From a virus: DNA of 64,000 bases. Positions 1 through 64,000 of this stretch are shown piece by piece; positions within the stretch are counted from its first letter, which is position 1, and every line of letters starts with the position of its first letter. The notes under the pieces were generated by a model. That model was not told where the DNA came from, searched no databases, and worked only from the letters and a program-made list of their open reading frames with translations. The position numbers and the translations under genes are program-made. Location: positions 1-64,000 of the IMG/VR virus record IMGVR_UViG_3300047368_000324; one strand, 5' to 3'.

Positions 1-1
1 A

Positions 2-49
2 GGGGCGATAGGTGCTTGTTTTATATATGATTTAATTAGAATGAAATGA
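2..49 (+). CDS. C-terminal end of an upstream gene (partial)
   Basis: The frame is open from the window edge to a TGA at 47-49 that overlaps the next ATG as ATGA, the usual junction in this region. Only about 15 residues are visible: a short hydrophobic stretch followed by a basic end. Function cannot be judged. Confidence 0.4.
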   Translation, partial: GAIGACFIYDLIRMK

Positions 50-294
50 TAAAAATTAACGAAGATTATTCAGAGTATAAAGATCAGTCTGAATTAAAAC
101 AAATTGTAAATGATATAATTGATCTCATGGGAGATTATCCAAAGGGTAGTGTGCATGGCGGTTTAAGCCCTGTTGCTATTGAAAAGATAATTGCTTATTT
201 AATGTATTCAGAGAACAACCAATCTATAGATTTAAATATAACAAAAGCAGAAGATGAATACCACCTCAATTTAACTATAAAAAATAAACAATAA
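46..294 (+). CDS. small unknown protein, 82 aa
   Basis: Unrecognised acidic soluble protein without membrane segment or obvious motif. The ATG at 46 overlaps the stop of the partial upstream frame, and its own TAA (292-294) overlaps the ATG of the next gene by one base. This points to a translationally coupled operon entering from outside the window. No known family can be assigned from the sequence. Confidence 0.7.
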   Translation: MIKINEDYSEYKDQSELKQIVNDIIDLMGDYPKGSVHGGLSPVAIEKIIAYLMYSENNQSIDLNITKAEDEYHLNLTIKNKQ

Positions 295-482
295 TGATAC
301 AAATAGAAGACTCAAATAATGAAAAGTTTTTTATTAATCCTTCTCAAGTAATATATGTTAAGGAGAGAATAAACAGAGATGGCACTCTATGGAAAATACT
401 ACTTTCCAATGGGGAGTCCATTATAACCAAGAACCAACAAGGAGCTAATTCGATTATCTCGTCAATAACCCCAGCAAAATAA
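294..482 (+). CDS. small unknown protein, 62 aa
   Basis: Unrecognised 62-residue protein with alternating hydrophobic and charged residues suggesting a small beta-rich fold (segments around VIYVKERI, LWKILLSNGE and SIITK). It is coupled to the preceding gene by a TAATG junction. It ends three bases before the -35 box of the uvdE promoter, so it is the last gene of its unit. Confidence 0.65.
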   Translation: MIQIEDSNNEKFFINPSQVIYVKERINRDGTLWKILLSNGESIITKNQQGANSIISSITPAK

Positions 483-484
483 TC

Positions 485-513
485 TTGACAAATACAAAAG
501 CTTTACTTATCAT
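485..513 (+). promoter_or_regulatory. early promoter of uvdE
   Basis: TTGACA (485-490), 17-nt spacer, TATCAT (508-513), then only 6 nt to the ATG at 520. The predicted start of transcription falls on the start codon. Confidence 0.8.
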
Positions 514-519
514 TAAAAC

Positions 520-1584
520 ATGACAAAAAACCTAGGGCTTACTTGCATCAGCGAAGAATTGAAAGAAAAAGATGCAAAAAAATACGCATTTCGCACGATG
601 ACTCGCAAGCGTTTTAATGACTTGTCAGAGAAAGAAGGAAGAAATGAAGCAATCAAACAACTATCTGAACGCATTTATCATAATGCTCTTAACACTCGCT
701 ATGTCGTGTGTCATTGTATTAGGAGTCATATACCTCATTATCGTCTCAGTTCTGCTCTCTTTCCTTTACTTACCGATGCAACTTTGGACTTATCACTTGA
801 ACTTTTACCCGATAAAAGTAAGATCGAAAATGAACTAAGAAAAGTAGGCTTAATTGCCAAAAAATTTCACCTCTCGATAGGTTCGCATCCCGATCAATTT
901 AATGTCTTAGCATCTGCTAATGAAAGTGCAGTTAATAGAACCATTAACGAACTTAACTTTCAAGCGAGTGTCTTTGACATGATTGGCTTGCCACAAGACC
1001 ATACTGCACCCATGAATATCCACATTAATTCGACTCCTCCCGAAATTGAAAGCGACAACGATCCTGATTCCATAAACCATGCTAGAATCAAAGAGATCGC
1101 AGAGAGATTTTACACCAACTTAATGCGTTGTAAACAAGGTGTTTTTAATAGACTAACAATAGAGAACGAAGACAAAGGCTTTTGGAATGTTGACAATATT
1201 ATTAAGTTTAGTGAATATATTTTCAGTAAATATTACTTAAATATACCTGTGTGTTACGATAATCTTCACGATGCTTGTAACCCATCGAAAGTTCTTTCGG
1301 TAAAGTGGCAAGCAGAAAGGTGTGCATATACATGGGTTAATCAAAATCAAACTAAAGATGAAGATTATTTCATTGCTCCTGTCTTTCATTGGTCAGAAGG
1401 TAAAACTGACAAACCCCGATCTCATGCAGATTATTTTTCTTTCAACAACATCCCGCCAACGATTGCAGTTCAGCCAAATAAAGAAGTCAGATGGGAATGT
1501 GAAGTAAAAAAGAAAGACCTAGCAATCAAGAGATTGAGAGAGAATTTCGAGAAAGCGACCCTCGATTTACGGCTATGTTGCTAA
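520..1584 (+). CDS. uvdE: UV damage endonuclease, UvdE family
   Basis: UvdE is a TIM-barrel, metal-dependent endonuclease that nicks DNA 5' of UV photoproducts and abasic sites and starts excision repair. Family signatures are visible in order: the N-terminal LGLTCIS strand, SHPDQFNVL at about 122-130, the NIHIN strand at 166-170, LTIENED at 212-218, VCYDNLHDAC at 244-253 and HWSEG near 290. The acidic and histidine residues of these blocks are the expected metal ligands. At 354 aa it is full length for the family. It stands alone behind its own promoter, with no ribosome binding site because the start is probably leaderless. Function in phage or host DNA repair is inferred from the family. 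Confidence 0.93.
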   Translation: MTKNLGLTCISEELKEKDAKKYAFRTMTRKRFNDLSEKEGRNEAIKQLSERIYHNALNTRYVVCHCIRSHIPHYRLSSALFPLLTDATLDLSLELLPDKSKIENELRKVGLIAKKFHLSIGSHPDQFNVLASANESAVNRTINELNFQASVFDMIGLPQDHTAPMNIHINSTPPEIESDNDPDSINHARIKEIAERFYTNLMRCKQGVFNRLTIENEDKGFWNVDNIIKFSEYIFSKYYLNIPVCYDNLHDACNPSKVLSVKWQAERCAYTWVNQNQTKDEDYFIAPVFHWSEGKTDKPRSHADYFSFNNIPPTIAVQPNKEVRWECEVKKKDLAIKRLRENFEKATLDLRLCC

Positions 1585-1601
1585 GTAAATCAATTTCTAC
1601 C

Positions 1602-1630
1602 TTGACATCATTTAATTATTAACCTAACAT
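1602..1630 (+). promoter_or_regulatory. early promoter
   Basis: TTGACA (1602-1607), 17-nt spacer, TAACAT (1625-1630), 6 nt to ATG 1637. Confidence 0.75.
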
Positions 1631-1636
1631 AATACT

Positions 1637-1798
1637 ATGCACGAAAATATTACAGAAGAAAAGTTTTGGTATGATTCATACACAGGCACTTATTGGCTCG
1701 CAGATGAAGAATGGGAAGAGCCAAAAGAGTTTACGGAAGATGAATTAGTTTCAGAAGGGATTTACTTAAACGAATTTTGCTTAAATGAGTATCTATAA
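1637..1798 (+). CDS. small acidic protein, 53 aa
   Basis: Unrecognised protein of 53 residues, strongly acidic and rich in Trp and Tyr (TGTYWLADEEWEEP in the centre). The start is fixed by the promoter whose -10 box ends 6 nt before this ATG. The next frame begins inside its 3' end (ATG 1785), so at least five small cistrons follow from this promoter. Confidence 0.7.
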   Translation: MHENITEEKFWYDSYTGTYWLADEEWEEPKEFTEDELVSEGIYLNEFCLNEYL

Positions 1799-1937
1799 TA
1801 TAGAAGTTCCGATGACGCAGAGGGAATTAGAAGAGATGATTATGGAAGATAAGTCTTTCTCTTGGGTTTTCAATACGAGCGAAGATAATTCTGTTGCAGT
1901 TAATGTGAATATCTTCAAGGAAGAAGATGAAGACTGA
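1785..1937 (+). CDS. small acidic protein, 50 aa
   Basis: Unrecognised. Acidic throughout, ending in a run of Glu and Asp. It starts 14 nt inside the preceding gene and its stop overlaps the start of the following gene by 11 nt. Position in a chain of overlapping cistrons is the main support for it being translated. Confidence 0.6.
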   Translation: MSIYNIEVPMTQRELEEMIMEDKSFSWVFNTSEDNSVAVNVNIFKEEDED

Positions 1938-2148
1938 TAGATTTAAACTAGAAGAGCTAATTGTTTCTTTAGGTCAAATCAATGAAGATTTATCAACAAT
2001 GCTTGAGAAAGAATTTGATACAAAAGAAGGCTTGACAGAAGATCAAAAAATGAATATAATTATTGGTATGCGTGAATTACATAAAATTAGATACGATGCG
2101 ACATGGGAGTGCATGAACAGGTTAATAGAACAGGGAGATTTAAAATGA
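1927..2148 (+). CDS. small unknown protein, 73 aa, paralogue of the 4309 gene
   Basis: Helical, charged protein of unknown function. It aligns by eye with the protein at 4309-4575 over most of its length: both have LEE near the N-terminus, a central D-x2-MN-x3-GM-x2-LH core and a YD-x2-W motif near the end. Two diverged copies within 2.4 kb indicate a local gene duplication. It is coupled to the next gene by an ATGA overlap. Confidence 0.72.
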   Translation: MKTDRFKLEELIVSLGQINEDLSTMLEKEFDTKEGLTEDQKMNIIIGMRELHKIRYDATWECMNRLIEQGDLK

Positions 2149-2375
2149 ATATCATACGAGCGTTAGAAATTATATTAGCGGAAGCAGAAAATTCAATTAA
2201 TTCTCAAAAAGGTGAATCTTTTGTTAAAAATGAAGCATTAGCATTATGTAAACAATTCATGGATTTCATTCAAGTGAATGAAGAGCAGATCATGCCTAAT
2301 ATGCCTAACTTCACACCAACGGATGCACCGAGTAATCCACCGAGCGATCCACCGCCAAGTCCACCAAGCAAATGA
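2145..2375 (+). CDS. small protein with Pro-rich tail, 76 aa
   Basis: Start at 2145 is chosen because it forms an ATGA overlap with the preceding stop; the longer frame from 2103 would overlap that gene by 46 nt. Residues 1-50 are helical (ALEIILAEAENSINS). The last about 20 residues are a low-complexity series of Pro with Ser and Asp, probably unstructured. The helical part resembles the following protein (EEAFTIVLNEAEISA), so the two look like tandem duplicates. Function unknown. Confidence 0.7.
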   Translation: MNIIRALEIILAEAENSINSQKGESFVKNEALALCKQFMDFIQVNEEQIMPNMPNFTPTDAPSNPPSDPPPSPPSK

Positions 2376-2554
2376 ATTTAGAAGAAGCGTTTACAATAGT
2401 CTTAAATGAAGCAGAAATATCTGCTTTGGGTGAGCGTTCGGATTATCATTTCTCTGTTATTAAAGCGACTGAAGTTTTGCGTTCCTTTTATGAGGAGCAT
2501 GGGCATCATTTTAAAAATTATGAACAAGAGGAACATGGAAATGCTACCAACTAA
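2372..2554 (+). CDS. small unknown protein, 60 aa, paralogue of the preceding gene
   Basis: Its helical N-terminal half resembles that of the protein at 2145, without the Pro-rich tail. The start overlaps the previous stop as ATGA. The C-terminus is His-, Glu- and Asn-rich. No family recognised. Confidence 0.68.
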   Translation: MNLEEAFTIVLNEAEISALGERSDYHFSVIKATEVLRSFYEEHGHHFKNYEQEEHGNATN

Positions 2555-2840
2555 AAAACATCTACATAATTGTTGGGAAGCAGGGTTTCCTTTAAAGCCG
2601 AAGAACTTAAAAACTTTTTATCCAAATAAATTAATAAGGAAAAGGTATTCTTATGATTTTTGGAAAAATATTATTAATGATATAAATATTTTGCCATACA
2701 AAAAAAGAATCGAAGTTGCGAGTAATTTATTTAAAAGATTAGATGATCGACATAAATTTCATACCGAAAAGCAAGCAAGCTTTGAGCTAGAGTCAATGGC
2801 TTTCTGTCTACTAGAATCAGAAGGTTTAATAAAAGAATGA
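2541..2840 (+). CDS. small basic protein, 99 aa
   Basis: Unrecognised. The frame is open from 2406, but the section before 2535 lies inside the previous gene. ATG 2541 is preferred because an AGAGG ribosome binding site lies 8 nt upstream; ATG 2535 is possible. The N-terminal half is basic and aromatic, the C-terminal half helical and acidic. It is linked to the next gene by an ATGA overlap. Confidence 0.65.
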   Translation: MLPTKKHLHNCWEAGFPLKPKNLKTFYPNKLIRKRYSYDFWKNIINDINILPYKKRIEVASNLFKRLDDRHKFHTEKQASFELESMAFCLLESEGLIKE

Positions 2841-3058
2841 GTAATTATTCAATAATAGAGGGTTGTATTAGGCAATCCACAAATAACCCAATTAATAAAA
2901 CTATGGAGCTAAATAAACTAATATTAGATGTACTTGATCGCTATAAAGATAGTCAAGCGAATATAAATAGCGAATCTTTTCGTGATTTATTATCAAAAGA
3001 AATAGAGGTTGAAGTTGATAAATACTGCCTCATGCTTATGAACGCATTAAATACTTGA
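2837..3058 (+). CDS. small unknown protein, 73 aa
   Basis: Helical protein without recognisable family. It is the last cistron of the 1637 unit. Its TGA stop (3056-3058) lies inside the TTGACA -35 box of the next promoter, so the two units are packed with no intergenic space. Confidence 0.7.
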   Translation: MSNYSIIEGCIRQSTNNPINKTMELNKLILDVLDRYKDSQANINSESFRDLLSKEIEVEVDKYCLMLMNALNT

Positions 3059-3082
3059 CAATAAACTAGAATACTATACTAT
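3055..3082 (+). promoter_or_regulatory. early promoter
   Basis: TTGACA (3055-3060), 16-nt spacer, TACTAT (3077-3082), 7 nt to ATG 3090. The -35 box contains the stop codon of the upstream gene. Confidence 0.72.
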
Positions 3083-3089
3083 TAATAAC

Positions 3090-3227
3090 ATGAAACAAAT
3101 AAATGTAGATAAATATATTATTGGAAAGAAAAAGTTAGGCAAGGGTAAAATTGGAAGTAAGGGCGGTGTTGGCATTCCAACAGGTGCTTTTGGGAATGGG
3201 AGCAAATATAATAAGCTAAGGAAGTGA
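3090..3227 (+). CDS. small Gly/Lys-rich basic protein, 45 aa
   Basis: Unrecognised basic peptide with a run of Gly, Lys and Ser in the middle and no membrane segment. Its ATG sits 7 nt after the -10 box. Its TGA overlaps the GTG start of the next gene (GTGA), which supports both starts. Confidence 0.65.
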   Translation: MKQINVDKYIIGKKKLGKGKIGSKGGVGIPTGAFGNGSKYNKLRK

Positions 3228-3424
3228 GAACTACTGCTAGGCAAATAAGAGACAAAGACCCATCTATTGATGACATGAGATATGATCTTGCAGAAGCAGA
3301 GGCAATAAATATGAATGTATCAGATATTATAAACTTAATAGTTGATGGGTACGAAGGATTAGATAATATTTCTGATCTTGAAATCGAAGAAGAATGGAAT
3401 GACTTATTTGGAGACAATAAATAA
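3224..3424 (+). CDS. small acidic protein, 66 aa
   Basis: GTG start overlapping the preceding stop. An Arg-rich N-terminus is followed by a strongly acidic helical C-terminus (Asp, Glu, Trp). No family recognised. It overlaps the next gene by one base (TAATG). Confidence 0.65.
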   Translation: MRTTARQIRDKDPSIDDMRYDLAEAEAINMNVSDIINLIVDGYEGLDNISDLEIEEEWNDLFGDNK

Positions 3425-3633
3425 TGAAAATAATAAATAAATGGGAAGAAACTTTTGAAGTAAATGTTGGGGATTGGGTAGGATTCAAATGTGACATTGA
3501 GCAAGAAGGCAGAGTAAAAGCAATTAATAAACATTATGCAGTATTAGAAAACGCAAGTGGATTTGAGGGCGGTTACATTGGTGGAGATACAGAAGCACGA
3601 GTTTCAGTTGAAGAATTATGGAGAGAATCATAA
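3424..3633 (+). CDS. small SH3/KOW-like beta protein, 69 aa
   Basis: Looks like a small beta-barrel: VGDWVGFKCD, then GRVKAINKHYAVLENASG, a pattern common to SH3/KOW-like modules. This is a fold guess from the spacing of Gly and hydrophobic residues, not a family assignment. The C-terminus overlaps the next gene by 16 nt. Confidence 0.62.
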   Translation: MKIINKWEETFEVNVGDWVGFKCDIEQEGRVKAINKHYAVLENASGFEGGYIGGDTEARVSVEELWRES

Positions 3634-3803
3634 AAGACAATAGCGAAAAAATTGAACTTGGCAAGCAGATTAAGGATATTGAGGCAGAGCTTGAATTTCT
3701 TTATGTTAGAGAACCCGATGAAGTTGAATATATTAATCAGTTAAAAAATAAGCTTGACAATTTATACGAAATAATAGATAATCATAACCATGAAACTAAC
3801 TAA
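3618..3803 (+). CDS. small coiled-coil protein, 61 aa
   Basis: A heptad-like run of Leu, Ile and charged residues spans most of the chain (about 8-55), predicting a single coiled coil. Function unknown. It overlaps its neighbours on both sides (16 nt and 14 nt). Confidence 0.62.
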   Translation: MERIIKDNSEKIELGKQIKDIEAELEFLYVREPDEVEYINQLKNKLDNLYEIIDNHNHETN

Positions 3804-4002
3804 ATATCAAAAAGCTAGATTGATTGAATATAATTGGGATATTATTACCAATAAAATAGACGGAGAAGAGCAGAATTGTTCATGGGTGAGTATTGCACCC
3901 GAAGATGGTTCTGTATATGGAGAAGTCGTGAAACATTTTAAGTTATCGGGAGATGGCGAGGATGTTAAGTTATTGGTAGTGGCAACTGCTGAAGACCAAT
4001 GA
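3790..4002 (+). CDS. small unknown protein, 70 aa
   Basis: Mixed alpha/beta protein with Trp residues near positions 15 and 33, and Gly/Asp turns. No family recognised. Its TGA overlaps the ATG of the 38-residue membrane peptide that follows. Confidence 0.65.
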   Translation: MKLTKYQKARLIEYNWDIITNKIDGEEQNCSWVSIAPEDGSVYGEVVKHFKLSGDGEDVKLLVVATAEDQ

Positions 4003-4115
4003 GCGAAATAAGAGAATTATGGGACTTGTCATGGGCAGATGGTTTGATTTTAACTTTTATGCTAATGGCACTATATACATATAAAGTATGGATAGATAAC
4101 AAATTTAAGAAATGA
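3999..4115 (+). CDS. 38-aa single-pass membrane peptide
   Basis: Short frame joined to its neighbours by ATGA overlaps on both sides. Residues about 13-26 (LILTFMLMALYTY) form one hydrophobic membrane segment, preceded by an acidic N-terminus and followed by a basic tail, suggesting the N-terminus is outside. Small membrane peptides of this type are common in phage early regions; the role here is unknown. Confidence 0.55.
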   Translation: MSEIRELWDLSWADGLILTFMLMALYTYKVWIDNKFKK

Positions 4116-4312
4116 ATTTCATCAAAAGATTATTGCGTATATATAATTTAAAGAAATTTAATTCTTTCAAAACAACTTCAGAGCCAAAATTATCCGCACA
4201 ACAAATAGATGAATTGATTGAAATAAATAAAGAAGTATTAACAAATATAGGAGACGATATGGATTACGATGGCATGGGAAACTATGGTCGCTTTCCGCCC
4301 GAAAGAGAATGA
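4112..4312 (+). CDS. small unknown protein, 66 aa
   Basis: Basic N-terminal third (RLLRIYNLKKF) and acidic C-terminal part ending in a Gly/Tyr/Arg stretch. No family recognised. Coupled to both neighbours by ATGA overlaps. Confidence 0.65.
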   Translation: MNFIKRLLRIYNLKKFNSFKTTSEPKLSAQQIDELIEINKEVLTNIGDDMDYDGMGNYGRFPPERE

Positions 4313-4575
4313 ACAAACTAGAAGAAGCAATAGGAAAAATGTCAAATATTCAAGATAATATTGACACTATTATTCATGCGATTGGTGACTCTCCTCGGAG
4401 TTATTCAGAGGATGAAATAATGAATATGCTAATGGGTATGAGTCAACTTCACCAAACTTGGTATGATAACTTATGGGTTGAATATGAAAATTTTAAAAGA
4501 CAATATAATGCGTTTGATAAAGATGATATATTCGATAAAAATTATTTAAAAAGTAAAAACAATGAACATAGATAA
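4309..4575 (+). CDS. small unknown protein, 88 aa, paralogue of the 1927 gene
   Basis: Shares with the 1927 protein the LEE N-terminus, the MN-x3-GM-x2-LH core and the YD-x2-W motif, plus a basic C-terminal extension. It appears to be the second copy of a duplicated gene. The next short frame starts 13 nt before its stop. Confidence 0.72.
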   Translation: MNKLEEAIGKMSNIQDNIDTIIHAIGDSPRSYSEDEIMNMLMGMSQLHQTWYDNLWVEYENFKRQYNAFDKDDIFDKNYLKSKNNEHR

Positions 4576-4738
4576 AACTCCAATCAATAAATATATATTA
4601 ATAGATACAATATCTAAACCTTCGTATGCTTACCTTGGCTATGCCTATTTAACAGAGAATGAAAAAGGTATCAAAAATCGTGCATTTAGATTTAATCGAG
4701 CAAATAAAAAATATATATTAGAAAAAGATTGGCAATGA
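4562..4738 (+). CDS. small basic protein, 58 aa
   Basis: Unrecognised Lys/Tyr-rich protein. It begins inside the 3' end of the previous gene and ends with an ATGA overlap to the next. The unbroken chain of overlapping cistrons supports translation. Confidence 0.6.
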   Translation: MNIDKTPINKYILIDTISKPSYAYLGYAYLTENEKGIKNRAFRFNRANKKYILEKDWQ

Positions 4739-5010
4739 AAATACAATTAGGAGTCAGAGGTAGTGAAGATGCGATCAATCATGTTTTAATTAAAATAGAT
4801 GATCTCGTTTTAATGAATAAAGATAATTTATTTCTAGCAGGGAATGAAGGTAGAGATAAAACAGGGAAAAGTTTAGTTCAATTATTAAATACTCTATCCA
4901 AGGATCACGAAATATCTGTTGGCGAAAAAGCATCTGACTTAATAGAGCGAGAATTAAATATGAAGAAAGGTGCATTAAATAAATATGAAAAGAGTAGAAG
5001 AAGTAAATAG
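4735..5010 (+). CDS. small unknown protein, 91 aa
   Basis: Start 4735 forms the ATGA overlap with the preceding stop; the ATG at 4729 is two codons upstream and less likely. The chain starts with a beta-strand (KIQLGVRG) and continues as charged helices with a basic C-terminus. No family recognised. Confidence 0.68.
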   Translation: MKIQLGVRGSEDAINHVLIKIDDLVLMNKDNLFLAGNEGRDKTGKSLVQLLNTLSKDHEISVGEKASDLIERELNMKKGALNKYEKSRRSK

Positions 5011-5149
5011 GGAAAGAGTTTTATCTCAAATAATAGATCATTGTAAGGAGCTTTTGAAAGATGGAGAGTTTTTGTCTAAAAATGATTGGCAGACAGACAC
5101 ACTCTTGCTTCATTCAGAGAAATTTCTCAAACAAGAGAAAAAGGCTTGA
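4985..5149 (+). CDS. small helical protein, 54 aa
   Basis: Charged helical protein, unknown function. It starts 26 nt inside the preceding gene. Its TGA (5147-5149) lies within the -35 hexamer of the next promoter. Confidence 0.6.
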   Translation: MKRVEEVNRERVLSQIIDHCKELLKDGEFLSKNDWQTDTLLLHSEKFLKQEKKA

Positions 5150-5174
5150 CACAAATCCTTGCCTAGTCTAGTAT
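5146..5174 (+). promoter_or_regulatory. early promoter
   Basis: TTGACA (5146-5151), 17-nt spacer, TAGTAT (5169-5174), 7 nt to ATG 5182. Confidence 0.8.
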
Positions 5175-5181
5175 TATTACT

Positions 5182-5415
5182 ATGAACACGGCACAAGCTT
5201 TCTTAAATAGTATTAACGAATCAATCGCTCAAGGCGAGAAGGTTGCAAACTCAATTCCTCGCAAGGGTCTTAACATTTATCTTGATAAATCAACTATGGT
5301 CATGCAACAATTTCATGATCCTAGTGCTTTTGACAAAGCAAAGCAAGCAACTGCTCGTAAAGGTCAATCAAGTATTCTTAGGATGCAGATGGAAGGCAAT
5401 GGTAGGTTGCAATAA
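5182..5415 (+). CDS. small basic protein, 77 aa
   Basis: Unrecognised protein, helical at the N-terminus and Lys/Arg/Gln-rich at the C-terminus, with no Cys. It is a single-gene unit between two promoters, directly upstream of the DNA ligase. Confidence 0.7.
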   Translation: MNTAQAFLNSINESIAQGEKVANSIPRKGLNIYLDKSTMVMQQFHDPSAFDKAKQATARKGQSSILRMQMEGNGRLQ

Positions 5416-5420
5416 AAAGC

Positions 5421-5449
5421 TTGACATTAAATAAAAACCTGACAAACTA
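5421..5449 (+). promoter_or_regulatory. probable promoter of the DNA ligase
   Basis: TTGACA (5421-5426) is perfect, but the -10 position at 17 nt reads AAACTA (5444-5449), a poor match; 5 nt then separate it from ATG 5455. Confidence 0.5.
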
Positions 5450-5454
5450 AAACT

Positions 5455-6642
5455 ATGCAAACACTAGAAAAACTATACAAAATAGACTCTAAGGGTCGGC
5501 TTAGAGAATGGACAATGCACATTAATCGTGATACATTTTTTGCGGTTAAAGGTTTAGTTGGCATGAAGCTTACAGAAGACAAACCTACATTTTGTACTGC
5601 TAAAAATATAGGTAGAAGTAATGAGACTTCTGATGAAGAGCAAACAATTTTAGAAGCAAAAGCTAAGTGGGAAAAGAAGCTTAAAGAGGGTTACGCAAAG
5701 ACTCCCGAAGATGCGGAGACTAGAGCATATTTCGATCCCATGCTTGCACAATCTTATGATGATCGCCATTTAGAAGTCGAAGAAGCATATAAGAAAGGTG
5801 TAGTTTATTGCCAACCAAAACTTGATGGGATTCGTTGTATCGTAAGGAAAGAGGGTGACGATATTATTGCTAGAACTCGTAATGGTAGAGTTATTGATGC
5901 AGTTCCGCATATTACTAAAGAATTAAGTGTTTATTTTAAAAATAACGAGAAACTTGTTCTTGATGGAGAATTATATAACCATGATTTAAAACATGATTTT
6001 AATAAAATAGTTTCATTGGTTAGAAAGCAAAAGCCAAGTAGAACTAAATCAGATACAGATAAATCTTTTCAAAAGAAATTAGATAAATTTGACAAAGCAC
6101 TAAAGGAATCGAAGTCTCTTGTTCAGTATTGGATATATGATATACCTCAAAGTAATACTTTTAAATGCAAGCACTCTTTCTCAGAGCGTTTCTTCGCTGA
6201 AGATATATATGAAAGTGATTCTATCAAATTAGTGAAAACAGGTGTTGTGTCAAGTAAAAAACATTTAGACAAATACTATTCAAAATATATTCAAAAAGGA
6301 TATGAGGGTCAAATGATTCGTATTAACAATGCCTATGAACAAGGTAAGCGTAGTGCAAAGTTGCTAAAGCGTAAAGATTTTATGGATGCGGAGTATCTTG
6401 TCACAGATATTGAAGAGGGTAATGGCAATCGTAGTGGTACGGCAAAGCATCTTGTTTGTTATTGCCCAAAAATGGATACGCATTTTAATTCAAATATCAA
6501 AGGTAGTTTTGATTATCTAGCAGAAATACTAGAAAATCGTGAGTATTACATTGGTAAATACGCAACGATTAAGTTCTTTGAATTGACTCCCGATGGTATT
6601 CCAAGGTTTCCTTATGCACTTTCTTTCAGAGATTACGAGTAA
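5455..6642 (+). CDS. ATP-dependent DNA ligase with N-terminal WGR-like domain
   Basis: Seals nicks in duplex DNA through a covalent lysyl-AMP intermediate. Residues about 1-85 match a WGR-like domain (LYKIDSKGRLREWT, then a GRSNETSDEEQ stretch) as found on other phage ligases. The catalytic domain shows motif I KLDGIR (122-127, nucleophile Lys122), motif III LDGELY (169-174), motif IV EGQMIR near 285 and motif V around LLKRKD near 303, followed by an OB-fold region. At 395 aa it is a complete small phage ligase. With UvdE and the two HhH-GPD-like proteins it forms a repair-flavoured gene group, though ligase is also needed to seal replication intermediates. Confidence 0.93.
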   Translation: MQTLEKLYKIDSKGRLREWTMHINRDTFFAVKGLVGMKLTEDKPTFCTAKNIGRSNETSDEEQTILEAKAKWEKKLKEGYAKTPEDAETRAYFDPMLAQSYDDRHLEVEEAYKKGVVYCQPKLDGIRCIVRKEGDDIIARTRNGRVIDAVPHITKELSVYFKNNEKLVLDGELYNHDLKHDFNKIVSLVRKQKPSRTKSDTDKSFQKKLDKFDKALKESKSLVQYWIYDIPQSNTFKCKHSFSERFFAEDIYESDSIKLVKTGVVSSKKHLDKYYSKYIQKGYEGQMIRINNAYEQGKRSAKLLKRKDFMDAEYLVTDIEEGNGNRSGTAKHLVCYCPKMDTHFNSNIKGSFDYLAEILENREYYIGKYATIKFFELTPDGIPRFPYALSFRDYE

Positions 6643-6658
6643 ATTAAATCATAACTAG

Positions 6659-6680
6659 CTTATAATGAGAGGGTTATAAG
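6659..6680 (+). terminator. hairpin after the ligase gene
   Basis: CTTATAA (6659-6665) pairs with TTATAAG (6674-6680) around an 8-nt loop. There is no strong T run after it, so intrinsic termination is only a possibility. Confidence 0.4.
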
Positions 6681-6697
6681 CATTTTCACAAAAAAGC

Positions 6698-6726
6698 TTG
6701 ACAAGCAAGCATTTTTCCTCAATACT
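6698..6726 (+). promoter_or_regulatory. early promoter
   Basis: TTGACA (6698-6703), 17-nt spacer, AATACT (6721-6726), 9 nt to ATG 6736. Confidence 0.65.
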
Positions 6727-6735
6727 TATTCTATC

Positions 6736-7506
6736 ATGCAAATCACACTAACAGAAAAATCAACTCAATTTGAATTAACGAATAGTTTCGATCAACTATT
6801 ATTTCCATTCAAGCAAACGCTTGAACAAGCGAAGGCAGTGCAGAAAGTAAATCAACTCAAAGAAGTTGATCGCTTTTTCAACAATCTTACTCTTCGTCTT
6901 GTCAAAGAAGGTGAAGATTATTGGGCATCGCTCATTCCAAAGAATGATGCAGAAATGTTTGGTCGTTGGGTCTTCGCAATTATGAGCGTTCACACTACTT
7001 GGGAAAGTAATGTGCGTGGATACGAAATCGCAATGAGCGATTTATCATGGACAATTTCTAAAGATGCGTTGCGTGACATGATTGTCAAAGCAAAGGTTGG
7101 TCTTTATGAGCGTAGAGAAAGAGGCTTGTGGGAATTGGCAACCAAGTTCAGAGAAAACCCCGATCAGTTCAAGAAGCAGGATGACGAGACATGGCAAGAG
7201 TGTCGCAATCGTTTGATTGGAACGATCTATGGTCTTGGTAATGCGAAGACAACTTACGCTTTATCTTTGAGCTACCCAACAGAGTCACAACTTTGTTGCT
7301 TAGATGTTCACTTGTTACGCTTCATGGGGCATGACCTCAAGAAAGGTCACGCTAGTTCGCTAGAAGCATATCAAGAAATGGAGAACGAGTGGCTTGCTCG
7401 TTGCGATAAGTACGGAGTATCGCCAAATGTTGCTAGAGAAATTTATTGGAACAAAGTTCAAGGCAGAAGAAACTCACGCTATTGGAGTTACTGCCTCGAA
7501 AAATAA
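6736..7506 (+). CDS. HhH-GPD-like base-excision repair protein
   Basis: The C-terminal half carries a helix-hairpin-helix with a GPD-like active site: GLGNAKTTYALSL with a Lys at 171 in the position of the EndoIII catalytic Lys, followed by LDVHLLRFMG with Asp190 in the place of the catalytic Asp. There are no clustered Cys, so no iron-sulphur loop. The N-terminal 110 residues are not recognised. The family comprises DNA glycosylases/AP lyases acting on damaged bases. The protein at 16916 has the same core, but the two are otherwise different. Substrate and activity are inferred only. Confidence 0.72.
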   Translation: MQITLTEKSTQFELTNSFDQLLFPFKQTLEQAKAVQKVNQLKEVDRFFNNLTLRLVKEGEDYWASLIPKNDAEMFGRWVFAIMSVHTTWESNVRGYEIAMSDLSWTISKDALRDMIVKAKVGLYERRERGLWELATKFRENPDQFKKQDDETWQECRNRLIGTIYGLGNAKTTYALSLSYPTESQLCCLDVHLLRFMGHDLKKGHASSLEAYQEMENEWLARCDKYGVSPNVAREIYWNKVQGRRNSRYWSYCLEK

Positions 7507-7511
7507 TTTGT

Positions 7512-7540
7512 TTGACATTAAACATTAATTAAACATACTT
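7512..7540 (+). promoter_or_regulatory. early promoter
   Basis: TTGACA (7512-7517), 17-nt spacer, ATACTT (7535-7540), 6 nt to ATG 7547. Confidence 0.72.
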
Positions 7541-7546
7541 AATACT

Positions 7547-7831
7547 ATGGAACAAGAATTATACTTAGTAGATTGGGGCGAGGGAGTCAAAGGTTCACGA
7601 TATGCAATCATAGAGGGCAGATCGCACATGGATGCGTTCAGAAATCTCGATTCTATTGCTGATCCATCTGATGCTAAAATAAAATTAATTAATACAAATA
7701 ATTTATATAGAGAGCCACTTTATGTAGAATTGAGCGAAAGTCCATTTTACAAAAATTTAAATGACGATGAAGACGAAGAATTCGTCTCTATTGCAAATAA
7801 AATTAACGAAGAAAATCTAAGATCAGTATGA
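7547..7831 (+). CDS. small acidic protein, 94 aa
   Basis: Unrecognised. The N-terminal strand-rich part (ELYLVDWGEGVKGSRYAIIEG) resembles a small alpha/beta module. The C-terminus is very acidic with an Asp/Glu cluster. Coupled to the next gene by an ATGA overlap. Confidence 0.7.
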   Translation: MEQELYLVDWGEGVKGSRYAIIEGRSHMDAFRNLDSIADPSDAKIKLINTNNLYREPLYVELSESPFYKNLNDDEDEEFVSIANKINEENLRSV

Positions 7832-8403
7832 GCTATTGGAACACAAAACAAATACATTGGCATGATTTCACTGCTGAAGATATTTTCATCAAAAGAAATA
7901 GAGTTAGTAGTCAATTTGAAGATGAAATTCAAACTGCATCATATAAAACCAAAAGTGGTTTTGTAGATTTCTTAACAGGTGGAAATACTTATACTCAATA
8001 TGGTAGGATGGTCAAAAAGGCAGTCGGAGTTTGTGTTCGATTGCATAGCTTGAAAGATGGTTATCCTTGTGCGGAGATTGACTTTGTAAAATATAATATT
8101 GCGAAACAATATTCCAATGGAGCAAGCAAATGGACATCACCTAATGCTATTGCATATATAACAAGTAATCATCGACATGGAGAGTATAAGCGTGATGCCC
8201 AAGGAAATTGGGTTATGGACTATGATCCGCTTGTAGCTAGGGATGATGAAGGTTATCAAGTTCACTTTTCGGCAAATCAATCTCAATATGGTGGAGATCG
8301 TAGGGAGTGTCAAGAAATGCTTGATATATCTTGGGCGGTTGTAGACTTTCTTGTCGAAAGAGTTTTGCCATTCCAAAGAAATGCCTTGACAATGGTTGCG
8401 TAA
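7828..8403 (+). CDS. unknown protein, 191 aa
   Basis: No family recognised. Mixed alpha/beta composition with many Tyr, Trp and Gln and isolated His residues (near 10, 12, 112 and 114). Not membrane-bound. The promoter of the next gene lies across its last five codons and stop. Confidence 0.7.
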   Translation: MSYWNTKQIHWHDFTAEDIFIKRNRVSSQFEDEIQTASYKTKSGFVDFLTGGNTYTQYGRMVKKAVGVCVRLHSLKDGYPCAEIDFVKYNIAKQYSNGASKWTSPNAIAYITSNHRHGEYKRDAQGNWVMDYDPLVARDDEGYQVHFSANQSQYGGDRRECQEMLDISWAVVDFLVERVLPFQRNALTMVA

Positions 8404-8414
8404 TGTGATGGAAT
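8386..8414 (+). promoter_or_regulatory. early promoter
   Basis: TTGACA (8386-8391), 17-nt spacer, TGGAAT (8409-8414), 6 nt to ATG 8421. It overlaps the end of the preceding gene. Confidence 0.65.
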
Positions 8415-8420
8415 ACTATT

Positions 8421-8720
8421 ATGACACAAAAAGAGGAAAAACAAATTGCAGAAATTCGTCAAGCTCACTTAGACAGAATTGAAGAGCTAAAAGAAGTTAT
8501 AGCAGAAATGAACCCCGAAGCACTCTTCGCAGATGGTTTTGATCGCTCGATCATGGGTTACGATAAAGATGGCAGAGTAATTTACTCTGTTGACTCTATT
8601 ATCGAGACTCTTGTCGAGCGTGATGGAATGGATTGGGAAGAAGCTTCAGAATACTTCAGTTTTAACATCGAAGGTGCTTATGTAGGCGAGTACACTCCTG
8701 TCTATATGTACCAACAATAG
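8421..8720 (+). CDS. small acidic protein, 99 aa
   Basis: N-terminal coiled-coil-like helix (about 2-30), then a segment containing VIYSVDSIIETLVERDGMDWEEASEY-type helices that resembles small phage proteins of unknown function. No enzyme motif. Ends with a Tyr-rich tail. Confidence 0.72.
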   Translation: MTQKEEKQIAEIRQAHLDRIEELKEVIAEMNPEALFADGFDRSIMGYDKDGRVIYSVDSIIETLVERDGMDWEEASEYFSFNIEGAYVGEYTPVYMYQQ

Positions 8721-8752
8721 TGTAAATATATTAACAAACAAGCGAAATTAGT

Positions 8753-8911
8753 ATGAACAAACTAAAAGAACTTATTAATTTAAAAATAGAAGAGATTGAA
8801 AACCTCGAAATCAGCACTCAAGAGAATGAAGAAAGATACATCCATGAGATTAACTGCTTAGTATATACTAAGTATTTACTCTTCGGTGACGAAAATCTTC
8901 TCGTTGATTAA
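8753..8911 (+). CDS. small helical protein, 52 aa
   Basis: Charged helix (Glu/Lys-rich, about 1-28) followed by a Tyr/Leu-rich end. Unknown. The stop lies 9 nt before the -35 region upstream of rIIA. A GTGTA at 8721 precedes it, but no good -35/-10 pair was found. Confidence 0.5.
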   Translation: MNKLKELINLKIEEIENLEISTQENEERYIHEINCLVYTKYLLFGDENLLVD

Positions 8912-8919
8912 AAAAAATG

Positions 8920-8956
8920 TTGACTTTCAACAAAAACCTGTCAGACTTATTATATA
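8920..8956 (+). promoter_or_regulatory. promoter region of rIIA
   Basis: TTGACT at 8920-8925 followed by a TTATTATATAAC stretch around 8947-8958. The exact -10 is ambiguous, and a leader of roughly 15-25 nt is expected before ATG 8975. Confidence 0.55.
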
Positions 8957-8974
8957 ACACTTAGAAAAACTATT

Positions 8975-11257
8975 ATGATTATCACACAAGAAAAATCCAA
9001 ACGAGTCGTATCGTCTCACGATTTCGATTCAGTAAATTGTACCATTGATGCAGAAGATATGCGTTATGTAGCGTCTCTTCTCCGCAACAACTATTCTAAT
9101 CCACCTCTCGCAGTTGTGCGTGAAATTAGTGCTAATGGTTTAGATGCAAACCAAGAAGCGAATTCTTCTCGTCAAGTCGAGATTACAATTCCCTCTAGGT
9201 TTAATCCGCATTTTTGCGTTAGAGACTATGGTCATGGCTTGAGCAAAGAAGATGTTTTCGGTTTGTATTCCAAGTATGGAAAAAGTACAAAGCGTAATTC
9301 TAATTCTTATATCGGAGCTTTCGGTATAGGTAAGTTCGCCCCATTGTCTTATGGAAATAATTTCACCTGTGTATCTTTTCATGGTGGAGAAAAAGCTTCT
9401 TACAATGTATTTGTCAATGAAGATGATGATACCAAAATTGTAGAACTACATAGAGAACCTAGTAATGAACCAAGTGGTTTATCCGTAGAGGTTGCTATTG
9501 CAGATGAAGATATTGATAAATTTAGAGAAATTGTTAAAGCTTTCTTTCGTTTCTTCGATAAGTCAGAAATGCCAAAATTTATAGGAGTTGACAAGGATGA
9601 AAAGTTCTTTGATGATTACAATGTCGTACTTCAATCCAAGAATAAAGATTGGTTCATTATTGATGACCAACAAGATTATTGGAGAAGAAGTCACTCTCAA
9701 TGCCATGCATTTATGGGCAGAGTGCATTATCCAATAAATACAAGTTCTATTGACTTTAAAAACTATGTCGAAGAAGATTATGACTTTTCACCTCTAAAGA
9801 ATATATGTGAACAAGACAATGTTTATATTAGATTTGATATTGGTGAATTGAAATTGCATCATAGTCGTGAGTCCTTAGAATACAACAAAGCTACGCAAAA
9901 AGCTATTGTTGCAAAGTTACGCAAGATGTACGATGACATCCAAGAAATTGCCAAGGAAAAGCTTGGTGGAGCAACTTGCCTATGGGATGCGAAAGCAAAG
10001 TATGCACAGGTTATCAATGCGTTACCATATCAATTAAGAAATGTCTTTCAAAATACTTTTAAATGGAAAAATGTCCCTATCAATAGTGCAGTCTTCCATC
10101 GCCCTCATAACTATCATGAAGATATAATCATTACTGAATATACCAAAACGGATGACAAAGATGTTACTGATGGATATAAAGTAAGAAGTCAAAAGTCAAG
10201 CAGAGTCGATGTTCACATGAACAATAGGCTTATGATTCAAGACATTAAATCTCCACATGGTAATGCCTTGAGAGCTAGAACTATATTCAACAAGGATGAC
10301 TCTATTGTTGCGGTGTATTGCGTATCTTATACTGATTGTGGTAGCCAATATTTATATGGCGATGAAGATGGTTGGCAACTCAATCTTGTCTCTAAGAAAA
10401 ATATATTTTATACTAGCAATGTTGAGAAAGCTAAGTTAAAGCAAGGCACTAGATCAAGTGGTGAGTCACGCTCATCCGTTCCAACTTTCTTGTATGATCC
10501 ACAAGGATACAGAAATTCCGATCAATGGAAAAATGGTACAGAGCAAGATAAGCTTGAAGCAGAGACAGATGAAGATTCACAAAATGTATATATTTCTATT
10601 AGTAATTATAAGCCAAATGGTGATTATAGTTACTGCTTAGATAGTCTCAAGCGTGATTTCAAAGGCATGAAAGCTTTACTGAAAAACCTAGATGAGCCTA
10701 TGATTGATCTTCATGGTATTCGTAGTGCGGATGTTTCTAAGCTTGACAAGTCAAAATGGATTGAATGGAAAGATTATCGTATTCAAAAAGCAAAGTCTGC
10801 CCTACTTCGCAGAAAAGCTGATTTATTGCGTGGAGAGCGTAGGCTTGCATACCAAGAGCATCGACATGAAATGCACAATGTCAAGAGTATTGAAGGTTTA
10901 CTAGCTAATAATAGCCTAAAGAGCATTTTGAACAAAAGCCTTAACAAGAACCATGACCTTCGAGAAGCAATAAATATTCTCACAGATTCTCAAAGAGAAG
11001 AGGTTGTTTTGTCAACATTAAGTCAACTCAAGAATTTGGTGCATGATAATGACAAAGATTGGTTCAAGAAAAATTTCTCTTCTACATATAATTGGAAAAG
11101 TTTCGATTACCTTTGCAAGGAAATCATAGACAAGTACCCATTACTAATGAATATAAATTCATCAATATATGGATGGCAGAATCTTGCGGAGCAAAACTTT
11201 GGCAAGAACATTGCAGATTATATTTCTATGTGTGATAAGCTAGGGGGTGAGGCATGA
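8975..11257 (+). CDS. rIIA: rIIA-like GHKL ATPase
   Basis: Homologue of T4 rIIA, a protein involved in protecting infection from host or prophage exclusion (as T4 rII does against lambda Rex). The N-terminal Bergerat ATPase fold is clear: N-box REISANGLDAN (49-59, Glu50 and Asn54), DYGHG (84-88) and GAFGIGK (114-120). The remaining about 500 residues are less conserved with charged helical segments near 590-650. At 760 aa it is of typical length. It is followed by the rIIB homologue, the conserved T4-like order. Membrane association and exclusion phenotypes are family knowledge, not visible here. Confidence 0.9.
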   Translation: MIITQEKSKRVVSSHDFDSVNCTIDAEDMRYVASLLRNNYSNPPLAVVREISANGLDANQEANSSRQVEITIPSRFNPHFCVRDYGHGLSKEDVFGLYSKYGKSTKRNSNSYIGAFGIGKFAPLSYGNNFTCVSFHGGEKASYNVFVNEDDDTKIVELHREPSNEPSGLSVEVAIADEDIDKFREIVKAFFRFFDKSEMPKFIGVDKDEKFFDDYNVVLQSKNKDWFIIDDQQDYWRRSHSQCHAFMGRVHYPINTSSIDFKNYVEEDYDFSPLKNICEQDNVYIRFDIGELKLHHSRESLEYNKATQKAIVAKLRKMYDDIQEIAKEKLGGATCLWDAKAKYAQVINALPYQLRNVFQNTFKWKNVPINSAVFHRPHNYHEDIIITEYTKTDDKDVTDGYKVRSQKSSRVDVHMNNRLMIQDIKSPHGNALRARTIFNKDDSIVAVYCVSYTDCGSQYLYGDEDGWQLNLVSKKNIFYTSNVEKAKLKQGTRSSGESRSSVPTFLYDPQGYRNSDQWKNGTEQDKLEAETDEDSQNVYISISNYKPNGDYSYCLDSLKRDFKGMKALLKNLDEPMIDLHGIRSADVSKLDKSKWIEWKDYRIQKAKSALLRRKADLLRGERRLAYQEHRHEMHNVKSIEGLLANNSLKSILNKSLNKNHDLREAINILTDSQREEVVLSTLSQLKNLVHDNDKDWFKKNFSSTYNWKSFDYLCKEIIDKYPLLMNINSSIYGWQNLAEQNFGKNIADYISMCDKLGGEA

Positions 11258-11283
11258 AAATGCCTCTCCCCAAAACTTTCATC

Positions 11284-11312
11284 TTGACTTTCACGACAAT
11301 TCAAACTAATAT
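11284..11312 (+). promoter_or_regulatory. promoter of rIIB with leader and SD
   Basis: TTGACT (11284-11289), 17-nt spacer, TAATAT (11307-11312). Unlike most early units it has a leader of about 18 nt containing AAAGGA (11323-11328) placed 8 nt before ATG 11337. Confidence 0.75.
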
Positions 11313-11336
11313 TATATACAACAAAGGATAAAAATT

Positions 11337-12431
11337 ATGAGCGAAAAATTAGCGTACAACTTGAGCGAAGATTCCATTACTATCTTTTTTGATGGAAAAC
11401 CACACACGATCCGTAAAGATAATGCAAATTTCTCTGCATTACGATCTGCAATCTTTGAGGGGAGATATGATGATGTCCCCGAACTTCTTGACATCAAGAA
11501 GGCAGTTGAAGATTTTGTAGAGGGTGATGTTGAGGTTAGAGATGAAGTCTTATATTATAAAGGCAAACATAGATTACATGGAGTTGTCGTTGACAAACTC
11601 TTAGATATGTTGCGTAGTGGAATGAAGGATTCTACTCCAATAACTAATTACATTGGTAGATTGATGAATAATCCATCATCTAACTCTGTTGACGAACTTT
11701 ATAGCTTCCTAGGGTATAAATCTTTACCGATTTCTCCCGAAGGTAAAGTTTTAGGTTACAAGGGTGTTCAATCTGATTATTGGAGTAACACAGGCAATGC
11801 AGATACAATCGTGTTGCAAGGCGAAACCAATAGCAGACATCAAATTTACAATGGTGTTGGCGAAACTATTGAGATTCAGCGTAGAAGTTGCGATGACAAC
11901 AAAGACAACCATTGTTCTCATGGTTTGCACATCGGTTCGTATGATTATGCTAATAGTTGGGCATCTTCTGAAGGCAGATTACTTCTTGTGGAGTTTGATC
12001 CGCAAGATGCAGTCTCCGTTCCAACGGATTGTAATTTTCAAAAATTAAGGGTTTGTAAGTACAAAGTGGTTGCAGACATTACCGACTCTCGTCAAGAGCT
12101 AGATAAGGTAGTCTACGAGGCTAATAAGCCTATCTATGGTTCTGATGCTGATGATTGTTGCGAAGATGAATCTTGCGACTACGATTGCGAGGGAACGATC
12201 ACAGGCGAGTGGGACGATGAGGAAGATTTAGTTTCAAAATTAGATGTTAAAAACTTTATTGAAAATAAATTAGATAATGGCGAAGAGGTTACTCTTAAAC
12301 TTATATCTTCATTGAAGGTTTGTAGAGAAGAAGGTTGGAGAATAAGAGACATTGCCGTTATAGTTGAAGACTTGGGTTTTGATCTTCATAGTGATGCTGA
12401 AGAAATCATGTCAAATTGGAAAGTTTCATAA
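11337..12431 (+). CDS. rIIB: rIIB-like protein
   Basis: Homologue of T4 rIIB, partner of rIIA. Recognisable features are the N-terminal ITIFFDGKPHTIRKDNANF segment, the central LPISPEGKVLGYKGVQSDYW block, and the CSHGLHIGSYDYANSW motif that is typical of rIIB-like proteins. A Cys/Asp/Glu-rich linker (about 265-295, with a CC pair and further Cys) precedes a C-terminal helical domain not obviously present in T4 rIIB. Translation probably uses a Shine-Dalgarno site. The next gene begins on the last base of the stop codon (TAATG). Confidence 0.88.
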   Translation: MSEKLAYNLSEDSITIFFDGKPHTIRKDNANFSALRSAIFEGRYDDVPELLDIKKAVEDFVEGDVEVRDEVLYYKGKHRLHGVVVDKLLDMLRSGMKDSTPITNYIGRLMNNPSSNSVDELYSFLGYKSLPISPEGKVLGYKGVQSDYWSNTGNADTIVLQGETNSRHQIYNGVGETIEIQRRSCDDNKDNHCSHGLHIGSYDYANSWASSEGRLLLVEFDPQDAVSVPTDCNFQKLRVCKYKVVADITDSRQELDKVVYEANKPIYGSDADDCCEDESCDYDCEGTITGEWDDEEDLVSKLDVKNFIENKLDNGEEVTLKLISSLKVCREEGWRIRDIAVIVEDLGFDLHSDAEEIMSNWKVS

Positions 12432-12682
12432 TGGATACAACTTTACAGAAAAACGAATTATTGAATTCAATTAGTAATGCTAATTCAGTACAAGTTGATG
12501 CTTCATGGGCAATTCTTAAATACAAGGAAATTGGTATTTATAGAAAAGTTGCTTGTTTAAGTTCCTTATTTCATGTAGAATTTGAGAGCGTATTAGATAC
12601 GCTCCCGAAGGATGAAGAGGGTAGGCTACTTGATTACAAGACAAGACACTTGATCCATGATGCACTACTTTTAGTATCATGA
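12431..12682 (+). CDS. small helical protein, 83 aa
   Basis: Unrecognised. Start 12431 overlaps the rIIB stop by one base; an in-frame ATG at 12416 would overlap rIIB further. It resembles in composition the C-terminal helical domain of rIIB (short helices, Asp/Leu-rich). It has an ATGA overlap with the next gene and may act together with rIIB. Confidence 0.68.
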   Translation: MDTTLQKNELLNSISNANSVQVDASWAILKYKEIGIYRKVACLSSLFHVEFESVLDTLPKDEEGRLLDYKTRHLIHDALLLVS

Positions 12683-12912
12683 GTGAAGAATCAGAATTAT
12701 TTATTCACCAACTTCAATCAGAACTTACTCAAGTTATCGTAGAAATCGGAAAGCAATATACCGATATAACAAGTCAACAACAAATGGCAGACTATCTTGA
12801 GGTTTTAATTGAATCTTTAAAATATTTTCACGAAAGAGGAAATTACGGAAGAATGGCTTATGATATATATAAAGCAATAGATTTCTTGCCATCTGCATTT
12901 CCAATTAAATAA
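12679..12912 (+). CDS. small helical protein, 77 aa
   Basis: Unrecognised soluble helical protein with a Gln-rich central part. Coupled to the preceding gene by an ATGA overlap and followed after one base by the next ATG. Confidence 0.68.
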   Translation: MSEESELFIHQLQSELTQVIVEIGKQYTDITSQQQMADYLEVLIESLKYFHERGNYGRMAYDIYKAIDFLPSAFPIK

Positions 12913-12913
12913 C

Positions 12914-13075
12914 ATGACTGAAGAGATAGAGAATATTATATATAAATATATACAGAATAAAGAAAAATTAAATACTATCGAAGAATTAAATACTTATTTA
13001 AATAAATTAAGTGATGATGATTTTGAAATTCTTGCTGAATATATTTTAAACAAACTAAAAGAAGATAATTCTTGA
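12914..13075 (+). CDS. small acidic helical protein, 53 aa
   Basis: Asn/Glu/Leu-rich helical peptide, unknown function, last gene of the rIIB unit. Its TGA (13073-13075) lies inside the TTGACT -35 box of the following promoter. Confidence 0.6.
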   Translation: MTEEIENIIYKYIQNKEKLNTIEELNTYLNKLSDDDFEILAEYILNKLKEDNS

Positions 13076-13100
13076 CTTTCGGGGCTAAACAAAATAGAAT
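13072..13100 (+). promoter_or_regulatory. early promoter
   Basis: TTGACT (13072-13077), 17-nt spacer, TAGAAT (13095-13100), 9 nt to ATG 13110. Confidence 0.7.
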
Positions 13101-13109
13101 ACTTATATT

Positions 13110-13520
13110 ATGGGATTAGATCAACAAGCTTATAGCAAAAATTCAGAAGGAGAAGAACATGAAATCGCTTATTGGAGAAAGCACAATCGCCTTCAAGGGT
13201 GGATGGAAGAACTTTGGCAAGCCAAGGGTAGACCAAACTACGAACCGACTGATAATGGGGGTCTAGGAGACTTTAATTGCGTTAATCTTTATTTAAATGA
13301 GCAAGACCTTGATGACCTTGAGGATGCAGTTTGTGCGAAAGCGTTACCATCGTGCGGTGGATTCTTCTTTGGAGATGATTCGTTCTCTTGGGCAAACAAG
13401 CATGGAGAACATCATGAAGGTTATGATTATTTCTACAAGGAACTAGATATGGAATTCATAGAAAAAGCTAGAGATGAAATTAATAAAGGAAATAAAGTAT
13501 TCTATACTTGTTGGTGGTGA
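13110..13520 (+). CDS. conserved phage protein of unknown function, 136 aa
   Basis: Starts MGLDQQAYSK and continues with WRKHNRLQGWMEELW, a pattern I recognise from small conserved proteins of many large phages and some bacteria. These are sometimes carried under misleading names, and no function is established. Two Cys pairs are spread through the chain, and it ends FYTCWW. Confidence 0.75.
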   Translation: MGLDQQAYSKNSEGEEHEIAYWRKHNRLQGWMEELWQAKGRPNYEPTDNGGLGDFNCVNLYLNEQDLDDLEDAVCAKALPSCGGFFFGDDSFSWANKHGEHHEGYDYFYKELDMEFIEKARDEINKGNKVFYTCWW

Positions 13521-13522
13521 AT

Positions 13523-13630
13523 ATGTATTCAATAGACATAATTGATATTGTTAATAATATATTTATCGGAACAGGTTTGGCGGTACTCTTAATATTTGTT
13601 TTATTTTTAGCATTTACTTATGATGACTAA
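13523..13630 (+). CDS. 35-aa single-pass membrane peptide
   Basis: One hydrophobic segment (about 13-32, IGTGLAVLLIFVLFLAF) flanked by acidic ends, two bases after the preceding stop. The following gene begins within its last codons. Probably a small membrane protein of unknown role. Confidence 0.5.
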   Translation: MYSIDIIDIVNNIFIGTGLAVLLIFVLFLAFTYDD

Positions 13631-13832
13631 TAACAAAGAAAGAGAATTATTATTAAATATAAATAATATAGAGAACGAATTAAACATAATTGAAAAAGAA
13701 TTAGATTACATAATCGACAATGCTCCCGAAGATGGAGAGGTTGCAGAACTCTTAGAAATCGAGCGAGGTTACCTTTTGTCAGAACTTGGCATCGCCAAGG
13801 ATTCTTATATGTTACTTACTAAAGATAAATAA
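13620..13832 (+). CDS. small coiled-coil protein, 70 aa
   Basis: A heptad-like Leu/Ile/Glu pattern runs over most of residues 8-60. Start at 13620 or the adjacent ATG at 13623. Last gene before a 500-base AT-rich region. Unknown function. Confidence 0.65.
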   Translation: MMTNNKERELLLNINNIENELNIIEKELDYIIDNAPEDGEVAELLEIERGYLLSELGIAKDSYMLLTKDK

Positions 13833-13968
13833 TTACATTCTCTATACAATATATATATAAGCATAATATAAGAACAAATAACACACTTATATTATTACTT
13901 GATTTATTTTAAGTTAATGATTATTATTAATTTATATATAAACACTTGTAAATAAAGGGATTCCGTTG

Positions 13969-14003
13969 TGGGTCAAAGTGGGAGAAAGTGGGTCTGTATG
14001 GGC
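13969..14003 (+). promoter_or_regulatory. four TGGGN boxes with 5-nt spacers (MraZ-type operator)
   Basis: TGGGT (13969-13973), TGGGA (13979-13983), TGGGT (13989-13993) and TGGGC (13999-14003) are direct repeats at an exact 10-bp period, two of the spacers ending in AAAG. This is the published recognition pattern of MraZ, the regulator of the bacterial division and cell-wall (dcw) cluster: TGGGN repeats separated by 5 nt. The last box covers the -35 position of the promoter whose TATAAT is at 14021-14026. The same sequence also fits a four-tract G-quadruplex pattern with 7-nt loops. Binding by MraZ is inferred from the pattern alone. Confidence 0.72.
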
Positions 14004-14026
14004 TACGCGACTTCAATATATATAAT
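13998..14026 (+). promoter_or_regulatory. promoter overlapping the TGGGN array
   Basis: TATAAT at 14021-14026 with no -35 consensus at the 17-nt position, which is occupied by the fourth TGGGN box. A transcript starting near 14033 would have a leader of about 22 nt before ATG 14055. Confidence 0.5.
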
Positions 14027-14054
14027 AACTAATATAAATATATTCAAATAACAA

Positions 14055-14234
14055 ATGAAATTAAACAAAATAAACAAAATTCTAAATAATATAAATTCAA
14101 AATTGCTTGAAATTAAACTTAAAAATAATTTTAATAGTAAAAATATATCTAATAATTGCGAAATGAAAATTGATAATGAAAATAATTCAAATACAAAGCG
14201 AAATAAATACGGATTTCCAACTTTATTCAGATAA
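14055..14234 (+). CDS. small Lys/Asn-rich protein, 59 aa
   Basis: Unrecognised, very rich in Lys, Asn and Ile, with an amphipathic N-terminal helix and a basic C-terminus ending GFPTLFR. It is the first frame after the MraZ-type operator and its TATAAT box, so it is the candidate target of that control. No clear Shine-Dalgarno. The AT-rich composition means chance open frames are easy, hence the moderate confidence. Confidence 0.5.
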   Translation: MKLNKINKILNNINSKLLEIKLKNNFNSKNISNNCEMKIDNENNSNTKRNKYGFPTLFR

Positions 14235-14301
14235 TACTGCTCTTTTTAACATATTTTAATTGATTAATATATATTAATTGGTCGCGTTCGCAAGTTTTCG
14301 G

Positions 14302-14330
14302 TTGACAAGCAAGCGATATTGCCACATACT
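14302..14330 (+). promoter_or_regulatory. early promoter
   Basis: TTGACA (14302-14307), 17-nt spacer, CATACT (14325-14330), 8 nt to ATG 14339. Confidence 0.7.
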
Positions 14331-14338
14331 TATAACAT

Positions 14339-14569
14339 ATGAGCGAATTAACACGAAATATAAATGCTTTGCTAGATGAATATAATGATATTAAACAAGA
14401 TAAATCAATAACAGGCGATTCTATTGAAAATATAATTAGTGATATAAATAAATTAACTAATAATGGATTAAATGTTAATGATATATTCACAAATAACTAC
14501 TATGTTAACGATTATCAAGAGGATAAGCGTTGTGCGAGTGGCAAAATCTTCGGAGTAAAGCAATCATGA
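14339..14569 (+). CDS. small unknown protein, 76 aa
   Basis: Asn/Asp-rich helical protein with a basic Cys-containing C-terminus. No family recognised. It overlaps the next gene as ATGA. Confidence 0.65.
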   Translation: MSELTRNINALLDEYNDIKQDKSITGDSIENIISDINKLTNNGLNVNDIFTNNYYVNDYQEDKRCASGKIFGVKQS

Positions 14570-14769
14570 TTGAATTAGAGACAAATAAACATATAGCACC
14601 AAAGACAGGGCAATATAAACTAGAAATAATTGATAAAACAATTGATGAAATTATATTAATTTATGAAAATAAAAATATAAATGATTTAATTGAAATAATG
14701 AATGGTTTTAGTCTTAATAAATATAGTAGAAGATTAACAGGTAGTGATATGTACTTGTGGGAGACTTAA
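14566..14769 (+). CDS. small unknown protein, 67 aa
   Basis: Start 14566 is chosen for the ATGA overlap with the preceding stop; the longer frame from 14530 is unlikely. Beta-strand-rich start (GQYKLEIIDKTIDEIILIY) and a short helical end. Unknown function. Confidence 0.62.
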   Translation: MIELETNKHIAPKTGQYKLEIIDKTIDEIILIYENKNINDLIEIMNGFSLNKYSRRLTGSDMYLWET

Positions 14770-14842
14770 TATTGCATTATATATCAAGCAATAAACGAAA
14801 TTAAGATTGAATTTGAGCCAAATAACTTCAAATAAAGCTATT

Positions 14843-14911
14843 ATGCCATATATACCAAGCATTTATGTCGATAAAACAGAAAAAAATCGACACATTAAAA
14901 AAAAGTGTTGA
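14843..14911 (+). CDS. possible 22-aa basic peptide
   Basis: Short frame whose TGA lies in the TTGACA box of the next promoter, the same arrangement as several better-supported genes. A weak TTGAAT/AAATAA pair precedes it. The support is only positional. Confidence 0.3.
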   Translation: MPYIPSIYVDKTEKNRHIKKKC

Positions 14912-14936
14912 CAAGAGCGACATATTTTGCGATACT
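14908..14936 (+). promoter_or_regulatory. early promoter
   Basis: TTGACA (14908-14913), 17-nt spacer, GATACT (14931-14936), 6 nt to ATG 14943. Confidence 0.75.
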
Positions 14937-14942
14937 TAAACC

Positions 14943-15188
14943 ATGACACAATTACAAAGCACTTACAACACGATCCGCAAGCAACGCGACATTGCGGATG
15001 AGGTATCTAACTTGAGTTCGTACATGAGCGGAAACACAAGCGAGCTTGTGCAACACATAGGCTTTCTAGGAGATAAGATAGAAGACCAAGCACAAATGAC
15101 TAATGGATATTTAGATGATATAAGATCATCAATAGATAAGAATACAGAAGCATTACAATTAATAGCTAGAATTTTACAAAATAAATAA
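14943..15188 (+). CDS. small coiled-coil protein, 81 aa
   Basis: Helical throughout, with a Gln/Arg-rich N-terminus and a C-terminal segment (DIRSSIDKNTEALQLIARIL) predicted to form a coiled coil. Unknown function. A second small gene follows after 31 nt. Confidence 0.68.
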   Translation: MTQLQSTYNTIRKQRDIADEVSNLSSYMSGNTSELVQHIGFLGDKIEDQAQMTNGYLDDIRSSIDKNTEALQLIARILQNK

Positions 15189-15219
15189 TAAATTTAATAA
15201 CATTAATAAATATATAATT

Positions 15220-15429
15220 ATGAGTATCGCAAAAAACGCAAGAGCATCAGAAGTAATGAGCAAAGTGCAGAATGGACACTACGCTAGAAATGGAAAGTTT
15301 GCAAACTTCGGTTCTATCCCCGAAGATAGCATATATTACCACACTTGGTTGGCACAGAAAGCCGAGCAGAAGCAAAAAGAAAAAATGGCTCAACGAGCAA
15401 TCAGATCGGGGGTTCGTAGTCATGCCTAA
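15220..15429 (+). CDS. small basic protein, 69 aa
   Basis: Lys/Arg/Gln-rich protein with aromatic patches (GHYARNGKFANFG and YYHTW). Possibly nucleic-acid binding from charge alone. Its end overlaps the next start by 8 nt. Confidence 0.66.
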   Translation: MSIAKNARASEVMSKVQNGHYARNGKFANFGSIPEDSIYYHTWLAQKAEQKQKEKMAQRAIRSGVRSHA

Positions 15430-15688
15430 GTATGCAGTATTTGTTAAAATGGTTCACCTTGGCAAGTTTGTTATCGAGGCAGAAGACGAAGAGCACGCAA
15501 GGCTTATAATGGATTCGGGAGAAATTGCAGATGATGAATGTGTGGATATTCAGTCGGTAGAGAGCGAGATTACGACTATTGAACTTGCTGATAAACCACC
15601 ATTTGAGGGTTTTGAATCACCTAGAATACCCGAAGACTTTGAGACAATGACCACTGATGGAGAAATAATAGAAGATAATAAAGAATAA
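15422..15688 (+). CDS. small acidic protein, 88 aa
   Basis: Start 15422 (MPKYAVFVKM) is chosen because the longer in-frame extension lies inside the preceding gene. The N-terminus looks like a beta-alpha unit (YAVFVKMVHLGKFVIEAEDEEHARLIM) similar to small PcfK/YcfA-like or DUF-type sensor folds; the second half is acidic and Pro-rich. No confident family. Confidence 0.68.
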   Translation: MPKYAVFVKMVHLGKFVIEAEDEEHARLIMDSGEIADDECVDIQSVESEITTIELADKPPFEGFESPRIPEDFETMTTDGEIIEDNKE

Positions 15689-15689
15689 T

Positions 15690-15800
15690 ATGGAAATAAT
15701 AGTTGCATCACTTTTAACTTGTTTTTTAAATAAAACAGTAATATATATTAAACCAAACCAAGAACAAATAATTTATACAGAAAATACTATTGACAAATAA
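15690..15800 (+). CDS. possible 36-aa peptide with hydrophobic start
   Basis: A hydrophobic N-terminus (MEIIVASLLTCFL) is followed by a hydrophilic tail. It begins two bases after the preceding stop and its end overlaps the promoter of the large RNA. Membrane peptide or chance frame. Confidence 0.4.
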   Translation: MEIIVASLLTCFLNKTVIYIKPNQEQIIYTENTIDK

Positions 15801-15818
15801 TCAAATATATAGTATTAT
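15790..15818 (+). promoter_or_regulatory. promoter of the large structured RNA
   Basis: TTGACA (15790-15795), 17-nt spacer, TATTAT (15813-15818). No start codon follows; transcription should begin near 15825 and run into the structured region. Confidence 0.8.
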
Positions 15819-15863
15819 TAATACATAACAATTGAGAAATAAACTCAATCAAATAAAATAAAT

Positions 15864-15875
15864 TGATCTTTAACA
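15864..15875 (+). promoter_or_regulatory. boxA-like antitermination element
   Basis: TGATCTTTAACA lies about 40 nt into the RNA and differs at one base from the E. coli rrn boxA. Known boxA sites recruit NusB/NusE to protect long untranslated transcripts from Rho, a need this RNA would share. Confidence 0.65.
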
Positions 15876-16305
15876 TTTTAAATTTTGAGCATAGATCTCG
15901 CAAGCATTAAGTTGCTAAAAGCCAATTCTTGTAAGTCTCAATTCACTTTGGAACAATGAGTCGATAGCTGAGTATCGGACATTGACTCGTTCCATTCTAT
16001 TTGGAAGGGCTTATAATCCTTCCTGTGGGTGACTCGAAATAACCTGTCGTGAGCGGGTTAAGGTATGCAGATCCCTGTGGTAGGGACGGTAGAGTCCAAT
16101 CGGATGAGCCGAATGACAAATGCCAAGTCTAGTCTGTAGTTCGAAGTAGGTAATCCATGAACTGATGTTCACGCCGAAAAGTTGAAGGTATACAGTAGTC
16201 CTTCCCCACATTTATTTTTACAGGCAAATATGCGGAGGTTGTGTGTTGCCTCTAGTGACTATCATCGCCTGTTAGGTAACTCAATAAAAGCCTAACGCTC
16301 CAAAA

Positions 16306-16335
16306 GCCCCCATCTTTCGAGGTGGGGGTTTTTTT
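16306..16335 (+). terminator. intrinsic terminator of the large RNA
   Basis: CCCCCA (16307-16312) pairs with TGGGGG (16323-16328), followed by seven T. The next -35 box begins three bases later. Confidence 0.9.
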
Positions 16336-16337
16336 GT

Positions 16338-16366
16338 TTGACAAGATCGACCACCTAGTCTACTAT
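16338..16366 (+). promoter_or_regulatory. early promoter
   Basis: TTGACA (16338-16343), 17-nt spacer, TACTAT (16361-16366), 6 nt to ATG 16373. Confidence 0.8.
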
Positions 16367-16372
16367 GGTAGC

Positions 16373-16630
16373 ATGAACACATTAAAAGACATACTATCAC
16401 ATTTCGGATACATTAACTCGGCTCAGCTCGCAGAGCTTAACGAACACTTTCCTCACATGAGGGTGGTTATTAAATGGGGCGGATTGCCTCGTGAACGAGT
16501 TCCTGTATGGCAAGCAATTGAAACCATCGAGAGAGTCGAACGAGAGAACCTTGACTATTGCAGAGAGGTATTTCTATCTGCCAAGGATTGCAACAATCTT
16601 CGTGAGGCTTTACATATAACCACTAATTAA
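16373..16630 (+). CDS. small unknown protein, 85 aa
   Basis: The start is set by the promoter; the in-frame extension to 16322 runs through the promoter and terminator. Alpha/beta composition with a central MRVVIKWGGLPRERVPVW strand-turn. No family recognised. Confidence 0.72.
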   Translation: MNTLKDILSHFGYINSAQLAELNEHFPHMRVVIKWGGLPRERVPVWQAIETIERVERENLDYCREVFLSAKDCNNLREALHITTN

Positions 16631-16638
16631 AATATATT

Positions 16639-16884
16639 ATGAAGTATCAAGCAGAACATAGTGCAGTTGAATTAGGTCTATTAGATATAGATGATAGAGT
16701 ATATGATAATGAACATAGAATGGATTATGCTCAAAAACAAGAAATACAAAGTAGAGTTGAATTAATTAGATTATTATTGAAAAGAAATTTACCTCTAAAA
16801 GCTAAACAACAATTAAAATTCTTAGATAGATATATTGATCAATGCTTATATAATGATTATATGGTGAATGACTATTTATCTTGA
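16639..16884 (+). CDS. small helical protein, 81 aa
   Basis: Charged, Leu-rich helices with Tyr at the end. Second gene of the 16373 unit. Its TGA (16882-16884) lies in the TTGACC -35 box of the next promoter. Confidence 0.68.
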   Translation: MKYQAEHSAVELGLLDIDDRVYDNEHRMDYAQKQEIQSRVELIRLLLKRNLPLKAKQQLKFLDRYIDQCLYNDYMVNDYLS

Positions 16885-16909
16885 CCTTTATCTTAATCTT
16901 AATTAGTAT
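16881..16909 (+). promoter_or_regulatory. early promoter
   Basis: TTGACC (16881-16886), 17-nt spacer, TAGTAT (16904-16909), 6 nt to ATG 16916. Confidence 0.72.
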
Positions 16910-16915
16910 TATACT

Positions 16916-17491
16916 ATGATAAATCCAGCAGAAGTAACTAACTATAATCGAACTCAATCTGAATTACAGGAGTTTTTATTATTTTGTATTAATGTCGCAG
17001 GTAAAAAGTCTGCAGTCGAGGCTCCAAAACTAGAAGTCTTCCTCGAAAGAGCAAAAGATATCTCTGACACAGATTCTCCATTTGATGCTCTTCGTGCTCT
17101 AGAAAAAGCTGGCAGACTACAGGAGGTGCTTCATTGGGCGTCAATTAGCCCTTACAAGCAACGCTACAACAGCTACAAGGATGTTCTTGCTCTAGGAGAC
17201 CTACAAGCAGTTACTCTCGCCCGCCTGATGCAGGTGCGAGGTGTTGGACTTAAAACCGCACGATTCTTTCTATCTCACAGTCGCGAGGACTTTGATGAGC
17301 CCATGCTTGACACACATATTCTTCGCTTCCTTAGGGATCAGGGTTACAGAGACGCCCCAAAAAGTACCCCTCAAAACCAAGGAATCTACAACTATTACTC
17401 TAATGTATTTAAAATGTTTGCTCGTACACTTGGCAAATCAGTTACTGATTTGGATTTAGAAATCTGGAAGCAATACTCAAAAACAGAATAA
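16916..17491 (+). CDS. HhH-GPD / endonuclease III-like protein
   Basis: Carries the helix-hairpin-helix GPD signature: RGVGLKTARFFLS with Lys113 at the EndoIII catalytic-lysine position, then LDTHILRFLRDQG with Asp132 at the catalytic-Asp position. No Cys cluster follows, so it would be an iron-sulphur-free member. At 191 aa it is shorter than EndoIII and lacks its C-terminal loop. The family removes damaged bases and cleaves at abasic sites. It is the second such protein in the window (see 6736), with otherwise little similarity. It stands alone between a promoter and repeat element A. Confidence 0.78.
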   Translation: MINPAEVTNYNRTQSELQEFLLFCINVAGKKSAVEAPKLEVFLERAKDISDTDSPFDALRALEKAGRLQEVLHWASISPYKQRYNSYKDVLALGDLQAVTLARLMQVRGVGLKTARFFLSHSREDFDEPMLDTHILRFLRDQGYRDAPKSTPQNQGIYNYYSNVFKMFARTLGKSVTDLDLEIWKQYSKTE

Positions 17492-17661
17492 ATTGGAACT
17501 ACTAATAATCATAACTATGGGTACAGTAATGGGCGTGAAGCTAGCATTCGAATCTTGGAATGACTAAAACGCCAAATACGTAAATGACAAATATGGAAAT
17601 ACCAAATAACCAAATAATATATATTCAGCAGAGAGCGCCGCCCAACACCCTGAACATCAAC

Positions 17662-17722
17662 GACTTATGAAATTTTCGCCTAGTCTGAGAATCTCGTAAG
17701 TCTTTAAGAAGCAAGGATTTAC
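17662..17722. repeat. structured repeat element, copy A
   Basis: GACTTATG (17662-17669) and CGTAAGTC (17695-17702) can form an 8-bp stem with one G-U pair around a CCTAG core (17679-17683). The same CGTAAGTC can instead pair with GATTTAC at 17716-17722. Lies after the 16916 gene and before the 17742 promoter. Confidence 0.7.
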
Positions 17723-17741
17723 AACAAAAGTAAAAAAAGTG

Positions 17742-17770
17742 TTGACAGCAAGCAGTCTGTAGGTTAGTAT
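17742..17770 (+). promoter_or_regulatory. early promoter
   Basis: TTGACA (17742-17747), 17-nt spacer, TAGTAT (17765-17770), 7 nt to ATG 17778. Confidence 0.8.
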
Positions 17771-17777
17771 TATATAC

Positions 17778-18167
17778 ATGATTAATTACGATATACCAAA
17801 CTCAATCTCACAATTTCAATCGAAAGCTATGTTGGAATTTTCCCATCTTGATTTCAAGCCACATCGTCATGCTGACGGAGTTCAAGCTGTGCTTGAATTG
17901 GGTAATGACATCTCGATTTCTGTCGTTGCGAACAACGAAGGAGGTCAAGGGCTTTATGGTAATCTCAAGGAGGATCTTTACGAAGTTGCGTTTTTTTATA
18001 AAAATGATATGATTCCTCTTTCTCCTTCCGATGATGTTGTGGGATGGCAATCTCCTCAGCAGATTTCTTATCTAATGATGAAGGCTCAATCCGAGGGTAT
18101 TTATTGGGTGGATGAACTTCGAGAAGCAAAAAGAGAATATAGAAAAGAATTAGGGCTTGACAGCTGA
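17778..18167 (+). CDS. unknown protein, 129 aa
   Basis: Soluble alpha/beta protein (LELGNDISISVVANNEGGQG strand-turn region, then a helical acidic C-terminus). No family recognised. The last codons overlap the -35 box of the next promoter. Confidence 0.72.
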   Translation: MINYDIPNSISQFQSKAMLEFSHLDFKPHRHADGVQAVLELGNDISISVVANNEGGQGLYGNLKEDLYEVAFFYKNDMIPLSPSDDVVGWQSPQQISYLMMKAQSEGIYWVDELREAKREYRKELGLDS

Positions 18168-18185
18168 GCACTATTAATCTAGTAT
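18157..18185 (+). promoter_or_regulatory. early promoter
   Basis: TTGACA (18157-18162), 17-nt spacer, TAGTAT (18180-18185), 6 nt to ATG 18192. Confidence 0.8.
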
Positions 18186-18191
18186 TATATC

Positions 18192-18437
18192 ATGACAACA
18201 GAAGAAGAATACAGACAAAGAGCAGAAACAGTTTTAAACATCGTTAACGGCAATCTTGCATGGTCAAATCCAAGTTCAACAGTTTGCCTTGACCAACATG
18301 AGCGTCATCCCGAAAAGTTCCCAAAGGGAAGTGCATTTCAATCGTTCGATGAATCTTTAGATGACATCATTCGAGACTTGACATCCTATAGAGATGAGAC
18401 TAGAATAGAATCATCTTTTCAATCAGCAGAACTATAA
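18192..18437 (+). CDS. small acidic protein, 81 aa
   Basis: Unrecognised. N-terminal helix, a central segment with HERHPEKFPKGS, then an acidic helical end. First gene of a two-gene unit. Confidence 0.7.
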   Translation: MTTEEEYRQRAETVLNIVNGNLAWSNPSSTVCLDQHERHPEKFPKGSAFQSFDESLDDIIRDLTSYRDETRIESSFQSAEL

Positions 18438-18449
18438 CCAACACACACT

Positions 18450-18677
18450 ATGTTAACAAACGAAAAACAAATTGCAGAGTTTAGACTCCGCACTCTCCAT
18501 AAAATGCTCAAGCTTGAACTTCTTGGAATGAAACGCAGAGGTCAATCGGCTTACGCTATCATAAAACAAGAAACAGGTTTTACAGGATCAAAGCAAAAAG
18601 TCTATGACAAACTTGATGACCTGCTCAACCCTCCTGCTCACGATGTGGAAATGGAAAAAGCAATTTATAATGCTTGA
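18450..18677 (+). CDS. small basic helical protein, 75 aa
   Basis: Basic N-terminal half with RLRTLHKMLKLELLGMKRRG followed by KQETGFTGSKQKVYDKLDDLL; the arrangement resembles a short helix-turn-helix-like DNA-binding protein but no specific family is evident. The stop is inside the next promoter's -35 box. Confidence 0.68.
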   Translation: MLTNEKQIAEFRLRTLHKMLKLELLGMKRRGQSAYAIIKQETGFTGSKQKVYDKLDDLLNPPAHDVEMEKAIYNA

Positions 18678-18702
18678 CATTTAATTCAAACTATATTATA
18701 TT
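18674..18702 (+). promoter_or_regulatory. early promoter
   Basis: TTGACA (18674-18679), 17-nt spacer, TATATT (18697-18702), 6 nt to ATG 18709. Confidence 0.8.
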
Positions 18703-18708
18703 TATATC

Positions 18709-18981
18709 ATGTTAGATTATATTGAAGCAAACTGCGAATTACCTTCGCTTGAAGACAAAGCCTCCTACGACCAAGAATCGGGAATGTGGGAATTATATTT
18801 CGAGGAGCTTTTGCCCTCTTGGTACAATCGGAGCGAAGGCGAGCATCCTGACCTCATCACTTTACATTTCGAGAGCGAACACGAAGCTCAAGAAATTCTT
18901 AATCAACAATCAACAATCCTCAACAAAAGGAATCAAGAAAATGAAGTTAGTTCAGAAAATCAAGAACCTGTTCTCTCCTAA
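18709..18981 (+). CDS. small acidic protein, 90 aa
   Basis: Glu-rich protein, acidic from end to end, with a Trp/Tyr core (GMWELYFEELLPSWY). No family recognised. Its last 41 bases overlap the start of the next gene. Confidence 0.7.
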   Translation: MLDYIEANCELPSLEDKASYDQESGMWELYFEELLPSWYNRSEGEHPDLITLHFESEHEAQEILNQQSTILNKRNQENEVSSENQEPVLS

Positions 18982-19171
18982 GTATCAAGTCGTCTATCGC
19001 ACGCTTGACGGCAGAACAGAACGCTATACCATCAACAAACCATCATATGCTTATGAATTTGGCAACAATCAGGAGGGCAAGCAAATCGTTGGCTTCCGTT
19101 CTTATTGTCATAATCGCCACGGAGTGCGTTCATTCCGTTACGATAGAGTCGTAGCATTAGAAAAGGCATAA
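18941..19171 (+). CDS. small basic protein, 76 aa
   Basis: Start 18941 is preferred: an AAAGGA ribosome binding site lies 10 nt upstream, and the frame before it is a shadow of the preceding gene. Basic protein with beta-rich KYQVVYRTLDGRTERYTI, possibly an SH3-like or nucleic-acid-binding fold. Unknown function. Confidence 0.65.
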   Translation: MKLVQKIKNLFSPKYQVVYRTLDGRTERYTINKPSYAYEFGNNQEGKQIVGFRSYCHNRHGVRSFRYDRVVALEKA

Positions 19172-19175
19172 TTAT

Positions 19176-19334
19176 ATGACTGCATCATCACTTAAAAAAC
19201 AGATTCGTCAACTTGGCTACGAGCTAATGCTTGCAGAGGTAACAGAATCTTATTGCGAAGAATTCATTGAGAAGAGGAAATTGCACGACTCTCTACTTGA
19301 GAAATTATATAAGTTAGAGAAAAGAGTTTTCTGA
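19176..19334 (+). CDS. small helical protein, 52 aa
   Basis: Charged helical protein ending in a Lys/Arg-rich segment. Five bases after the preceding stop; last gene before a terminator. Unknown function. Confidence 0.6.
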   Translation: MTASSLKKQIRQLGYELMLAEVTESYCEEFIEKRKLHDSLLEKLYKLEKRVF

Positions 19335-19356
19335 TTCTACCCTCCTAAACCACTAT

Positions 19357-19379
19357 CCCCCAATGACTTGGGGGATTTT
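19357..19379 (+). terminator. intrinsic terminator
   Basis: CCCCCAA (19357-19363) pairs with TTGGGGG (19368-19374) around a TGAC loop, followed by ATTTT. Its 3' arm overlaps the first half of repeat element B. Confidence 0.75.
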
Positions 19380-19424
19380 GGTCCTAGGCCCGCCGTGCCG
19401 GAAGTCTATGATAGAGAAGCACTT
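19365..19424. repeat. structured repeat element, copy B
   Basis: GACTT (19365-19369) and AAGTC (19402-19406) flank a CCTAGG core (19383-19388). AAGT can also pair with ACTT at 19421-19424. The most diverged arms of the family, fused to a terminator. Confidence 0.6.
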
Positions 19425-19462
19425 AAGTAACAAAAAAAATGTATTTATTAGTCATTTTATAG

Positions 19463-19490
19463 TTGCAATTTAAACCCGTTCTGTCATACT
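19463..19490 (+). promoter_or_regulatory. early promoter
   Basis: TTGCAA (19463-19468), 16-nt spacer, CATACT (19485-19490), 7 nt to ATG 19498. Confidence 0.65.
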
Positions 19491-19497
19491 TATATGT

Positions 19498-19731
19498 ATG
19501 ATAATTAATGAAGACTACCAATCAGATGAAAACCCTAGTGCTGAACTCGTTGTCGAGGCGATCATGGATCAAATCTCTGACATACTTATTCAACCTATGC
19601 ACGAAAAACTTACTGCTGAAGATCAACTTACGCTTGGTCTTGTAGCAAGTGCCTTAAAGGTATTAGGCAAGAAAGCTCAAGCTTACGATAATTTACAAAA
19701 CGGAGATTTACCTCTCGATTGGCAAAATTAA
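19498..19731 (+). CDS. small acidic protein, 77 aa
   Basis: Helical acidic protein (VVEAIMDQISDILIQPMHEKL). No family recognised. Single-gene unit immediately followed by the promoter of the DUF932-like gene. Confidence 0.7.
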   Translation: MIINEDYQSDENPSAELVVEAIMDQISDILIQPMHEKLTAEDQLTLGLVASALKVLGKKAQAYDNLQNGDLPLDWQN

Positions 19732-19734
19732 TGC

Positions 19735-19763
19735 TTGACTTTTTATATATATTCACTTATACT
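19735..19763 (+). promoter_or_regulatory. promoter with 34-nt leader
   Basis: TTGACT (19735-19740), 17-nt spacer, TATACT (19758-19763). Transcription should start near 19770, leaving an AT-rich leader with no obvious Shine-Dalgarno before ATG 19804. Confidence 0.65.
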
Positions 19764-19803
19764 TATATTATAACAATCAGATAAACCCAAACTTAAAAAA
19801 ATT

Positions 19804-20601
19804 ATGTTAGATACAACTCAAGAAACTCCTCGTCTTAACCTTCGCATTTGCGGTAACCGATCAACCATCGTTGACATGGATGCCGTTCGTAGAGTGCCAA
19901 CTCCACAAGCAACCAATCGCTGGAAACCTATTGCTCACTCAAAAGTTGTGGATACAACTCGAAACACTCTTGAAGACAAAGGTTTTGAAATTCTTAACGA
20001 ATGCCATAATGTGACCAAAGGTGGCGAGCATTACTTTGGAATGTTTCAAGTCAATCATGCTGACCTTTCCGATAATGGTGGCGAGCGTGGTTGCGTTGTG
20101 GGCATGAGAAATTCCCATGACAAACTTTTCGCAGCAGGTTTGTGTGCAGGTGACGCACCATTCATCTGTGACAATCTTATTTTTCACAATGAAGTTGTAT
20201 TTACTCGCAAGCATATTGGCGATGTTCATGGCGAACTTATTACGAGAGTGAACAAAATCACCGAGTACTTAATCCCTATGTGGACTCGCCAAAATGATCG
20301 AGTGCAAGCTTACAAAGACCTTGCCGTCAATGATCGAGAAGCCCAACATCTTATTTTCGATGTTTACGAGGCAGGAATCAAGACCAATTTGATTGGTAAA
20401 TCCATGCTTGCCCAAGCTTGGGAACAATGGAGAAGTTCTGACCACAAAGTTTTTCAAGATCGAAATCTCAATTCATTGTACAACGCATTCACGGAAGTAA
20501 GCAAAGGCAGAAATGTTATGCACTTGCCCAAACGATCTGAAATCTTTCACAATGCTTTTGATCCTGTCGCAGGGGTTGAAGAGGTTGAACTCGTAGCTTA
20601 A
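19804..20601 (+). CDS. DUF932-like phage/plasmid protein, 265 aa
   Basis: Resembles the DUF932 family of phage and plasmid proteins: a variable N-terminus, a central region with EHYFGMFQVNHADLSDNGGERGCVVGMRNSHD, and a FICDNLIFHNEVVFTRKHIGDVHGELITRVNKI stretch followed by a helical C-terminus. The biochemical function of the family is not established; members are strongly expressed early phage proteins in some systems. It shares its unit with the small basic gene that follows. Confidence 0.65.
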   Translation: MLDTTQETPRLNLRICGNRSTIVDMDAVRRVPTPQATNRWKPIAHSKVVDTTRNTLEDKGFEILNECHNVTKGGEHYFGMFQVNHADLSDNGGERGCVVGMRNSHDKLFAAGLCAGDAPFICDNLIFHNEVVFTRKHIGDVHGELITRVNKITEYLIPMWTRQNDRVQAYKDLAVNDREAQHLIFDVYEAGIKTNLIGKSMLAQAWEQWRSSDHKVFQDRNLNSLYNAFTEVSKGRNVMHLPKRSEIFHNAFDPVAGVEEVELVA

Positions 20602-20631
20602 TTTTAACACTAAAAACAAAGGATATATATT

Positions 20632-20859
20632 ATGAAATGCCGTAATCTCAACGAAGTACTCGATTCACGCAAAGGACGATTTGTTTCCGTCCTTCTCAAG
20701 AATGGTCTGAAGCGTGAGCTTTATTCAGCTAAAGTTCACGACTATAATTCTAAAGCCGTCCGTTTCCGTGACACTAATGGGGGCGAGCGTAGAGTTGAAC
20801 GCTCTATGATTGTCAGGGCTAAGGTTGCCGAGCGTTATTTTAAACGCTCAAGGAGCTGA
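20632..20859 (+). CDS. small basic protein, 75 aa
   Basis: Arg/Lys-rich, beta-strand-like protein (RFVSVLLKNGLKRELYSAKVHDYNSKAVRFRD) that could be an Sm/SH3-like nucleic-acid binder. A good AAAGGA lies 8 nt before the ATG, consistent with its place as second cistron. An intrinsic terminator follows. Confidence 0.7.
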   Translation: MKCRNLNEVLDSRKGRFVSVLLKNGLKRELYSAKVHDYNSKAVRFRDTNGGERRVERSMIVRAKVAERYFKRSRS

Positions 20860-20878
20860 CCAAAGCCCTCCTTCAAAA

Positions 20879-20905
20879 ACCCTTGGGAAACCAAGGGTTT
20901 TTTTT
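20879..20905 (+). terminator. intrinsic terminator
   Basis: CCCTTGG (20880-20886) pairs with CCAAGGG (20891-20897) around a GAAA tetraloop and is followed by eight T. Confidence 0.92.
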
Positions 20906-20930
20906 GTGCCTTAACCTATTGTAGGTCAAT

Positions 20931-20993
20931 GACTTACGGGCCGGCAACCCTAGGGAAATTAACTCGCAAGTCTTTGATTATCAAGCGTTTAAA
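20931..20993. repeat. structured repeat element, copy C
   Basis: GACTTACG (20931-20938) and CGCAAGTC (20965-20972) flank CCTAGG (20949-20954). The tail CTTTGATTATCAAGCGTTT (to about 20991) can fold into a small hairpin. Sits between the terminator at 20905 and the promoter at 21002. Confidence 0.72.
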
Positions 20994-21001
20994 ATTAAAT
21001 G

Positions 21002-21029
21002 TTGACATTGAGTTCTTATCTGTTATTAT
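21002..21029 (+). promoter_or_regulatory. early promoter
   Basis: TTGACA (21002-21007), 16-nt spacer, TATTAT (21024-21029), 6 nt to ATG 21036. Confidence 0.8.
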
Positions 21030-21035
21030 ATAGTT

Positions 21036-21437
21036 ATGATTAGAACAAAACCAGACTCTCGCTACGACATCGACTATGACCGCAAGGTGTTCGTATATAA
21101 AAATCTTCACAAGAATTGCTGGAGCATTCGCCAGGACGGATTGGTTAAGGCTCATTCAGATGGGTCTCCAATCTCTATATATTCAGCGGTAATGAAAGTT
21201 AATCAAAAAGGTCGTGAGCGTGTGATTCGAGAAAAAAGTAAGAATGTTCATGCCGGTATCTTAGGTTACATCCGTCACGAAGATTTGAAAGTATGGGATG
21301 GATGGGTTGACATGATCGAAATTACATACAATCCTTACAAGTATCATTCTTTTGTAGATGTCGAAAACAAGAAGACAAGATACTTTGCTACTCTTTGCAA
21401 ACTTTATCAAGATAAAGTTTTAGTTGAGCGTTATTAA
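21036..21437 (+). CDS. unknown protein, 133 aa
   Basis: Basic alpha/beta protein with many Tyr, His and Lys and no membrane segment. No family recognised. The gene stands alone between two promoters. Confidence 0.7.
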   Translation: MIRTKPDSRYDIDYDRKVFVYKNLHKNCWSIRQDGLVKAHSDGSPISIYSAVMKVNQKGRERVIREKSKNVHAGILGYIRHEDLKVWDGWVDMIEITYNPYKYHSFVDVENKKTRYFATLCKLYQDKVLVERY

Positions 21438-21440
21438 GGG

Positions 21441-21469
21441 TTGACAAGTTAATTTATTTTTATTAGTAT
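21441..21469 (+). promoter_or_regulatory. early promoter
   Basis: TTGACA (21441-21446), 17-nt spacer, TAGTAT (21464-21469), 6 nt to ATG 21476. Confidence 0.8.
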
Positions 21470-21475
21470 AGTATC

Positions 21476-22216
21476 ATGATTAAAACAACACTTCTCACAT
21501 CAGGTAATCAAAAAATTCTCAAAGGAGAAAAAATGGGTTACATCACAAAAGGTATTCATCTTGCTCCAGCAAATCTTGCGGGCTACGAAGTTTGCCAATG
21601 GCGTTCAAAAGGATGCACCGCTTCTTGTCTCAACACAGCAGGTCGTGGGCAAATGAATTCTGTTCAGCAATCACGAGTTGCCAAGACAAAACTATTCTTC
21701 GAAGAGAAAAAAGATTTTATGTACAAGTTGTGCAAAGAAATTGCGTCAACTATCAAATCCGCAAGCAAGAAAGAAATGAAAGCAGTTTTCCGCCTCAATC
21801 TCACAAGTGACATCGCATGGGAAGGTGTTTACATGAAAGATCCAAACTATAACATTTTTGAATACTTCTGTGGCGAGCAATTTTATGATTATACAAAGTC
21901 ATTCAAGAGAATGTGTGCTTTTCTTGGTAAGCCATTCGCCAAAGACGAGGTAAAATTTCCTTCCAATTATCATTTGACTTTTTCTCGCTCGGAGAACAAT
22001 GATAAGAAATGCGAAATGGTTCTTGCTATGGGTGGCAATGTTGCCGTGGTGTTTCGCAATCAACTTCCCAAAACTTGGAAAGGTTACGAAGTCGTCAATG
22101 GCGATGATACTGACTTGCGTTTTCTTGACAAGCGAGGTGTCGTTGTTGGTCTTATCGAAAAAGGTATGGCAAAGAAAGATGCAACGGGATTTGTCCAAGA
22201 AGGTATTGACTCTTGA
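21476..22216 (+). CDS. phage gp88-like protein, 246 aa
   Basis: Matches the pattern of the gp88-like family seen in many large phages: a KTGKGIHLAPANLAG-type N-terminus here read as ITKGIHLAPANLAGYEVC, then a Cys motif (Cys40, Cys47, Cys51) and LNTAGRGQM, a Lys-rich helix, and a C-terminal region with VVFRNQLPKTWKGYEVVNGDDTDLRF. The family's biochemical role is unknown; the clustered Cys suggest a metal or iron-sulphur site. An in-frame ATG at 21533 (MGYITKG), preceded by a good AAAGGAG site, could also serve as the start; the upstream one is kept because of its promoter. Confidence 0.7.
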   Translation: MIKTTLLTSGNQKILKGEKMGYITKGIHLAPANLAGYEVCQWRSKGCTASCLNTAGRGQMNSVQQSRVAKTKLFFEEKKDFMYKLCKEIASTIKSASKKEMKAVFRLNLTSDIAWEGVYMKDPNYNIFEYFCGEQFYDYTKSFKRMCAFLGKPFAKDEVKFPSNYHLTFSRSENNDKKCEMVLAMGGNVAVVFRNQLPKTWKGYEVVNGDDTDLRFLDKRGVVVGLIEKGMAKKDATGFVQEGIDS

Positions 22217-22233
22217 TTCTAAACTGATATAAT
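22206..22233 (+). promoter_or_regulatory. early promoter
   Basis: TTGACT (22206-22211), 16-nt spacer, TATAAT (22228-22233), 6 nt to ATG 22240. It overlaps the end of the gp88-like gene. Confidence 0.75.
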
Positions 22234-22239
22234 TATATT

Positions 22240-22449
22240 ATGAAAAAAACAAAATTCATCTTAACATTATCAAGCGACAAAATTCCACTCATAGCCGAAG
22301 TATGTGCTTTAAGAGTATTAGAGAATGATGAAAAAGTATTAGGCAAAGCTTGCGTAGAAGCTAATGTAAAGTCAAAAAACTTTATAGATATAACACGAAA
22401 AGCTAATTATAGAGAAGGAAAGTTATATGCTTACGCGGAGTATATTTAG
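22240..22449 (+). CDS. small basic protein, 69 aa
   Basis: Lys/Ala/Val-rich protein, unknown. Last + strand gene of the early region before the convergent - strand block. Confidence 0.68.
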   Translation: MKKTKFILTLSSDKIPLIAEVCALRVLENDEKVLGKACVEANVKSKNFIDITRKANYREGKLYAYAEYI

Positions 22450-22552
22450 AATTGATAATTTGCTAAATAGAAAAACGAAATAGGTAAATAGTAAATAGTA
22501 TATTTTTATCAATGAAAATTCCATAACATTTTTATTATCAACGACTTACGTA

Positions 22553-22603
22553 AGTGGTCGCCTAGGTTGAGTTTTGCGTAAGTCTCTAAGTATCAAAGAT
22601 TTA
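22553..22603. repeat. structured repeat element, copy D
   Basis: Perfect arms GACTTACG (22553-22560) and CGTAAGTC (22577-22584) around CCTAGG (22561-22566); TAAGTC can alternatively pair with GATTTA (22598-22603). Lies in the convergent gap between the two early blocks. Confidence 0.75.
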
Positions 22604-22604
22604 A

Positions 22605-22637
22605 GGAGGGGCTTTCTGCGACGCAGTCCACCCCTCC
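22605..22637. terminator. GC-rich hairpin at the convergent gene junction
   Basis: GGAGGGG (22605-22611) pairs with CCCCTCC (22631-22637), with an inner CTGC/GCAG pairing. No T run follows on either strand, so it may stop or pause transcription only with help. Confidence 0.5.
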
Positions 22638-22648
22638 CAACCCGATGA

Positions 22649-22726
22649 TTAAGATAAAGTAGGATAGATCAACTCTTTAAAAACACAAGCGATACCGAAT
22701 CCAGCCAAAAGAATAACTAATTCCAT
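22649..22726 (-). CDS. 25-aa membrane peptide
   Basis: MELVILLAGFGIACVFKELI: one short hydrophobic segment. The start overlaps the region of the upstream gene's stop (TAAATATG), and it is the last cistron before the convergent hairpin. Function unknown. Confidence 0.45.
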   Translation of the reverse strand: MELVILLAGFGIACVFKELIYPTLS

Positions 22727-22728
22727 AT

Positions 22729-22875
22729 TTAGTTATTTATAATTTGCATAGCTTCGGCATCCCAAATGTCTATAATCCTGCTAAGGATCCATGCTTGGCG
22801 TTTTTCTGTGCGAGCTTTTTTCATTGTCTCGGTAATGCGTTGAAGTCTTGGTTGTGGTTTATTTAATTCTGACAT
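22729..22875 (-). CDS. small basic helical protein, 48 aa
   Basis: Lys/Arg/Gln-rich helix with a Trp-containing second half. The start lies 6 nt after a TATAGT -10 box, which supports it strongly. Unknown function. Confidence 0.65.
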   Translation of the reverse strand: MSELNKPQPRLQRITETMKKARTEKRQAWILSRIIDIWDAEAMQIINN

Positions 22876-22881
22876 GATACA

Positions 22882-22910
22882 ACTATAAGGGTTTTAATTT
22901 TAAAAGTCAA
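22882..22910 (-). promoter_or_regulatory. early promoter
   Basis: On the - strand: TTGACT (22910-22905), 17-nt spacer, TATAGT (22887-22882), 6 nt to ATG 22875. The -35 box lies at the end of the 23092 gene. Confidence 0.78.
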
Positions 22911-23092
22911 GCGAAAAGAGGATGCAATTTTACATCTTCGAAACGAATCCCAACCTTGCGGTCGGTGCGATACGGGCGAACCATAGCGATGGTGCCAAGC
23001 TCTTCGTGCTCGGTAGCTTGGATAAATTGAAAGATTTTATTATCTCGAGAGATAAGCACATCACCTTTTTTAAATTTATTTTTATCTGACAT
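22907..23092 (-). CDS. small SH3-like protein, 61 aa
   Basis: KFKKGDVLISRDNKIFQFIQ followed by TIAMVRPYRTDRKVGIRFEDVKLHPL is the strand pattern of a small SH3-like barrel. Second gene of the 23283 unit. Unknown role. Confidence 0.66.
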   Translation of the reverse strand: MSDKNKFKKGDVLISRDNKIFQFIQATEHEELGTIAMVRPYRTDRKVGIRFEDVKLHPLFA

Positions 23093-23100
23093 ATTATTTT

Positions 23101-23283
23101 TTAGTGTTGGGTTACTACATTAAAACGAGGAGAGTTTAGATTCTCTTCTCTTTCGATTGTTCTAAGGTATGAAAGACTTGACGCAGTCCGAACCCGTGGG
23201 TATTCAGTTCCTGTGTCGAAGATCTTAACAGACCAATGCGTTGACCATTTTTTGATTCTAACTTGTATTTTATCTTTAATCAT
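23101..23283 (-). CDS. small basic protein, 60 aa
   Basis: Basic, Arg/Ser-rich with a Trp-containing strand pair at the N-terminus (IQVRIKKWSTHWSVKIFDTG). No family recognised. The start is fixed by the promoter. Confidence 0.66.
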   Translation of the reverse strand: MIKDKIQVRIKKWSTHWSVKIFDTGTEYPRVRTASSLSYLRTIEREENLNSPRFNVVTQH

Positions 23284-23289
23284 ATAACT

Positions 23290-23318
23290 ACTATCGCATA
23301 TAAATTCAGAAATTGCAA
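23290..23318 (-). promoter_or_regulatory. early promoter
   Basis: On the - strand: TTGCAA (23318-23313), 17-nt spacer, GATAGT (23295-23290), 6 nt to ATG 23283. Confidence 0.7.
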
Positions 23319-23366
23319 GAAAAAAGTGAAAAAAGATTCTTTTATTTTATTGCACTATTCTGTTCT

Positions 23367-23410
23367 GACTAGTCGGCAGATGCCGTAAGTCTTTGGCTAT
23401 GTGCTACTTA
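23367..23410. repeat. structured repeat element, copy E (divergent core)
   Basis: GACT (23367-23370) and the TAAGTC (23386-23391) flank a CGGC/GCCG hairpin (23374-23385) instead of the CCTAGG core. TAAGT can also pair with ACTTA (23406-23410), which overlaps the stop codon of the 23408 gene. Confidence 0.55.
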
Positions 23411-23716
23411 GAACACAAGAGCCTCGACATTTTGATTTGATACGGCAAACCAATCGGATGGATTAATGATATGACCATTTAGTACAGGCTCAAAGTTGAC
23501 CTGACTTACTCCGGCATTGACTATTCCATTTACCCGCTCGCGAGTTGTTGGAGTGTTCCAGCCAGCCAGCGACCATATCACAAACCCGCTTGCGTCACGC
23601 TTGATTATAGCGTTCCCATGCAACCAAACGGTGTTACCGTCCGTGCGAGTGTTGCCAACTGTCAAAGGTTGGCGAGATTCAAAAGCTTGTTTAATTTGTT
23701 GTGTTACTTGTCTCAT
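23408..23716 (-). CDS. conserved small phage protein, 102 aa
   Basis: Pattern GNTRTDGNTVWLHGNAIIKRD followed by GWNTPTTRERVNGI is one I recognise from small uncharacterised proteins found in many phages and their hosts; no function is known. Second gene of a unit started by the 24062 promoter. The end runs into repeat element E. Confidence 0.72.
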   Translation of the reverse strand: MRQVTQQIKQAFESRQPLTVGNTRTDGNTVWLHGNAIIKRDASGFVIWSLAGWNTPTTRERVNGIVNAGVSQVNFEPVLNGHIINPSDWFAVSNQNVEALVF

Positions 23717-23725
23717 TATTTTATA

Positions 23726-23911
23726 TTAAGCATTATCATTTGGTTTTGCAAGCATAAACTTCATAAAAGTTTCTTGAGCTTTTAGATTGTCTTGGATCTC
23801 ATCAAGCTCAATCTGTGCGTTAATTACCATCTGCTGACTTTGGATGTGCCCCGCTTCTGCATTTGGTGTGAGTACTCGAATAAGTTCTTTAAGCTCTTTT
23901 ATTTTATCCAT
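23726..23911 (-). CDS. small helical protein, 61 aa
   Basis: Charged helical chain with coiled-coil tendency. The start overlaps the stop of the upstream 52-residue gene. Unknown. Confidence 0.65.
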   Translation of the reverse strand: MDKIKELKELIRVLTPNAEAGHIQSQQMVINAQIELDEIQDNLKAQETFMKFMLAKPNDNA

Positions 23912-24062
23912 GGTTTGAGAGTATTGGAGTTTGTGTTTTGATTTGTAATTGCTTTGCCTTTTTCATGGCTTTAGCGTGAGTCTTTGCGTTATCTACGAGT
24001 TTTCCAAAGAGGCGAATATCGAACCAGTTTGAAAAGTTTGGGTTTTTATCAACATTAATCAT
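23904..24062 (-). CDS. small protein, 52 aa, paralogue of the 25040 gene
   Basis: NPNFSNWFDIRLFGKLVDNAKTHAKAMKKA aligns by eye with NPNFTKWFNILFDGRLVDNAKSHAQAMRIA in the gene at 25040, so the two are clear paralogues. The family is unknown to me. It starts 7 nt after a CATAAT -10 box and is coupled to the next gene. Confidence 0.7.
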   Translation of the reverse strand: MINVDKNPNFSNWFDIRLFGKLVDNAKTHAKAMKKAKQLQIKTQTPILSNHG

Positions 24063-24069
24063 AAGTCTT

Positions 24070-24097
24070 ATTATGCAGTTTTGAGTTTAAATGTCAA
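24070..24097 (-). promoter_or_regulatory. early promoter
   Basis: On the - strand: TTGACA (24097-24092), 16-nt spacer, CATAAT (24075-24070), 7 nt to ATG 24062. Confidence 0.75.
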
Positions 24098-24294
24098 GCG
24101 TTTCTTTCAACTGACTTCCAACCATAAGCTAAAACTTTGTCATTATAGCGAGCTTGTGAAAGCATAGCCTTAAGGTCAGAAATTTTTGCATTGATCCAAT
24201 CAATTTCGCTTTGATCCATTTTACCTTGCCACATTGCAAGTTGGTTTTTTTCTATTGCGATTTCGTTTTTTATTTGTTCTGTTGTCTTAATCAT
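24094..24294 (-). CDS. small helical protein, 66 aa
   Basis: Two charged helices (about 5-25 and 28-50) and a basic tail with GWKSVERNA. Unknown. The 3' end overlaps the next promoter's -35 box. Confidence 0.66.
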   Translation of the reverse strand: MIKTTEQIKNEIAIEKNQLAMWQGKMDQSEIDWINAKISDLKAMLSQARYNDKVLAYGWKSVERNA

Positions 24295-24300
24295 ATTTAC

Positions 24301-24329
24301 AATCTATTCTATTTTTTAGTAAAAGTCAA
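24301..24329 (-). promoter_or_regulatory. early promoter
   Basis: On the - strand: TTGACT (24329-24324), 17-nt spacer, TAGATT (24306-24301), 6 nt to ATG 24294. Confidence 0.78.
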
Positions 24330-24337
24330 GTTTTATT

Positions 24338-24415
24338 TTACTTTTTTTTAGCTATTACAAAAGCTAAAAGAATTTTTTCTCTTTCGGTGAGTTGTGTTTT
24401 ATTAATCTTTATCAT
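24338..24415 (-). CDS. 25-aa basic peptide with its own promoter
   Basis: MIKINKTQLTEREKILLAF: a short amphipathic helix with a Lys-rich end. Although tiny, it has a complete -35/-10 pair with the same 6-nt spacing to the ATG as the larger genes, so it is probably expressed. Confidence 0.5.
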   Translation of the reverse strand: MIKINKTQLTEREKILLAFVIAKKK

Positions 24416-24421
24416 ATAAAC

Positions 24422-24450
24422 AACATAGCAAGAAAATCGCTAAAAGTCAA
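24422..24450 (-). promoter_or_regulatory. early promoter of the 25-aa peptide
   Basis: On the - strand: TTGACT (24450-24445), 17-nt spacer, TATGTT (24427-24422), 6 nt to ATG 24415. Confidence 0.7.
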
Positions 24451-24485
24451 GAACTTTTTTAATTTTTTAAAACTTTTTTTCTATT

Positions 24486-24566
24486 GTAAGTCTTTGATCT
24501 TTAGAGACTTCCGGCACAGCCGGCCTAGGCCCGTAGGCCCGTAAGTCCTTGATTACCAAGGCGTTT
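24486..24566. repeat. structured repeat element, copy F
   Basis: Full-length copy: GTAAGTC (24486-24492), GACTT (24506-24510), a CCGGC/GCCGG hairpin, CCTAGG (24524-24529), GGCC/GGCC, CGTAAGTC (24540-24547) and a CCTTG/CAAGG hairpin, ending GCGTTT. Lies after the 24644 gene and before the 24450 promoter on the - strand. Confidence 0.78.
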
Positions 24567-24643
24567 CGTCTTCTTTCATGTCTTGCCACATGAGGTAGAA
24601 TACTACAAGCCAAGGAGAGAATAGGATAATTTCGATCATAATG

Positions 24644-24862
24644 TTATTTTTTGCGTTGTTCGTGCAGTACGGTTTGAAACTTTTTGCGAGCTTCTTGTAC
24701 TGCGTGGAGAGCGTCGAGGATTGCCATGCCCTGAGTAATGCTCAAGGTTTGATCTCCTTCAGTGTTGCTCGTTTGAGCGAGGAAATTGAGATTTCCTTCA
24801 GCTTTAGAAAGTGCGAGTCCCAAGTCAAGTTCGGGAAAGTCCATTTTTTTTGATTCGTTCAT
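24644..24862 (-). CDS. small helical protein, 72 aa
   Basis: Start 24862 (MNESKKMDFPELDLG) follows directly on the preceding stop; the longer frame from 24925 lies inside the upstream gene. The C-terminal half is a charged helix (AILDALHAVQEARKKFQTVL). Unknown function. Repeat F follows. Confidence 0.66.
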   Translation of the reverse strand: MNESKKMDFPELDLGLALSKAEGNLNFLAQTSNTEGDQTLSITQGMAILDALHAVQEARKKFQTVLHEQRKK

Positions 24863-24863
24863 A

Positions 24864-25040
24864 TTAGAGAGATATTCTTGCACCTGTTCTGATTGGCTCG
24901 CGAAGATCTTGAGCTTGAGATTCAAGTTTGCTTGCGATTCTCATTGCCTGTGCGTGAGATTTTGCGTTATCAACAAGCCTTCCGTCAAAAAGGATGTTGA
25001 ACCATTTAGTGAAGTTTGGGTTTTGTATTATCTTTATCAT
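24864..25040 (-). CDS. small protein, 58 aa, paralogue of the 24062 gene
   Basis: The first 35 residues share the NPNF-x2-WF-x8-LVDNAK-x-HA-x-AM pattern with the 24062 gene; the C-terminal part differs. Starts 6 nt after a TAGATT -10 box. Confidence 0.7.
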   Translation of the reverse strand: MIKIIQNPNFTKWFNILFDGRLVDNAKSHAQAMRIASKLESQAQDLREPIRTGARISL

Positions 25041-25046
25041 GTAACT

Positions 25047-25075
25047 AATCTATAAAAGTTTTTGGTAAAAGTCAA
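25047..25075 (-). promoter_or_regulatory. early promoter
   Basis: On the - strand: TTGACT (25075-25070), 17-nt spacer, TAGATT (25052-25047), 6 nt to ATG 25040. Confidence 0.78.
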
Positions 25076-25087
25076 GTTTTATTTTAA

Positions 25088-25336
25088 TTATTTTTCAAAA
25101 ATTCTATTAATGTAGTAGCTGTAATCCTCGCCAAAGCTGAGGTGAGATTGTAACTCACGCACACGCTTGGCAACTTGTCGCCGTACTTCATGCTTATCTT
25201 TCGCTTGGTATGTTAACACATGATTGGTGCTTTCCATCATTACTTGGGAATTTGTGTTTGTATTAAAGAAGGGGAGCTTGCCACCTCCAATTGAACTGAC
25301 ATGGATATTTGCGGTGAATGTTTTATTTTTAATCAT
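25088..25336 (-). CDS. small basic protein, 82 aa
   Basis: Beta-rich N-terminal half (FTANIHVSSIGGGKLPFF) and a basic helical C-terminal half (DKHEVRRQVAKRVREL). No family recognised. Single-gene unit. Confidence 0.68.
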   Translation of the reverse strand: MIKNKTFTANIHVSSIGGGKLPFFNTNTNSQVMMESTNHVLTYQAKDKHEVRRQVAKRVRELQSHLSFGEDYSYYINRIFEK

Positions 25337-25342
25337 AAGTTT

Positions 25343-25370
25343 ATTATAGATTTATATTTTAAGAAGTCAA
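25343..25370 (-). promoter_or_regulatory. early promoter
   Basis: On the - strand: TTGACT (25370-25365), 16-nt spacer, TATAAT (25348-25343), 6 nt to ATG 25336. Confidence 0.8.
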
Positions 25371-25377
25371 GACCTAT

Positions 25378-25563
25378 TTACTCGTATTGTGAGTGGAAGC
25401 CCCAATCAATGTCAGGCTGCTCGTCGAACTCTCTCAAGGATAGCTCGTCCTGTAGCTGCCCAAGCTCATTGCGTATTACAACGCGTTGAGAGTCGCTAAG
25501 TATGCACTCAGCAAGAGCGGTTTGTAGTGTTAGTATTTCTCTCTCTATTTCTTTTGTTGTCAT
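25378..25563 (-). CDS. small coiled-coil protein, 61 aa
   Basis: Leu/Glu/Arg heptads from about 4 to 45, with an acidic aromatic tail ending DWGFHSQYE. Unknown function. Single-gene unit. Confidence 0.66.
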   Translation of the reverse strand: MTTKEIEREILTLQTALAECILSDSQRVVIRNELGQLQDELSLREFDEQPDIDWGFHSQYE

Positions 25564-25569
25564 ATATAC

Positions 25570-25597
25570 AATGTAACATATTATAGCTAAAACACAA
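25570..25597 (-). promoter_or_regulatory. early promoter
   Basis: On the - strand: TTGTGT (25597-25592), 16-nt spacer, TACATT (25575-25570), 6 nt to ATG 25563. Confidence 0.65.
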
Positions 25598-25636
25598 GCC
25601 TAAAATGCAACTATTTTATTACATTATTATGTTATT

Positions 25637-25717
25637 GTAAGTCATTGTTTATTATAGACTTAGGGCACGAGCGGCCTAGGCCTGCCGGCCCGTAAGTCTT
25701 TGATTATTAAGCGTTTA
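25637..25717. repeat. structured repeat element, copy G
   Basis: Full-length copy: GTAAGTC (25637-25643) with GACTTA (25657-25662), CCTAGG (25675-25680) inside a GGCC-rich stem, CGTAAGTC (25691-25698) and the TTTGATTATTAAGCGTTTAG tail, whose end is the stop of the 25715 gene. Confidence 0.78.
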
Positions 25718-25939
25718 GAACTCGTCCATCAAAAGCTCGTCCAAGGCGTATGTATCAAGCTCGGGGTCTTGGTAGTTCGCACCATCAGGGGTATGAAGCG
25801 TGCCTGATTCTACTAGGAAATTGGCTAGATCTTTGTAGTGCACAAAACGCCTAGCTAGCTTGTATAAGCTCTCATCGTTGCCTAACCATAGGGCCACATT
25901 CCATGTTTCCCAATTCGCCCAACCGTTGTAACCTTCCAT
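25715..25939 (-). CDS. conserved small protein with NGWANWETWNVALWL motif, 74 aa
   Basis: The N-terminal NGWANWETWNVALWLGNDE is a recognisable signature of a small protein family shared by phages and bacteria, of unknown function. The C-terminus is acidic. Coupled to the preceding gene (TAATG). Repeat G follows its stop. Confidence 0.75.
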   Translation of the reverse strand: MEGYNGWANWETWNVALWLGNDESLYKLARRFVHYKDLANFLVESGTLHTPDGANYQDPELDTYALDELLMDEF

Positions 25940-26097
25940 TATTTGACCTTGGTTAAACGGTAACGGCGACGCTTGGACCCTATGTTCCGGGCTTGGCGTG
26001 CACGGAGCAAAGCTTCGGCCTGCTTTTTGTATAGAGGCATGGACTCAATTGTCCAGCCTGTTTTATCTGAGAACGGTATTGATTCTAGTATGAACAT
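25939..26097 (-). CDS. small basic protein, 52 aa
   Basis: Strongly basic C-terminus (about 36-52: GSKRRRYRLTK). An AAAGGA site lies just upstream of its ATG, as expected for an internal cistron after the 26413 gene. Possibly nucleic-acid binding. Confidence 0.62.
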   Translation of the reverse strand: MFILESIPFSDKTGWTIESMPLYKKQAEALLRARQARNIGSKRRRYRLTKVK

Positions 26098-26116
26098 ATA
26101 TTCCTTTGATTAGAGA

Positions 26117-26413
26117 TTAAACTTCGAAGATTTCACGCATTGTACCGCTGACGCAATCCATATCTACAAGACTTTCGTCATTGTCAAAATCTTCGTCCTC
26201 TTCAGCCTCGACAGAATCAAGAGAAGTAAATTCATCCTCAATGTCACGCTCGGATGCGTGTTGGATGCCATGCTCAAGAGTAAACTCTTCATTGGCGATT
26301 TCTTCCTCGATGTCCGAGAGCAGTTCAGCGAAGCGACCTGTAACTTTGTTGTTGTTTGCGTTAGCAAGTTCAACGGCTTTGGCGATTAGAGCGATATTAT
26401 TTTCGTTATTCAT
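26117..26413 (-). CDS. acidic protein, 98 aa
   Basis: Helical Ala/Asn-rich N-terminus followed by about 60 residues dense in Glu and Asp. Such acidic phage proteins can be DNA mimics, but nothing specific is visible here. First gene of a three-gene unit. Confidence 0.68.
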   Translation of the reverse strand: MNNENNIALIAKAVELANANNNKVTGRFAELLSDIEEEIANEEFTLEHGIQHASERDIEDEFTSLDSVEAEEDEDFDNDESLVDMDCVSGTMREIFEV

Positions 26414-26419
26414 AGTTTG

Positions 26420-26448
26420 TATATTATAGTATTATAGAGTGATTGCAA
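26420..26448 (-). promoter_or_regulatory. early promoter
   Basis: On the - strand: TTGCAA (26448-26443), 17-nt spacer, AATATA (26425-26420), 6 nt to ATG 26413. Confidence 0.62.
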
Positions 26449-26461
26449 GAAAAAAGTTTGA

Positions 26462-26572
26462 TTATGCGAAAGTTTTTTTATGCTTTGCTTTGCGTGGAAG
26501 TACTTTGTTTCTAAGCTTGTGAGGTCTTGCCTTTGTGAAGACTATTGGCATTCGTACTTTTATCTTATTCAT
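26462..26572 (-). CDS. 36-aa highly basic peptide
   Basis: Lys/Arg/His-rich throughout with no acidic residue. First - strand gene of the block, with its own promoter. Possibly a nucleic-acid-binding peptide. Confidence 0.55.
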   Translation of the reverse strand: MNKIKVRMPIVFTKARPHKLRNKVLPRKAKHKKTFA

Positions 26573-26578
26573 ATAAAC

Positions 26579-26606
26579 AATCTAACACATTGTACCGAAA
26601 ACACAA
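26579..26606 (-). promoter_or_regulatory. early promoter
   Basis: On the - strand: TTGTGT (26606-26601), 16-nt spacer, TAGATT (26584-26579), 6 nt to ATG 26572. Confidence 0.68.
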
Positions 26607-26783
26607 GAAAAAAATTCAACTATTTTACTGCACGATCCCCTCCCCCCCTATCAGAAACCCTACCCCTTTTGTGAAATGAAAGGAATCTATAAAATTCGAT
26701 TCGACCGGGGGGGTGGTATTTTTCAATATCTGAATGAATCTGACTTTAATTAACAAATGGGCCGACCAAAAAAAATCCACGGG

Positions 26784-26788
26784 GTGTA
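26784..26788 (+). promoter_or_regulatory. GTGTA late-type upstream motif
   Basis: GTGTA 9 nt before ATG 26798, at the border where the early promoter type disappears. One of ten such sites in the window. Confidence 0.4.
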
Positions 26789-26797
26789 TTTTTAGGT

Positions 26798-27007
26798 ATG
26801 GCTGATGAACAAGAAACCTATTGGTTAAAGAGTATGCAATTCCAGATCCAACAGAAGGACCGAGAAATTGCTGATTTGCTAGTTATTATAGACACGCTTC
26901 AGACTAATCTCCGAAGCGCTTCTACATACATCCCTGAGGAAAAAATCCAAGAAGTTAAAACCCAGAGTTATCTTTGGAGTTTAAATTGGCGACCTGGGGA
27001 TCAATAA
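26798..27007 (+). CDS. small coiled-coil protein, 69 aa
   Basis: Gln/Leu/Ile heptads (about 8-40) and a Trp-containing C-terminus. First + strand gene of the late region. Unknown function. Confidence 0.62.
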   Translation: MADEQETYWLKSMQFQIQQKDREIADLLVIIDTLQTNLRSASTYIPEEKIQEVKTQSYLWSLNWRPGDQ

Positions 27008-27138
27008 GTCGTAGCGCCCAAATGTCACAATGTGACCGCGCAAAAGGTCGTCGAGAGGCATTTTGTCACTTCGGCGGCCTTTTCTGGCTTATTTTGGGGG
27101 CTAAAAAATTGGCATGGCACCTGCAAATATAAAGGCAT

Positions 27139-27525
27139 ATGAAATATTCACTAATTAACCAACTGTTTGAGCAGGCCAACCTGCTTAGTGCGATGGACGA
27201 CACCGTTTGCAACGTTATCGATTCCAGTTTAGATTCTTATAAGTACAGGACAACCTTAGATGAGCAAGAAAACAACTATGTTATCCATGCTCAAGTCCCA
27301 GGACTTAGTAAAGAAGATATAAATATCACTTTAGATGATAATATATTAAAGATTCGCGGCGAAAAAGCTATAAATGACCATATGACATGTTCAATTAATA
27401 AAGAACTTTCGCTTGGAAGAGACGTTAATCCATCTAAAATTACTGCAAAAGTAGAAAATGGAATATTAGAAGTTAGTATACCTAAATTAGAGAAATGTAA
27501 AACTAAGCAAATTAAAATTAATTAA
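27139..27525 (+). CDS. hsp20: Hsp20 / alpha-crystallin small heat shock protein
   Basis: The alpha-crystallin domain spans about 30-128: YVIHAQVPGLSKEDINITLDDNILKIRGEK and the closing IENGILEVSIPK-type strand, here KVENGILEVSIPK. Small chaperone holding unfolded proteins. Phage Hsp20 genes are widespread in T4-like marine phages, where a role in head assembly is suspected. The N-terminal arm is short. It overlaps the end of the convergent glycosyltransferase gene by 8 nt. Confidence 0.92.
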   Translation: MKYSLINQLFEQANLLSAMDDTVCNVIDSSLDSYKYRTTLDEQENNYVIHAQVPGLSKEDINITLDDNILKIRGEKAINDHMTCSINKELSLGRDVNPSKITAKVENGILEVSIPKLEKCKTKQIKIN

Positions 27526-28363
27526 TATCTTTTAATTTTTTTTCAAAAGCCCTTCCCCATGGATAACCTAGCTCTCTATGAAGCATTCGGGTTCTAATTT
27601 CCCAGAATTCTTGGCTGGTCGCCGTTGGATTGATACCGGCTGAATCGTGCTCTAAACTTCGGCGGTCACCCTCCTCATTATCTTGGGGTCTATAAACATA
27701 GACAGGTATTCCATTTTTATTAGATCTTAAGCAGAAAGCAATATCATCTCCAATCAATCTTATGTCATCTGTTATGTCTTCTGCAAATAAATATTTTAAT
27801 GAAGATTTATTAAATGCCATGCCTCCGCATAGATAATCTGCTTTTTTCAGCATGGGCTTATCTGGATCTCTATGATTCTTCAGAGTATAGAATGTTCCAG
27901 ACATATCTGTGATGCCTGTAAATGCCACGGCTGTATTTTTATCATAATTTTTACATTGATTATTATATTTATACGTTGCGCTTCTATCTAAATCCCATCC
28001 GTAGTTCTGAACCAGGCAGTCATCGTGGTGCAAGATGCTTACCATTGCCCTACAATAGTCGGGCATCGGGAAACGATCATCATCTAGTGTTATTATTTTT
28101 TCTGTAGGAGCAGCTAATGCGACTTGATATCTTCCAATGTGTTTAAAATTAAAGTCAGAATACACAGTATGAACATTATCCATACCTTTTGTTCTATTTA
28201 GCCATGTTTCTATGAAATTAGTTTTTTCTTTTGGCAATCCTAAAAAACAGCCAATTATGCACTTTGGCGGCAAGCTCTGACTAAAAACCCTATCTAGTTG
28301 CTTATTAAGTAGCTCTTCTGTTTTATTATAATAATTAAGTATAAGAGTATAATCAGTATTCAT
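27518..28363 (-). CDS. glycosyltransferase-like protein, GT-A fold
   Basis: N-terminal LILNYYNKTEELLNKQLDRVFSQS resembles the start of GT2-type transferases, and ITLDDDRFPMPDY (near residue 96) is a DDD/DxD nucleotide-sugar motif. A later ADYLCGGMAFNKSSL and GDDIAFCLR fit the acceptor-side motifs of the family. Likely transfers a sugar to a phage or host glycan; the acceptor cannot be told. Middle of a - strand set with FkbM and a second transferase-like gene. Confidence 0.72.
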   Translation of the reverse strand: MNTDYTLILNYYNKTEELLNKQLDRVFSQSLPPKCIIGCFLGLPKEKTNFIETWLNRTKGMDNVHTVYSDFNFKHIGRYQVALAAPTEKIITLDDDRFPMPDYCRAMVSILHHDDCLVQNYGWDLDRSATYKYNNQCKNYDKNTAVAFTGITDMSGTFYTLKNHRDPDKPMLKKADYLCGGMAFNKSSLKYLFAEDITDDIRLIGDDIAFCLRSNKNGIPVYVYRPQDNEEGDRRSLEHDSAGINPTATSQEFWEIRTRMLHRELGYPWGRAFEKKLKDIN

Positions 28364-28377
28364 GCATAATTTTATGT

Positions 28378-29133
28378 TTATTTTTTAACAAATCCAAATA
28401 TGCCTAATCCATCTTGTTCTACAGGATCATAAAACCAACTTTCGTGGCTATCTTTTAATATTGAATTTAATTTATTGAATAATACTGATTGAGTTGGTGC
28501 ATCTGGGCCGTAATCCTCGAATCCGTGCCACTCTCCCATAATAGCTCCTGTTTCTTTAAGTATGTCTAGGTCTTCGCAGTCATCTCTCAGGAAACCATTT
28601 TCTCCGCCCTCACAATCTAATTTTAATAAATCTATACTCTCTATATCATATTCATGCATTAATGATCTTAAAGTATAATGCTTAACATCAAAATCTTCAT
28701 GTAATTTATATACTTGTTCTTCTGCTTGATCAACACTTTCTTTATTAGGTATTAATTCATTAGTAAGAAAACCTCCACCAGTTGCTTCTTTAACACTTCT
28801 ATAAAAATATACTTTATCAGGATAATAATTAAGAACACCTCTAATAAGAGTATTGTTATGTTCTTCTAAATTTAATTTACACATTTGATAATTGTCTACG
28901 TCAGGCTCTACAGTATACGTCTCGCAATCGGGAAATAGGGAATGGCAACGTTTGGAAAAGCTACCTATGTGTCCTCCAATATCAACTACAACTTTCGGTG
29001 CACAGTTGATAAACTGATTAATGGGGTAATTTTCTTCACTAAACACCTCTCCCAAAACATTCTTATCTTCTTCTTGAAAGTGCTCTCTTATTTTAAATGG
29101 AATATTGTTATGTAATATGTCGATTGTTTGCAT
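28378..29133 (-). CDS. FkbM family methyltransferase
   Basis: SAM-dependent class I methyltransferase: KVVVDIGGHIGSFSKRC (motif I, about 67-83), ETYTVEPDVDNYQMCKLNL (motif II) and LLKLDCEGGENGFL (about 168-181), the sequence order typical of FkbM proteins that O-methylate sugars or other small acceptors. 251 aa, complete. It lies between two sugar-transferase-like genes, so methylation of a glycan is a reasonable guess. Confidence 0.85.
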   Translation of the reverse strand: MQTIDILHNNIPFKIREHFQEEDKNVLGEVFSEENYPINQFINCAPKVVVDIGGHIGSFSKRCHSLFPDCETYTVEPDVDNYQMCKLNLEEHNNTLIRGVLNYYPDKVYFYRSVKEATGGGFLTNELIPNKESVDQAEEQVYKLHEDFDVKHYTLRSLMHEYDIESIDLLKLDCEGGENGFLRDDCEDLDILKETGAIMGEWHGFEDYGPDAPTQSVLFNKLNSILKDSHESWFYDPVEQDGLGIFGFVKK

Positions 29134-29192
29134 AACATATTATATAGTTTGATTTAAAAAAGATACATAATATATTTTGTATTTTGTATTTC

Positions 29193-29291
29193 ATGCCAAT
29201 CAGGCGATTTCGGCGAAAGCCGAAAATAAATTTTATTGATTTAATTTAATTTAATATATTGTTTATGGAATCGCCTCGGCAGTCTTGGCAT
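29193..29291. other. large intergenic inverted repeat with GNRA hairpin
   Basis: Outer arms ATGCCAA (29193-29199) / TTGGCAT (29285-29291) and inner arms AGGCGATT (29202-29209) / AATCGCCT (29269-29276) enclose TTTCGGC-GAAA-GCCGAAA (29208-29225), a 7-bp hairpin with a GAAA tetraloop on the + strand. The whole folds as a branched structure of about 100 nt between two - strand genes. Confidence 0.65.
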
Positions 29292-29310
29292 ACAGTTAAA
29301 TTATAAACTA

Positions 29311-30897
29311 CTATAACTTTTGATGAATGATGACAGTTTTTGGGTGATTTTCCAGTACAAATTCTAGAGATAGCTCTCGGTCTCTAATTGGAGATATATT
29401 AGTAATCAATTTGGAATCTATGAGTTTACTGGAACCTTTGTCGTTATAGCAAACTTCAATTCCTGCCATGCTATGAGAAAACAAATGATTCGCCACATCG
29501 AAGCTTAAAAATTGTTGCGCTTTGGATACAATCGAATGCTTCACTAAATTCATAGAACCATTGAGAAGGTACTTTAAGTCGTCTCCCGTGCGATATAAAG
29601 CAATGCCATTCAAGTGTCCCGTCCAGGGCTGTAGAGACGTCTCGCTGCCCTCAAAAAAGCTCTTGTACCTCGATCCTGCAATGATAAAATCGTAAGAATC
29701 AATATAATCGATAAAAGAATCAATCCAATTTTCAATAATATTTCGAGAATCTGTCTCGCACATAAATATGTTTTTATAATATCCATGTTTACCATCTAGT
29801 ATATCTAGCATAGAGTCATAGAATAATTTATTAGGTCCAGATGTAAAACCTAGTGCTGGAATATATTTCTTTTCATTGATAAATGTTTGTATTTCTTTAG
29901 GATCTGTGATATATATGTCTTCTTTCTCACTGATATCCATATTTACAAATTTAATAGAATTTATATTTACATGAGATTCAAAGTTTTGAACCCTTTGTTC
30001 TGTTATCTCTTTATTTGTACATATTATTATATCTATTGAGTGATGAAGTGATGCATTTCCTGCAAAGTATCTACTCATCATCGTATAAAGATGCCCAGAT
30101 TTAATTTCTCTTTCTGTTGCGAGGATAAGCATAAGCATTTTATTTGAAAATGTTTTTGTTTTATCGATATATGGCTTGTCCCAAAATTTAAAATCACCTG
30201 AATTAACTATATCCATAGAGTCTTTGGGATTTATTGTTCTACTCTCTTTAAAAAAGAAACTTTCTGTTTTTGATACGTATGCTTTTTGTGAAAAATTAAA
30301 ATCTATATCCGAACTACTTTCTTTGCACCAATTTATAAATGTTGAGATCTGAGAATATACCGCGGGCTTGCTTAAAGAAACTTCAGGAGATATCAAATCT
30401 GAACAATTACTCAAAAGAGATGGGTTGTTCATTGTATTAGTTAATTTGTGTGCACCGTCCTTAGTTAATATATAGCAAAGCGAATGAGGGTGATAAGTTT
30501 TTGATATGTCAATAAAATCCTGCCCTTCCATTTTTAGTGGGTTTTGCAATAAATTAAACACATCCAAGGCGGAGTTATAGCTCTCCATAATAATAAAAAA
30601 ATCAAATTGAGATACCGCTAAATTATGCCAGCACATAAAATGCGTCAAAAATCTACCATATTCTTGAGGGTACCTTGAGAAGAATAATTGGTCTTCGTGA
30701 GTTAGGGGGTTAAGAGGCAGGTGAAATCTGTCGAGCTCATTGGGTAATGGATTCGTGCATACCTGTTCAAGCAATTCAAACCTAGAAGAAAAATTTTTTT
30801 TAAGCAGATTAACCTTTCTTTTTTGCCTGTAGCCTTCTTCCCTAGATTCAATGTCGCTATGGTTGATATAAATTATTTTAAAATTAGATGTTTGCAT
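29311..30897 (-). CDS. two-domain glycosyltransferase-like protein, 528 aa
   Basis: The N-terminal part resembles GT25-type LPS transferases (start with KIIYINHSDIESREEGYRQKRK, then HFMCWHNLAVSQFDFFIIMES), but the usual acidic metal motif is replaced, so this half may be inactive. The second half (from about 235) looks like another GT-A-type domain with LMLILATEREIKSGHLYTMM and YKNIFMCETDSRNIIENW. Function inferred from weak resemblance. It is divergent from the GNAT-like gene at 30990; a GTGTA lies 10 nt upstream of its start. Confidence 0.5.
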   Translation of the reverse strand: MQTSNFKIIYINHSDIESREEGYRQKRKVNLLKKNFSSRFELLEQVCTNPLPNELDRFHLPLNPLTHEDQLFFSRYPQEYGRFLTHFMCWHNLAVSQFDFFIIMESYNSALDVFNLLQNPLKMEGQDFIDISKTYHPHSLCYILTKDGAHKLTNTMNNPSLLSNCSDLISPEVSLSKPAVYSQISTFINWCKESSSDIDFNFSQKAYVSKTESFFFKESRTINPKDSMDIVNSGDFKFWDKPYIDKTKTFSNKMLMLILATEREIKSGHLYTMMSRYFAGNASLHHSIDIIICTNKEITEQRVQNFESHVNINSIKFVNMDISEKEDIYITDPKEIQTFINEKKYIPALGFTSGPNKLFYDSMLDILDGKHGYYKNIFMCETDSRNIIENWIDSFIDYIDSYDFIIAGSRYKSFFEGSETSLQPWTGHLNGIALYRTGDDLKYLLNGSMNLVKHSIVSKAQQFLSFDVANHLFSHSMAGIEVCYNDKGSSKLIDSKLITNISPIRDRELSLEFVLENHPKTVIIHQKL

Positions 30898-30907
30898 CTC
30901 TGTTTCT

Positions 30908-30912
30908 TACAC
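30908..30912 (-). promoter_or_regulatory. GTGTA late-type upstream motif
   Basis: GTGTA on the - strand, 10 nt before the ATG at 30897. Confidence 0.4.
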
Positions 30913-30963
30913 AGATATATTATGTTAAAGTAGTATTTTTACAAACTATAAAATACTATATAA

Positions 30964-30968
30964 GTGTA
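30964..30968 (+). promoter_or_regulatory. GTGTA late-type upstream motif
   Basis: GTGTA 21 nt before ATG 30990, downstream of a CTATATAAG stretch. Confidence 0.35.
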
Positions 30969-30989
30969 ATTAGGTAAAAGGTTTAAGGC

Positions 30990-31481
30990 ATGTTTGATAT
31001 AGAAAATTTAACTACAGATAAAAGTCTCGGATATATTAGAGAAATTCATCATACAGATATTAATATTTTGATGTCCGATTTAATTGATGAAGACCGATCG
31101 TCTGCTATTGCCAATGGATACAGAAATCACCTTGAAATGATTGCTAAAACAGTCATGCATTCTGAGTCTGCTTACAGCATAATTGACCCAGAAGGAAGAT
31201 TTTGTTCTGCTTTTGGTTTTATTCCAGTTACCAAAAAAGATAGTGCTTTAGTGTGGTTATTGAGTTGTAATAATTATTTTCTTAATAAAAATAAAATAAA
31301 TGTATCTAAAAGATTATTGGATTTATCTAATAGCGTCCTGGATCAAGTTAATAAGAAATATTCACATATTATATGCAATGTAGAAAAAGGCAATAGCTTT
31401 GCCGCAAGAAGAACTAAATTAATGGGTTTTAAAAAATCTCGGGAACTTAGCCGTGTAGATGAATATATTCGAGAGGCTTAA
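30990..31481 (+). CDS. GNAT-like protein, T7 gp13 / DUF2833-type
   Basis: 163-residue protein with the strand-helix order of a GNAT acetyltransferase: a central AYSIIDPEGRFCSAFGFIPVTKKDSALVWLLS beta region followed by a helix and CNVEKGNSFAARRTKLMGFKK near the end. This resembles internal-virion-type gp13/DUF2833 proteins placed before tail genes. It precedes the giant structural gene by 2 nt, so the two are co-transcribed. Acetyltransferase activity is not shown. Confidence 0.6.
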   Translation: MFDIENLTTDKSLGYIREIHHTDINILMSDLIDEDRSSAIANGYRNHLEMIAKTVMHSESAYSIIDPEGRFCSAFGFIPVTKKDSALVWLLSCNNYFLNKNKINVSKRLLDLSNSVLDQVNKKYSHIICNVEKGNSFAARRTKLMGFKKSRELSRVDEYIREA

Positions 31482-31483
31482 AA

Positions 31484-34400
31484 ATGGGTTCTAGCGGATA
31501 TCAGATTAACGAACTCGAAGGAGGGTATTCTCCAACAATTTCTGAGAAAGGTATTGATATATACGGAGGTCCCAGGGGTTCCTTGGCTGGAACGCTTCCA
31601 ACATGGATCGCGTGGTGGGTTGCGAATTACAGATATACTCCTGGACATATCGTATACATGCCTGGCGTTTACAACGCAGATGGCAGCAATGGAACTTACT
31701 ATGACACCAATGGGATGTCCTCAAGGAGGGAAGAGATTGCTTACTCTCAGGACATTCAAGCTGTAAACCTTCAGGAAGGCGGAGACCTTGTTGGTGGAGA
31801 CATGGGACGCGCCGGAAGTGAATATTCTACTGGGTCGAATAAAAGGCAATATTTTGAATACGGTGCACATACTTTATGGGTTAAATTATTTGGCGAACCA
31901 GATAATAGTTCAACTAATGATTCTTCGCTGTTAACTGACCAAGACTTTTTTAACGTTACAAAACGAAGACGAAATGGATGGTATTGTTTTTATGAGTTAA
32001 TGAGTGAAGTTGACCCTCAGGGCAGTGGCCAGCTTGAAATTGCTTTTCCTCAAGGAAATAGTGTGAACAATAACACTTGGAATAATACAAAAAAAAGATA
32101 TTCTATCGTTGTTGGCAATAAAGAGACCTTGAAAGTGGTCTATGGCTCTTGGGGCGAGGATTTATTTAGACAAATTTCATGCGAACCAGGAAGTACAACG
32201 GAAATCAAAGTTAAGCATGACGAGACAGTTTTAAATATGTGCGATAGTTTTATTTTATTCGCCGCTGTAGTTGCTGCGAATACGGGTGGTGATTTAGATT
32301 TAATTAATTTTGTCGTTTGTAAAAGTGTGTTAAGATCTTCTGGCACTATTGAGCAAAATTTAGAAACTTCTCCTGTTGAAGTTGCAATTTTACCTTCTGA
32401 TAAAGTTTCAATTGGGGGTAATGTACTCAGAAGTCCTCAAGAGGTTCCGGTTAGAGATATGGTTGACCCCAGTTTTAATGGGAGTTCTGATTTCTTCCAA
32501 GACGAAAATGGGCAAGATGAAACTGCGACAATGGTTTCTGCAGGCTACCCTGGAGTATTAAACCCAGAATCTATTTTTCGTGCAGCGCAAAAATCTAGTG
32601 ATTTCGATGGTACCATAACAAGAATAGCTCAAGGAAACACGGCGGCTAGCGAGGTAATAATGAATGACGCTGACTTAGATGACGACCATTTATATCTAGA
32701 CAAACTAAAGTTTGGCAAAGTCCCTGCATATGACCCTAGGTTTGGAGAAGCATCTAGCTCATTAAATAGTTTTATTAGTTCTGTCTATAATTTTTCCCTT
32801 CCGATGTCTACTAGCTCAAGTATTGATTTCTGGCAATCTGGCCAATTTTACAAAGTAGGCAAGGCTGTTAGGTTTTCTCCGAATCAGTCTGAGTATTCAA
32901 AATCCGAAGCAAATCGAACGATTAAAGATGTCATATGGGTAAGTAGAAAAGACCATGCTTCTACATCAAGCAATAAGCCTCCAATGGGGGCGGGGTCAGG
33001 TATGCCTTCTGATTTTGAAAATGAATGCTGGAGATCTTATGGAGTTTTGGCTAATCAACCGAATTCATCATTGTTACAATTGAATGATGTCTACAGGGAT
33101 TCGGAAGTTTTTGTTGGAGGTTTAATTATCAATAAGTCTCCAGATGAAATCTTATCAATAAGTGGTGAAATGGTCGACCGCGCTCTACTTGGTTCCGAGC
33201 GAAGAATTAGAATGTCTGAAATGACAGGAGGTTCTAGATTATATGCGAGCTTGACTATATCTCCTGCTAAAAAGTTTAAAGTCAAATATTACAGAAAAAG
33301 AAATAGTTGGGGCAGACGTTCTAGCGTAACGTTTAGATTTCCGCCCGCAGTAGAAGATGCTGCGGCTGCAGATTTATGGTTATATGCAAATAATTTTAGA
33401 AGAGATCACGCGGGTTCAATAAATTTTGCCGTAACTTTTGTTACGCATACGAGTTTTGTATGGGCTCAAGCGAAGAAACGCAGGAGCTCATTTTTTGGAA
33501 TCTTATTGGGTGTTGCATTGGCGGTTGTTGGCATTTTGAATCCAGCGCTGTTTTTGACCGCAGGAATGCAGTGCGCAGCATATGGCTTCGGGGGAGGTTT
33601 AGCGCTGGGAGCCTTAGGTGGAGCTGTTGGGTTGGGCGTGGGCACCGCATTAGGCGCTAGTGCAGAAGCTGTTTATGCCAACTTGGGAAAAGGGGTTGGC
33701 CGAAAAAAAGCTTTCACAAGAAGTTCTTTCTCTCAAGTTATTAGTAAGATTGCAAATGATGCTCCGTCCGCAAATTATGTATTAGATAGAGGTTCCGCTC
33801 CAGAAAATGGCATGGTTATTGGACGTAATAGCTCAGATGTGTCAAGTATGTATGATACTAATCTAGGAGGTAGTAATGCAAATGTACAATCTGAAAATGA
33901 TATAATTCGTTTTAATTTTGGTAACCTTTATCCATATTTATATGAGAGTAAATATGGTAATACAATTCATGTATCTGGTCAGTATCAATTTTTAATACAA
34001 GACTTAAATTCTGCTAGCGCAATTAAGATTGCTTTTAATTATGAGGAGATAAGTCGTAGAGGTGGTAGGGGCGCCGTTGATAGCTTTGGCAATACATTTT
34101 CGGGGTATCCAGCTGGGACACCCGAAGGTAGTCATGCAGGCGCAAATTCAACGCTATGGAGTCAATATCGAAATGCCGCGAATGAGATTGTAAATGGTAA
34201 CGCGAGTAGTACTGGTAATTTAAAATTAATATCTACTAAAAACTATTTTAATTATTTATTAATTGGACCCGAAAACATAAGAGATGATTTGGACCCCTTA
34301 AAAGCTTTGGTTATGTGGTCAATGGATTTGAGTGACGCTCAATTTAGCGCACTAGTCGGCATGATTCAAACAGGCTTTCGAGATTTAACATTTAACTCCA

Positions 34401-37400
34401 GCGGTTCCTTTTCTGATCAAGATGGGCTTAGTGATTATAAGGAAATTTATACATCTAATCCACCTATAGCTGCTGCAGAAAATGTAGCAGCCACAGGTTA
34501 CCAACTAGAAATATCAAACAATACCATAACACACGTTAAGGAGGATAAAACAAACGGTCGGAGGGTAAAAATCCTTAAGAGCGTTGGCGAATCCCAGGGA
34601 ATGAGCAGAGAAGATATGGAAGTCTTGGCTAAAGGGCTTGCTCCTGGAGAATTTTTGCTTGGAAAAGATTTAGAGAATTCTACGCCACAATATATAAACT
34701 TTTTAAAATCTTCAGCTCTTTCTGGAGCGAAAGAATGGACTTCAATAAATAACGGAGTTAAAATAAATGGCGGAGACGTCATACAAAATGGACAAGATTT
34801 TTACTTTGTTAATGCAACCTTTATCAAGAATAATCAAAACCTATCTGACGTTGCGACTTTAGTTCCAAGATCTTCTTCTCAAATATATACCGCCGATTCA
34901 TTCTCTCCGAGTTTAACACTGGTTAAACAATGGCAAAAAATGCTTGAGTCTCCATATTATACCGAGCAGACAAATGACCGTTCTGCCTCTTATTACCTTG
35001 CGGGTAGGAAGTTAGACTTTTCTTTCGTTGTAAAAGAAAGTGCAGACCCTTCTTTATTTAATCTATTTTTCTTTGGATTCTCGGATTATATTCCAAATTT
35101 TGCCTCAGCAAATATGGATACATATGAAATTGATAGCGTTGCCCAGCTACCGATGATTAAAGATTCAAAGGATTTGACTGGAGATTATATTGGTAATGGA
35201 TCAACTCAATTTGTTCGTGACGATGCAACTTATACTACTAAACATGTTTTTAGATTAAAAGACAATATTCCTCGAACAGCAGAGCTTCCTGTTGGCGCAA
35301 TCCCTGGTTTTAAATCAGAGCTTTCTTGGGAGTACTTAGGTTCGCCTTCTGATCTTACTCCATCAGTCATATCAGAATGGACGCTACCTGTCTTGAAGGA
35401 GACTGTGTCAGAATTTACTCCTGGGCAGGATGTTATAGCCACTAATAAGTTGCGCCCATTAGGTTTTTGGAAATCAGAGGCGGGCACCAAACTTTCTGGT
35501 TCGAGTATTAATGGAATAATCGAACAGCAAGAGTTTTCGCTCACGGTCAACTTCCCATGGATTAAAATGACCAGCGCGCCTAGCGATTCGACTGCTCAAT
35601 ATGTTACAACTCAAAACAAGGATGGATCTACCGTATATTTACTTTCTCCTTATAGCAAGGTGTCTGGGCAGACTTCTGGAATTAATTTAGCAGCATTTAT
35701 ACCCTCGAATATAAATGACACATGGAAGGGGTTAATGAACAATACTATTCTAAGTAGTTCTCAGACCAATTATATACTTGACGCATATCTTACGAATAAA
35801 CTTGACATATTAAGAACTTTTGAAGTTCAAGGTTTTGAGGTTTCTCATATTCAAATTGTTATTTCACCTATTACTGACTTAATCGATAAAATTGAAGTTT
35901 GGGATCCTACCGCAAATTACTCAGAAGGAGATGTTGTTCTCGTGCATCATACGAATTATAATTACCTTTCAGAAGAAACAGGTAAAATGCAAGCGGCTCA
36001 AAGCGAATTTGGGAAATTATGGTTATATGCAAGAGCCACGCGAACTATTACAAATGGAGAAAAACCTTTTCATAACGATAATCCAGAGCCTAGTGCTGCT
36101 CCAGGCAGCATGGGGGAATTGGGCGAAGTAATATTACCTGTCGATACAAAATATTGGGAATGCTGTACTGCAAGAGAAGGTTCTACTGTAGACAGTATAA
36201 CAAGCGGATTGGGCGCAAAAAAATTAGCAAAATCTTGTTACGGAACCGATTTAGACGTCAAGACCTATACTGTTTCGATGGGAGAAGCGGATACGTTTAC
36301 GCAGCCAGGCAGAAGCCAAAAAACTACCGAAATTTACATACCCCAACAAAGAGGAATTTACAATAAAAATGTTTCTATGGATTTTAGTTCCCCTAAAAAT
36401 TTAATTTTTACAACAACAATATCTCCTGAAGCTAAAATTGTTGGACGATTACCTTCAAGCGCCGTGGCGTATACAAATGAAGGAGGAACCTGGCCTGGAA
36501 CCCTTAACCAGAAAGATACGCAATATCTTGAGCCTAGTGATTATGCAAATTTATACGAAGAGAATCCTTTGATTAATTTATTTTTAAGAAGAAGCGTTAA
36601 TGCTGGGGCAAGATGGAGTAATTGGATTGATGGAATCATGACGAGCGGGCAGGATGCTGAAATATATAAAAAGATTACATACTCTCAAGGGGATGAATAT
36701 CAAAAATTTGAGACAATGCCTACTGTTGAGCTCGCTGTATCTAAGGATTCTGGAAGTACTTTTGAAGAGTTCGTTGCTAAAAGAGAATTTGACGAAAACT
36801 ATCCAGTTTTTCATAAGGGTTTTGATATACCAGTCGGAATTAAGGCAACGATATCAAATGCGCTAGGTATAAATGACAGCCCTTCTAATTCAGTTGGATC
36901 AAATTTATATGGCTATATAAGCTGTTTATATAACCCAGGAACAGAAGTAGTAGGTGGAGCGTCAGGTTTAATAAATTTTATTGGAGAAGGGACTGGTTCA
37001 GAAAACGTTAAGTTAAAGAATTGGAGTGGGACAGATATAGGAAATTCTACTGCGGCTGATTTTTATGAAACTATCGCCACAGATGATGAAAGTGGGCTTT
37101 TGCAATACGGACCCCAAACTATATCAGACGAACTAACTTTACATTCACTAAATGGAATCAATCGAACGAATTATACACCAGCATTTAAAATATTTCTTCC
37201 TGAGACATCAAGTTCAAGGAATCCTCTTGATCTGTGTGTTCAGAAATGCGTATTAATACTTGGAACAAGAGACTCAAATGACGGCTTGACACACAACCGT
37301 ACAAAAATTAAAAACTTCGTATCTGGAAGTGGTATAGATTTCCATTTTGATAACTGGTTTGCTATCCCCGCTGGACAAAATTCATATGTAGATCAATCCG

Positions 37401-40400
37401 GTAACACTTGGCCAGCCACTGACCAAATTGACAAATTTGGAGAAGAAGACAATGAGTTTATAAAAATAAAATCTAATTTAAACACCCTAACCGAGGCATT
37501 GTACGCTTTATCTGATGTCGTTGGAGCCTCTACAACCCATAACAATAATTTCATAGATCTAAGTACGACGCAAACCCATTATCACGGTTCGGCAAATCCT
37601 TTTACTAATTTTGATGAAGTGGGAGTGGGTTACTTGACAAACATATTAAGGGGCGCAGGGGAATTTATTGGCGCAAAAGCCAATGCAAGTTTTAACAATA
37701 GCGGAACTTACATCGGGGGAGTAGGTTTAACTCAAACTACGGTAACTTCTACAGAATTTATGTCAATCTCTCAACCCGCGTTTGAAGATAAGGGTGTGCA
37801 TGGAAAACCTGAAGGTTCATATAACATGTATATGTATAATGATTCAAATTATACCTTCCAAATTGATACAGCTATACCCGCTTTATTATATAAGAAATAT
37901 ACTAATATCAATGACTCAAATGACGTGGTTAATAAAAACTATTACGATTTACTTCTTGATGATAACTGTCCTGGAGGAGGCGACTCCAAGGCAGATTTTA
38001 CGGAAGATTACGTTTTTAACGCCGAAATCAAACTTTTGAAGAATTATTTAATGGTGGGCGAGATATCGCATTATGATTCTAATTTTCAAGAAGCTGATGG
38101 ATATAAAGGTAGAGTTTTTCTAACCAGGTCAGAGCTAGGGGATCCTGTTAATAACGATACAGTAACAATTAAAATTGATGATGGAATCAATTGTCCTCAT
38201 GGAGCTAATTTAAAAACATTGAATTTAAGTTATAAGTTAATTGACCCTCCTAACTTGAGTAGTATAGCCAATAATATAAACGGAAAACTATATTATTATG
38301 ATAATGATACTCATGTTTATAGCTTTGGCGTAAGTTTTCCTGTTGCAAGTGAATTTGGAGGAAGGCTTGTTATTCAAGATGGTATTGGTCCTGATTTAAC
38401 TTTTGAATCTCAATCTGGACCTCCTGCTATAAATTATACTAGACCAGATAGCCAAGCAACCTCAGTCACGTTTACTATCGATGATGGGGTTCCTCACGGG
38501 TTTGGCGTTGCGAGAACGGGCGCCGCATATCACAATTTAATTTATCCAGGCGGATTTAATCCTGTACAAAGCTTTCCAGTTGTAACAATTGCGGATGTTG
38601 CTATCGAAGGATCACTTGGTGTTAGCGGAGATGGTTATATTGCCAATAAAGTTGTCGGGGTTTTTCCTGACATGACCATTGTTCAAATAAACAAGCAGTA
38701 TATTTACAATAATTCTGATCACGAATACAAAGGCCTTTATATTAGTATGCCCGCGTTTAATATCGCAGACACTACAGATAGAGGCCTCTTTGTTTCAAGG
38801 TCTTCAATTTCAAACCGAGGAATATCGCGTACGCTTGAGCTCGGGTATCCTGTATTTGGTTTTGGACCAATGCATGCCAAAGCAGTGCTTCATGAAAAAA
38901 TGTTTCCACCTGATGATAGCGGTACCGCAACCCTCTCGATTCAAGATGGAACCCTGTTAGGCTCTACAAAATCAGAAGGAACTTTTGAAATACCATATCA
39001 AAGATTAGATAAAGCTTTTGGAACAATTACGGGAATTAGAACTTCTTCAACATTCAAATTATGGTCCAGCTCTCCATTGATTAACTCTGGAAATATAGAT
39101 TTAGAAGGGCTCGTAACTTGCTGGGAGCATGCAAAGGTTACAATAGAAACTTCAACTAGTGAAGCTATTGAAATTCAAGACGATTTGATTCAAGAATCTG
39201 CAGGTTTTACAAATTTCCGCTGGAACTTCACGGACTACGATTTAAGCCAGAGTATTAATTCTCAAGCTGATCTTATTGATGGTCTTTATGTAACTATTTT
39301 AGATAGAAGCCGAGGCTCTACCGAAGGGGTAGACACCTGGGAAACTTTTAATTATACTGTTGCCGAAGCGATTGATTTGTTTTTTGAGAGTGGAGAGTAC
39401 CAATATAACTACAATACAGCAAAAAAAGATCTACCAACTGACCCTTTAACGAGAAAGCGTTTTTCCGTACAAATTAAAGCAAAACAAGGTTCACCCGAAA
39501 AACTTGTAGTTGATGATCAACTTCTAAAAGACGGAGGTTGGACACATAGCGCAAACATATCCCTTGGTTCTATTGGCGACTCTGCCGAGGCTCCAATTTA
39601 TACAAACCTCACTCAGTCTTTTAAATACCCTGAGGAGTCTAATAACGTCGTAGTCAATAGAATGGGCGGACAATTTAACATTGCTGACGGAGACAGAAGG
39701 TACACTTCAGTAAACTCAGCATTAATGTATTCTAGCTATGCAACCCTAAGGTCTATGATTATTAATTATAATCCTGATTCTACTGGCAAAATATATTATA
39801 CAAAATTTATAAATGATAGCCCGAATAGAGTTCCTTATTCTGGTTTTAGGTCAAAAATAAAATATGATCCGTCTAGACCAGGAATGAACGAGCCTAATAT
39901 TTGGATGGATCGCTCAAGCTTTGTCAAAAGCGGCATCGATGTAGACGAATACACAACATCCGCTTCTAGTAATGGGGCGATTGATCTATGCCCAAATTCA
40001 ATAACAACATTTATATGGGGCAGTAAGGCAAAATGGCTAACTCATGAGGATGAAAACCCTGAGACGGATTCCTCTCCAAGCGAATTTGATGGAGATAATT
40101 TTGTGGTTTGGAATTCCGAATCATATTACGGCTCGCAAGATTGGGAGGTTATTGGCCGAAGTAATAAAGGAGGAAGCGATAAGAGTTACTTTCACCTTCC
40201 TAGTTGGATTCCTACATTTACAGCTAATCAAGACTGGTTTCAAACAAACAGAATTCCTGGTTGGAGCTTAACAACCCCCCATTTGTCTTTTATAAATAAT
40301 TATGAAAATTTTCAAAGTTACGGAGCAAGTGGTGCGACTAATTTTTGTAATATAATAAAAAATGGAACTGCTGTCTGGGGAGGATTAAGTCTATCTGACG

Positions 40401-43024
40401 CTTGGATTAAGAGAGAGGATGTTTCTGGTTCAGAAAATTGGTTTGGTTATGATAGGGAGGGTTACATAGGGCTTCAAACTGGCCAGGCTTCGAGAATGAA
40501 TAAATTTATTCATGGTCTCGCCCCAGGAGTAACCTATAGGCTTTATATATCTGCCGCCTGGAGACCCAACTATGGCCCTTCTGGCGTAAGGGTTTATGTT
40601 TGCGAGCCTGACCAATCTCAATCAGATGCAGGAGATTTAACCAATGAATTAATTGGTTATGGAGAATTTACTTGTAACACCGCAAGGTCTATAGATTATA
40701 ATGCACAAAATCATCATGGAGGAAGAGGCGTTCAAACTAATTTTACGCTAGAAGAACCTTATTCCGCTAATCTTAGAAGCGGGGCATCTAATGTTCCAAA
40801 TGGAGAACGAGAAGATTACGGAAGCATCAAGAATCATGTTGGTAGTGATGGTTTTCGTTTATTCTATGTTGAGTTTACTCCGTCTCTAGGCTCTGGGGTT
40901 ATAGAGGTGAGGCTTGAGAACGCTTTTGTTAGCGGTCTTTATGCTGGTGTTGGTAGGTCAGATTTGGGTAATTATGATTATACATGGTTCGCTCCAACTC
41001 AAGGCGATATGTTTGATGTCAGTCAACCCTGGTTTGAGTCAGAGAGAAAAAACTGGACAGAATACTCGGGAGTTTGGGCAAGCAATGGAATAGCTGGTAG
41101 CAGTGGAGATCAGACGGTTTTTATTGGAGATGTTTTTATTAAAAGCATTAGGCCTTTATATGTTGAAACCGTGAAAGTAAAGGGAGACTGTAAGCAGGGC
41201 GGCTTCGAGCTTGTATTAAAAAACGGCGACACGCAAAATTCAACTCTAGAAAGGGCATACCTAAGGAGTCCCACTTCTCATGCGGACATATTCAGGAAAA
41301 TGTCTGCAACAAATTATGCTGGAGATAGTGTTGACCTGTTTTCAACAGAAGAAGGTACTCTTGGTTGGTTTGAGGTTGATGAAGATTACGAAATAGATAT
41401 TATTCGACAAAATCCTTACTTATTGACGTGGGATCCTTTTGCGGTTGATGCAGAAAATTATTCTGCTCGTGGATCGAATCAAGGCTATATTGCTCAAAAA
41501 TTCGTTCCTGACGTATTTGGTAATGCTGAACATGGCGCTTATGATTTGGACATGGTTGTAAATGATGAAGCTGTTGAGGCTTTATATGAGATCATGCTAG
41601 GAAGAGCGGCAGACGAAGCTGGCAAGACTGCGAAAATTAATAATCAAATGACTGTGAATGAAGTCATAGAGGAGATGCTGGCTAGCTCAGAGTACGCAGA
41701 TTATAAAGCAATTAGAAACCTGCCTGACGACCCTAGACCAGGCATGTCAAAAGAAAGAGCGTTTTATTCAAATTTGATGTCAGGATTTTACCTTGGGCAT
41801 ACGTGTTTCTATCATGGAAATATATGGCAGCTTAAACAAGAATACAGAACTTACGGCAATGACGGAACAAAGCCCTTGAGACCTGGATACGAGAATTATT
41901 TAGGAAATGCTCAATGGAACTGGACTACAGAATTTGATGACATTGCACCAAGCTCTACAAAATGGGAAAACATTAGTAATAAAACCTCTAGCCAAATTAT
42001 TAGCGACGCTGCAAGTGGAACAGGAGCCTATCATAATAGTTCATTAAGCGAGATAAAGGTTTGGAATAATGATGTTTTTGTAGAGAATCTAGTTGCCGGT
42101 TTACGAAGAATATCTTCGGTCGGTATGATGTGGAGCGCGCATTATTTAGATTCTTTTTTTAGAAGACCTTTTATACAAGAAAATTTAGAAACCCAAGAAT
42201 TTGATTACTTGGAGGACTTAGGCGCAATTAATAATAAGGAAAATACCCTATTGCTTGGAGAAAGCAGAACGCTTTCTGATGCAAGCTTTCGCTTCGGAGA
42301 CTCATTGTCCATTAGTAATAGTAATAATTATTGGACTGAACCATCCAAACCAACTAATGGAACTACTAATTGGAAGGCGGTTTATCCACGAATTATGTCA
42401 TCGATTGAGCGGGAGATTGCGCCTCCCCAAATGGGTTGGTATGGAGCGAGCACGCAAGCAATTTCAGGCGCTAATGCGGGAGATGCAGAATTTGCTTTGT
42501 GGGCAGGGGGTTTTGGGGGTATAGATGGAAGGAAGTTAGCTTGGTCTGTAGGTCCAGAATACCCTGTTGCCAAGGTTTATGAATATCAGGGCGCAAGTAA
42601 TCCAAGCGGATGGTCTACGTTGCATGATAATCAAGAGATATTGCTCGATCCTTTAGCGTCGAATTTTGATCCCGTTAGTCCAGCTTTAAATAATTCTCAA
42701 TTTAAAAGAATGATCGGCAACTCAAAGTTTTCTAAAGCTTACGCTTTTGGGGTTGGCAACTCTGTCGAGCTTAGCTCTAGGGGCGCTTCCAGAGACTCAA
42801 GGATTGAACTACCAATTTACGCTGATACAAGTTCTGAGTTTATTGGAGATAATTACTACGGAGGATCAAATCCAATACCTCATAGAGGTCTCGCTGGCAG
42901 AGTCCTTAATGCGGGATTTTTGAATGATTATGCCACGTATAATAGCAGCACTGACCAATATAAATATTCTTCAGCATCGCTTAGTAAGGCTTTTGAAGGA
43001 AGGATTAGAATAAATTTTATATAA
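31484..43024 (+). CDS. giant virion/tail-associated protein, 3846 aa
   Basis: One uninterrupted frame of 11.5 kb. Recognisable parts: a CBM5/12-like segment near 445-500; a long Gly/Ala-rich hydrophobic stretch at about 670-735 that could insert into a membrane; a calcium-type thrombospondin-3-like repeat DQDGLSDYKEIYTSNP near 977-992; a second CBM5/12-like module WDPTANYSEGDVVLV near 1473; several beta repeats ending IDDG or IQDG between about 2200 and 2500; and a DUF4214 module near 3364-3410 (YEIMLGRAADEAGKTA). Composition is rich in Ser, Asn, Gly and Tyr, as in adhesins and tail fibres. No catalytic motif was found. It is most likely a host-recognition or tail-tip protein; the hydrophobic stretch leaves open a DNA-ejection role. 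Confidence 0.7.
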   Translation: MGSSGYQINELEGGYSPTISEKGIDIYGGPRGSLAGTLPTWIAWWVANYRYTPGHIVYMPGVYNADGSNGTYYDTNGMSSRREEIAYSQDIQAVNLQEGGDLVGGDMGRAGSEYSTGSNKRQYFEYGAHTLWVKLFGEPDNSSTNDSSLLTDQDFFNVTKRRRNGWYCFYELMSEVDPQGSGQLEIAFPQGNSVNNNTWNNTKKRYSIVVGNKETLKVVYGSWGEDLFRQISCEPGSTTEIKVKHDETVLNMCDSFILFAAVVAANTGGDLDLINFVVCKSVLRSSGTIEQNLETSPVEVAILPSDKVSIGGNVLRSPQEVPVRDMVDPSFNGSSDFFQDENGQDETATMVSAGYPGVLNPESIFRAAQKSSDFDGTITRIAQGNTAASEVIMNDADLDDDHLYLDKLKFGKVPAYDPRFGEASSSLNSFISSVYNFSLPMSTSSSIDFWQSGQFYKVGKAVRFSPNQSEYSKSEANRTIKDVIWVSRKDHASTSSNKPPMGAGSGMPSDFENECWRSYGVLANQPNSSLLQLNDVYRDSEVFVGGLIINKSPDEILSISGEMVDRALLGSERRIRMSEMTGGSRLYASLTISPAKKFKVKYYRKRNSWGRRSSVTFRFPPAVEDAAAADLWLYANNFRRDHAGSINFAVTFVTHTSFVWAQAKKRRSSFFGILLGVALAVVGILNPALFLTAGMQCAAYGFGGGLALGALGGAVGLGVGTALGASAEAVYANLGKGVGRKKAFTRSSFSQVISKIANDAPSANYVLDRGSAPENGMVIGRNSSDVSSMYDTNLGGSNANVQSENDIIRFNFGNLYPYLYESKYGNTIHVSGQYQFLIQDLNSASAIKIAFNYEEISRRGGRGAVDSFGNTFSGYPAGTPEGSHAGANSTLWSQYRNAANEIVNGNASSTGNLKLISTKNYFNYLLIGPENIRDDLDPLKALVMWSMDLSDAQFSALVGMIQTGFRDLTFNSSGSFSDQDGLSDYKEIYTSNPPIAAAENVAATGYQLEISNNTITHVKEDKTNGRRVKILKSVGESQGMSREDMEVLAKGLAPGEFLLGKDLENSTPQYINFLKSSALSGAKEWTSINNGVKINGGDVIQNGQDFYFVNATFIKNNQNLSDVATLVPRSSSQIYTADSFSPSLTLVKQWQKMLESPYYTEQTNDRSASYYLAGRKLDFSFVVKESADPSLFNLFFFGFSDYIPNFASANMDTYEIDSVAQLPMIKDSKDLTGDYIGNGSTQFVRDDATYTTKHVFRLKDNIPRTAELPVGAIPGFKSELSWEYLGSPSDLTPSVISEWTLPVLKETVSEFTPGQDVIATNKLRPLGFWKSEAGTKLSGSSINGIIEQQEFSLTVNFPWIKMTSAPSDSTAQYVTTQNKDGSTVYLLSPYSKVSGQTSGINLAAFIPSNINDTWKGLMNNTILSSSQTNYILDAYLTNKLDILRTFEVQGFEVSHIQIVISPITDLIDKIEVWDPTANYSEGDVVLVHHTNYNYLSEETGKMQAAQSEFGKLWLYARATRTITNGEKPFHNDNPEPSAAPGSMGELGEVILPVDTKYWECCTAREGSTVDSITSGLGAKKLAKSCYGTDLDVKTYTVSMGEADTFTQPGRSQKTTEIYIPQQRGIYNKNVSMDFSSPKNLIFTTTISPEAKIVGRLPSSAVAYTNEGGTWPGTLNQKDTQYLEPSDYANLYEENPLINLFLRRSVNAGARWSNWIDGIMTSGQDAEIYKKITYSQGDEYQKFETMPTVELAVSKDSGSTFEEFVAKREFDENYPVFHKGFDIPVGIKATISNALGINDSPSNSVGSNLYGYISCLYNPGTEVVGGASGLINFIGEGTGSENVKLKNWSGTDIGNSTAADFYETIATDDESGLLQYGPQTISDELTLHSLNGINRTNYTPAFKIFLPETSSSRNPLDLCVQKCVLILGTRDSNDGLTHNRTKIKNFVSGSGIDFHFDNWFAIPAGQNSYVDQSGNTWPATDQIDKFGEEDNEFIKIKSNLNTLTEALYALSDVVGASTTHNNNFIDLSTTQTHYHGSANPFTNFDEVGVGYLTNILRGAGEFIGAKANASFNNSGTYIGGVGLTQTTVTSTEFMSISQPAFEDKGVHGKPEGSYNMYMYNDSNYTFQIDTAIPALLYKKYTNINDSNDVVNKNYYDLLLDDNCPGGGDSKADFTEDYVFNAEIKLLKNYLMVGEISHYDSNFQEADGYKGRVFLTRSELGDPVNNDTVTIKIDDGINCPHGANLKTLNLSYKLIDPPNLSSIANNINGKLYYYDNDTHVYSFGVSFPVASEFGGRLVIQDGIGPDLTFESQSGPPAINYTRPDSQATSVTFTIDDGVPHGFGVARTGAAYHNLIYPGGFNPVQSFPVVTIADVAIEGSLGVSGDGYIANKVVGVFPDMTIVQINKQYIYNNSDHEYKGLYISMPAFNIADTTDRGLFVSRSSISNRGISRTLELGYPVFGFGPMHAKAVLHEKMFPPDDSGTATLSIQDGTLLGSTKSEGTFEIPYQRLDKAFGTITGIRTSSTFKLWSSSPLINSGNIDLEGLVTCWEHAKVTIETSTSEAIEIQDDLIQESAGFTNFRWNFTDYDLSQSINSQADLIDGLYVTILDRSRGSTEGVDTWETFNYTVAEAIDLFFESGEYQYNYNTAKKDLPTDPLTRKRFSVQIKAKQGSPEKLVVDDQLLKDGGWTHSANISLGSIGDSAEAPIYTNLTQSFKYPEESNNVVVNRMGGQFNIADGDRRYTSVNSALMYSSYATLRSMIINYNPDSTGKIYYTKFINDSPNRVPYSGFRSKIKYDPSRPGMNEPNIWMDRSSFVKSGIDVDEYTTSASSNGAIDLCPNSITTFIWGSKAKWLTHEDENPETDSSPSEFDGDNFVVWNSESYYGSQDWEVIGRSNKGGSDKSYFHLPSWIPTFTANQDWFQTNRIPGWSLTTPHLSFINNYENFQSYGASGATNFCNIIKNGTAVWGGLSLSDAWIKREDVSGSENWFGYDREGYIGLQTGQASRMNKFIHGLAPGVTYRLYISAAWRPNYGPSGVRVYVCEPDQSQSDAGDLTNELIGYGEFTCNTARSIDYNAQNHHGGRGVQTNFTLEEPYSANLRSGASNVPNGEREDYGSIKNHVGSDGFRLFYVEFTPSLGSGVIEVRLENAFVSGLYAGVGRSDLGNYDYTWFAPTQGDMFDVSQPWFESERKNWTEYSGVWASNGIAGSSGDQTVFIGDVFIKSIRPLYVETVKVKGDCKQGGFELVLKNGDTQNSTLERAYLRSPTSHADIFRKMSATNYAGDSVDLFSTEEGTLGWFEVDEDYEIDIIRQNPYLLTWDPFAVDAENYSARGSNQGYIAQKFVPDVFGNAEHGAYDLDMVVNDEAVEALYEIMLGRAADEAGKTAKINNQMTVNEVIEEMLASSEYADYKAIRNLPDDPRPGMSKERAFYSNLMSGFYLGHTCFYHGNIWQLKQEYRTYGNDGTKPLRPGYENYLGNAQWNWTTEFDDIAPSSTKWENISNKTSSQIISDAASGTGAYHNSSLSEIKVWNNDVFVENLVAGLRRISSVGMMWSAHYLDSFFRRPFIQENLETQEFDYLEDLGAINNKENTLLLGESRTLSDASFRFGDSLSISNSNNYWTEPSKPTNGTTNWKAVYPRIMSSIEREIAPPQMGWYGASTQAISGANAGDAEFALWAGGFGGIDGRKLAWSVGPEYPVAKVYEYQGASNPSGWSTLHDNQEILLDPLASNFDPVSPALNNSQFKRMIGNSKFSKAYAFGVGNSVELSSRGASRDSRIELPIYADTSSEFIGDNYYGGSNPIPHRGLAGRVLNAGFLNDYATYNSSTDQYKYSSASLSKAFEGRIRINFI

Positions 43025-43058
43025 TTTATAAATACAGAATTCTTGCATATTATAATAT

Positions 43059-43856
43059 ATGGATCATATGCTAGAAGGCTTACTTAGAAATAATGTAGTT
43101 GAGATGCAGTATTTTAGATTAGGTTTTTTTCCTACTCGCGCTCTTTTAACTTTAAACCCAAGCTTTACAAAAGAAAAAGGAGCCTTAAATGAAGTTGAAA
43201 TTGAAGCTTTTGTTTCTGCCTACGATATATTAAGAAAAAGAATTGTCACATTAAACAATCAAGAAGAAGTTCTTTCAACTAACGTCTTTAACCCTGACGC
43301 AATTTCACCTATGCAGCTGTATGCTAAAGATTTTTGCGCAAATAAAAAAATGGTTGATGATGCAATCTCTGACTTCCAGAGTAAAAGACTTACTAATATA
43401 TCTAGCGTCGGAGATGTTTTTAAATTAAGTTTGAAAAGCAAAATGGTTTTGGTTGATTTATTTATGGCTACGGGCAATTCAATTAAAAATCCTGATGTAA
43501 TTAATCAGCATCTTGAAGATATATATTACGCAGACCCAACAATTCGGGGAATGACTCAAATTAGGTACGGCTTCTTTTTCGCAATGGATTATGAATGGGA
43601 AGACGACAAGCAGGCTTTGGCTTTTGCGGCAAAAAAATGGCTTTCATTGATTGATGTATATCGAGAACTTTTTACTCAATCATGTTCGGAGCGGACGAGA
43701 AAAAATATAGAAAATATTAAATACCCAGAAATTGATCAATTTGATACTTATGAAAAAATAATAGACTATTGGCCATACGCTATATCTCCTAGACCTCCAG
43801 AGGTGCTTGAGTCAGACTTAGTTGCGGTTTATGAAACTGCGGAATCTAATGATTGA
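43059..43856 (+). CDS. unknown protein following the giant gene, 265 aa
   Basis: Mostly helical, acidic, with no membrane segment or known motif. It follows the giant gene by 34 nt, with a TATTATAATAT stretch in the gap that may be a promoter. Its 3' end overlaps the convergent 43829 gene by 28 nt. It could be a chaperone or assembly factor for the giant protein, judged by position only. Confidence 0.65.
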   Translation: MDHMLEGLLRNNVVEMQYFRLGFFPTRALLTLNPSFTKEKGALNEVEIEAFVSAYDILRKRIVTLNNQEEVLSTNVFNPDAISPMQLYAKDFCANKKMVDDAISDFQSKRLTNISSVGDVFKLSLKSKMVLVDLFMATGNSIKNPDVINQHLEDIYYADPTIRGMTQIRYGFFFAMDYEWEDDKQALAFAAKKWLSLIDVYRELFTQSCSERTRKNIENIKYPEIDQFDTYEKIIDYWPYAISPRPPEVLESDLVAVYETAESND

Positions 43857-44872
43857 GCCAAGCTTCTGTATCCTTCGCTTGTATATCTCTGTGCGCCAAG
43901 ATAGTATTTATTAAAATTCTCTTCATTTAGAGATTCATTTAGGGCAACAGTATTTTCGTGAAAATAAAACATGCTGTCTTCTTTGTTTTTTGGAGCTTTT
44001 GTCCTAAAAAGACTCGTAAGTGGAAATACTTTAAATAAATTATCCAAGTCGAATTTGTCGCTAAAAATAGAGGATTCTTTAAAAAAATCTTCTTCAATAA
44101 ACTGATCGGCGTGATAGCGATAAATAGTGTTTGGTATTTTTGAGAAAAATAAACTTTTAATTTTTTTTATGTCTTTAGTTCTTAACGCTTCAGTTAGAAG
44201 CTTTGGGTAATATTCTTCATTTTGTAAATTTTCATTTGATACTGCAATTTGTACAACAAATAAATTATCTATCTTACCTAATGACTTTCTTATCTCACTC
44301 TTTAAAAGATCAAGGTTAAAGAATGGCTTCACCTTACCCATCTCTTTTAACTCTTCTGTTTGACCTGGGGAGTCAATCCAGTTTATTATGTCATACATAT
44401 TTACGCATTTTGAAATCGGCCCAAAGAGTCCAGGTTGAAATATTTTATTCCAGAAGTTTTTTTTAAGCGCAGCAAGTTCGGTGCGGCTATCGATTACAAC
44501 CGCGTCATATTTATTTAGATTAATAACTTCTGATAAAGCATTAATTGTAAAAATGTTTGGGCACGCAAAATAACGCTGTTCATAAGGCTCTATACCACTG
44601 CATAATTCTTCGAAGAAAATTTTAGTGTCGGCATTGTTTATTAATTTTGCTCTTGAGTCGAAATACGTTAAGTCTGACGGTTGTATTTTGGGGAAAGAAT
44701 TTACTAGAAAATCTACTTCGTGACCCATGTCGCATAGGTAATGTGATAGATTTTTTTTAAAAAAATCATTTCGTAGATATGTCCTCGACCTAATAAATTT
44801 TGAAATATTCCATATTGGCACTTGGTCGAATATTCCCGCAGAACAATTTGTTAGATAGAGAATTTTTGACAT
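43829..44872 (-). CDS. unknown protein, 347 aa, possibly glycosyltransferase-like
   Basis: The N-terminus MSKILYLTNCSAGIFDQ with YLCDMGHEVDFLVNSFPK resembles the first Rossmann unit of GT-B transferases, but the C-terminal nucleotide-binding half is not recognisable. Helical and charged in its second half. It follows the antitoxin-like gene by a shared ATG/stop region, forming a two-gene - strand unit inserted between structural and lysis genes. Confidence 0.5.
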   Translation of the reverse strand: MSKILYLTNCSAGIFDQVPIWNISKFIRSRTYLRNDFFKKNLSHYLCDMGHEVDFLVNSFPKIQPSDLTYFDSRAKLINNADTKIFFEELCSGIEPYEQRYFACPNIFTINALSEVINLNKYDAVVIDSRTELAALKKNFWNKIFQPGLFGPISKCVNMYDIINWIDSPGQTEELKEMGKVKPFFNLDLLKSEIRKSLGKIDNLFVVQIAVSNENLQNEEYYPKLLTEALRTKDIKKIKSLFFSKIPNTIYRYHADQFIEEDFFKESSIFSDKFDLDNLFKVFPLTSLFRTKAPKNKEDSMFYFHENTVALNESLNEENFNKYYLGAQRYTSEGYRSLAQSLDSAVS

Positions 44873-45066
44873 TATTTTTTCTTAGATTTTATTCTTTTAA
44901 TTTCTTTATCAAGTATTTTTTCTACGCTTTCTGGATTACCTTCCAGCATAACTTCTGCTGGAGTTTTCCCGTCTAGTAGTGTGTTTTCAGCCTTAAGCCA
45001 AGAGGTTGATTCGTAGCCGTTTAAGTTTTTGCTGAGGGATTGTAATATTTTTTTTGCGTTTTTCAT
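44872..45066 (-). CDS. MbcA/ParS/Xre antitoxin-like C-terminal domain, 64 aa
   Basis: Start 45066 (MKNAKKIL) is preferred over the upstream ATG at 45081, because GTGTA lies 10 nt before it. Residues 23-58 (WLKAENTLLDGKTPAEVMLEGNPESVEKILDK, split here by eye) match the toxin-binding DUF2384 domain found at the end of ParS, MbcA and Xre antitoxins: a Trp-Leu pair, an L-x-G-x-TP-x-EVM core and a closing helix. The N-terminal DNA-binding domain of full antitoxins is missing and no RES-type toxin is adjacent. Family assignment is by pattern only. Confidence 0.6.
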   Translation of the reverse strand: MKNAKKILQSLSKNLNGYESTSWLKAENTLLDGKTPAEVMLEGNPESVEKILDKEIKRIKSKKK

Positions 45067-45076
45067 ATAATATATA

Positions 45077-45099
45077 TACACTTATTGTAAATCTGTGTA
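45077..45099. promoter_or_regulatory. divergent GTGTA pair between antitoxin-like gene and phoH
   Basis: GTGTA on the - strand (45081-45077, 10 nt before ATG 45066) and on the + strand (45095-45099, 14 nt before ATG 45114), each followed by a TATA-rich stretch. The two halves form an imperfect inverted repeat. Confidence 0.5.
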
Positions 45100-45113
45100 T
45101 TATATACTCGTAC

Positions 45114-45842
45114 ATGACGAGGAAAAAATCCACCTTAAAAGAGGATTCCTTAAAGATTCCGCAATTGGAACAATCAATTCACATTGCATCTTTAAGACTT
45201 ACTGAAAAGCAGAAGAAATTTCTTTCGATAGCATTTCAAGAAGACACGAAAATTATGTTTGTCGCAGGGCCAGCAGGTTCCACGAAAACATATATGGCAG
45301 TTTATTCTGCCTTGAGGTTATTAAGCGCATTCAATGAGTTAGATTTGCTTTATGTAAGGACTGTTATAGAGAGTGCTGAAAAAGGCTTGGGAGCTCTTCC
45401 TGGAGATATAGGTGAAAAATTTAATCCATACATGGCACCTTTAGAGGATAAGCTCTATGAAATGCTTCCAAAAAATGATACTTCAAAGAGGGACTTGTTG
45501 GAAACGGGGCGAATTTCTGCTATGCCTATTAACTACCTTCGCGGTTCTAGCTGGAAAAATAAGATTGTCGTCGCCGACGAAGCTCAAAATTTTACATATA
45601 AAGAATTAACTACCCTTATCACACGAATAGGAGATAACTGCAAATTGTTTATTTGTGGAGATTTTATGCAGAGCGATATAAATGGCAAAAGCGGTTTCGC
45701 GCCAATGTTTGATTTATTCAATGACGAAGAAAGTGTATCTAAGGGTATACATTCATTTAAATTTGGCAAGGAGGATATATTACGCAGTGAAATACTTAAA
45801 TTCATTATTAAAAAACTCGATAGCAAAACGAATACTGGCTGA
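45114..45842 (+). CDS. phoH: PhoH-like ATPase
   Basis: Start 45114 (MTRKKST) is chosen; the in-frame ATG at 45054 lies beyond the divergent control region. Walker A is GPAGSTKT at 52-59 and Walker B is VADEAQN near 151, with the downstream LFICGDFMQSD switch typical of the family. PhoH proteins are RNA-helicase-like P-loop ATPases common in marine phages; their role in infection is unknown. Full length at 242 aa. The papain-like peptidase gene follows. Confidence 0.9.
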   Translation: MTRKKSTLKEDSLKIPQLEQSIHIASLRLTEKQKKFLSIAFQEDTKIMFVAGPAGSTKTYMAVYSALRLLSAFNELDLLYVRTVIESAEKGLGALPGDIGEKFNPYMAPLEDKLYEMLPKNDTSKRDLLETGRISAMPINYLRGSSWKNKIVVADEAQNFTYKELTTLITRIGDNCKLFICGDFMQSDINGKSGFAPMFDLFNDEESVSKGIHSFKFGKEDILRSEILKFIIKKLDSKTNTG

Positions 45843-45861
45843 GGCTTTCAAAAGAAAGCTC

Positions 45862-46716
45862 TTGACGGTGCCAGTGCAGCCTATTGATGATAGGGACTGG
45901 AAGATGCCTGACATGAATATAAAAGGCACGATCGCTTTAGAAAACTTTTCTCAAAGAGGGAGGACGCTACCTGTAAAAAACCAGGGCCGTATTGGGTCTT
46001 GCGTTGGACAAAGTGGTAGGGTCGTATATGGTTTTTGTAAAGAATTTGATAATACCGAGCCCAGTGTAATGCATATATATAAAACGGGACAAAAATTTGA
46101 CCCATGGCCTGGCGAATCTTATTCTGGCACAACAATTAGAGGCGCAGCAATTGGCCTAAAGAAGCATGGCTGTTGCGAGGAAAGGTATTGGCCGTATACT
46201 GGAAAAGAAAACGCCCCAATGAAGTATGGCGCCGAAGAAGATGCTGCGAGCAAAAAAATTGAGGGCTTCTATGTTATTGACAAAAATGACGCAAATTTAA
46301 TAAAATCAACTTTATTAAAAGAACCCTTATGGACTTCTATAATAGTTCATGAAGAGTTGTATTATACTAGTTCTTCAGGCGTGATAGATGACGAAAAATA
46401 TCTAGAGTCTAAGAAATCTGGAGGGCACGCCATTGCCATGATTGGCTGGAAAACAATTAAGGGTAGACTATATTGGGAATTCCAAAACAGTTGGGGAAAA
46501 TGGTTCGGGGATGATGGATACTTTTATCTATCTGATGATTTGTACAAAAAAATAATCATCAATGCAAATGGACCGTTTTATATAAAAGCGCATTCTGAAA
46601 ATAGAAAATTTCAACCGCCTCCTCCGAAAAAAGAAGGTTTTAGAAAATTTATTATTAAGTTCTTTGAGGGCTTAATAGATCTGGTTATAAATATGTTAAA
46701 AAAGAAAGGAAAATAA
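45862..46716 (+). CDS. papain-like (C1A) cysteine peptidase, probable endolysin
   Basis: Papain signature in order: TLPVKNQGRIGSCVG with Gln41 (oxyanion hole) and Cys47, GGHAIAMIGW with the catalytic His near 188, and FQNSWGKWFGDDGYF with the Asn near 208. A Pro/Lys-rich linker and hydrophobic end follow (about 255-284). The first codon is uncertain: there is no ATG between the phoH stop and MPDM at 45903, and TTG 45862 behind an AAAGAAAG stretch gives a full N-terminus; the open frame reaches back into phoH. It is followed by a holin-like gene and a spanin candidate, so it is probably the cell-wall lytic enzyme. A role in virion protein processing is the alternative. Confidence 0.85.
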   Translation: MTVPVQPIDDRDWKMPDMNIKGTIALENFSQRGRTLPVKNQGRIGSCVGQSGRVVYGFCKEFDNTEPSVMHIYKTGQKFDPWPGESYSGTTIRGAAIGLKKHGCCEERYWPYTGKENAPMKYGAEEDAASKKIEGFYVIDKNDANLIKSTLLKEPLWTSIIVHEELYYTSSSGVIDDEKYLESKKSGGHAIAMIGWKTIKGRLYWEFQNSWGKWFGDDGYFYLSDDLYKKIIINANGPFYIKAHSENRKFQPPPPKKEGFRKFIIKFFEGLIDLVINMLKKKGK

Positions 46717-46717
46717 A

Positions 46718-46903
46718 ATGGAAAAACAATTCTGGAAAAGTAAAAAATTCTGGGCTTCAGTTGCTGCTGTTTTCATCCCACTATCTAACCATTTTTTTGG
46801 TTGGAATATGGATCATAACGCAGTCGTTACCATGATGGCTCCTATGATTGCTTATGTTTTTGGACAAGGCATGGCCGACATGGGAAAAAACTCTAAAAAA
46901 TAA
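46718..46903 (+). CDS. holin-like membrane protein, 61 aa
   Basis: Basic N-terminus (KSKKFW), hydrophobic segment ASVAAVFIPLSNHFFGW (about 13-29), a short polar turn, a second hydrophobic segment TMMAPMIAYVFGQGMADM (about 38-55) and a basic end: two membrane passes with small size as in class II holins. A strong GGAAA-type site (GAAAGGAAAATAAAATG) precedes it. Expected to form the membrane lesions that release the lytic peptidase. Confidence 0.75.
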   Translation: MEKQFWKSKKFWASVAAVFIPLSNHFFGWNMDHNAVVTMMAPMIAYVFGQGMADMGKNSKK

Positions 46904-47337
46904 TGGGCCCTATTTTAAATACAATCCTTGGCGCTGGGATAAAAATAGGCGCCAACTTAATATCCGCTTGGTTAGAGCAAAAGCGGCAAGATCAACTTGC
47001 ACTAGCTGCGAGAGATAAAGATACCTTGGACGCTTTAATAGCTAGCCAGCAAGCTCAAGCTTCGGATCCTTTTGTGAAGGTGACTAGAAGAATTTTATTC
47101 ATGTCAATTACTTTCACTCTTTGCTATCTGATGTTATACTATGCACATAATCCAACTATCAGTTATGATATGATTGTTCCATATGGCGATAATGCTAGAT
47201 GGGGTATTTTTTCTTGGTTTTTCGGAGGAAAAGATTTTCATGTGGTTCAGCTTACTGGAGGCTTGATGCTTTCTTCTTTTATGGACTTGTGTTTTATGGT
47301 TGTGGGTTTCTATGCAATTCCTAGTAAGAGACGATGA
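46903..47337 (+). CDS. membrane protein of the lysis region, 144 aa
   Basis: Amphipathic N-terminus (ILNTILGAGIKIGANLISAWLEQKRQDQ), then two membrane segments (about 63-81 and 115-137). Resembles small conserved phage membrane proteins placed beside holins; it may be a second holin or antiholin. Starts on the last base of the holin stop (TAATG). Confidence 0.62.
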   Translation: MGPILNTILGAGIKIGANLISAWLEQKRQDQLALAARDKDTLDALIASQQAQASDPFVKVTRRILFMSITFTLCYLMLYYAHNPTISYDMIVPYGDNARWGIFSWFFGGKDFHVVQLTGGLMLSSFMDLCFMVVGFYAIPSKRR

Positions 47338-47600
47338 GAAGGTTAATAATATTTTTGGTTTTATTTGTTTGTTCTTGTAGTCCTATATCTAAGTTTAAAA
47401 AAGATAACAATGTTAATATAAAGTCTCATACATTTAAGCAATTAGATTTAGATGGAAATGGTACCGTTGATCCTTTGGAATTTTATAGCTCTATTGATAA
47501 TATAAATTCTGTGACACCTGCATATGGATTGGGACTAATTTTATTGAGCGTTATTATTTGCGCGTTTGGATCTTCTTTGTTTTATAGATCAAGAAAATAA
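47334..47600 (+). CDS. candidate unimolecular spanin with EF-hand, 88 aa
   Basis: Three parts can be read: a lipoprotein signal (MRRLIIFLVLFVCSC, lipobox VCSC with Cys15 as the likely lipidated residue), an EF-hand calcium loop DLDGNGTVDPLE at 38-49, and a C-terminal membrane segment (about 64-84) with a basic end. Lipoprotein plus C-terminal membrane anchor is the architecture of unimolecular spanins such as T1 gp11, which link outer and inner membranes to complete Gram-negative lysis. The ectodomain here is short for that job. Overlaps the preceding gene as ATGA and follows peptidase and holin genes. Confidence 0.6.
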   Translation: MRRLIIFLVLFVCSCSPISKFKKDNNVNIKSHTFKQLDLDGNGTVDPLEFYSSIDNINSVTPAYGLGLILLSVIICAFGSSLFYRSRK

Positions 47601-47601
47601 G

Positions 47602-47606
47602 GTGTA
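47602..47606 (+). promoter_or_regulatory. GTGTA late-type upstream motif
   Basis: GTGTA 9 nt before ATG 47616. Confidence 0.35.
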
Positions 47607-47615
47607 ACAACAAAT

Positions 47616-48209
47616 ATGGAAAATATTGCTATAATAATTGCGTCTGTAGTTTCCGCAATCGGAGGTGTTGCGGCTGTATGGGCGAAGAATAAATTTGAGT
47701 ATAATAAAAAAGAATGCTTAAAGTCTATAACTGATTCAGGTGTAAATGTTTACAAAGCTTTAGATTATATACTAAGCGAAACTGGAGCGGCTAGAGCTTA
47801 TATTTTTGAGTTTCATAATGGAGAAAAATTTTTCTCTGGAAAGGGTCAGCAAAAATTTAGTTGCACTTACGAAAATGTTCGCGCAGGGGTTAGTTCTGAG
47901 TGCTTAAATTCTCAAAATCATAGAATATCAAATTATAATAAATATATCCACGGTTTAATATCCGAAGGAAAATATTTTAGTTTGGATACAAGTCAAATAA
48001 ATGATTCAGCATTATCTGCAATACTTCAAACTAAGGGAGTTCATTCTTTTTATAATGTTCCAATAAAAACTTTAAGTGGAAAGATAATAGGCATCCTGGG
48101 TATAGATTATATATGCCCTGTGGAAAAATTTAGTTTTGGAGCAGGTAATCTTGATCCAGAAGTTTTTATGAAAAGACAAGCTAGAATTATTAGTGGATAT
48201 TTAGCTTAG
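47616..48209 (+). CDS. membrane-anchored GAF-like protein, 197 aa
   Basis: An N-terminal hydrophobic segment (about 4-22) anchors it; the rest has the GAF pattern: AARAYIFEFHNGEKFFSGKGQQKFSCTYE and, later, SFYNVPIKTLSGKIIGILGIDYICPVEKF. GAF domains sense small ligands. Phage-borne membrane GAF proteins are uncommon and no partner is visible; its place in the lysis cluster suggests a role in sensing or timing, which is conjecture. Confidence 0.65.
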   Translation: MENIAIIIASVVSAIGGVAAVWAKNKFEYNKKECLKSITDSGVNVYKALDYILSETGAARAYIFEFHNGEKFFSGKGQQKFSCTYENVRAGVSSECLNSQNHRISNYNKYIHGLISEGKYFSLDTSQINDSALSAILQTKGVHSFYNVPIKTLSGKIIGILGIDYICPVEKFSFGAGNLDPEVFMKRQARIISGYLA

Positions 48210-48243
48210 TTGATTTTTCTAAGAATAATGCTTATTATTGTGT

Positions 48244-48564
48244 ATGTCTTTTACTTATTGTAAATCTTGTGGTCATAAAAATATATACTCTTTAACTGCT
48301 CCTAATTTTTGTAGCGGGTGCGGGGTAAGTTTAGGATCTACCTCAAAGGTAATGCCTACAAAAAAAGTTCGACGGCAAAAAAATCAACAAGACCCTGTTG
48401 ATTTTGAAGACGGAGAAGATATAAATAGCGTGCCAGAAATTAGTAATTTTAAATTTTCTGTCTCTAATGATGGCTCCTATAAGAATAAAATAAAACTTGG
48501 AGAAATTATCCCTAATATAGACCAGGTTGCTAAAGATCAACTGGGGAAAGATGAAGAAGGTTGA
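48244..48564 (+). CDS. zinc-ribbon protein, 106 aa
   Basis: Start 48244 (MSFTYCKSCG); the GTG-like frame from 48238 is two codons longer. Cys pairs CKSCG (6-9) and CSGCG (26-29) form a zinc ribbon, followed by a basic patch and an acidic tail. Such proteins may bind RNA polymerase or DNA. It overlaps the sigma factor gene start by 14 nt, suggesting a joint role in late transcription. Confidence 0.68.
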   Translation: MSFTYCKSCGHKNIYSLTAPNFCSGCGVSLGSTSKVMPTKKVRRQKNQQDPVDFEDGEDINSVPEISNFKFSVSNDGSYKNKIKLGEIIPNIDQVAKDQLGKDEEG

Positions 48565-49330
48565 TAAAAAAGATGAGCAAAATTTTACTTTTGAGCAGAA
48601 ATACAAAGAAATAGCAGTTGAAATTAAAAAGCGGCGCGGGAAGTGGTTTTTAAATTCACTGGCGTGGTTTGATTTTCAGGATGTAGAGCAAATTATTTGT
48701 GCGCATATAAGTAAAAAATGGCACCAGTGGGATCAAAACAGACCTCTTGGCCCATGGATCAATAAAATTATTACTAATCAGATGAAAAATATTCTGAGGA
48801 ATAATTATTCAAACTTTGTTAGGCCGTGTTTAAGCTGCCCTTTTAATCAATCTAGATCTAGTGTTGACACTGGAATATCAAACGGCAGCCTTTGCGGTTT
48901 TACCAGCAGCGGGCTTCAGGATTCTGAATGCCCTTTGTATTTAAAATGGGAAAAAACTAAAAAATCTGCCTACGATATTAAGATGGCAGTTACTATTGAG
49001 AATCACGCAGGAGAGGTAGCGTGCATGTCTGATAAGCAGATTGATATTGATCGCGCAGCAGAAAAACTAAATGAAGAGATGCAAAAAATTCTGCCAGAAA
49101 AACAATACAAAGTATATAAAATGCTTTACGTCGACCACATGGACGAAGTTGAAGTCGCAAAAATAATGGGCTACAAGACAAGTGAAAAGGGCAGAAAGGC
49201 AGGGTATAAACAATTAAAAAATCTTAAAAAATTATTTAAGGAAAAAGCCATAAGTATATTAAAGAAAGGAGAAATTGTAGCATATGAAACCGCAGCTAGA
49301 ATTAACCAAAGATCAGAAGGAATTTCTTAG
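48551..49330 (+). CDS. phage sigma-70-like factor with internal Cys cluster, 259 aa
   Basis: Start 48551 (MKKVDKKDEQ) is used; the frame can be read from a TTG at 48527 inside the preceding gene. Residues about 36-90 resemble sigma region 2 (DFQDVEQIICAHISKKWHQW, then PLGPWINKIITNQMKNILRN), and 180-230 resemble region 4 (LPEKQYKVYKMLYVDHMDEVEVAKIMGYK). Between them Cys93, Cys96, Cys115 and Cys127 form a likely zinc site not found in ordinary sigma factors. By position and type it resembles T4 gp55 and other phage late sigma factors. The GTGTA motifs upstream of late units are candidate targets. Confidence 0.72.
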   Translation: MKKVDKKDEQNFTFEQKYKEIAVEIKKRRGKWFLNSLAWFDFQDVEQIICAHISKKWHQWDQNRPLGPWINKIITNQMKNILRNNYSNFVRPCLSCPFNQSRSSVDTGISNGSLCGFTSSGLQDSECPLYLKWEKTKKSAYDIKMAVTIENHAGEVACMSDKQIDIDRAAEKLNEEMQKILPEKQYKVYKMLYVDHMDEVEVAKIMGYKTSEKGRKAGYKQLKNLKKLFKEKAISILKKGEIVAYETAARINQRSEGIS

Positions 49331-50342
49331 AGAGAATATTGATTCTATTAACGACTTAACTGAGTTAACTAGAACATTATTTAAAAATGATTCACTAGAC
49401 GGTAGGTCTAGGGAGGGTAGGGCAGTCAGGGCTTACCTTGCTCAGCAAGAGTTAGATTATTCTACGAAGCATATTGACAAGAAGGAAGATGTTGAGTTAA
49501 GTGAATCTCAAAAAGAGTTTATAAAAAACAATTCTGCGCCCGGAGTTAGTAGTCTGGATCTTGCTAAATTATGTTTTTCAGATGACAAGATTAAGCATTT
49601 GAGTAAGGAATTCTGGGCGGTACATAACTTTATTGTTTCTGAAGGCTTAGATGTCTTTGAGGATGAAACTGGGTTAAATGTCAAATATTCTCCACCCAAG
49701 GCAGACAGCAAAGTATTAAAAAAGATTAATGATTTCGTGGGTACAGAAATAACCGAAGGCAAGATGAATGTGCAATACAAAAGATGCATGGAGTCTTTAA
49801 GGAAATTTTTGTGCGCACCTAGGTTCTTGCAAGTAATTGAGACTTATACATCGATTGAGGATCGGGATTTGTTTGAGGCAGAATTCGTTAGGGCAACATG
49901 GGACAAGCCGGACCTTTCTACGGACGAAATAAATTTATATATAAATGTATGCATGGATTACATTCAATTAAAAAGAATTCAATCCGCAATGAATAAGCTT
50001 AATCGAATGTTTGATGAAGCCGAAGATCAACAAGATTTAACTGTTAGACTCGCGGAGCTTTTAAAGACTAAAAGCGAAGAATATAATCAGTGCGAAAAGA
50101 GAATGGAATCTTTGATTTCAAAACTACAGGGCGATCGATCAAAAAGGATACAAAATAATGTTGAAAAAAACGCCAGTATATTAAATTTAGTTCAATTGTT
50201 TCAGGAAGAGGAGGAGCGATTGATTATGGTAAAGATGGCAGAAATGCAGAAAAGAAGCATCTCTGAAGAGGCCGATAATTTAGAAAAAATGCCCGAATGG
50301 AAAGCTAGGGTGCTTGGAGTAACAAAAAGAGACGTTATTTAA
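49284..50342 (+). CDS. helical protein with duplicated N-terminal module, possible small terminase
   Basis: Residues about 1-52 and 68-112 are two copies of one module (LTKDQKEFLRENIDSINDLTELTRTLF and LSESQKEFIKNNSAPGVSSLDLAKLCF), each with the look of a helix-turn-helix. They are followed by a helical middle part and a coiled coil (about 215-330). Three genes upstream of TerL, a DNA-binding oligomer of this shape would suit the small terminase subunit, but no family match is claimed. Overlaps the sigma gene by 47 nt and the next gene by one base. Confidence 0.55.
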   Translation: MKPQLELTKDQKEFLRENIDSINDLTELTRTLFKNDSLDGRSREGRAVRAYLAQQELDYSTKHIDKKEDVELSESQKEFIKNNSAPGVSSLDLAKLCFSDDKIKHLSKEFWAVHNFIVSEGLDVFEDETGLNVKYSPPKADSKVLKKINDFVGTEITEGKMNVQYKRCMESLRKFLCAPRFLQVIETYTSIEDRDLFEAEFVRATWDKPDLSTDEINLYINVCMDYIQLKRIQSAMNKLNRMFDEAEDQQDLTVRLAELLKTKSEEYNQCEKRMESLISKLQGDRSKRIQNNVEKNASILNLVQLFQEEEERLIMVKMAEMQKRSISEEADNLEKMPEWKARVLGVTKRDVI

Positions 50343-51004
50343 TGGAGTTTGAGCAAGTAGTGAACCAAAAGTACACTTGTGGAGAGGGCACTCATGTTCT
50401 GTCTCCAGGTCTTAAACAGTGTGCTTTAGATTTTTATCGAACTCCTGATTCTAAAGTTTCTCCATACTTGTACAGAAATTGTCGTTTTGACGGCTCTAAG
50501 ACATTTTGGGCTGCTAAATTTAGTTTTGAATATCAGCAGTTTTTTGAAGGGTGTAGCTTTATTGGTGGCGCATCTGGGATAATTGACGTATGCAGGGGTG
50601 GGGATTTGCAGTTTAAGAATTGCACTTTTATCGCTAATTCTAGAAAAGCTCAATTATTTATTAGGGGCGGCGCTAAAAATATAGTTTTCGAAAATTGTAA
50701 ATTTATATCTGATAGGCCGTTTGTTTTTTCTAGTTGGTTTATTTTTGGAGCTTGGTCTTTGTTTGATTTTTTTTATAGACCATACCTTAGAAATGTAGAA
50801 ATTAAAAACTGCTCGTTTAAAAAGGGCTGTTTAGTTAAAGGCATATCTATGTATTCGGAAAAGATCAAAAGGGACAATTCTTACTTTCCCTGGCTCACAA
50901 TGCCTTGTTGGATAATTAGGGCTTATTGGCGAATAAAAAGAAAAATTATGAAGAGTAAAAATATCCCGCTTTTTATGTCTAAAGTCTACCCTGAAGAGTT
51001 ATGA
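50342..51004 (+). CDS. right-handed beta-helix protein, 220 aa
   Basis: Short repeats typical of a pectate-lyase-like beta-helix: YRNCRFDG, FEGCSFIGG, FKNCTFIAN, FENCKFISD and IKNCSFKKG, spaced about 25 residues apart, with Cys stacked in the same position of each coil. A basic C-terminus follows. No catalytic residues are evident. Placed between packaging genes, its role is unclear. Confidence 0.65.
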   Translation: MEFEQVVNQKYTCGEGTHVLSPGLKQCALDFYRTPDSKVSPYLYRNCRFDGSKTFWAAKFSFEYQQFFEGCSFIGGASGIIDVCRGGDLQFKNCTFIANSRKAQLFIRGGAKNIVFENCKFISDRPFVFSSWFIFGAWSLFDFFYRPYLRNVEIKNCSFKKGCLVKGISMYSEKIKRDNSYFPWLTMPCWIIRAYWRIKRKIMKSKNIPLFMSKVYPEEL

Positions 51005-51954
51005 TTGAATGTAAGGTATGCAAAAAGACTTTTAAGTCAGAAAGGGCCTTGCATTGTCATTTAAAGGCTCATGACATGACCATAGCTGAATATTATACTG
51101 AATTTTTCCCAAGAAAAAATAAATTAACTGGCGGGAGCATTCCCTTTAAGGATAAAGATTCATATTTTGACACAGATTTTAGTAATTATTCTGAATTAAA
51201 AAAATGGTGCGACATAACTACCCCAAACGAAGTTAAAGAATATATACTGAAGCTTTTAGAAAAAAGAATCTCTTCTAGGAACCTTAATCGCGCGCCAAGC
51301 TATTTAGAATTAGTTATCAATAAGATGCCAACTATAGATAATTATAAAACTCATTTTGGTTCTTATAGCAATGCTTGCAGCCTGCTTGGAGTAAAGCCTT
51401 TGTTTGAGAAAGCATTACCCCCTGATTTCAATAACTGCGACACGTCTATGTTAAAAATCTTTGTAGACACCAGGGAGCAGCAGCCTCTTTCATTTCCTAA
51501 TTCTGAGACTATGGCATTAAATATAGGAGACTATACTGCTGCGGGAAGTTTTTATGATAGAACTTATATAGACCGAAAAAGTACTAATGACTTTATCGGA
51601 ACATTAAGCTTGTCAAACCTGGATAGATTTAAAAGAGAAATAGAACGGGTGAGAAATGCAGATTCATATTTATTTATTATCGTTGAGTCGAACTTAAAAT
51701 CCCTAGAAAGCTACATGAGGGCAGCAAAAAATAAAAAGTTTGGGCCACATAAAAGTAATTTAAAATTTATATATCATAACATGAGACAGATTACGCACGA
51801 ATTTCAAGATTGTTGTCAGTTTGTTTTTGCAGATGATAGGAGTGGTTTAGAAAATATAATTCCTAAAATATTATTTTTTGGTAGTATTATTTGGGGAGTA
51901 GATTTACAATATTATATAGAAAAAAATGAGCTGGACATCAGGACAACAAAATAG
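51001..51954 (+). CDS. C2H2 zinc finger fused to an XPF/ERCC4-type nuclease
   Basis: Residues 4-24 form a classical zinc finger (Cys4, Cys7, His20, His24). A linker with a possible helical repeat (about 60-130) follows. Residues 153-310 are an ERCC4-type nuclease: VDTREQ (155-160), GDYTAAG (176-182), IDRKSTND (190-197, the ERK-x3-D motif with Asp for Glu) and LFIIVE (224-229). XPF-family nucleases cut branched DNA. It overlaps TerL by 29 nt and the previous gene by ATGA, so it is expressed with the packaging genes and may resolve branches in concatemers before packaging, as gp49 does in T4; that role is inferred. Confidence 0.85.
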   Translation: MIECKVCKKTFKSERALHCHLKAHDMTIAEYYTEFFPRKNKLTGGSIPFKDKDSYFDTDFSNYSELKKWCDITTPNEVKEYILKLLEKRISSRNLNRAPSYLELVINKMPTIDNYKTHFGSYSNACSLLGVKPLFEKALPPDFNNCDTSMLKIFVDTREQQPLSFPNSETMALNIGDYTAAGSFYDRTYIDRKSTNDFIGTLSLSNLDRFKREIERVRNADSYLFIIVESNLKSLESYMRAAKNKKFGPHKSNLKFIYHNMRQITHEFQDCCQFVFADDRSGLENIIPKILFFGSIIWGVDLQYYIEKNELDIRTTK

Positions 51955-53794
51955 AGAAATTAACAACTCAATCAATGAAATCATTTCTGAAAAGAAAGGT
52001 TTTCTTGAGGAAAAAGAGGCCAAGATACTTCTGTACAAATTTCTTCGGGAAAACACAACCTTCACTACAGAGCTAATTTCAGGAATTAAGCTTTTTCCTT
52101 TTCAGCACATGGCTATTAAGGCAATGTTTGAGACTGATTATTTTATGGGGGTCTGGAGTCGTGGTATGTCTAAATCTTTTACCACAGGCATATATGCATT
52201 CCTCGATGCAATTTTAAATCAGGGTGTTGAGATAGGAATTTTATCCAAATCATTTAGGCAGGCTAAAATGATATTTAAAAAAATAGAAGACATTGCCGCC
52301 AAACCCGAAGCCTCCTTTTTGGCTCAGTGCATTACGAGAAAATCAAAAAGTAACGACGAGTGGCTCATGGAAATTGGATCTTCAAGAATCCGAGCATTGC
52401 CATTAGGCGATGGTGAAAAACTTCGTGGTTTTAGGTTTCATAGAATTATAATTGATGAATTTTTATTAATGCCCGAAAGAATTTATAATGAGGTTATTGT
52501 TCCGTTCCTTTCTGTTGTTGAGAATCCAACCCAAAGGCAGGAACTTTATGATCTCGAGACTAAGCTTATTCAAGAAGGCAAAATGACAGAAAAAGAAAGG
52601 TACCAGTGGCCGAACAATAAGTTAATCATGCTTTCTTCTGCCAGCTATAAATTTGAATACATGTACAAGCTTTACTGTCAGTTCGATGACTTGATCCACG
52701 AGCCCGGCCAGGATAAAAATAACGCTCATAGAACTATTATGCAATTTAGTTATGACTGCGCTCCTCAGCAGCTTTACGATCAAAATCTGATTGATCAAGC
52801 TAAAGCGACAATGAGCCATAGTCAGTTTGAGAGGGAATTTGGAGCTGTATTTACTGACGATAGTAGTGGTTATTTTAAGACATCAAGAATGGCCGGATGC
52901 ACTGTAGATGAAGGTAGTAATCCCTGCGTAGAAGTAAAAGGAGAGCAGGGGGCAAAGTATATTTTGTCTTTTGATCCTAGTTGGGCAGAATCAGAAAGCT
53001 CGGATGACTTTGCCATGACTGTATTCAAAATAAACCCCGAAACTAAAATGGGAACGATGGTTCATGGGTATGCTTTGAGTGGAACTAATCTAAAGCAACA
53101 TATTCAATACTTTGACTATATACTTAAAAACTTTAATATAGTATTTATTGTGGGCGATTATAACGGAGGAGTTCAGTTTATTAATGCTGTAAATGAAAGC
53201 GCTATATTTAAGAAGCAAAATAAAAAAATAGGAGTTATATCTTCTTCTCTTGATAAGCCTGAGGAATATCATTCGGACCTGCTTGAGTTAAGGAAAGAAT
53301 ACGATCTTGATTCAAATAAAATCTGCTACCTAAGAAAACCCTCTTCGTCGTGGATTCGCATTGCCAATGAATTGCTTCAGGCTAATTTTGATCATAAAAG
53401 GATATGGTTTGGATGCAGAGCCACAGACGACCAGTATCATGCCCAGGTTAGAAAAAAAATTCCAATTTCAAAAATTAAATTCTTAAGAACAGCTGATGCA
53501 GAAGAGAAGCAAAGTGATCGGGCTAAAATGATTGATTTCGTGGAGCATCAGTATGATATGATTGAATTAACTAAGTCGCAGTGCGCCTTAATACAAATAA
53601 AAACTTCTCCTCAGGGAACGCAGACTTTTGACCTGCCAGACAACTTGAGAAGGCAAAGTGGCCCAGATAAGGCAAGAAAAGATAGTTATTCCTCTCTTGT
53701 ACTTGGTAATTGGATGATTAAAATATATAATGATATGAATGATGTTAAGATGGAAAATATTCAATCTACGTTTACGCCAATGTTCATTGGTTAA
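51926..53794 (+). CDS. terL: terminase large subunit
   Basis: ATPase and nuclease motor that packages phage DNA. Walker A lies in MGVWSRGMSKSFT (SRGMSKS at 78-84, lacking the usual GKS/GKT form), Walker B in RIIIDEF (174-178), and the coupling motif in LIMLSSASY near 230. The RNase H-like nuclease begins SFDPSWAES near 350 with IVGDYNGG near 410 and a further acidic site near 520. 622 aa, full length. It overlaps the nuclease gene upstream and is followed by the prohead protease. The unusual P-loop is worth noting, but sits in the expected place. Confidence 0.92.
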   Translation: MSWTSGQQNREINNSINEIISEKKGFLEEKEAKILLYKFLRENTTFTTELISGIKLFPFQHMAIKAMFETDYFMGVWSRGMSKSFTTGIYAFLDAILNQGVEIGILSKSFRQAKMIFKKIEDIAAKPEASFLAQCITRKSKSNDEWLMEIGSSRIRALPLGDGEKLRGFRFHRIIIDEFLLMPERIYNEVIVPFLSVVENPTQRQELYDLETKLIQEGKMTEKERYQWPNNKLIMLSSASYKFEYMYKLYCQFDDLIHEPGQDKNNAHRTIMQFSYDCAPQQLYDQNLIDQAKATMSHSQFEREFGAVFTDDSSGYFKTSRMAGCTVDEGSNPCVEVKGEQGAKYILSFDPSWAESESSDDFAMTVFKINPETKMGTMVHGYALSGTNLKQHIQYFDYILKNFNIVFIVGDYNGGVQFINAVNESAIFKKQNKKIGVISSSLDKPEEYHSDLLELRKEYDLDSNKICYLRKPSSSWIRIANELLQANFDHKRIWFGCRATDDQYHAQVRKKIPISKIKFLRTADAEEKQSDRAKMIDFVEHQYDMIELTKSQCALIQIKTSPQGTQTFDLPDNLRRQSGPDKARKDSYSSLVLGNWMIKIYNDMNDVKMENIQSTFTPMFIG

Positions 53795-53815
53795 TATCTA
53801 TTTCTTTTAAATAAT

Positions 53816-53820
53816 GTGTA
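53816..53820 (+). promoter_or_regulatory. GTGTA late-type upstream motif
   Basis: GTGTA 9 nt before the GTG start at 53830, in the 35-nt gap after terL. Confidence 0.4.
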
Positions 53821-53829
53821 TCAAGAATT

Positions 53830-55398
53830 GTGAAAAAGTATAAATATTCTACCCAATTTAATTTTGAGGTTTCCGCTGCTTCTCTAGATGAGTATGAAAA
53901 TGTATCTGAAGCTTCTTTGAAAAAATTAAGCGACTTAATTCCTGAGGATGTGGATTTAGAACGCAATATCGATATAACAGCTGTAGCTTTTAATGCAGCA
54001 GTAGTAAACAAATTTAATAAAAACGGAGATGGGATCAATAGTAAATCAGCGATAGCGATTAAAGATCTTTTTATTCACAAGCCATGTAATATAGAGCATC
54101 AAAAAGATAATGTTGTGGGACATATAATATCCGCGGGTTTTTCAGAATATAAATCAAATAACGAATTTATTCAACCAGATGCTAACTCATCTGAACCATT
54201 TAATATTTGCCTAGGGGCTATAGTTTATAAAACTGTCCAACCAGAATTTGCAGAACAAATAATTGACTCTGTTGATGAAAAGAGCGAAAACTATCAGTCC
54301 GTTTCCGCTAGCTGGGAGATAGGATTTAATGAGTATGCTGTCGTTGTCGGATCTGGCCCATTTGAGGAAAGAAAGATAATCCGAGATGAAGATGAGGTGA
54401 AAACTCTCAGCGCTAATCTAAAATCTTTTGGAGGCAAAGGTGTTACAGAAGACGGAGAAGAGATTAATCGGTTGATCGAGGGTGAAATTTATCCTCTAGG
54501 AATAGGCTTTACTAATAACCCTGCAGCAGACGTAAAAGGCGTTGTAATGAAGGACGATGATGATGAAATTCAAAATGTTGATAATTCGAATGTTATGGAA
54601 AAAGAAGATCATCAAGAAAAAAGTTCTCATTTAAATGATAGCGCTGTAATACAAGAGGAACAAAACTTTTTTTCAAAAACTATGGAAAAGCAAGAACTAC
54701 TAAAAGATATTGAACAGCTCCTTTCTGAAAAGGCGGCTGCAAAAGACTTTTCGGATGAAGCTATCGCTAACATTACCAAGGTCTTTCATGATGCAATTCA
54801 TGAAAAGAGTAATGAGTATGTTGAGCAGATTGAAAAAGCGAAAGCTGAGCAAGCCGAAGCGCAAACTCAAAAAGAAGAGCTAGCAAAAACGTTATCAGAG
54901 CTTCAAAGCAAGCTTGAAGAAACTGAAGAAAAACTTCAGTCACTTGAAGTTGAGAAATCAGATAGAGAATCTCAAGCAAAATTTGATGCAAGAATGAATG
55001 CTATCGAGGAATCCTATACTTTAGAGGATGCTGATAGAAAGATTATCGCAGAAGAATTGTCAAGTATTGATGACTCTGAAGAAGCTTTTGCTTCGTATCA
55101 AGAAAAGCTTTCTGTAGTATTTAAGTCTAAAAGCAATGAGTACATTCAGAAACTAGCTGAAGAAATGGAAGCAAAAATTCAAGAAGAAGTCGCAAAAAGG
55201 CTTAGTGAAGAATCTTCACAAGCTAGCGAAGAAGTATCTGACGAAGAAGATGGCTCCACGTTAATTGAAGAATCATTAGAAAAAGCTAATGCAACAGAAG
55301 TTATTCCAAATAACAACTGCCAAACTTCCGAAACGGAAGAATCTTTGCGCAGTCGATTTGCTCAAGCTTTTAAAGATTCTGTAAAAGTTACATACTAA
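53830..55398 (+). CDS. prohead protease with scaffold-like C-terminal part
   Basis: GTG start. Residues about 1-240 resemble the maturation proteases that cleave scaffold and capsid: a core with INSKSAIAIKDLFIHKPCNIEHQKDNVVGHII, in which His residues match the catalytic His, and YQSVSASWEIGF with the Ser. Residues about 285-500 form a long Glu/Lys/Gln-rich coiled coil, as in phage scaffolding proteins, and the last 20 residues are basic. Protease and scaffold are thus probably made as one 522-residue chain that may be cut. An internal ATG at 54682 (MEKQELLKDI) could give a separate scaffold, but has no good ribosome binding site. Confidence 0.78.
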   Translation: MKKYKYSTQFNFEVSAASLDEYENVSEASLKKLSDLIPEDVDLERNIDITAVAFNAAVVNKFNKNGDGINSKSAIAIKDLFIHKPCNIEHQKDNVVGHIISAGFSEYKSNNEFIQPDANSSEPFNICLGAIVYKTVQPEFAEQIIDSVDEKSENYQSVSASWEIGFNEYAVVVGSGPFEERKIIRDEDEVKTLSANLKSFGGKGVTEDGEEINRLIEGEIYPLGIGFTNNPAADVKGVVMKDDDDEIQNVDNSNVMEKEDHQEKSSHLNDSAVIQEEQNFFSKTMEKQELLKDIEQLLSEKAAAKDFSDEAIANITKVFHDAIHEKSNEYVEQIEKAKAEQAEAQTQKEELAKTLSELQSKLEETEEKLQSLEVEKSDRESQAKFDARMNAIEESYTLEDADRKIIAEELSSIDDSEEAFASYQEKLSVVFKSKSNEYIQKLAEEMEAKIQEEVAKRLSEESSQASEEVSDEEDGSTLIEESLEKANATEVIPNNNCQTSETEESLRSRFAQAFKDSVKVTY

Positions 55399-55415
55399 AT
55401 TTTAAGGAAAATAAA

Positions 55416-56048
55416 ATGGCTACTAGATTAGAACCATACAGAGATTACAGCGAACATGAGGTAGTTAACCTCTTTTCGTTAGCCGTTGCAGACGACCAAG
55501 ATTTACATCTTTGGGGACCTGGCGACGCACTCTCGGGCGATCAGGATGCGGGCGTTATTGTTTCAGCGGTGGCAACTGCTGCAGAATTGCCCGGAGATAT
55601 TCCTGGTTTTTCCGATAAAAATGCAGGGACGACTACTTCACTAAGAAAATATCTTGGTGCAAGCGGACAGCCCCATGTAGGATTCAATGCTTACCCAGTC
55701 GTAGGCATGAATGTTGAGCCTGCTAGCTCAGGTGGACTTCCACCAATTGGTATCACATTGAAACAAACTCTCGCTTATGATGAGAACGATGAAAATCTTC
55801 TTCGTTACCCTCTTAAGAAAGACGAACTTCAAGCTGTGCTTCCAGGTCAAGCAGTGCCAGTTTTAACAAGAGGACTTGTTCTTCTCAACGCAATGGCTTT
55901 TGAAACCGGTGTCGTTTTAGGCGCTGGCCAAGGCATTGATCTTTCTGGAACCGAAGATGGCAAATTTGTCAACGGAGGAGCTGGAGATCTCGGTCGAATC
56001 ATAGCAATTGGCGCTGGAGGAAAAGCCCTTTGTAAAATTTCTTTCTAA
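55416..56048 (+). CDS. head protein, possible decoration or fibre protein, 210 aa
   Basis: Gly/Ala/Val-rich beta protein between protease and capsid genes, preceded by a TTAAGGAAA ribosome binding site. Pro/Gly loops (for example GQAVPVLTRGLVLLNAMAFE) look like a small capsid-decoration fold. Assignment rests on position and composition only. Confidence 0.6.
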   Translation: MATRLEPYRDYSEHEVVNLFSLAVADDQDLHLWGPGDALSGDQDAGVIVSAVATAAELPGDIPGFSDKNAGTTTSLRKYLGASGQPHVGFNAYPVVGMNVEPASSGGLPPIGITLKQTLAYDENDENLLRYPLKKDELQAVLPGQAVPVLTRGLVLLNAMAFETGVVLGAGQGIDLSGTEDGKFVNGGAGDLGRIIAIGAGGKALCKISF

Positions 56049-56066
56049 CATTAGGAGATTAATAAT

Positions 56067-57203
56067 ATGGAAATTAAAATCGAAAGAACCGCAGAGCAGG
56101 TCGAGCTAGTTAAAGCTATGGCCTCTAAGAATCGCGAGGTTGCATATGAAGCTCAAGCTGCACTTGGAGACTTTATTGGTCCAGTGCTAGCAGAAGTTAT
56201 CGCTCAAGCTCCTACTCTTAGTAATTTATTTACTTCTCTTCAGTTTAATTCTGAAGATAATGCAAGTATCCCGTTGGATTTATACCACGATATTACAGAC
56301 GAAGACTATATTCAAATTTGGCAGCAAAGCGCCCCAGGCGGTTTGCCAACTAATCATGTAGCACCCGTACAACAAGAAATGAAGTTTACAACTTACCGCT
56401 TGGATAGCGCACTCTCTTTTGATAAGAGGTTTGCTGCCCGCTCAAGAATGGATGTTGTAAGCAAGACTTTCACACGTATGGCTCAAGAAATTTTGTTGAA
56501 GCAAGATAAGACATCTGCTTCCATGATCTTGACCGCTCTTGGTAATGCTAGTTTTAAAGATAGTGCTGGCGCTGATCAGTTCCACGTACAAGACGCGGTC
56601 ACATCTGGAAGATTTCTTCTTGCTGACCTGAATAAGCTTTTCACTCTGTGCAAAAGACTTAACACTTCTTGGGCTGGTGGAACTCCTGCAGACCGTCGCG
56701 GACGAGGAGTTACCGACTTGATCGTTTCTCCTGAAATTGTTGAAGAAATTCGCGGAATGGCTTACAATCCAATCAATACTGTAAGTAATCGTAAGGTTGC
56801 TGACGGTTCTGGTGGAACTGTTGATGGAGGTGGAGACATCGCTGGAACAGAAGCTCTTCGTGAACGAGTATTTAATAGTGCTGGAATTCCAGAATTCTAT
56901 GGCGTTTCTATCATGGAGATTAATGAAATGGGTAAAGGGCAAAAATGGAACAGTCTTTTCGGCTCAGTAAAAGCCGGAGGAATTTCCTTTGACGCAGCTA
57001 CTCAAGAAATTATAGTCGGAGTTGACTTGTCTCGTGAATCTATGCTTCGTGCAGTCGCAACAGATTCTGAAACCGGTTCTGAATTCGACTTGGTTGTTGA
57101 CGACCAATTTGTGTCAAGATCACAAAAGGTTGGATACTACGGGTCTCTTGAAGAAGGCCGCATGCTTCTTGACGATAGAGTCCTTACAGGCATTATTGTT
57201 TAA
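56067..57203 (+). CDS. major capsid protein
   Basis: 378-residue protein in the canonical slot after the protease/scaffold gene, with a TAGGAGATTA ribosome binding site. HK97-like features: a helical N-arm, an E-loop-like segment (SIPLDLYHDITDEDYIQIWQQS), a long spine helix (MDVVSKTFTRMAQEILLKQDKTSASMIL) and a P-domain with RGRGVTDLIVSPEIVEEIRG. A strong terminator follows, so it ends the high-expression unit. Confidence 0.82.
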   Translation: MEIKIERTAEQVELVKAMASKNREVAYEAQAALGDFIGPVLAEVIAQAPTLSNLFTSLQFNSEDNASIPLDLYHDITDEDYIQIWQQSAPGGLPTNHVAPVQQEMKFTTYRLDSALSFDKRFAARSRMDVVSKTFTRMAQEILLKQDKTSASMILTALGNASFKDSAGADQFHVQDAVTSGRFLLADLNKLFTLCKRLNTSWAGGTPADRRGRGVTDLIVSPEIVEEIRGMAYNPINTVSNRKVADGSGGTVDGGGDIAGTEALRERVFNSAGIPEFYGVSIMEINEMGKGQKWNSLFGSVKAGGISFDAATQEIIVGVDLSRESMLRAVATDSETGSEFDLVVDDQFVSRSQKVGYYGSLEEGRMLLDDRVLTGIIV

Positions 57204-57227
57204 GTTTAGAAATATTCTTAAGTTAAA

Positions 57228-57257
57228 AAAATCCACCTTTTTAGGTGGATTTTTTTT
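57228..57257 (+). terminator. intrinsic terminator after the capsid gene
   Basis: AATCCACCT (57230-57238) pairs with AGGTGGATT (57243-57251) around a TTTT loop, followed by seven or more T. Confidence 0.93.
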
Positions 57258-57280
57258 GTGTTCACGCAGAATATATATTT

Positions 57281-57285
57281 GTGTA
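57281..57285 (+). promoter_or_regulatory. GTGTA late-type upstream motif
   Basis: GTGTA 22 nt before ATG 57308, directly after the capsid terminator, where a new promoter is needed. It is followed by TTGTATAGG. Confidence 0.45.
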
Positions 57286-57307
57286 CATTGTATAGGAAAA
57301 AGGACTT

Positions 57308-57742
57308 ATGAGTAATACAAAGAAAAACAAAAAGAGCACTTCTTCTAGAGCAAAAAGTTCTACTAAAACTAGCTCAAGAAAGAAAACACCATTAGAAGAT
57401 CTTCAACAAACAAATGGAAAACTATATGAGCCTACAGTAGATCAGGTTCGTAAATTAGAAGAGATTTTAGAAGTTAAAAAAACAAACCCATTCGGCACAA
57501 ATGATCTTAGAATTTTCGAAGAAAATGTTGCGTCAATGAACTTGACGGATATGCAAGAAGTTGCCGTAAGAGCCGGAGTATTTCCCAGCGGCAATCGAAC
57601 TGTTTTAAAAAATAAATTAATTAAAGCTTTTAAGGCAGAGGGTTTTGGCATTAACAAAAGCGTAGTTGAGTCAGATCACCAGGTTACGCTCGATCCGAAA
57701 AATAAAAAACATAAAGAAATAATCGATTACTTGAATAGTTAA
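57308..57742 (+). CDS. basic head protein with SAP-like motif, 144 aa
   Basis: The N-terminal 28 residues are almost all Lys, Ser, Thr and Arg. Residues about 77-107 (LTDMQEVAVRAGVFPSGNRTVLKNKLIKAFK) have the helix-turn-helix shape of a SAP DNA-binding domain. An AAAAAGGA site precedes the ATG. Probably a DNA-interacting head or neck protein. Confidence 0.6.
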   Translation: MSNTKKNKKSTSSRAKSSTKTSSRKKTPLEDLQQTNGKLYEPTVDQVRKLEEILEVKKTNPFGTNDLRIFEENVASMNLTDMQEVAVRAGVFPSGNRTVLKNKLIKAFKAEGFGINKSVVESDHQVTLDPKNKKHKEIIDYLNS

Positions 57743-57743
57743 A

Positions 57744-58247
57744 ATGATCACTCTATCTTCTATTGCAGAATCAATCTTTGATGCAGAGTTCTATTGGAAA
57801 GCAGAACTTAAGGACACTAGGTATTCCACTCCAGAAGAAGAAAGGGAAAAGGAGATATTAATTATAGCAGATTGGCTTGAGGCGCATATAGGAGAGTTGA
57901 ATATAATGATTAATACTCATTTTGAAGCAGTAGATGGCGCGGTAGATTTTTACGAAGAAGAGTCAGCCATACTTCGAGAAATGTATATGATGAATTACTA
58001 TCGAAAGCAAGGAAGGAATATGCTTAGGCAATTAGACGGGTCCACCGCGACCGCGACATTTAGCTTTAAAACCATTCGAGAGGGAGATTCAATGATTACT
58101 GCACCTTCTATGTCAGAAAACCAAGCTGTCGCCAGAAGTTACCGTTTATTAATGAATGATTCTAGGCAAGCAATAGAAAAGCTGGTCCATAATTATAACA
58201 TGTATAGATCTAAGCCGAATCAAGTTTCGGGAGATGATGTAAATTAA
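57744..58247 (+). CDS. possible head-completion or adaptor protein, 167 aa
   Basis: Helical acidic protein with many Met and Tyr in the middle (LREMYMMNYYRKQGRNMLRQL). Its length and place two genes after the capsid suit head-tail connector proteins; no family is claimed. Confidence 0.55.
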   Translation: MITLSSIAESIFDAEFYWKAELKDTRYSTPEEEREKEILIIADWLEAHIGELNIMINTHFEAVDGAVDFYEEESAILREMYMMNYYRKQGRNMLRQLDGSTATATFSFKTIREGDSMITAPSMSENQAVARSYRLLMNDSRQAIEKLVHNYNMYRSKPNQVSGDDVN

Positions 58248-58256
58248 TTTTTTTTT

Positions 58257-58261
58257 GTGTA
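58257..58261 (+). promoter_or_regulatory. GTGTA late-type upstream motif
   Basis: GTGTA followed by ATATAACCT, 9 nt before ATG 58271. Confidence 0.45.
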
Positions 58262-58270
58262 ATATAACCT

Positions 58271-58807
58271 ATGGAAAACGAACAATCTAGACAAATTTAT
58301 TTCAAAGAAGAAAACGATGCGGATTCTTATGATGTACGCATGTATAGATCCAATCTATTCCAAGCTGCTAAGAATGCACAAAAAATCTTTGATTATCTTG
58401 GGGACGGAGTAGAGCTAGAGGAATGGATGAAACAGCATATCGTTTCCGCTTCAGAGGAGCTTAATCAAGTTAGGCAAGCCCTAGAGTATAATAAAGAATA
58501 TCCAGAAAAAGCAGAATCTCTTCCCGAAGAAGAAGAAGTTGAGAACAATTATCTATCGAACGAGGATAAAAGATATCCTATGCCGCAAGAATCTGAAAGC
58601 AGCGAACAATTCATGACAAGATGCATATATGATGCTAACATGAAAAAAAGATACCCTGAGCAGGGAGATCGCTTTATGGCTTGCATGCTAATATTAAACG
58701 GACCTAACGAAAACGTTACAGATAATCCTGGAGAAAAATTTGAAGACCCAATGGACCCTGCAAAAAAAGATATTCCGCTAGATCCTCAAAAACCTATACT
58801 GCCTTAA
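58271..58807 (+). CDS. unknown late protein, 178 aa
   Basis: Acidic helical protein. A central DYLGDGVELEEWMKQHIVSA and a C-terminal FMTRCIYDANMKKRYPEQGDRFMACML resemble segments seen in small phage proteins near head genes; the latter C-x(n)-YP-x3-RF-x2-C pattern may bind metal. Pro-rich end. Overlaps the convergent clpC-like gene by 14 nt. Confidence 0.6.
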   Translation: MENEQSRQIYFKEENDADSYDVRMYRSNLFQAAKNAQKIFDYLGDGVELEEWMKQHIVSASEELNQVRQALEYNKEYPEKAESLPEEEEVENNYLSNEDKRYPMPQESESSEQFMTRCIYDANMKKRYPEQGDRFMACMLILNGPNENVTDNPGEKFEDPMDPAKKDIPLDPQKPILP

Positions 58808-61277
58808 TTGTATTAAAAACTTTTCCATTTTTGATGGAAAACAGTATTCTGGAGTTTTCTTTCAACTCTTTAGAAATTAGTAATGTCGCAAGTGGGTCTT
58901 CGATTTGTTTTTGAATAATTCTAGAAATAGGCCTGGCTCCAAATTTAGAATCCTCTAATTGCCTAACGATATCTTCTTTGATTGTTTTAGAAATAGATAA
59001 TTTTATATTTTTAACTTTGAGCTTTTCTTTAATTGGTTTCAATTCTAAGTCTATTATTTTCAATAAAGATTCTTTGTCAAAGGGCTTGAACATTACAACT
59101 TCTGTTAATCTATTAACAAATTCTGGCCTTAGTGCTTGACTGGCTTTTTCAATTAATTTTTCTGTATATTTTTCGTTTTCATTTTCTGCTGGAGCAAATC
59201 CAACGCCGGGTTTTTTATGCGCAAGTTCACTACCTATATTGCCAGTGATTATAATTATTGCGTTCCTAAAGTCTCCAACTCGACCTAATCCATCTGTTAA
59301 CCTTCCTTCTTCCAGTATTTGCAACATTGATTGAATAACATCAGGGTGAGCTTTTTCTATTTCGTCAAATAAAACTACGCTATGTGGGTTTTTCATGATT
59401 TTATCGATTAAAACCGAGCCCTCTTCGTAGCCTACATATCCTGGAGATGCGCCAGCAAGTCTAGTGCTTGCAGTCTTCTCTGAATACTCACTCATATCCA
59501 AGTGAATTATTTCCGATTTCTCTCCTAATAGGCATTTTGAAATTTGTTTAGCGGTGTGGGTTTTACCTAATCCGCTCTGGCCTAATAATAAGAAACTGCC
59601 TATTGGTTTGCACTCATTTCTTAATCCAGACTTAGATCTAAGTATTGCTTGGCATATAGAATCTACAGCTTCTTTTTGACCTATAATTTTAGCCTCAAGT
59701 TTTTTATTTAAATTTAGGAACTTTTCGGACTCTGTCATTGAGAGCTCGCTCATGGGGATGGAGGTGATTTGGCTTACTGTTTTTAGAATATCTTCTTCTT
59801 TAATTTTTATCTTTGCCTTGAATTTTTTCATAGCCCACTGATTTAATTTTTGTGAATACTTTTCTAATAAAGAATCTTGGCTTTTAATTATTTCAATTTT
59901 ATCTAATTCATTAATGCATTTTTCTTCTTCCTTCATTAATCTTTCTAGCTCAGCCTCCATGTCTTTGATAGACTTAGGCCTTACAAATGCTTTAATTTTA
60001 ATTTTTGCCCCTGTTTGATCTAAGATGTCTATGGCTTTGTCGGGGAATTGTCTACTAGGTAGGTATCGATTTGCCAAGTTTACGATTAAGTCTAAGCATT
60101 CCTTGGGATAAGATACATGATGAAACGTTTCGTATTTTGAGACAATGCCGTTAAGGATTTCTCTTGTTTCTACCGCAGACGGAGGCATGCATTTAATTGG
60201 CTGAAACCTTCTGTCTAGCGCTGCATCCTTAAGTATGCTTTTCTTATATTCATTATGAGTTGTCGCTCCAATGCATCTAATATCACCCCTGGCAAGCATG
60301 GGCTTTAAAATATTCGCAGCGTCCATAGTTCCTTCTGCACTACCTGCGCCAACCAGAGTGTGAATTTCATCTATAAACAATATAAATCTTTCTGCTTCCC
60401 TAACCTCTTCCAAAAGACCTTTGAGTCTTTCCTCGAACTGACCCCTGTATTTTGTCCCAGCGATCATTCCTGCTAGGTCTACGGATAAAATATTCTTATC
60501 TAGTAAATGTTCTGGTGCATTACCTTTTGCGATAATTTGAGAAAGGCCTTCGACTAGGGCGGTTTTTCCTACTCCAGCTTCCCCTAGTAGTACGGGATTG
60601 TTCTTAGTTCTTCTACATAAGGTTTCGCACATTTCAAGCATTTCGTCGTCCCTGCCTATAATTTTATCGAACTTACCCTGCGATGCCAAAAGGGTATAGT
60701 TGGTAGTATATTTTTCAATTAAAGATGGGCTTTGATTTTTTTTACTTTTTTGCGCTGGCGGACTCAATGGTTGCGCTGGGAAATTAGGGTAAATATCTTG
60801 AGGATGAACAACATATGGAGTTTCATTACTAATTGATAATTTAAAATAATTTTTAATTTCTTCTATAATTATGTCTTCAGGTATATTAATATCTTTAAAA
60901 TACTGATTAATAGGGGAGTTTTCATATTTAAGCATGGCAAGTAATAAATGCTCGATGCCTACATAATCATGCCCAAAGTTGTGACTGATAAGGGTTGCTA
61001 TCTCAAGTATTTGTTTGAATTTTTTATCAAAGGTTATGTCTTTAATATCTTTTGCTTTTGTCCTTTTCCATTTTCTGGCCACAGATTCTATTAAAGAAGT
61101 TGGGTCCAGACCTACAGATATTAAAACTTCATGAACGATTCCTGCTTTTAGGTTTAGGATTCCTAAAAATAAATGCTCTAAGGAAACTTTGCTATGTCCC
61201 AGCTCTTTGCAGCATTTTTTTGCGATTTCTATTGCTCGCTGTGCGCGAGGCGTAAAGTTTGGCTTATGTTCCATCAT
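58794..61277 (-). CDS. ClpC/ClpA-like AAA+ unfoldase
   Basis: Complete 827-residue Hsp100 protein: a double Clp-N domain (about 1-150), AAA-1 with Walker A GEAGVGKT (232-239), a short ClpC-like middle helix pair (about 410-470), AAA-2 with Walker A GQSGLGKT near 565, and a C-terminal D2-small domain. In AAA-2 the loop KPGVGFAP near 688 occupies the place of the ClpC VGF loop that docks on ClpP. It could thus feed host ClpP or work alone as a disaggregase. Host Clp genes are not usually carried by phages, so redirection of host proteolysis is a reasonable hypothesis. It lies downstream of the polymerase gene in the same direction, 11 nt away. Confidence 0.9.
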   Translation of the reverse strand: MMEHKPNFTPRAQRAIEIAKKCCKELGHSKVSLEHLFLGILNLKAGIVHEVLISVGLDPTSLIESVARKWKRTKAKDIKDITFDKKFKQILEIATLISHNFGHDYVGIEHLLLAMLKYENSPINQYFKDINIPEDIIIEEIKNYFKLSISNETPYVVHPQDIYPNFPAQPLSPPAQKSKKNQSPSLIEKYTTNYTLLASQGKFDKIIGRDDEMLEMCETLCRRTKNNPVLLGEAGVGKTALVEGLSQIIAKGNAPEHLLDKNILSVDLAGMIAGTKYRGQFEERLKGLLEEVREAERFILFIDEIHTLVGAGSAEGTMDAANILKPMLARGDIRCIGATTHNEYKKSILKDAALDRRFQPIKCMPPSAVETREILNGIVSKYETFHHVSYPKECLDLIVNLANRYLPSRQFPDKAIDILDQTGAKIKIKAFVRPKSIKDMEAELERLMKEEEKCINELDKIEIIKSQDSLLEKYSQKLNQWAMKKFKAKIKIKEEDILKTVSQITSIPMSELSMTESEKFLNLNKKLEAKIIGQKEAVDSICQAILRSKSGLRNECKPIGSFLLLGQSGLGKTHTAKQISKCLLGEKSEIIHLDMSEYSEKTASTRLAGASPGYVGYEEGSVLIDKIMKNPHSVVLFDEIEKAHPDVIQSMLQILEEGRLTDGLGRVGDFRNAIIIITGNIGSELAHKKPGVGFAPAENENEKYTEKLIEKASQALRPEFVNRLTEVVMFKPFDKESLLKIIDLELKPIKEKLKVKNIKLSISKTIKEDIVRQLEDSKFGARPISRIIQKQIEDPLATLLISKELKENSRILFSIKNGKVFNTIKAV

Positions 61278-61284
61278 ATTGAAT

Positions 61285-61289
61285 TACAC
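61285..61289 (-). promoter_or_regulatory. GTGTA late-type upstream motif
   Basis: GTGTA on the - strand 7 nt before the ATG at 61277, within the end of the polymerase gene. Confidence 0.4.
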
Positions 61290-63844
61290 TATTTTACGTC
61301 AGCGAGTTTCATATAGATGCTCTCATTCATGATTTTTAAATTTCTTATGAAAAAGGTTTCATCTCCTTTTGACCCGTAAGCTGCCACTATACTATTTTTT
61401 TGTGGAACTTCATTGTTTTCTAAGAATTCATCTAAGCTTTTACTTCTTCTGTTATTGCAGAGCATGCATTGAAATATGCCGTTTTCGTCCGCAATTTCAA
61501 CTTTCATATATTTATTCCCAGACCTACTCGTTCGAACAAAACTATCTTGAACTGAGCCAATAATGCTCGCTGAATCATTTTGCTGCATGCTTAAATAGTC
61601 TGAAAAGCTAATAAATTTTTGTCCATTTTTAGAAAAAATATTTTTTAAGTTCTGACTATAAGAATAGCCTAATAGCTGATTCTCAAAATACCAGTCTGCG
61701 AAATTACTACTTTGGATGTTTTTTTGATATATTTTTCTATAAGGTTCATACTTATTTTTAAAGGTTTGAAACCTAGACTCTTTAAATAAAGGCTTTCCAT
61801 CATCAGCTGGCAGCTGTTTGTCTCTGGCGTCAACAATGCTATCTAGTAGTTTATAGTTATACTTAGCTCCGAGTTCCAAGAAGTTTCTTTTTTCTCTTGG
61901 GGTTAAAATATTAAACACCTGAGCTTCTAAAACTAACAAAGGTCTACTACCTTCAAAGTTAGATAAGGCACCAGCCTGTATTAGAGAACATAGGGTTCCT
62001 ATATTCAATCCAGCTTGCTTTGCCGCAATAAACATCTCATACTTTGAGTCCGTATCTTCTCCTCGGAATTTAATAAGAGAGTCTATAGACTTCTCGCTAA
62101 TACCTTTAATACTATTCAGTCCATATCTAATATTTTTCCCTTCGACTTTAAAATCCATATCTGACTTTGCTAGGTTTGGTGGAAGCAATTTGATATTAAA
62201 GTTGCTTAATTCTTTACTAATTCTGCTAATTTCTTCTTGCGGCGCAGGCTCAAACCTGGTCATTTTTAATAAAGATAAAAAGAATTCTTGAGGGTATTTG
62301 AACTTTAAGTAAGTCGTCCATGCTGAAAGGGTGGAGTATGCGATAGAATGACTTTTATTAAAAGAATAGTTTGCACTATCTTCCGCAACTTTCCATAATA
62401 TTTCACCAATTTCTTTAGGTAATTTATTCTCAATAATTTTATTTTTAATTTTATCCCTCCACTCTTTCATTTTGTCGACTTTTTTCTTACCAACAATTCT
62501 TCTGAGCTGTTCGGATTCATCTAAAGTAAAGCCTACCTTTACTGCCATTTTCATCAACTGCTCTTGATAGAGAGGTATGCCGCCCGTGTAACCCAAAACT
62601 TCATCGAAGAACTCATGAATACTCTGAAAGCTACCTGTCTGGACATATCTTTCATAATTAGATAAAAACTCTAAGGCTCCAGGTCTTGCGATGGCTAGAA
62701 CTGCACTAAGCTCTTCTATATTTTTAGGTTTAATTTTTTTACAAACTTTGTAATCTGTCTCCGCTTCTATTTGAAACAGCCCGTGAGGAGTATTTAAATC
62801 TTGAAGCGGTAAATATACGTCGCCCGAGTGAAGGTCGATATCTTCAGCTTGAATACCTGCTAGTTTACAGGTCTCATCTATAACGCTTAAAGTTCTTAAA
62901 CCCAAGATATCAAACTTAACCATTAATTCTGCAACCCAATTCATGTCATAACCAGTAATTAAAACTCCTTCGGAATTTTTATGTACGGGGCATATGTCTG
63001 ATATTTTCTGCCTTGAGATTGCTATACCTGAAGGATGAACTCCTGTGTTTTTATTTAAGCTTTCTATGCCTTTCGCTACTTCAAAAATTTCTATATTTTC
63101 ATCCGCCCATTTCTTGAAATCTTCACTTTCCTCGTAAGCCTGAGATAAAGGTAAAACTTTTCCAAACTGTTTTGGTATCATGTCACTAACTCTTGCTGCC
63201 TCACTTTCATCTAAATCTCCGACTATTTTAATGCACTCTTTCATGCACAACTTTCCACTCAAAGTATTTAAGGTTAGAATTTTAGCAGTTCTTCCTGGGT
63301 GTTTTTTCTCAATGTACTCAATTACTTTTGGTCTATGCTCATAAGCAATATCATTATCTACATCCGCTAATAGGCTACCATCTAAATAGATTTTATTATT
63401 TTTTTCTATTTTCCTAGCTCTGCTTTTGGAGACAAACCTTTCAAAAAATAAATCGTTCTCTACAGGGTCTATCTTTGTCACACCAATTAAATATAACACA
63501 AGCGATCCCGCTGCAGAACCTCTTCCTGGGCCTGTGGGTATTTTACTTCTGTGGCAAAATTTCAATATATCCCAATTCAATAAAATATAATCAACAAAGC
63601 CAAGTTCATTTAATATTGATAGTTCTTCTTTTGCTCGATCATAGTAAACTTGTTTATTGTCTTTTTTATGTATATCAAAATCTTTAATACCTTTCCTGCA
63701 CAAAGACTTTAAGAATTCAAAATTATCTATATCATTTGACACATTTAATTCTTCATATTCTTTATGTCCAATATTAATATTTGGAAGCAATACTCCTGGC
63801 TCCATGCAGTCTTTATATTCTGTAAAATTATCTGAAAAACTCAT
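61289..63844 (-). CDS. DNA polymerase III alpha-like replicative polymerase without PHP domain
   Basis: Family C polymerase. Palm motif GPGRGSAAGS is at 105-114, and ADVDND at 160-165 carries Asp161 and Asp163 in the place of the E. coli catalytic pair (PDFDVDF). FERF, the GVHPSGIAIS block near 265-275 and the HhH region near 560-620 follow in the usual order. An OB-fold (about 765-830) closes the chain. The PHP domain (about 270 residues in bacterial alpha) is absent, replaced by a 90-residue N-terminus. 851 aa against about 1160 in bacteria. It overlaps the DnaQ-like gene as ATGA, so polymerase and proofreader are made together. Confidence 0.9.
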   Translation of the reverse strand: MSFSDNFTEYKDCMEPGVLLPNINIGHKEYEELNVSNDIDNFEFLKSLCRKGIKDFDIHKKDNKQVYYDRAKEELSILNELGFVDYILLNWDILKFCHRSKIPTGPGRGSAAGSLVLYLIGVTKIDPVENDLFFERFVSKSRARKIEKNNKIYLDGSLLADVDNDIAYEHRPKVIEYIEKKHPGRTAKILTLNTLSGKLCMKECIKIVGDLDESEAARVSDMIPKQFGKVLPLSQAYEESEDFKKWADENIEIFEVAKGIESLNKNTGVHPSGIAISRQKISDICPVHKNSEGVLITGYDMNWVAELMVKFDILGLRTLSVIDETCKLAGIQAEDIDLHSGDVYLPLQDLNTPHGLFQIEAETDYKVCKKIKPKNIEELSAVLAIARPGALEFLSNYERYVQTGSFQSIHEFFDEVLGYTGGIPLYQEQLMKMAVKVGFTLDESEQLRRIVGKKKVDKMKEWRDKIKNKIIENKLPKEIGEILWKVAEDSANYSFNKSHSIAYSTLSAWTTYLKFKYPQEFFLSLLKMTRFEPAPQEEISRISKELSNFNIKLLPPNLAKSDMDFKVEGKNIRYGLNSIKGISEKSIDSLIKFRGEDTDSKYEMFIAAKQAGLNIGTLCSLIQAGALSNFEGSRPLLVLEAQVFNILTPREKRNFLELGAKYNYKLLDSIVDARDKQLPADDGKPLFKESRFQTFKNKYEPYRKIYQKNIQSSNFADWYFENQLLGYSYSQNLKNIFSKNGQKFISFSDYLSMQQNDSASIIGSVQDSFVRTSRSGNKYMKVEIADENGIFQCMLCNNRRSKSLDEFLENNEVPQKNSIVAAYGSKGDETFFIRNLKIMNESIYMKLADVK

Positions 63845-64000
63845 ACTTCAATGTCCCATATCATTTTTTTAAAAAAATCAACATTTCTTTCAATGTCATA
63901 CAATGCATCATGCAGTTTCTCTGCTTCAAATTCTATATCATAATCTTTGCAGCACTGCTGTAGGTTTACTTTTAAATTCCTCTCTCTTATATTGAGCAGT
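63841..64000 (-). CDS. DnaQ-like 3'-5' exonuclease (C-terminal part, partial)
   Basis: The last about 52 residues of a frame entering from the right edge. EAEKLHDALYDIERNVDFF contains the ExoIII motif of DEDDh exonucleases (HDA-x2-D), which supplies the catalytic His and Asp. The DxE motif would lie outside the window. The stop overlaps the polymerase start, so it probably serves as its proofreading subunit. Confidence 0.8.
   Translation of the reverse strand, partial: LLNIRERNLKVNLQQCCKDYDIEFEAEKLHDALYDIERNVDFFKKMIWDIEV

Follow-up and report, generated by a model that had tools for sequence, protein, structure and literature searches.

The window analysed in this study comprises 64,000 nucleotides (positions 1 to 64,000) of the 76,615-base IMG/VR virus record IMGVR_UViG_3300047368_000324. 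It contains on the plus strand, at 13969–14003, an array of four MraZ-type boxes reading TGGGTCAAAG TGGGAGAAAG TGGGTCTGTA TGGGC. The boxes start at 13969 (TGGGT), 13979 (TGGGA), 13989 (TGGGT) and 13999 (TGGGC), in steps of exactly 10 bp, as the preliminary description had stated from the letters of the window. A search of the window for the three-box pattern gave two matches, which overlap, whereas 100 shuffles that preserve dinucleotides gave none, and the array occurs a single time in the whole virus record. At least three direct boxes of the (A/G)AAGTGG(G/T) type at a 10-bp period, the form by which an MraZ operator is recognised, are present in it. The AT-rich non-coding gap around the array extends over 222 bp (13833–14054) and not over the 500 bases first attributed to it, since a 70-aa ORF (13620–13832) immediately precedes it. 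A short element upstream of the array (TAAAGGGATTC, 13953–13963, plus strand) was found as a single copy in the window and is common to some of the related phages (e.g., L004 and L031).

The segment leading from the array to the putative transcription start (14004–14030, plus strand) corresponds to a conserved element, TACGCGACTTCAATATATATAATAACT, which in relatives reads TACGCGACTTAAATATATAAAAT. It includes a TATAAT sequence (14021–14026, plus strand), a putative −10 element for which the fourth box (13999–14003) lies over the −35 position. The first gene after the array (14055–14234, plus strand) encodes a small basic protein of 59 amino acid residues ending in KRNKYGFPTLFR, the C-terminus in the window being ...NTKRNKYGFPTLFR. 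No Pfam or PHROG match was obtained for this protein. Its relatives in divergent phages share a C-terminal N-[KS]-[YFWH]-GFP motif, and their genes are kept downstream of the array, which indicates that the 59-codon frame, previously proposed to begin at 14055, is a real gene and represents a new small-protein family.

The second gene of the downstream block (14339–14569, plus strand) codes for a 76-aa product of cluster c2, with homologues in nine phages of the set, and a further gene of the block (16373–16630, plus strand) codes for an 85-aa product of cluster c3. Upstream of the array, rIIA-like (8975–11257) and rIIB-like (11337–12431) genes were recognised on the plus strand by PHROG matches to RIIA and RIIB and by synteny. 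The rIIA and rIIB genes occupy this upstream position in most of the phages, and a DNA ligase-like gene is found instead in L023, L027 and L105. Clusters c9, c18, c3, c7, c4, c5, c6 and c8 are common to the rII-type and the ligase-type contexts, the 85-aa gene being downstream of the array in both. Since the upstream neighbour changes and the downstream genes are shared, the array is best assigned to the downstream block. The same block contains a manA RNA motif (RF01745, 73.6 bits) at 16003–16214, the sole Rfam match of the window. Two proteins encoded at 6736–7506 and 16916–17491 each matched the HhH domain of 8-oxoguanine glycosylase (PF22175), below the threshold.

Relatives of the rIIA-like protein were found to be encoded at 50 IMG/VR loci, many of which bear the array. 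The carriers constitute one family of phages, uncultured and for the most part marine, known from IMG/VR contigs of which many are incomplete. One array copy was present on each array-bearing contig tested, on the same strand and in the same place, ahead of the co-directional small-gene block. The window and its closest relative are identical at 15 of 16 positions of the box cores and at 16 of 23 of the spacers; across the relatives the TGG cores are invariant and the spacers drift. A set of 20 distinct phages was then selected by the downstream 59-aa protein alone, and box periods of 6 to 16 were compared. At period 10, three or more of the four TGG boxes were in phase in 12 of the 20 phages, as against none of the 20 at any of periods 6–9 and 11–16; when L054, L070 and L105, which had originally been retrieved by means of the array, were left out, 9 of 17 phages still carried it. 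In the other eight of the 20, the downstream gene is accompanied by two boxes at most, so that gain or loss of the array has taken place within the phage lineage. The refuting outcome named in the preliminary description, a loss of box spacing in relatives that keep the flanking genes, was for the most part not observed: the 10-bp phase is kept in the majority, but the downstream gene also persists where boxes are fewer or missing. The box spacing appears, from these counts, to be conserved under selection.

When the strict pattern RTGGGNNRAARTGGGNNRAARTGGG, which the window matches, was searched across all IMG/VR, 49 matches (25 clusters) were obtained at period 10, 25 (19 clusters) at period 9 and 23 (14 clusters) at period 11. 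A general enrichment of MraZ operators in viruses was therefore discarded as weak, the pattern being only about twice as frequent as the period-9 and period-11 controls, and the case rests on conservation within this phage family. Multi-box MraZ-type arrays were also seen in another group of large viral contigs, unrelated to the phage family (L071, L072, L074, L086, L089, L107, L108 and L109), several of them of about 320 kb. The array there precedes a gene on its own strand and is flanked on the opposite side by a divergent gene, and the boxes vary between members. In L077, L085 and L101, a three-box MraZ-type array directly follows the stop codon of a gene on the opposite strand (product MAKKKAVA...), beside a hairpin, which is not a promoter position.

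The consensus of the sequence following the array in the phage family is CGACTT(A/C)AATATATA(A/T)A. When IMG/VR was scanned with the downstream 17-mer CGACTTMAATATATAWA alone, and thus independently of the array, 30 loci were retrieved, of which 14 have three or four in-phase boxes at most 60 bp upstream and 16 have none or one; no locus has two. All the intergenic matches within the phage family have the array within 60 bp upstream, and the array-less matches look like unrelated loci. The distance from the last TGG to the TATA sequence is 16–20 bp in 13 of 18 relatives and 28–29 bp in three with a degenerate fourth slot. No TTGACA-like hexamer is present at the −35 position of the TATAAT sequence, and a sigma-70 scan of 13500–14500 returned chance-level sites only, the TATAAT at 14021–14026 not being among them. 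The promoter that the preliminary description had placed here, with the fourth box at −35, thus has its elements at the positions given for them, but it is the conservation of the TATA element, and not a match to the sigma-70 consensus, that argues for it. Further CGACTTAA-type sequences, without boxes, occur downstream in L042 (about 6620–6720) and L020 (about 12400), and possibly represent other promoters of the same phage class.

MraZ is a bacterial regulator of cell-division and cell-wall (dcw) genes and is among the most widespread bacterial transcription regulators; to our knowledge, its signal and its targets beyond the dcw cluster are poorly known. The strict pattern RTGGGNNRAARTGGGNNRAARTGGG was scanned over about 85,000 bacteria and archaea (one genome per species), and mraZ ORFs were called by an iterated profile search started from an E. 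coli MraZ seed that was then replaced by the matches. The pattern was found at no fewer than 119 genome loci and, among the matches listed, 109 of 119 lie directly upstream of mraZ, with the mraZ ORF on the same strand and within about 600 bp after the array. The listed loci with both pattern and mraZ span Pseudomonadota, Bacteroidota, Verrucomicrobiota, Chloroflexota, Actinomycetota and others; some of the remaining 10 listed matches are near contig ends. Given this association, the string appears close to diagnostic of an mraZ promoter, and the resemblance of the boxes to MraZ operators, noticed at the outset, is borne out. The published MraZ core is (AAAGTGKN3)3 (PMC5282649), and the Burkholderia cenocepacia MraZ site consists of four 7-base repeats with 3-base spacers, that is, of 10-bp steps (PMC7761207). 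The consensus of 64 boxes of the phage family, AAAGTGGGTN, in which TGG is invariant and preceded by G or A, equals the published core. The identification of the phage array as an MraZ-type operator is thereby strongly supported by sequence identity.

The phage array and the mraZ operator of the dcw cluster share the box AAAGTGGGN, the 10-bp period, the number of three to four boxes and the orientation to the controlled genes. They differ in that the phage array has no attached mraZ or dcw genes and is followed by small phage genes instead. The phage array precedes the putative −10, whereas the MraZ sites of Burkholderia and E. coli follow the −10 element (PMC7761207), so that the phage geometry differs from the best-studied cases. 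In mraZ promoters of the Bacteroidota type (e.g., single-cell genomes AG-453-G13 and AG-891-J21), the array is likewise upstream of an AT-rich −7/−10 element. The last box is there 13–15 bp before a TAnnTTTG sequence, a spacing close to the 16–20 bp to the TATA in the phages, so that the two layouts are similar; the phage element, however, reads CGACTTAAATATATAAAAT and lacks TAnnTTTG.

No MraZ (PF02381) was detected in the 19 records of the phage family or in 35 other array-bearing viral records, in a search in which the positive controls were detected. Many of these phages encode a protein of about 98 residues with an AbrB fold (PF04014), a fold of the broad class to which MraZ also belongs, and this protein would be the candidate if the array were the site of a phage-encoded regulator that reads an MraZ-like sequence, by chance or through evolution. 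PF04014 matches were obtained in 7 of 12 array-bearing records and in 12 of 23 further relatives. In several of them the AbrB-like gene lies about 11–15 kb upstream of the array, and the contig of the window may begin just past that position. However, the protein was found in about 8 of 19 array-bearing records as against 11 of 16 records in which no array was found, and since it is as frequent or more so without the array, it is not coupled to it. It is also missing from all the array-bearing records of the ligase-type clade (some of which are fragments), and its DNA-binding stretch, NGELFFTIPDEML, is not the MraZ motif. A phage-encoded reader of the array is accordingly an unlikely explanation, and the lack of a phage MraZ, together with the uncoupled AbrB-fold protein, leaves host MraZ as the most likely ligand. 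Copies of this small AbrB-fold protein, whose N-terminal domain is AbrB/MazE-like, are encoded at L345 (1441–1737), at L346 (1450–1740) and in relatives, with and without the array.

Concerning the host, the phage genes lack a Shine-Dalgarno signal. This absence is expected for Bacteroidota, and it hints at a host from this phylum. MraZ is present in 109 of 118 sampled Bacteroidota genomes. However, TAnnTTTG promoters were not enriched in the phage, and when 396 genomes of one Bacteroidota order were searched for rIIA relatives, only distant rIIA-type matches were obtained. The DNA of 13300–14800 showed no similarity to isolated phages, among which the terminase, rIIA and DNA polymerase retrieved distant relatives only.

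We consider, with a probability of about 0.62, that the locus is a genuine MraZ-type operator that overlies the upstream portion of a phage promoter, through which host MraZ controls the downstream small-gene block. In an infected host possessing MraZ, the MraZ ring would contact all four boxes from the same side of the helix, over the −35 region. The bound protein would then gate the TATA-element promoter of the block, whose first gene is that of the 59-aa GFP-motif protein. Repression would be the most likely outcome, occlusion being the simplest reading, and activation is also allowed by an array upstream of the −10. Phage promoters can carry sites for host regulators such as LexA and CRP, and the arrangement proposed here resembles those cases in that the site of a host factor lies in a phage promoter and the state of the host can gate phage genes. 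The preliminary description knew of no account of an MraZ operator as a phage control site and, likewise, no description of MraZ as a phage control factor was found in the literature searched, which lay mostly outside subscription journals.

The preliminary description had left the choice between gating of the promoter and a decoy. As a decoy, the array would titrate host MraZ as phage copies rise and thereby change how the host's cluster of division and cell-wall genes is expressed; the site is the same as the host operator, and one intact array per genome would amount to many copies during replication. A decoy, however, needs neither a fixed distance to the TATA nor a fixed place before the same gene block, and the boxes have not been multiplied beyond four. 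The association of the array with the downstream operon and its fixed distance to the TATA favour gating over a pure decoy; titration would be compatible with gating but is not required, and as the whole function it is rather improbable. An iteron-type replication origin, in which a phage initiator binds direct repeats adjoining an AT-rich unwinding region, would likewise account for four direct repeats of helical period next to an AT-rich gap, one set per genome. The GC skew shows no switch at 14 kb, though, and the repeats equal bacterial MraZ operators rather than known iterons and have the orientation and spacing of a promoter element, which makes an origin very improbable.

The array of the window also has the four GGG tracts of a G-quadruplex, as had been pointed out before. 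Most relatives replace GGG by GGT or GGA with the TGG phase retained, so a conserved G-quadruplex was ruled against, and that suggestion was dropped. Single-strand folding of the array was no better than that of shuffles (z 0.63), no Rfam match was obtained at the array, and the array would not be transcribed from the TATA if this is the −10. A structure formed by the DNA or the RNA is thus scarcely credible. The same low standing is given to a functionless tandem repeat arisen by chance: three-box strings at off-periods do occur elsewhere in IMG/VR, but chance is contradicted by the invariant in-phase cores at one locus of divergent phages.

Returning to the operator read by host MraZ, the chances appear about even that the phage lineage uses host MraZ as a sensor, the MraZ-operator promoter timing the small-gene block to the state of host division and wall synthesis, or that it also titrates MraZ and relieves host control. 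The array, together with the CGACTT-TATA element and the GFP-motif protein, provides a marker for this uncultured phage group. A selected MraZ operator in phages, if confirmed, would testify independently that MraZ activity informs on the state of the cell. The array suggests that these viruses couple the expression of some of their genes to the host division regulator, which, if true, would establish a direct link between the timing of phage genes and the control of host division.
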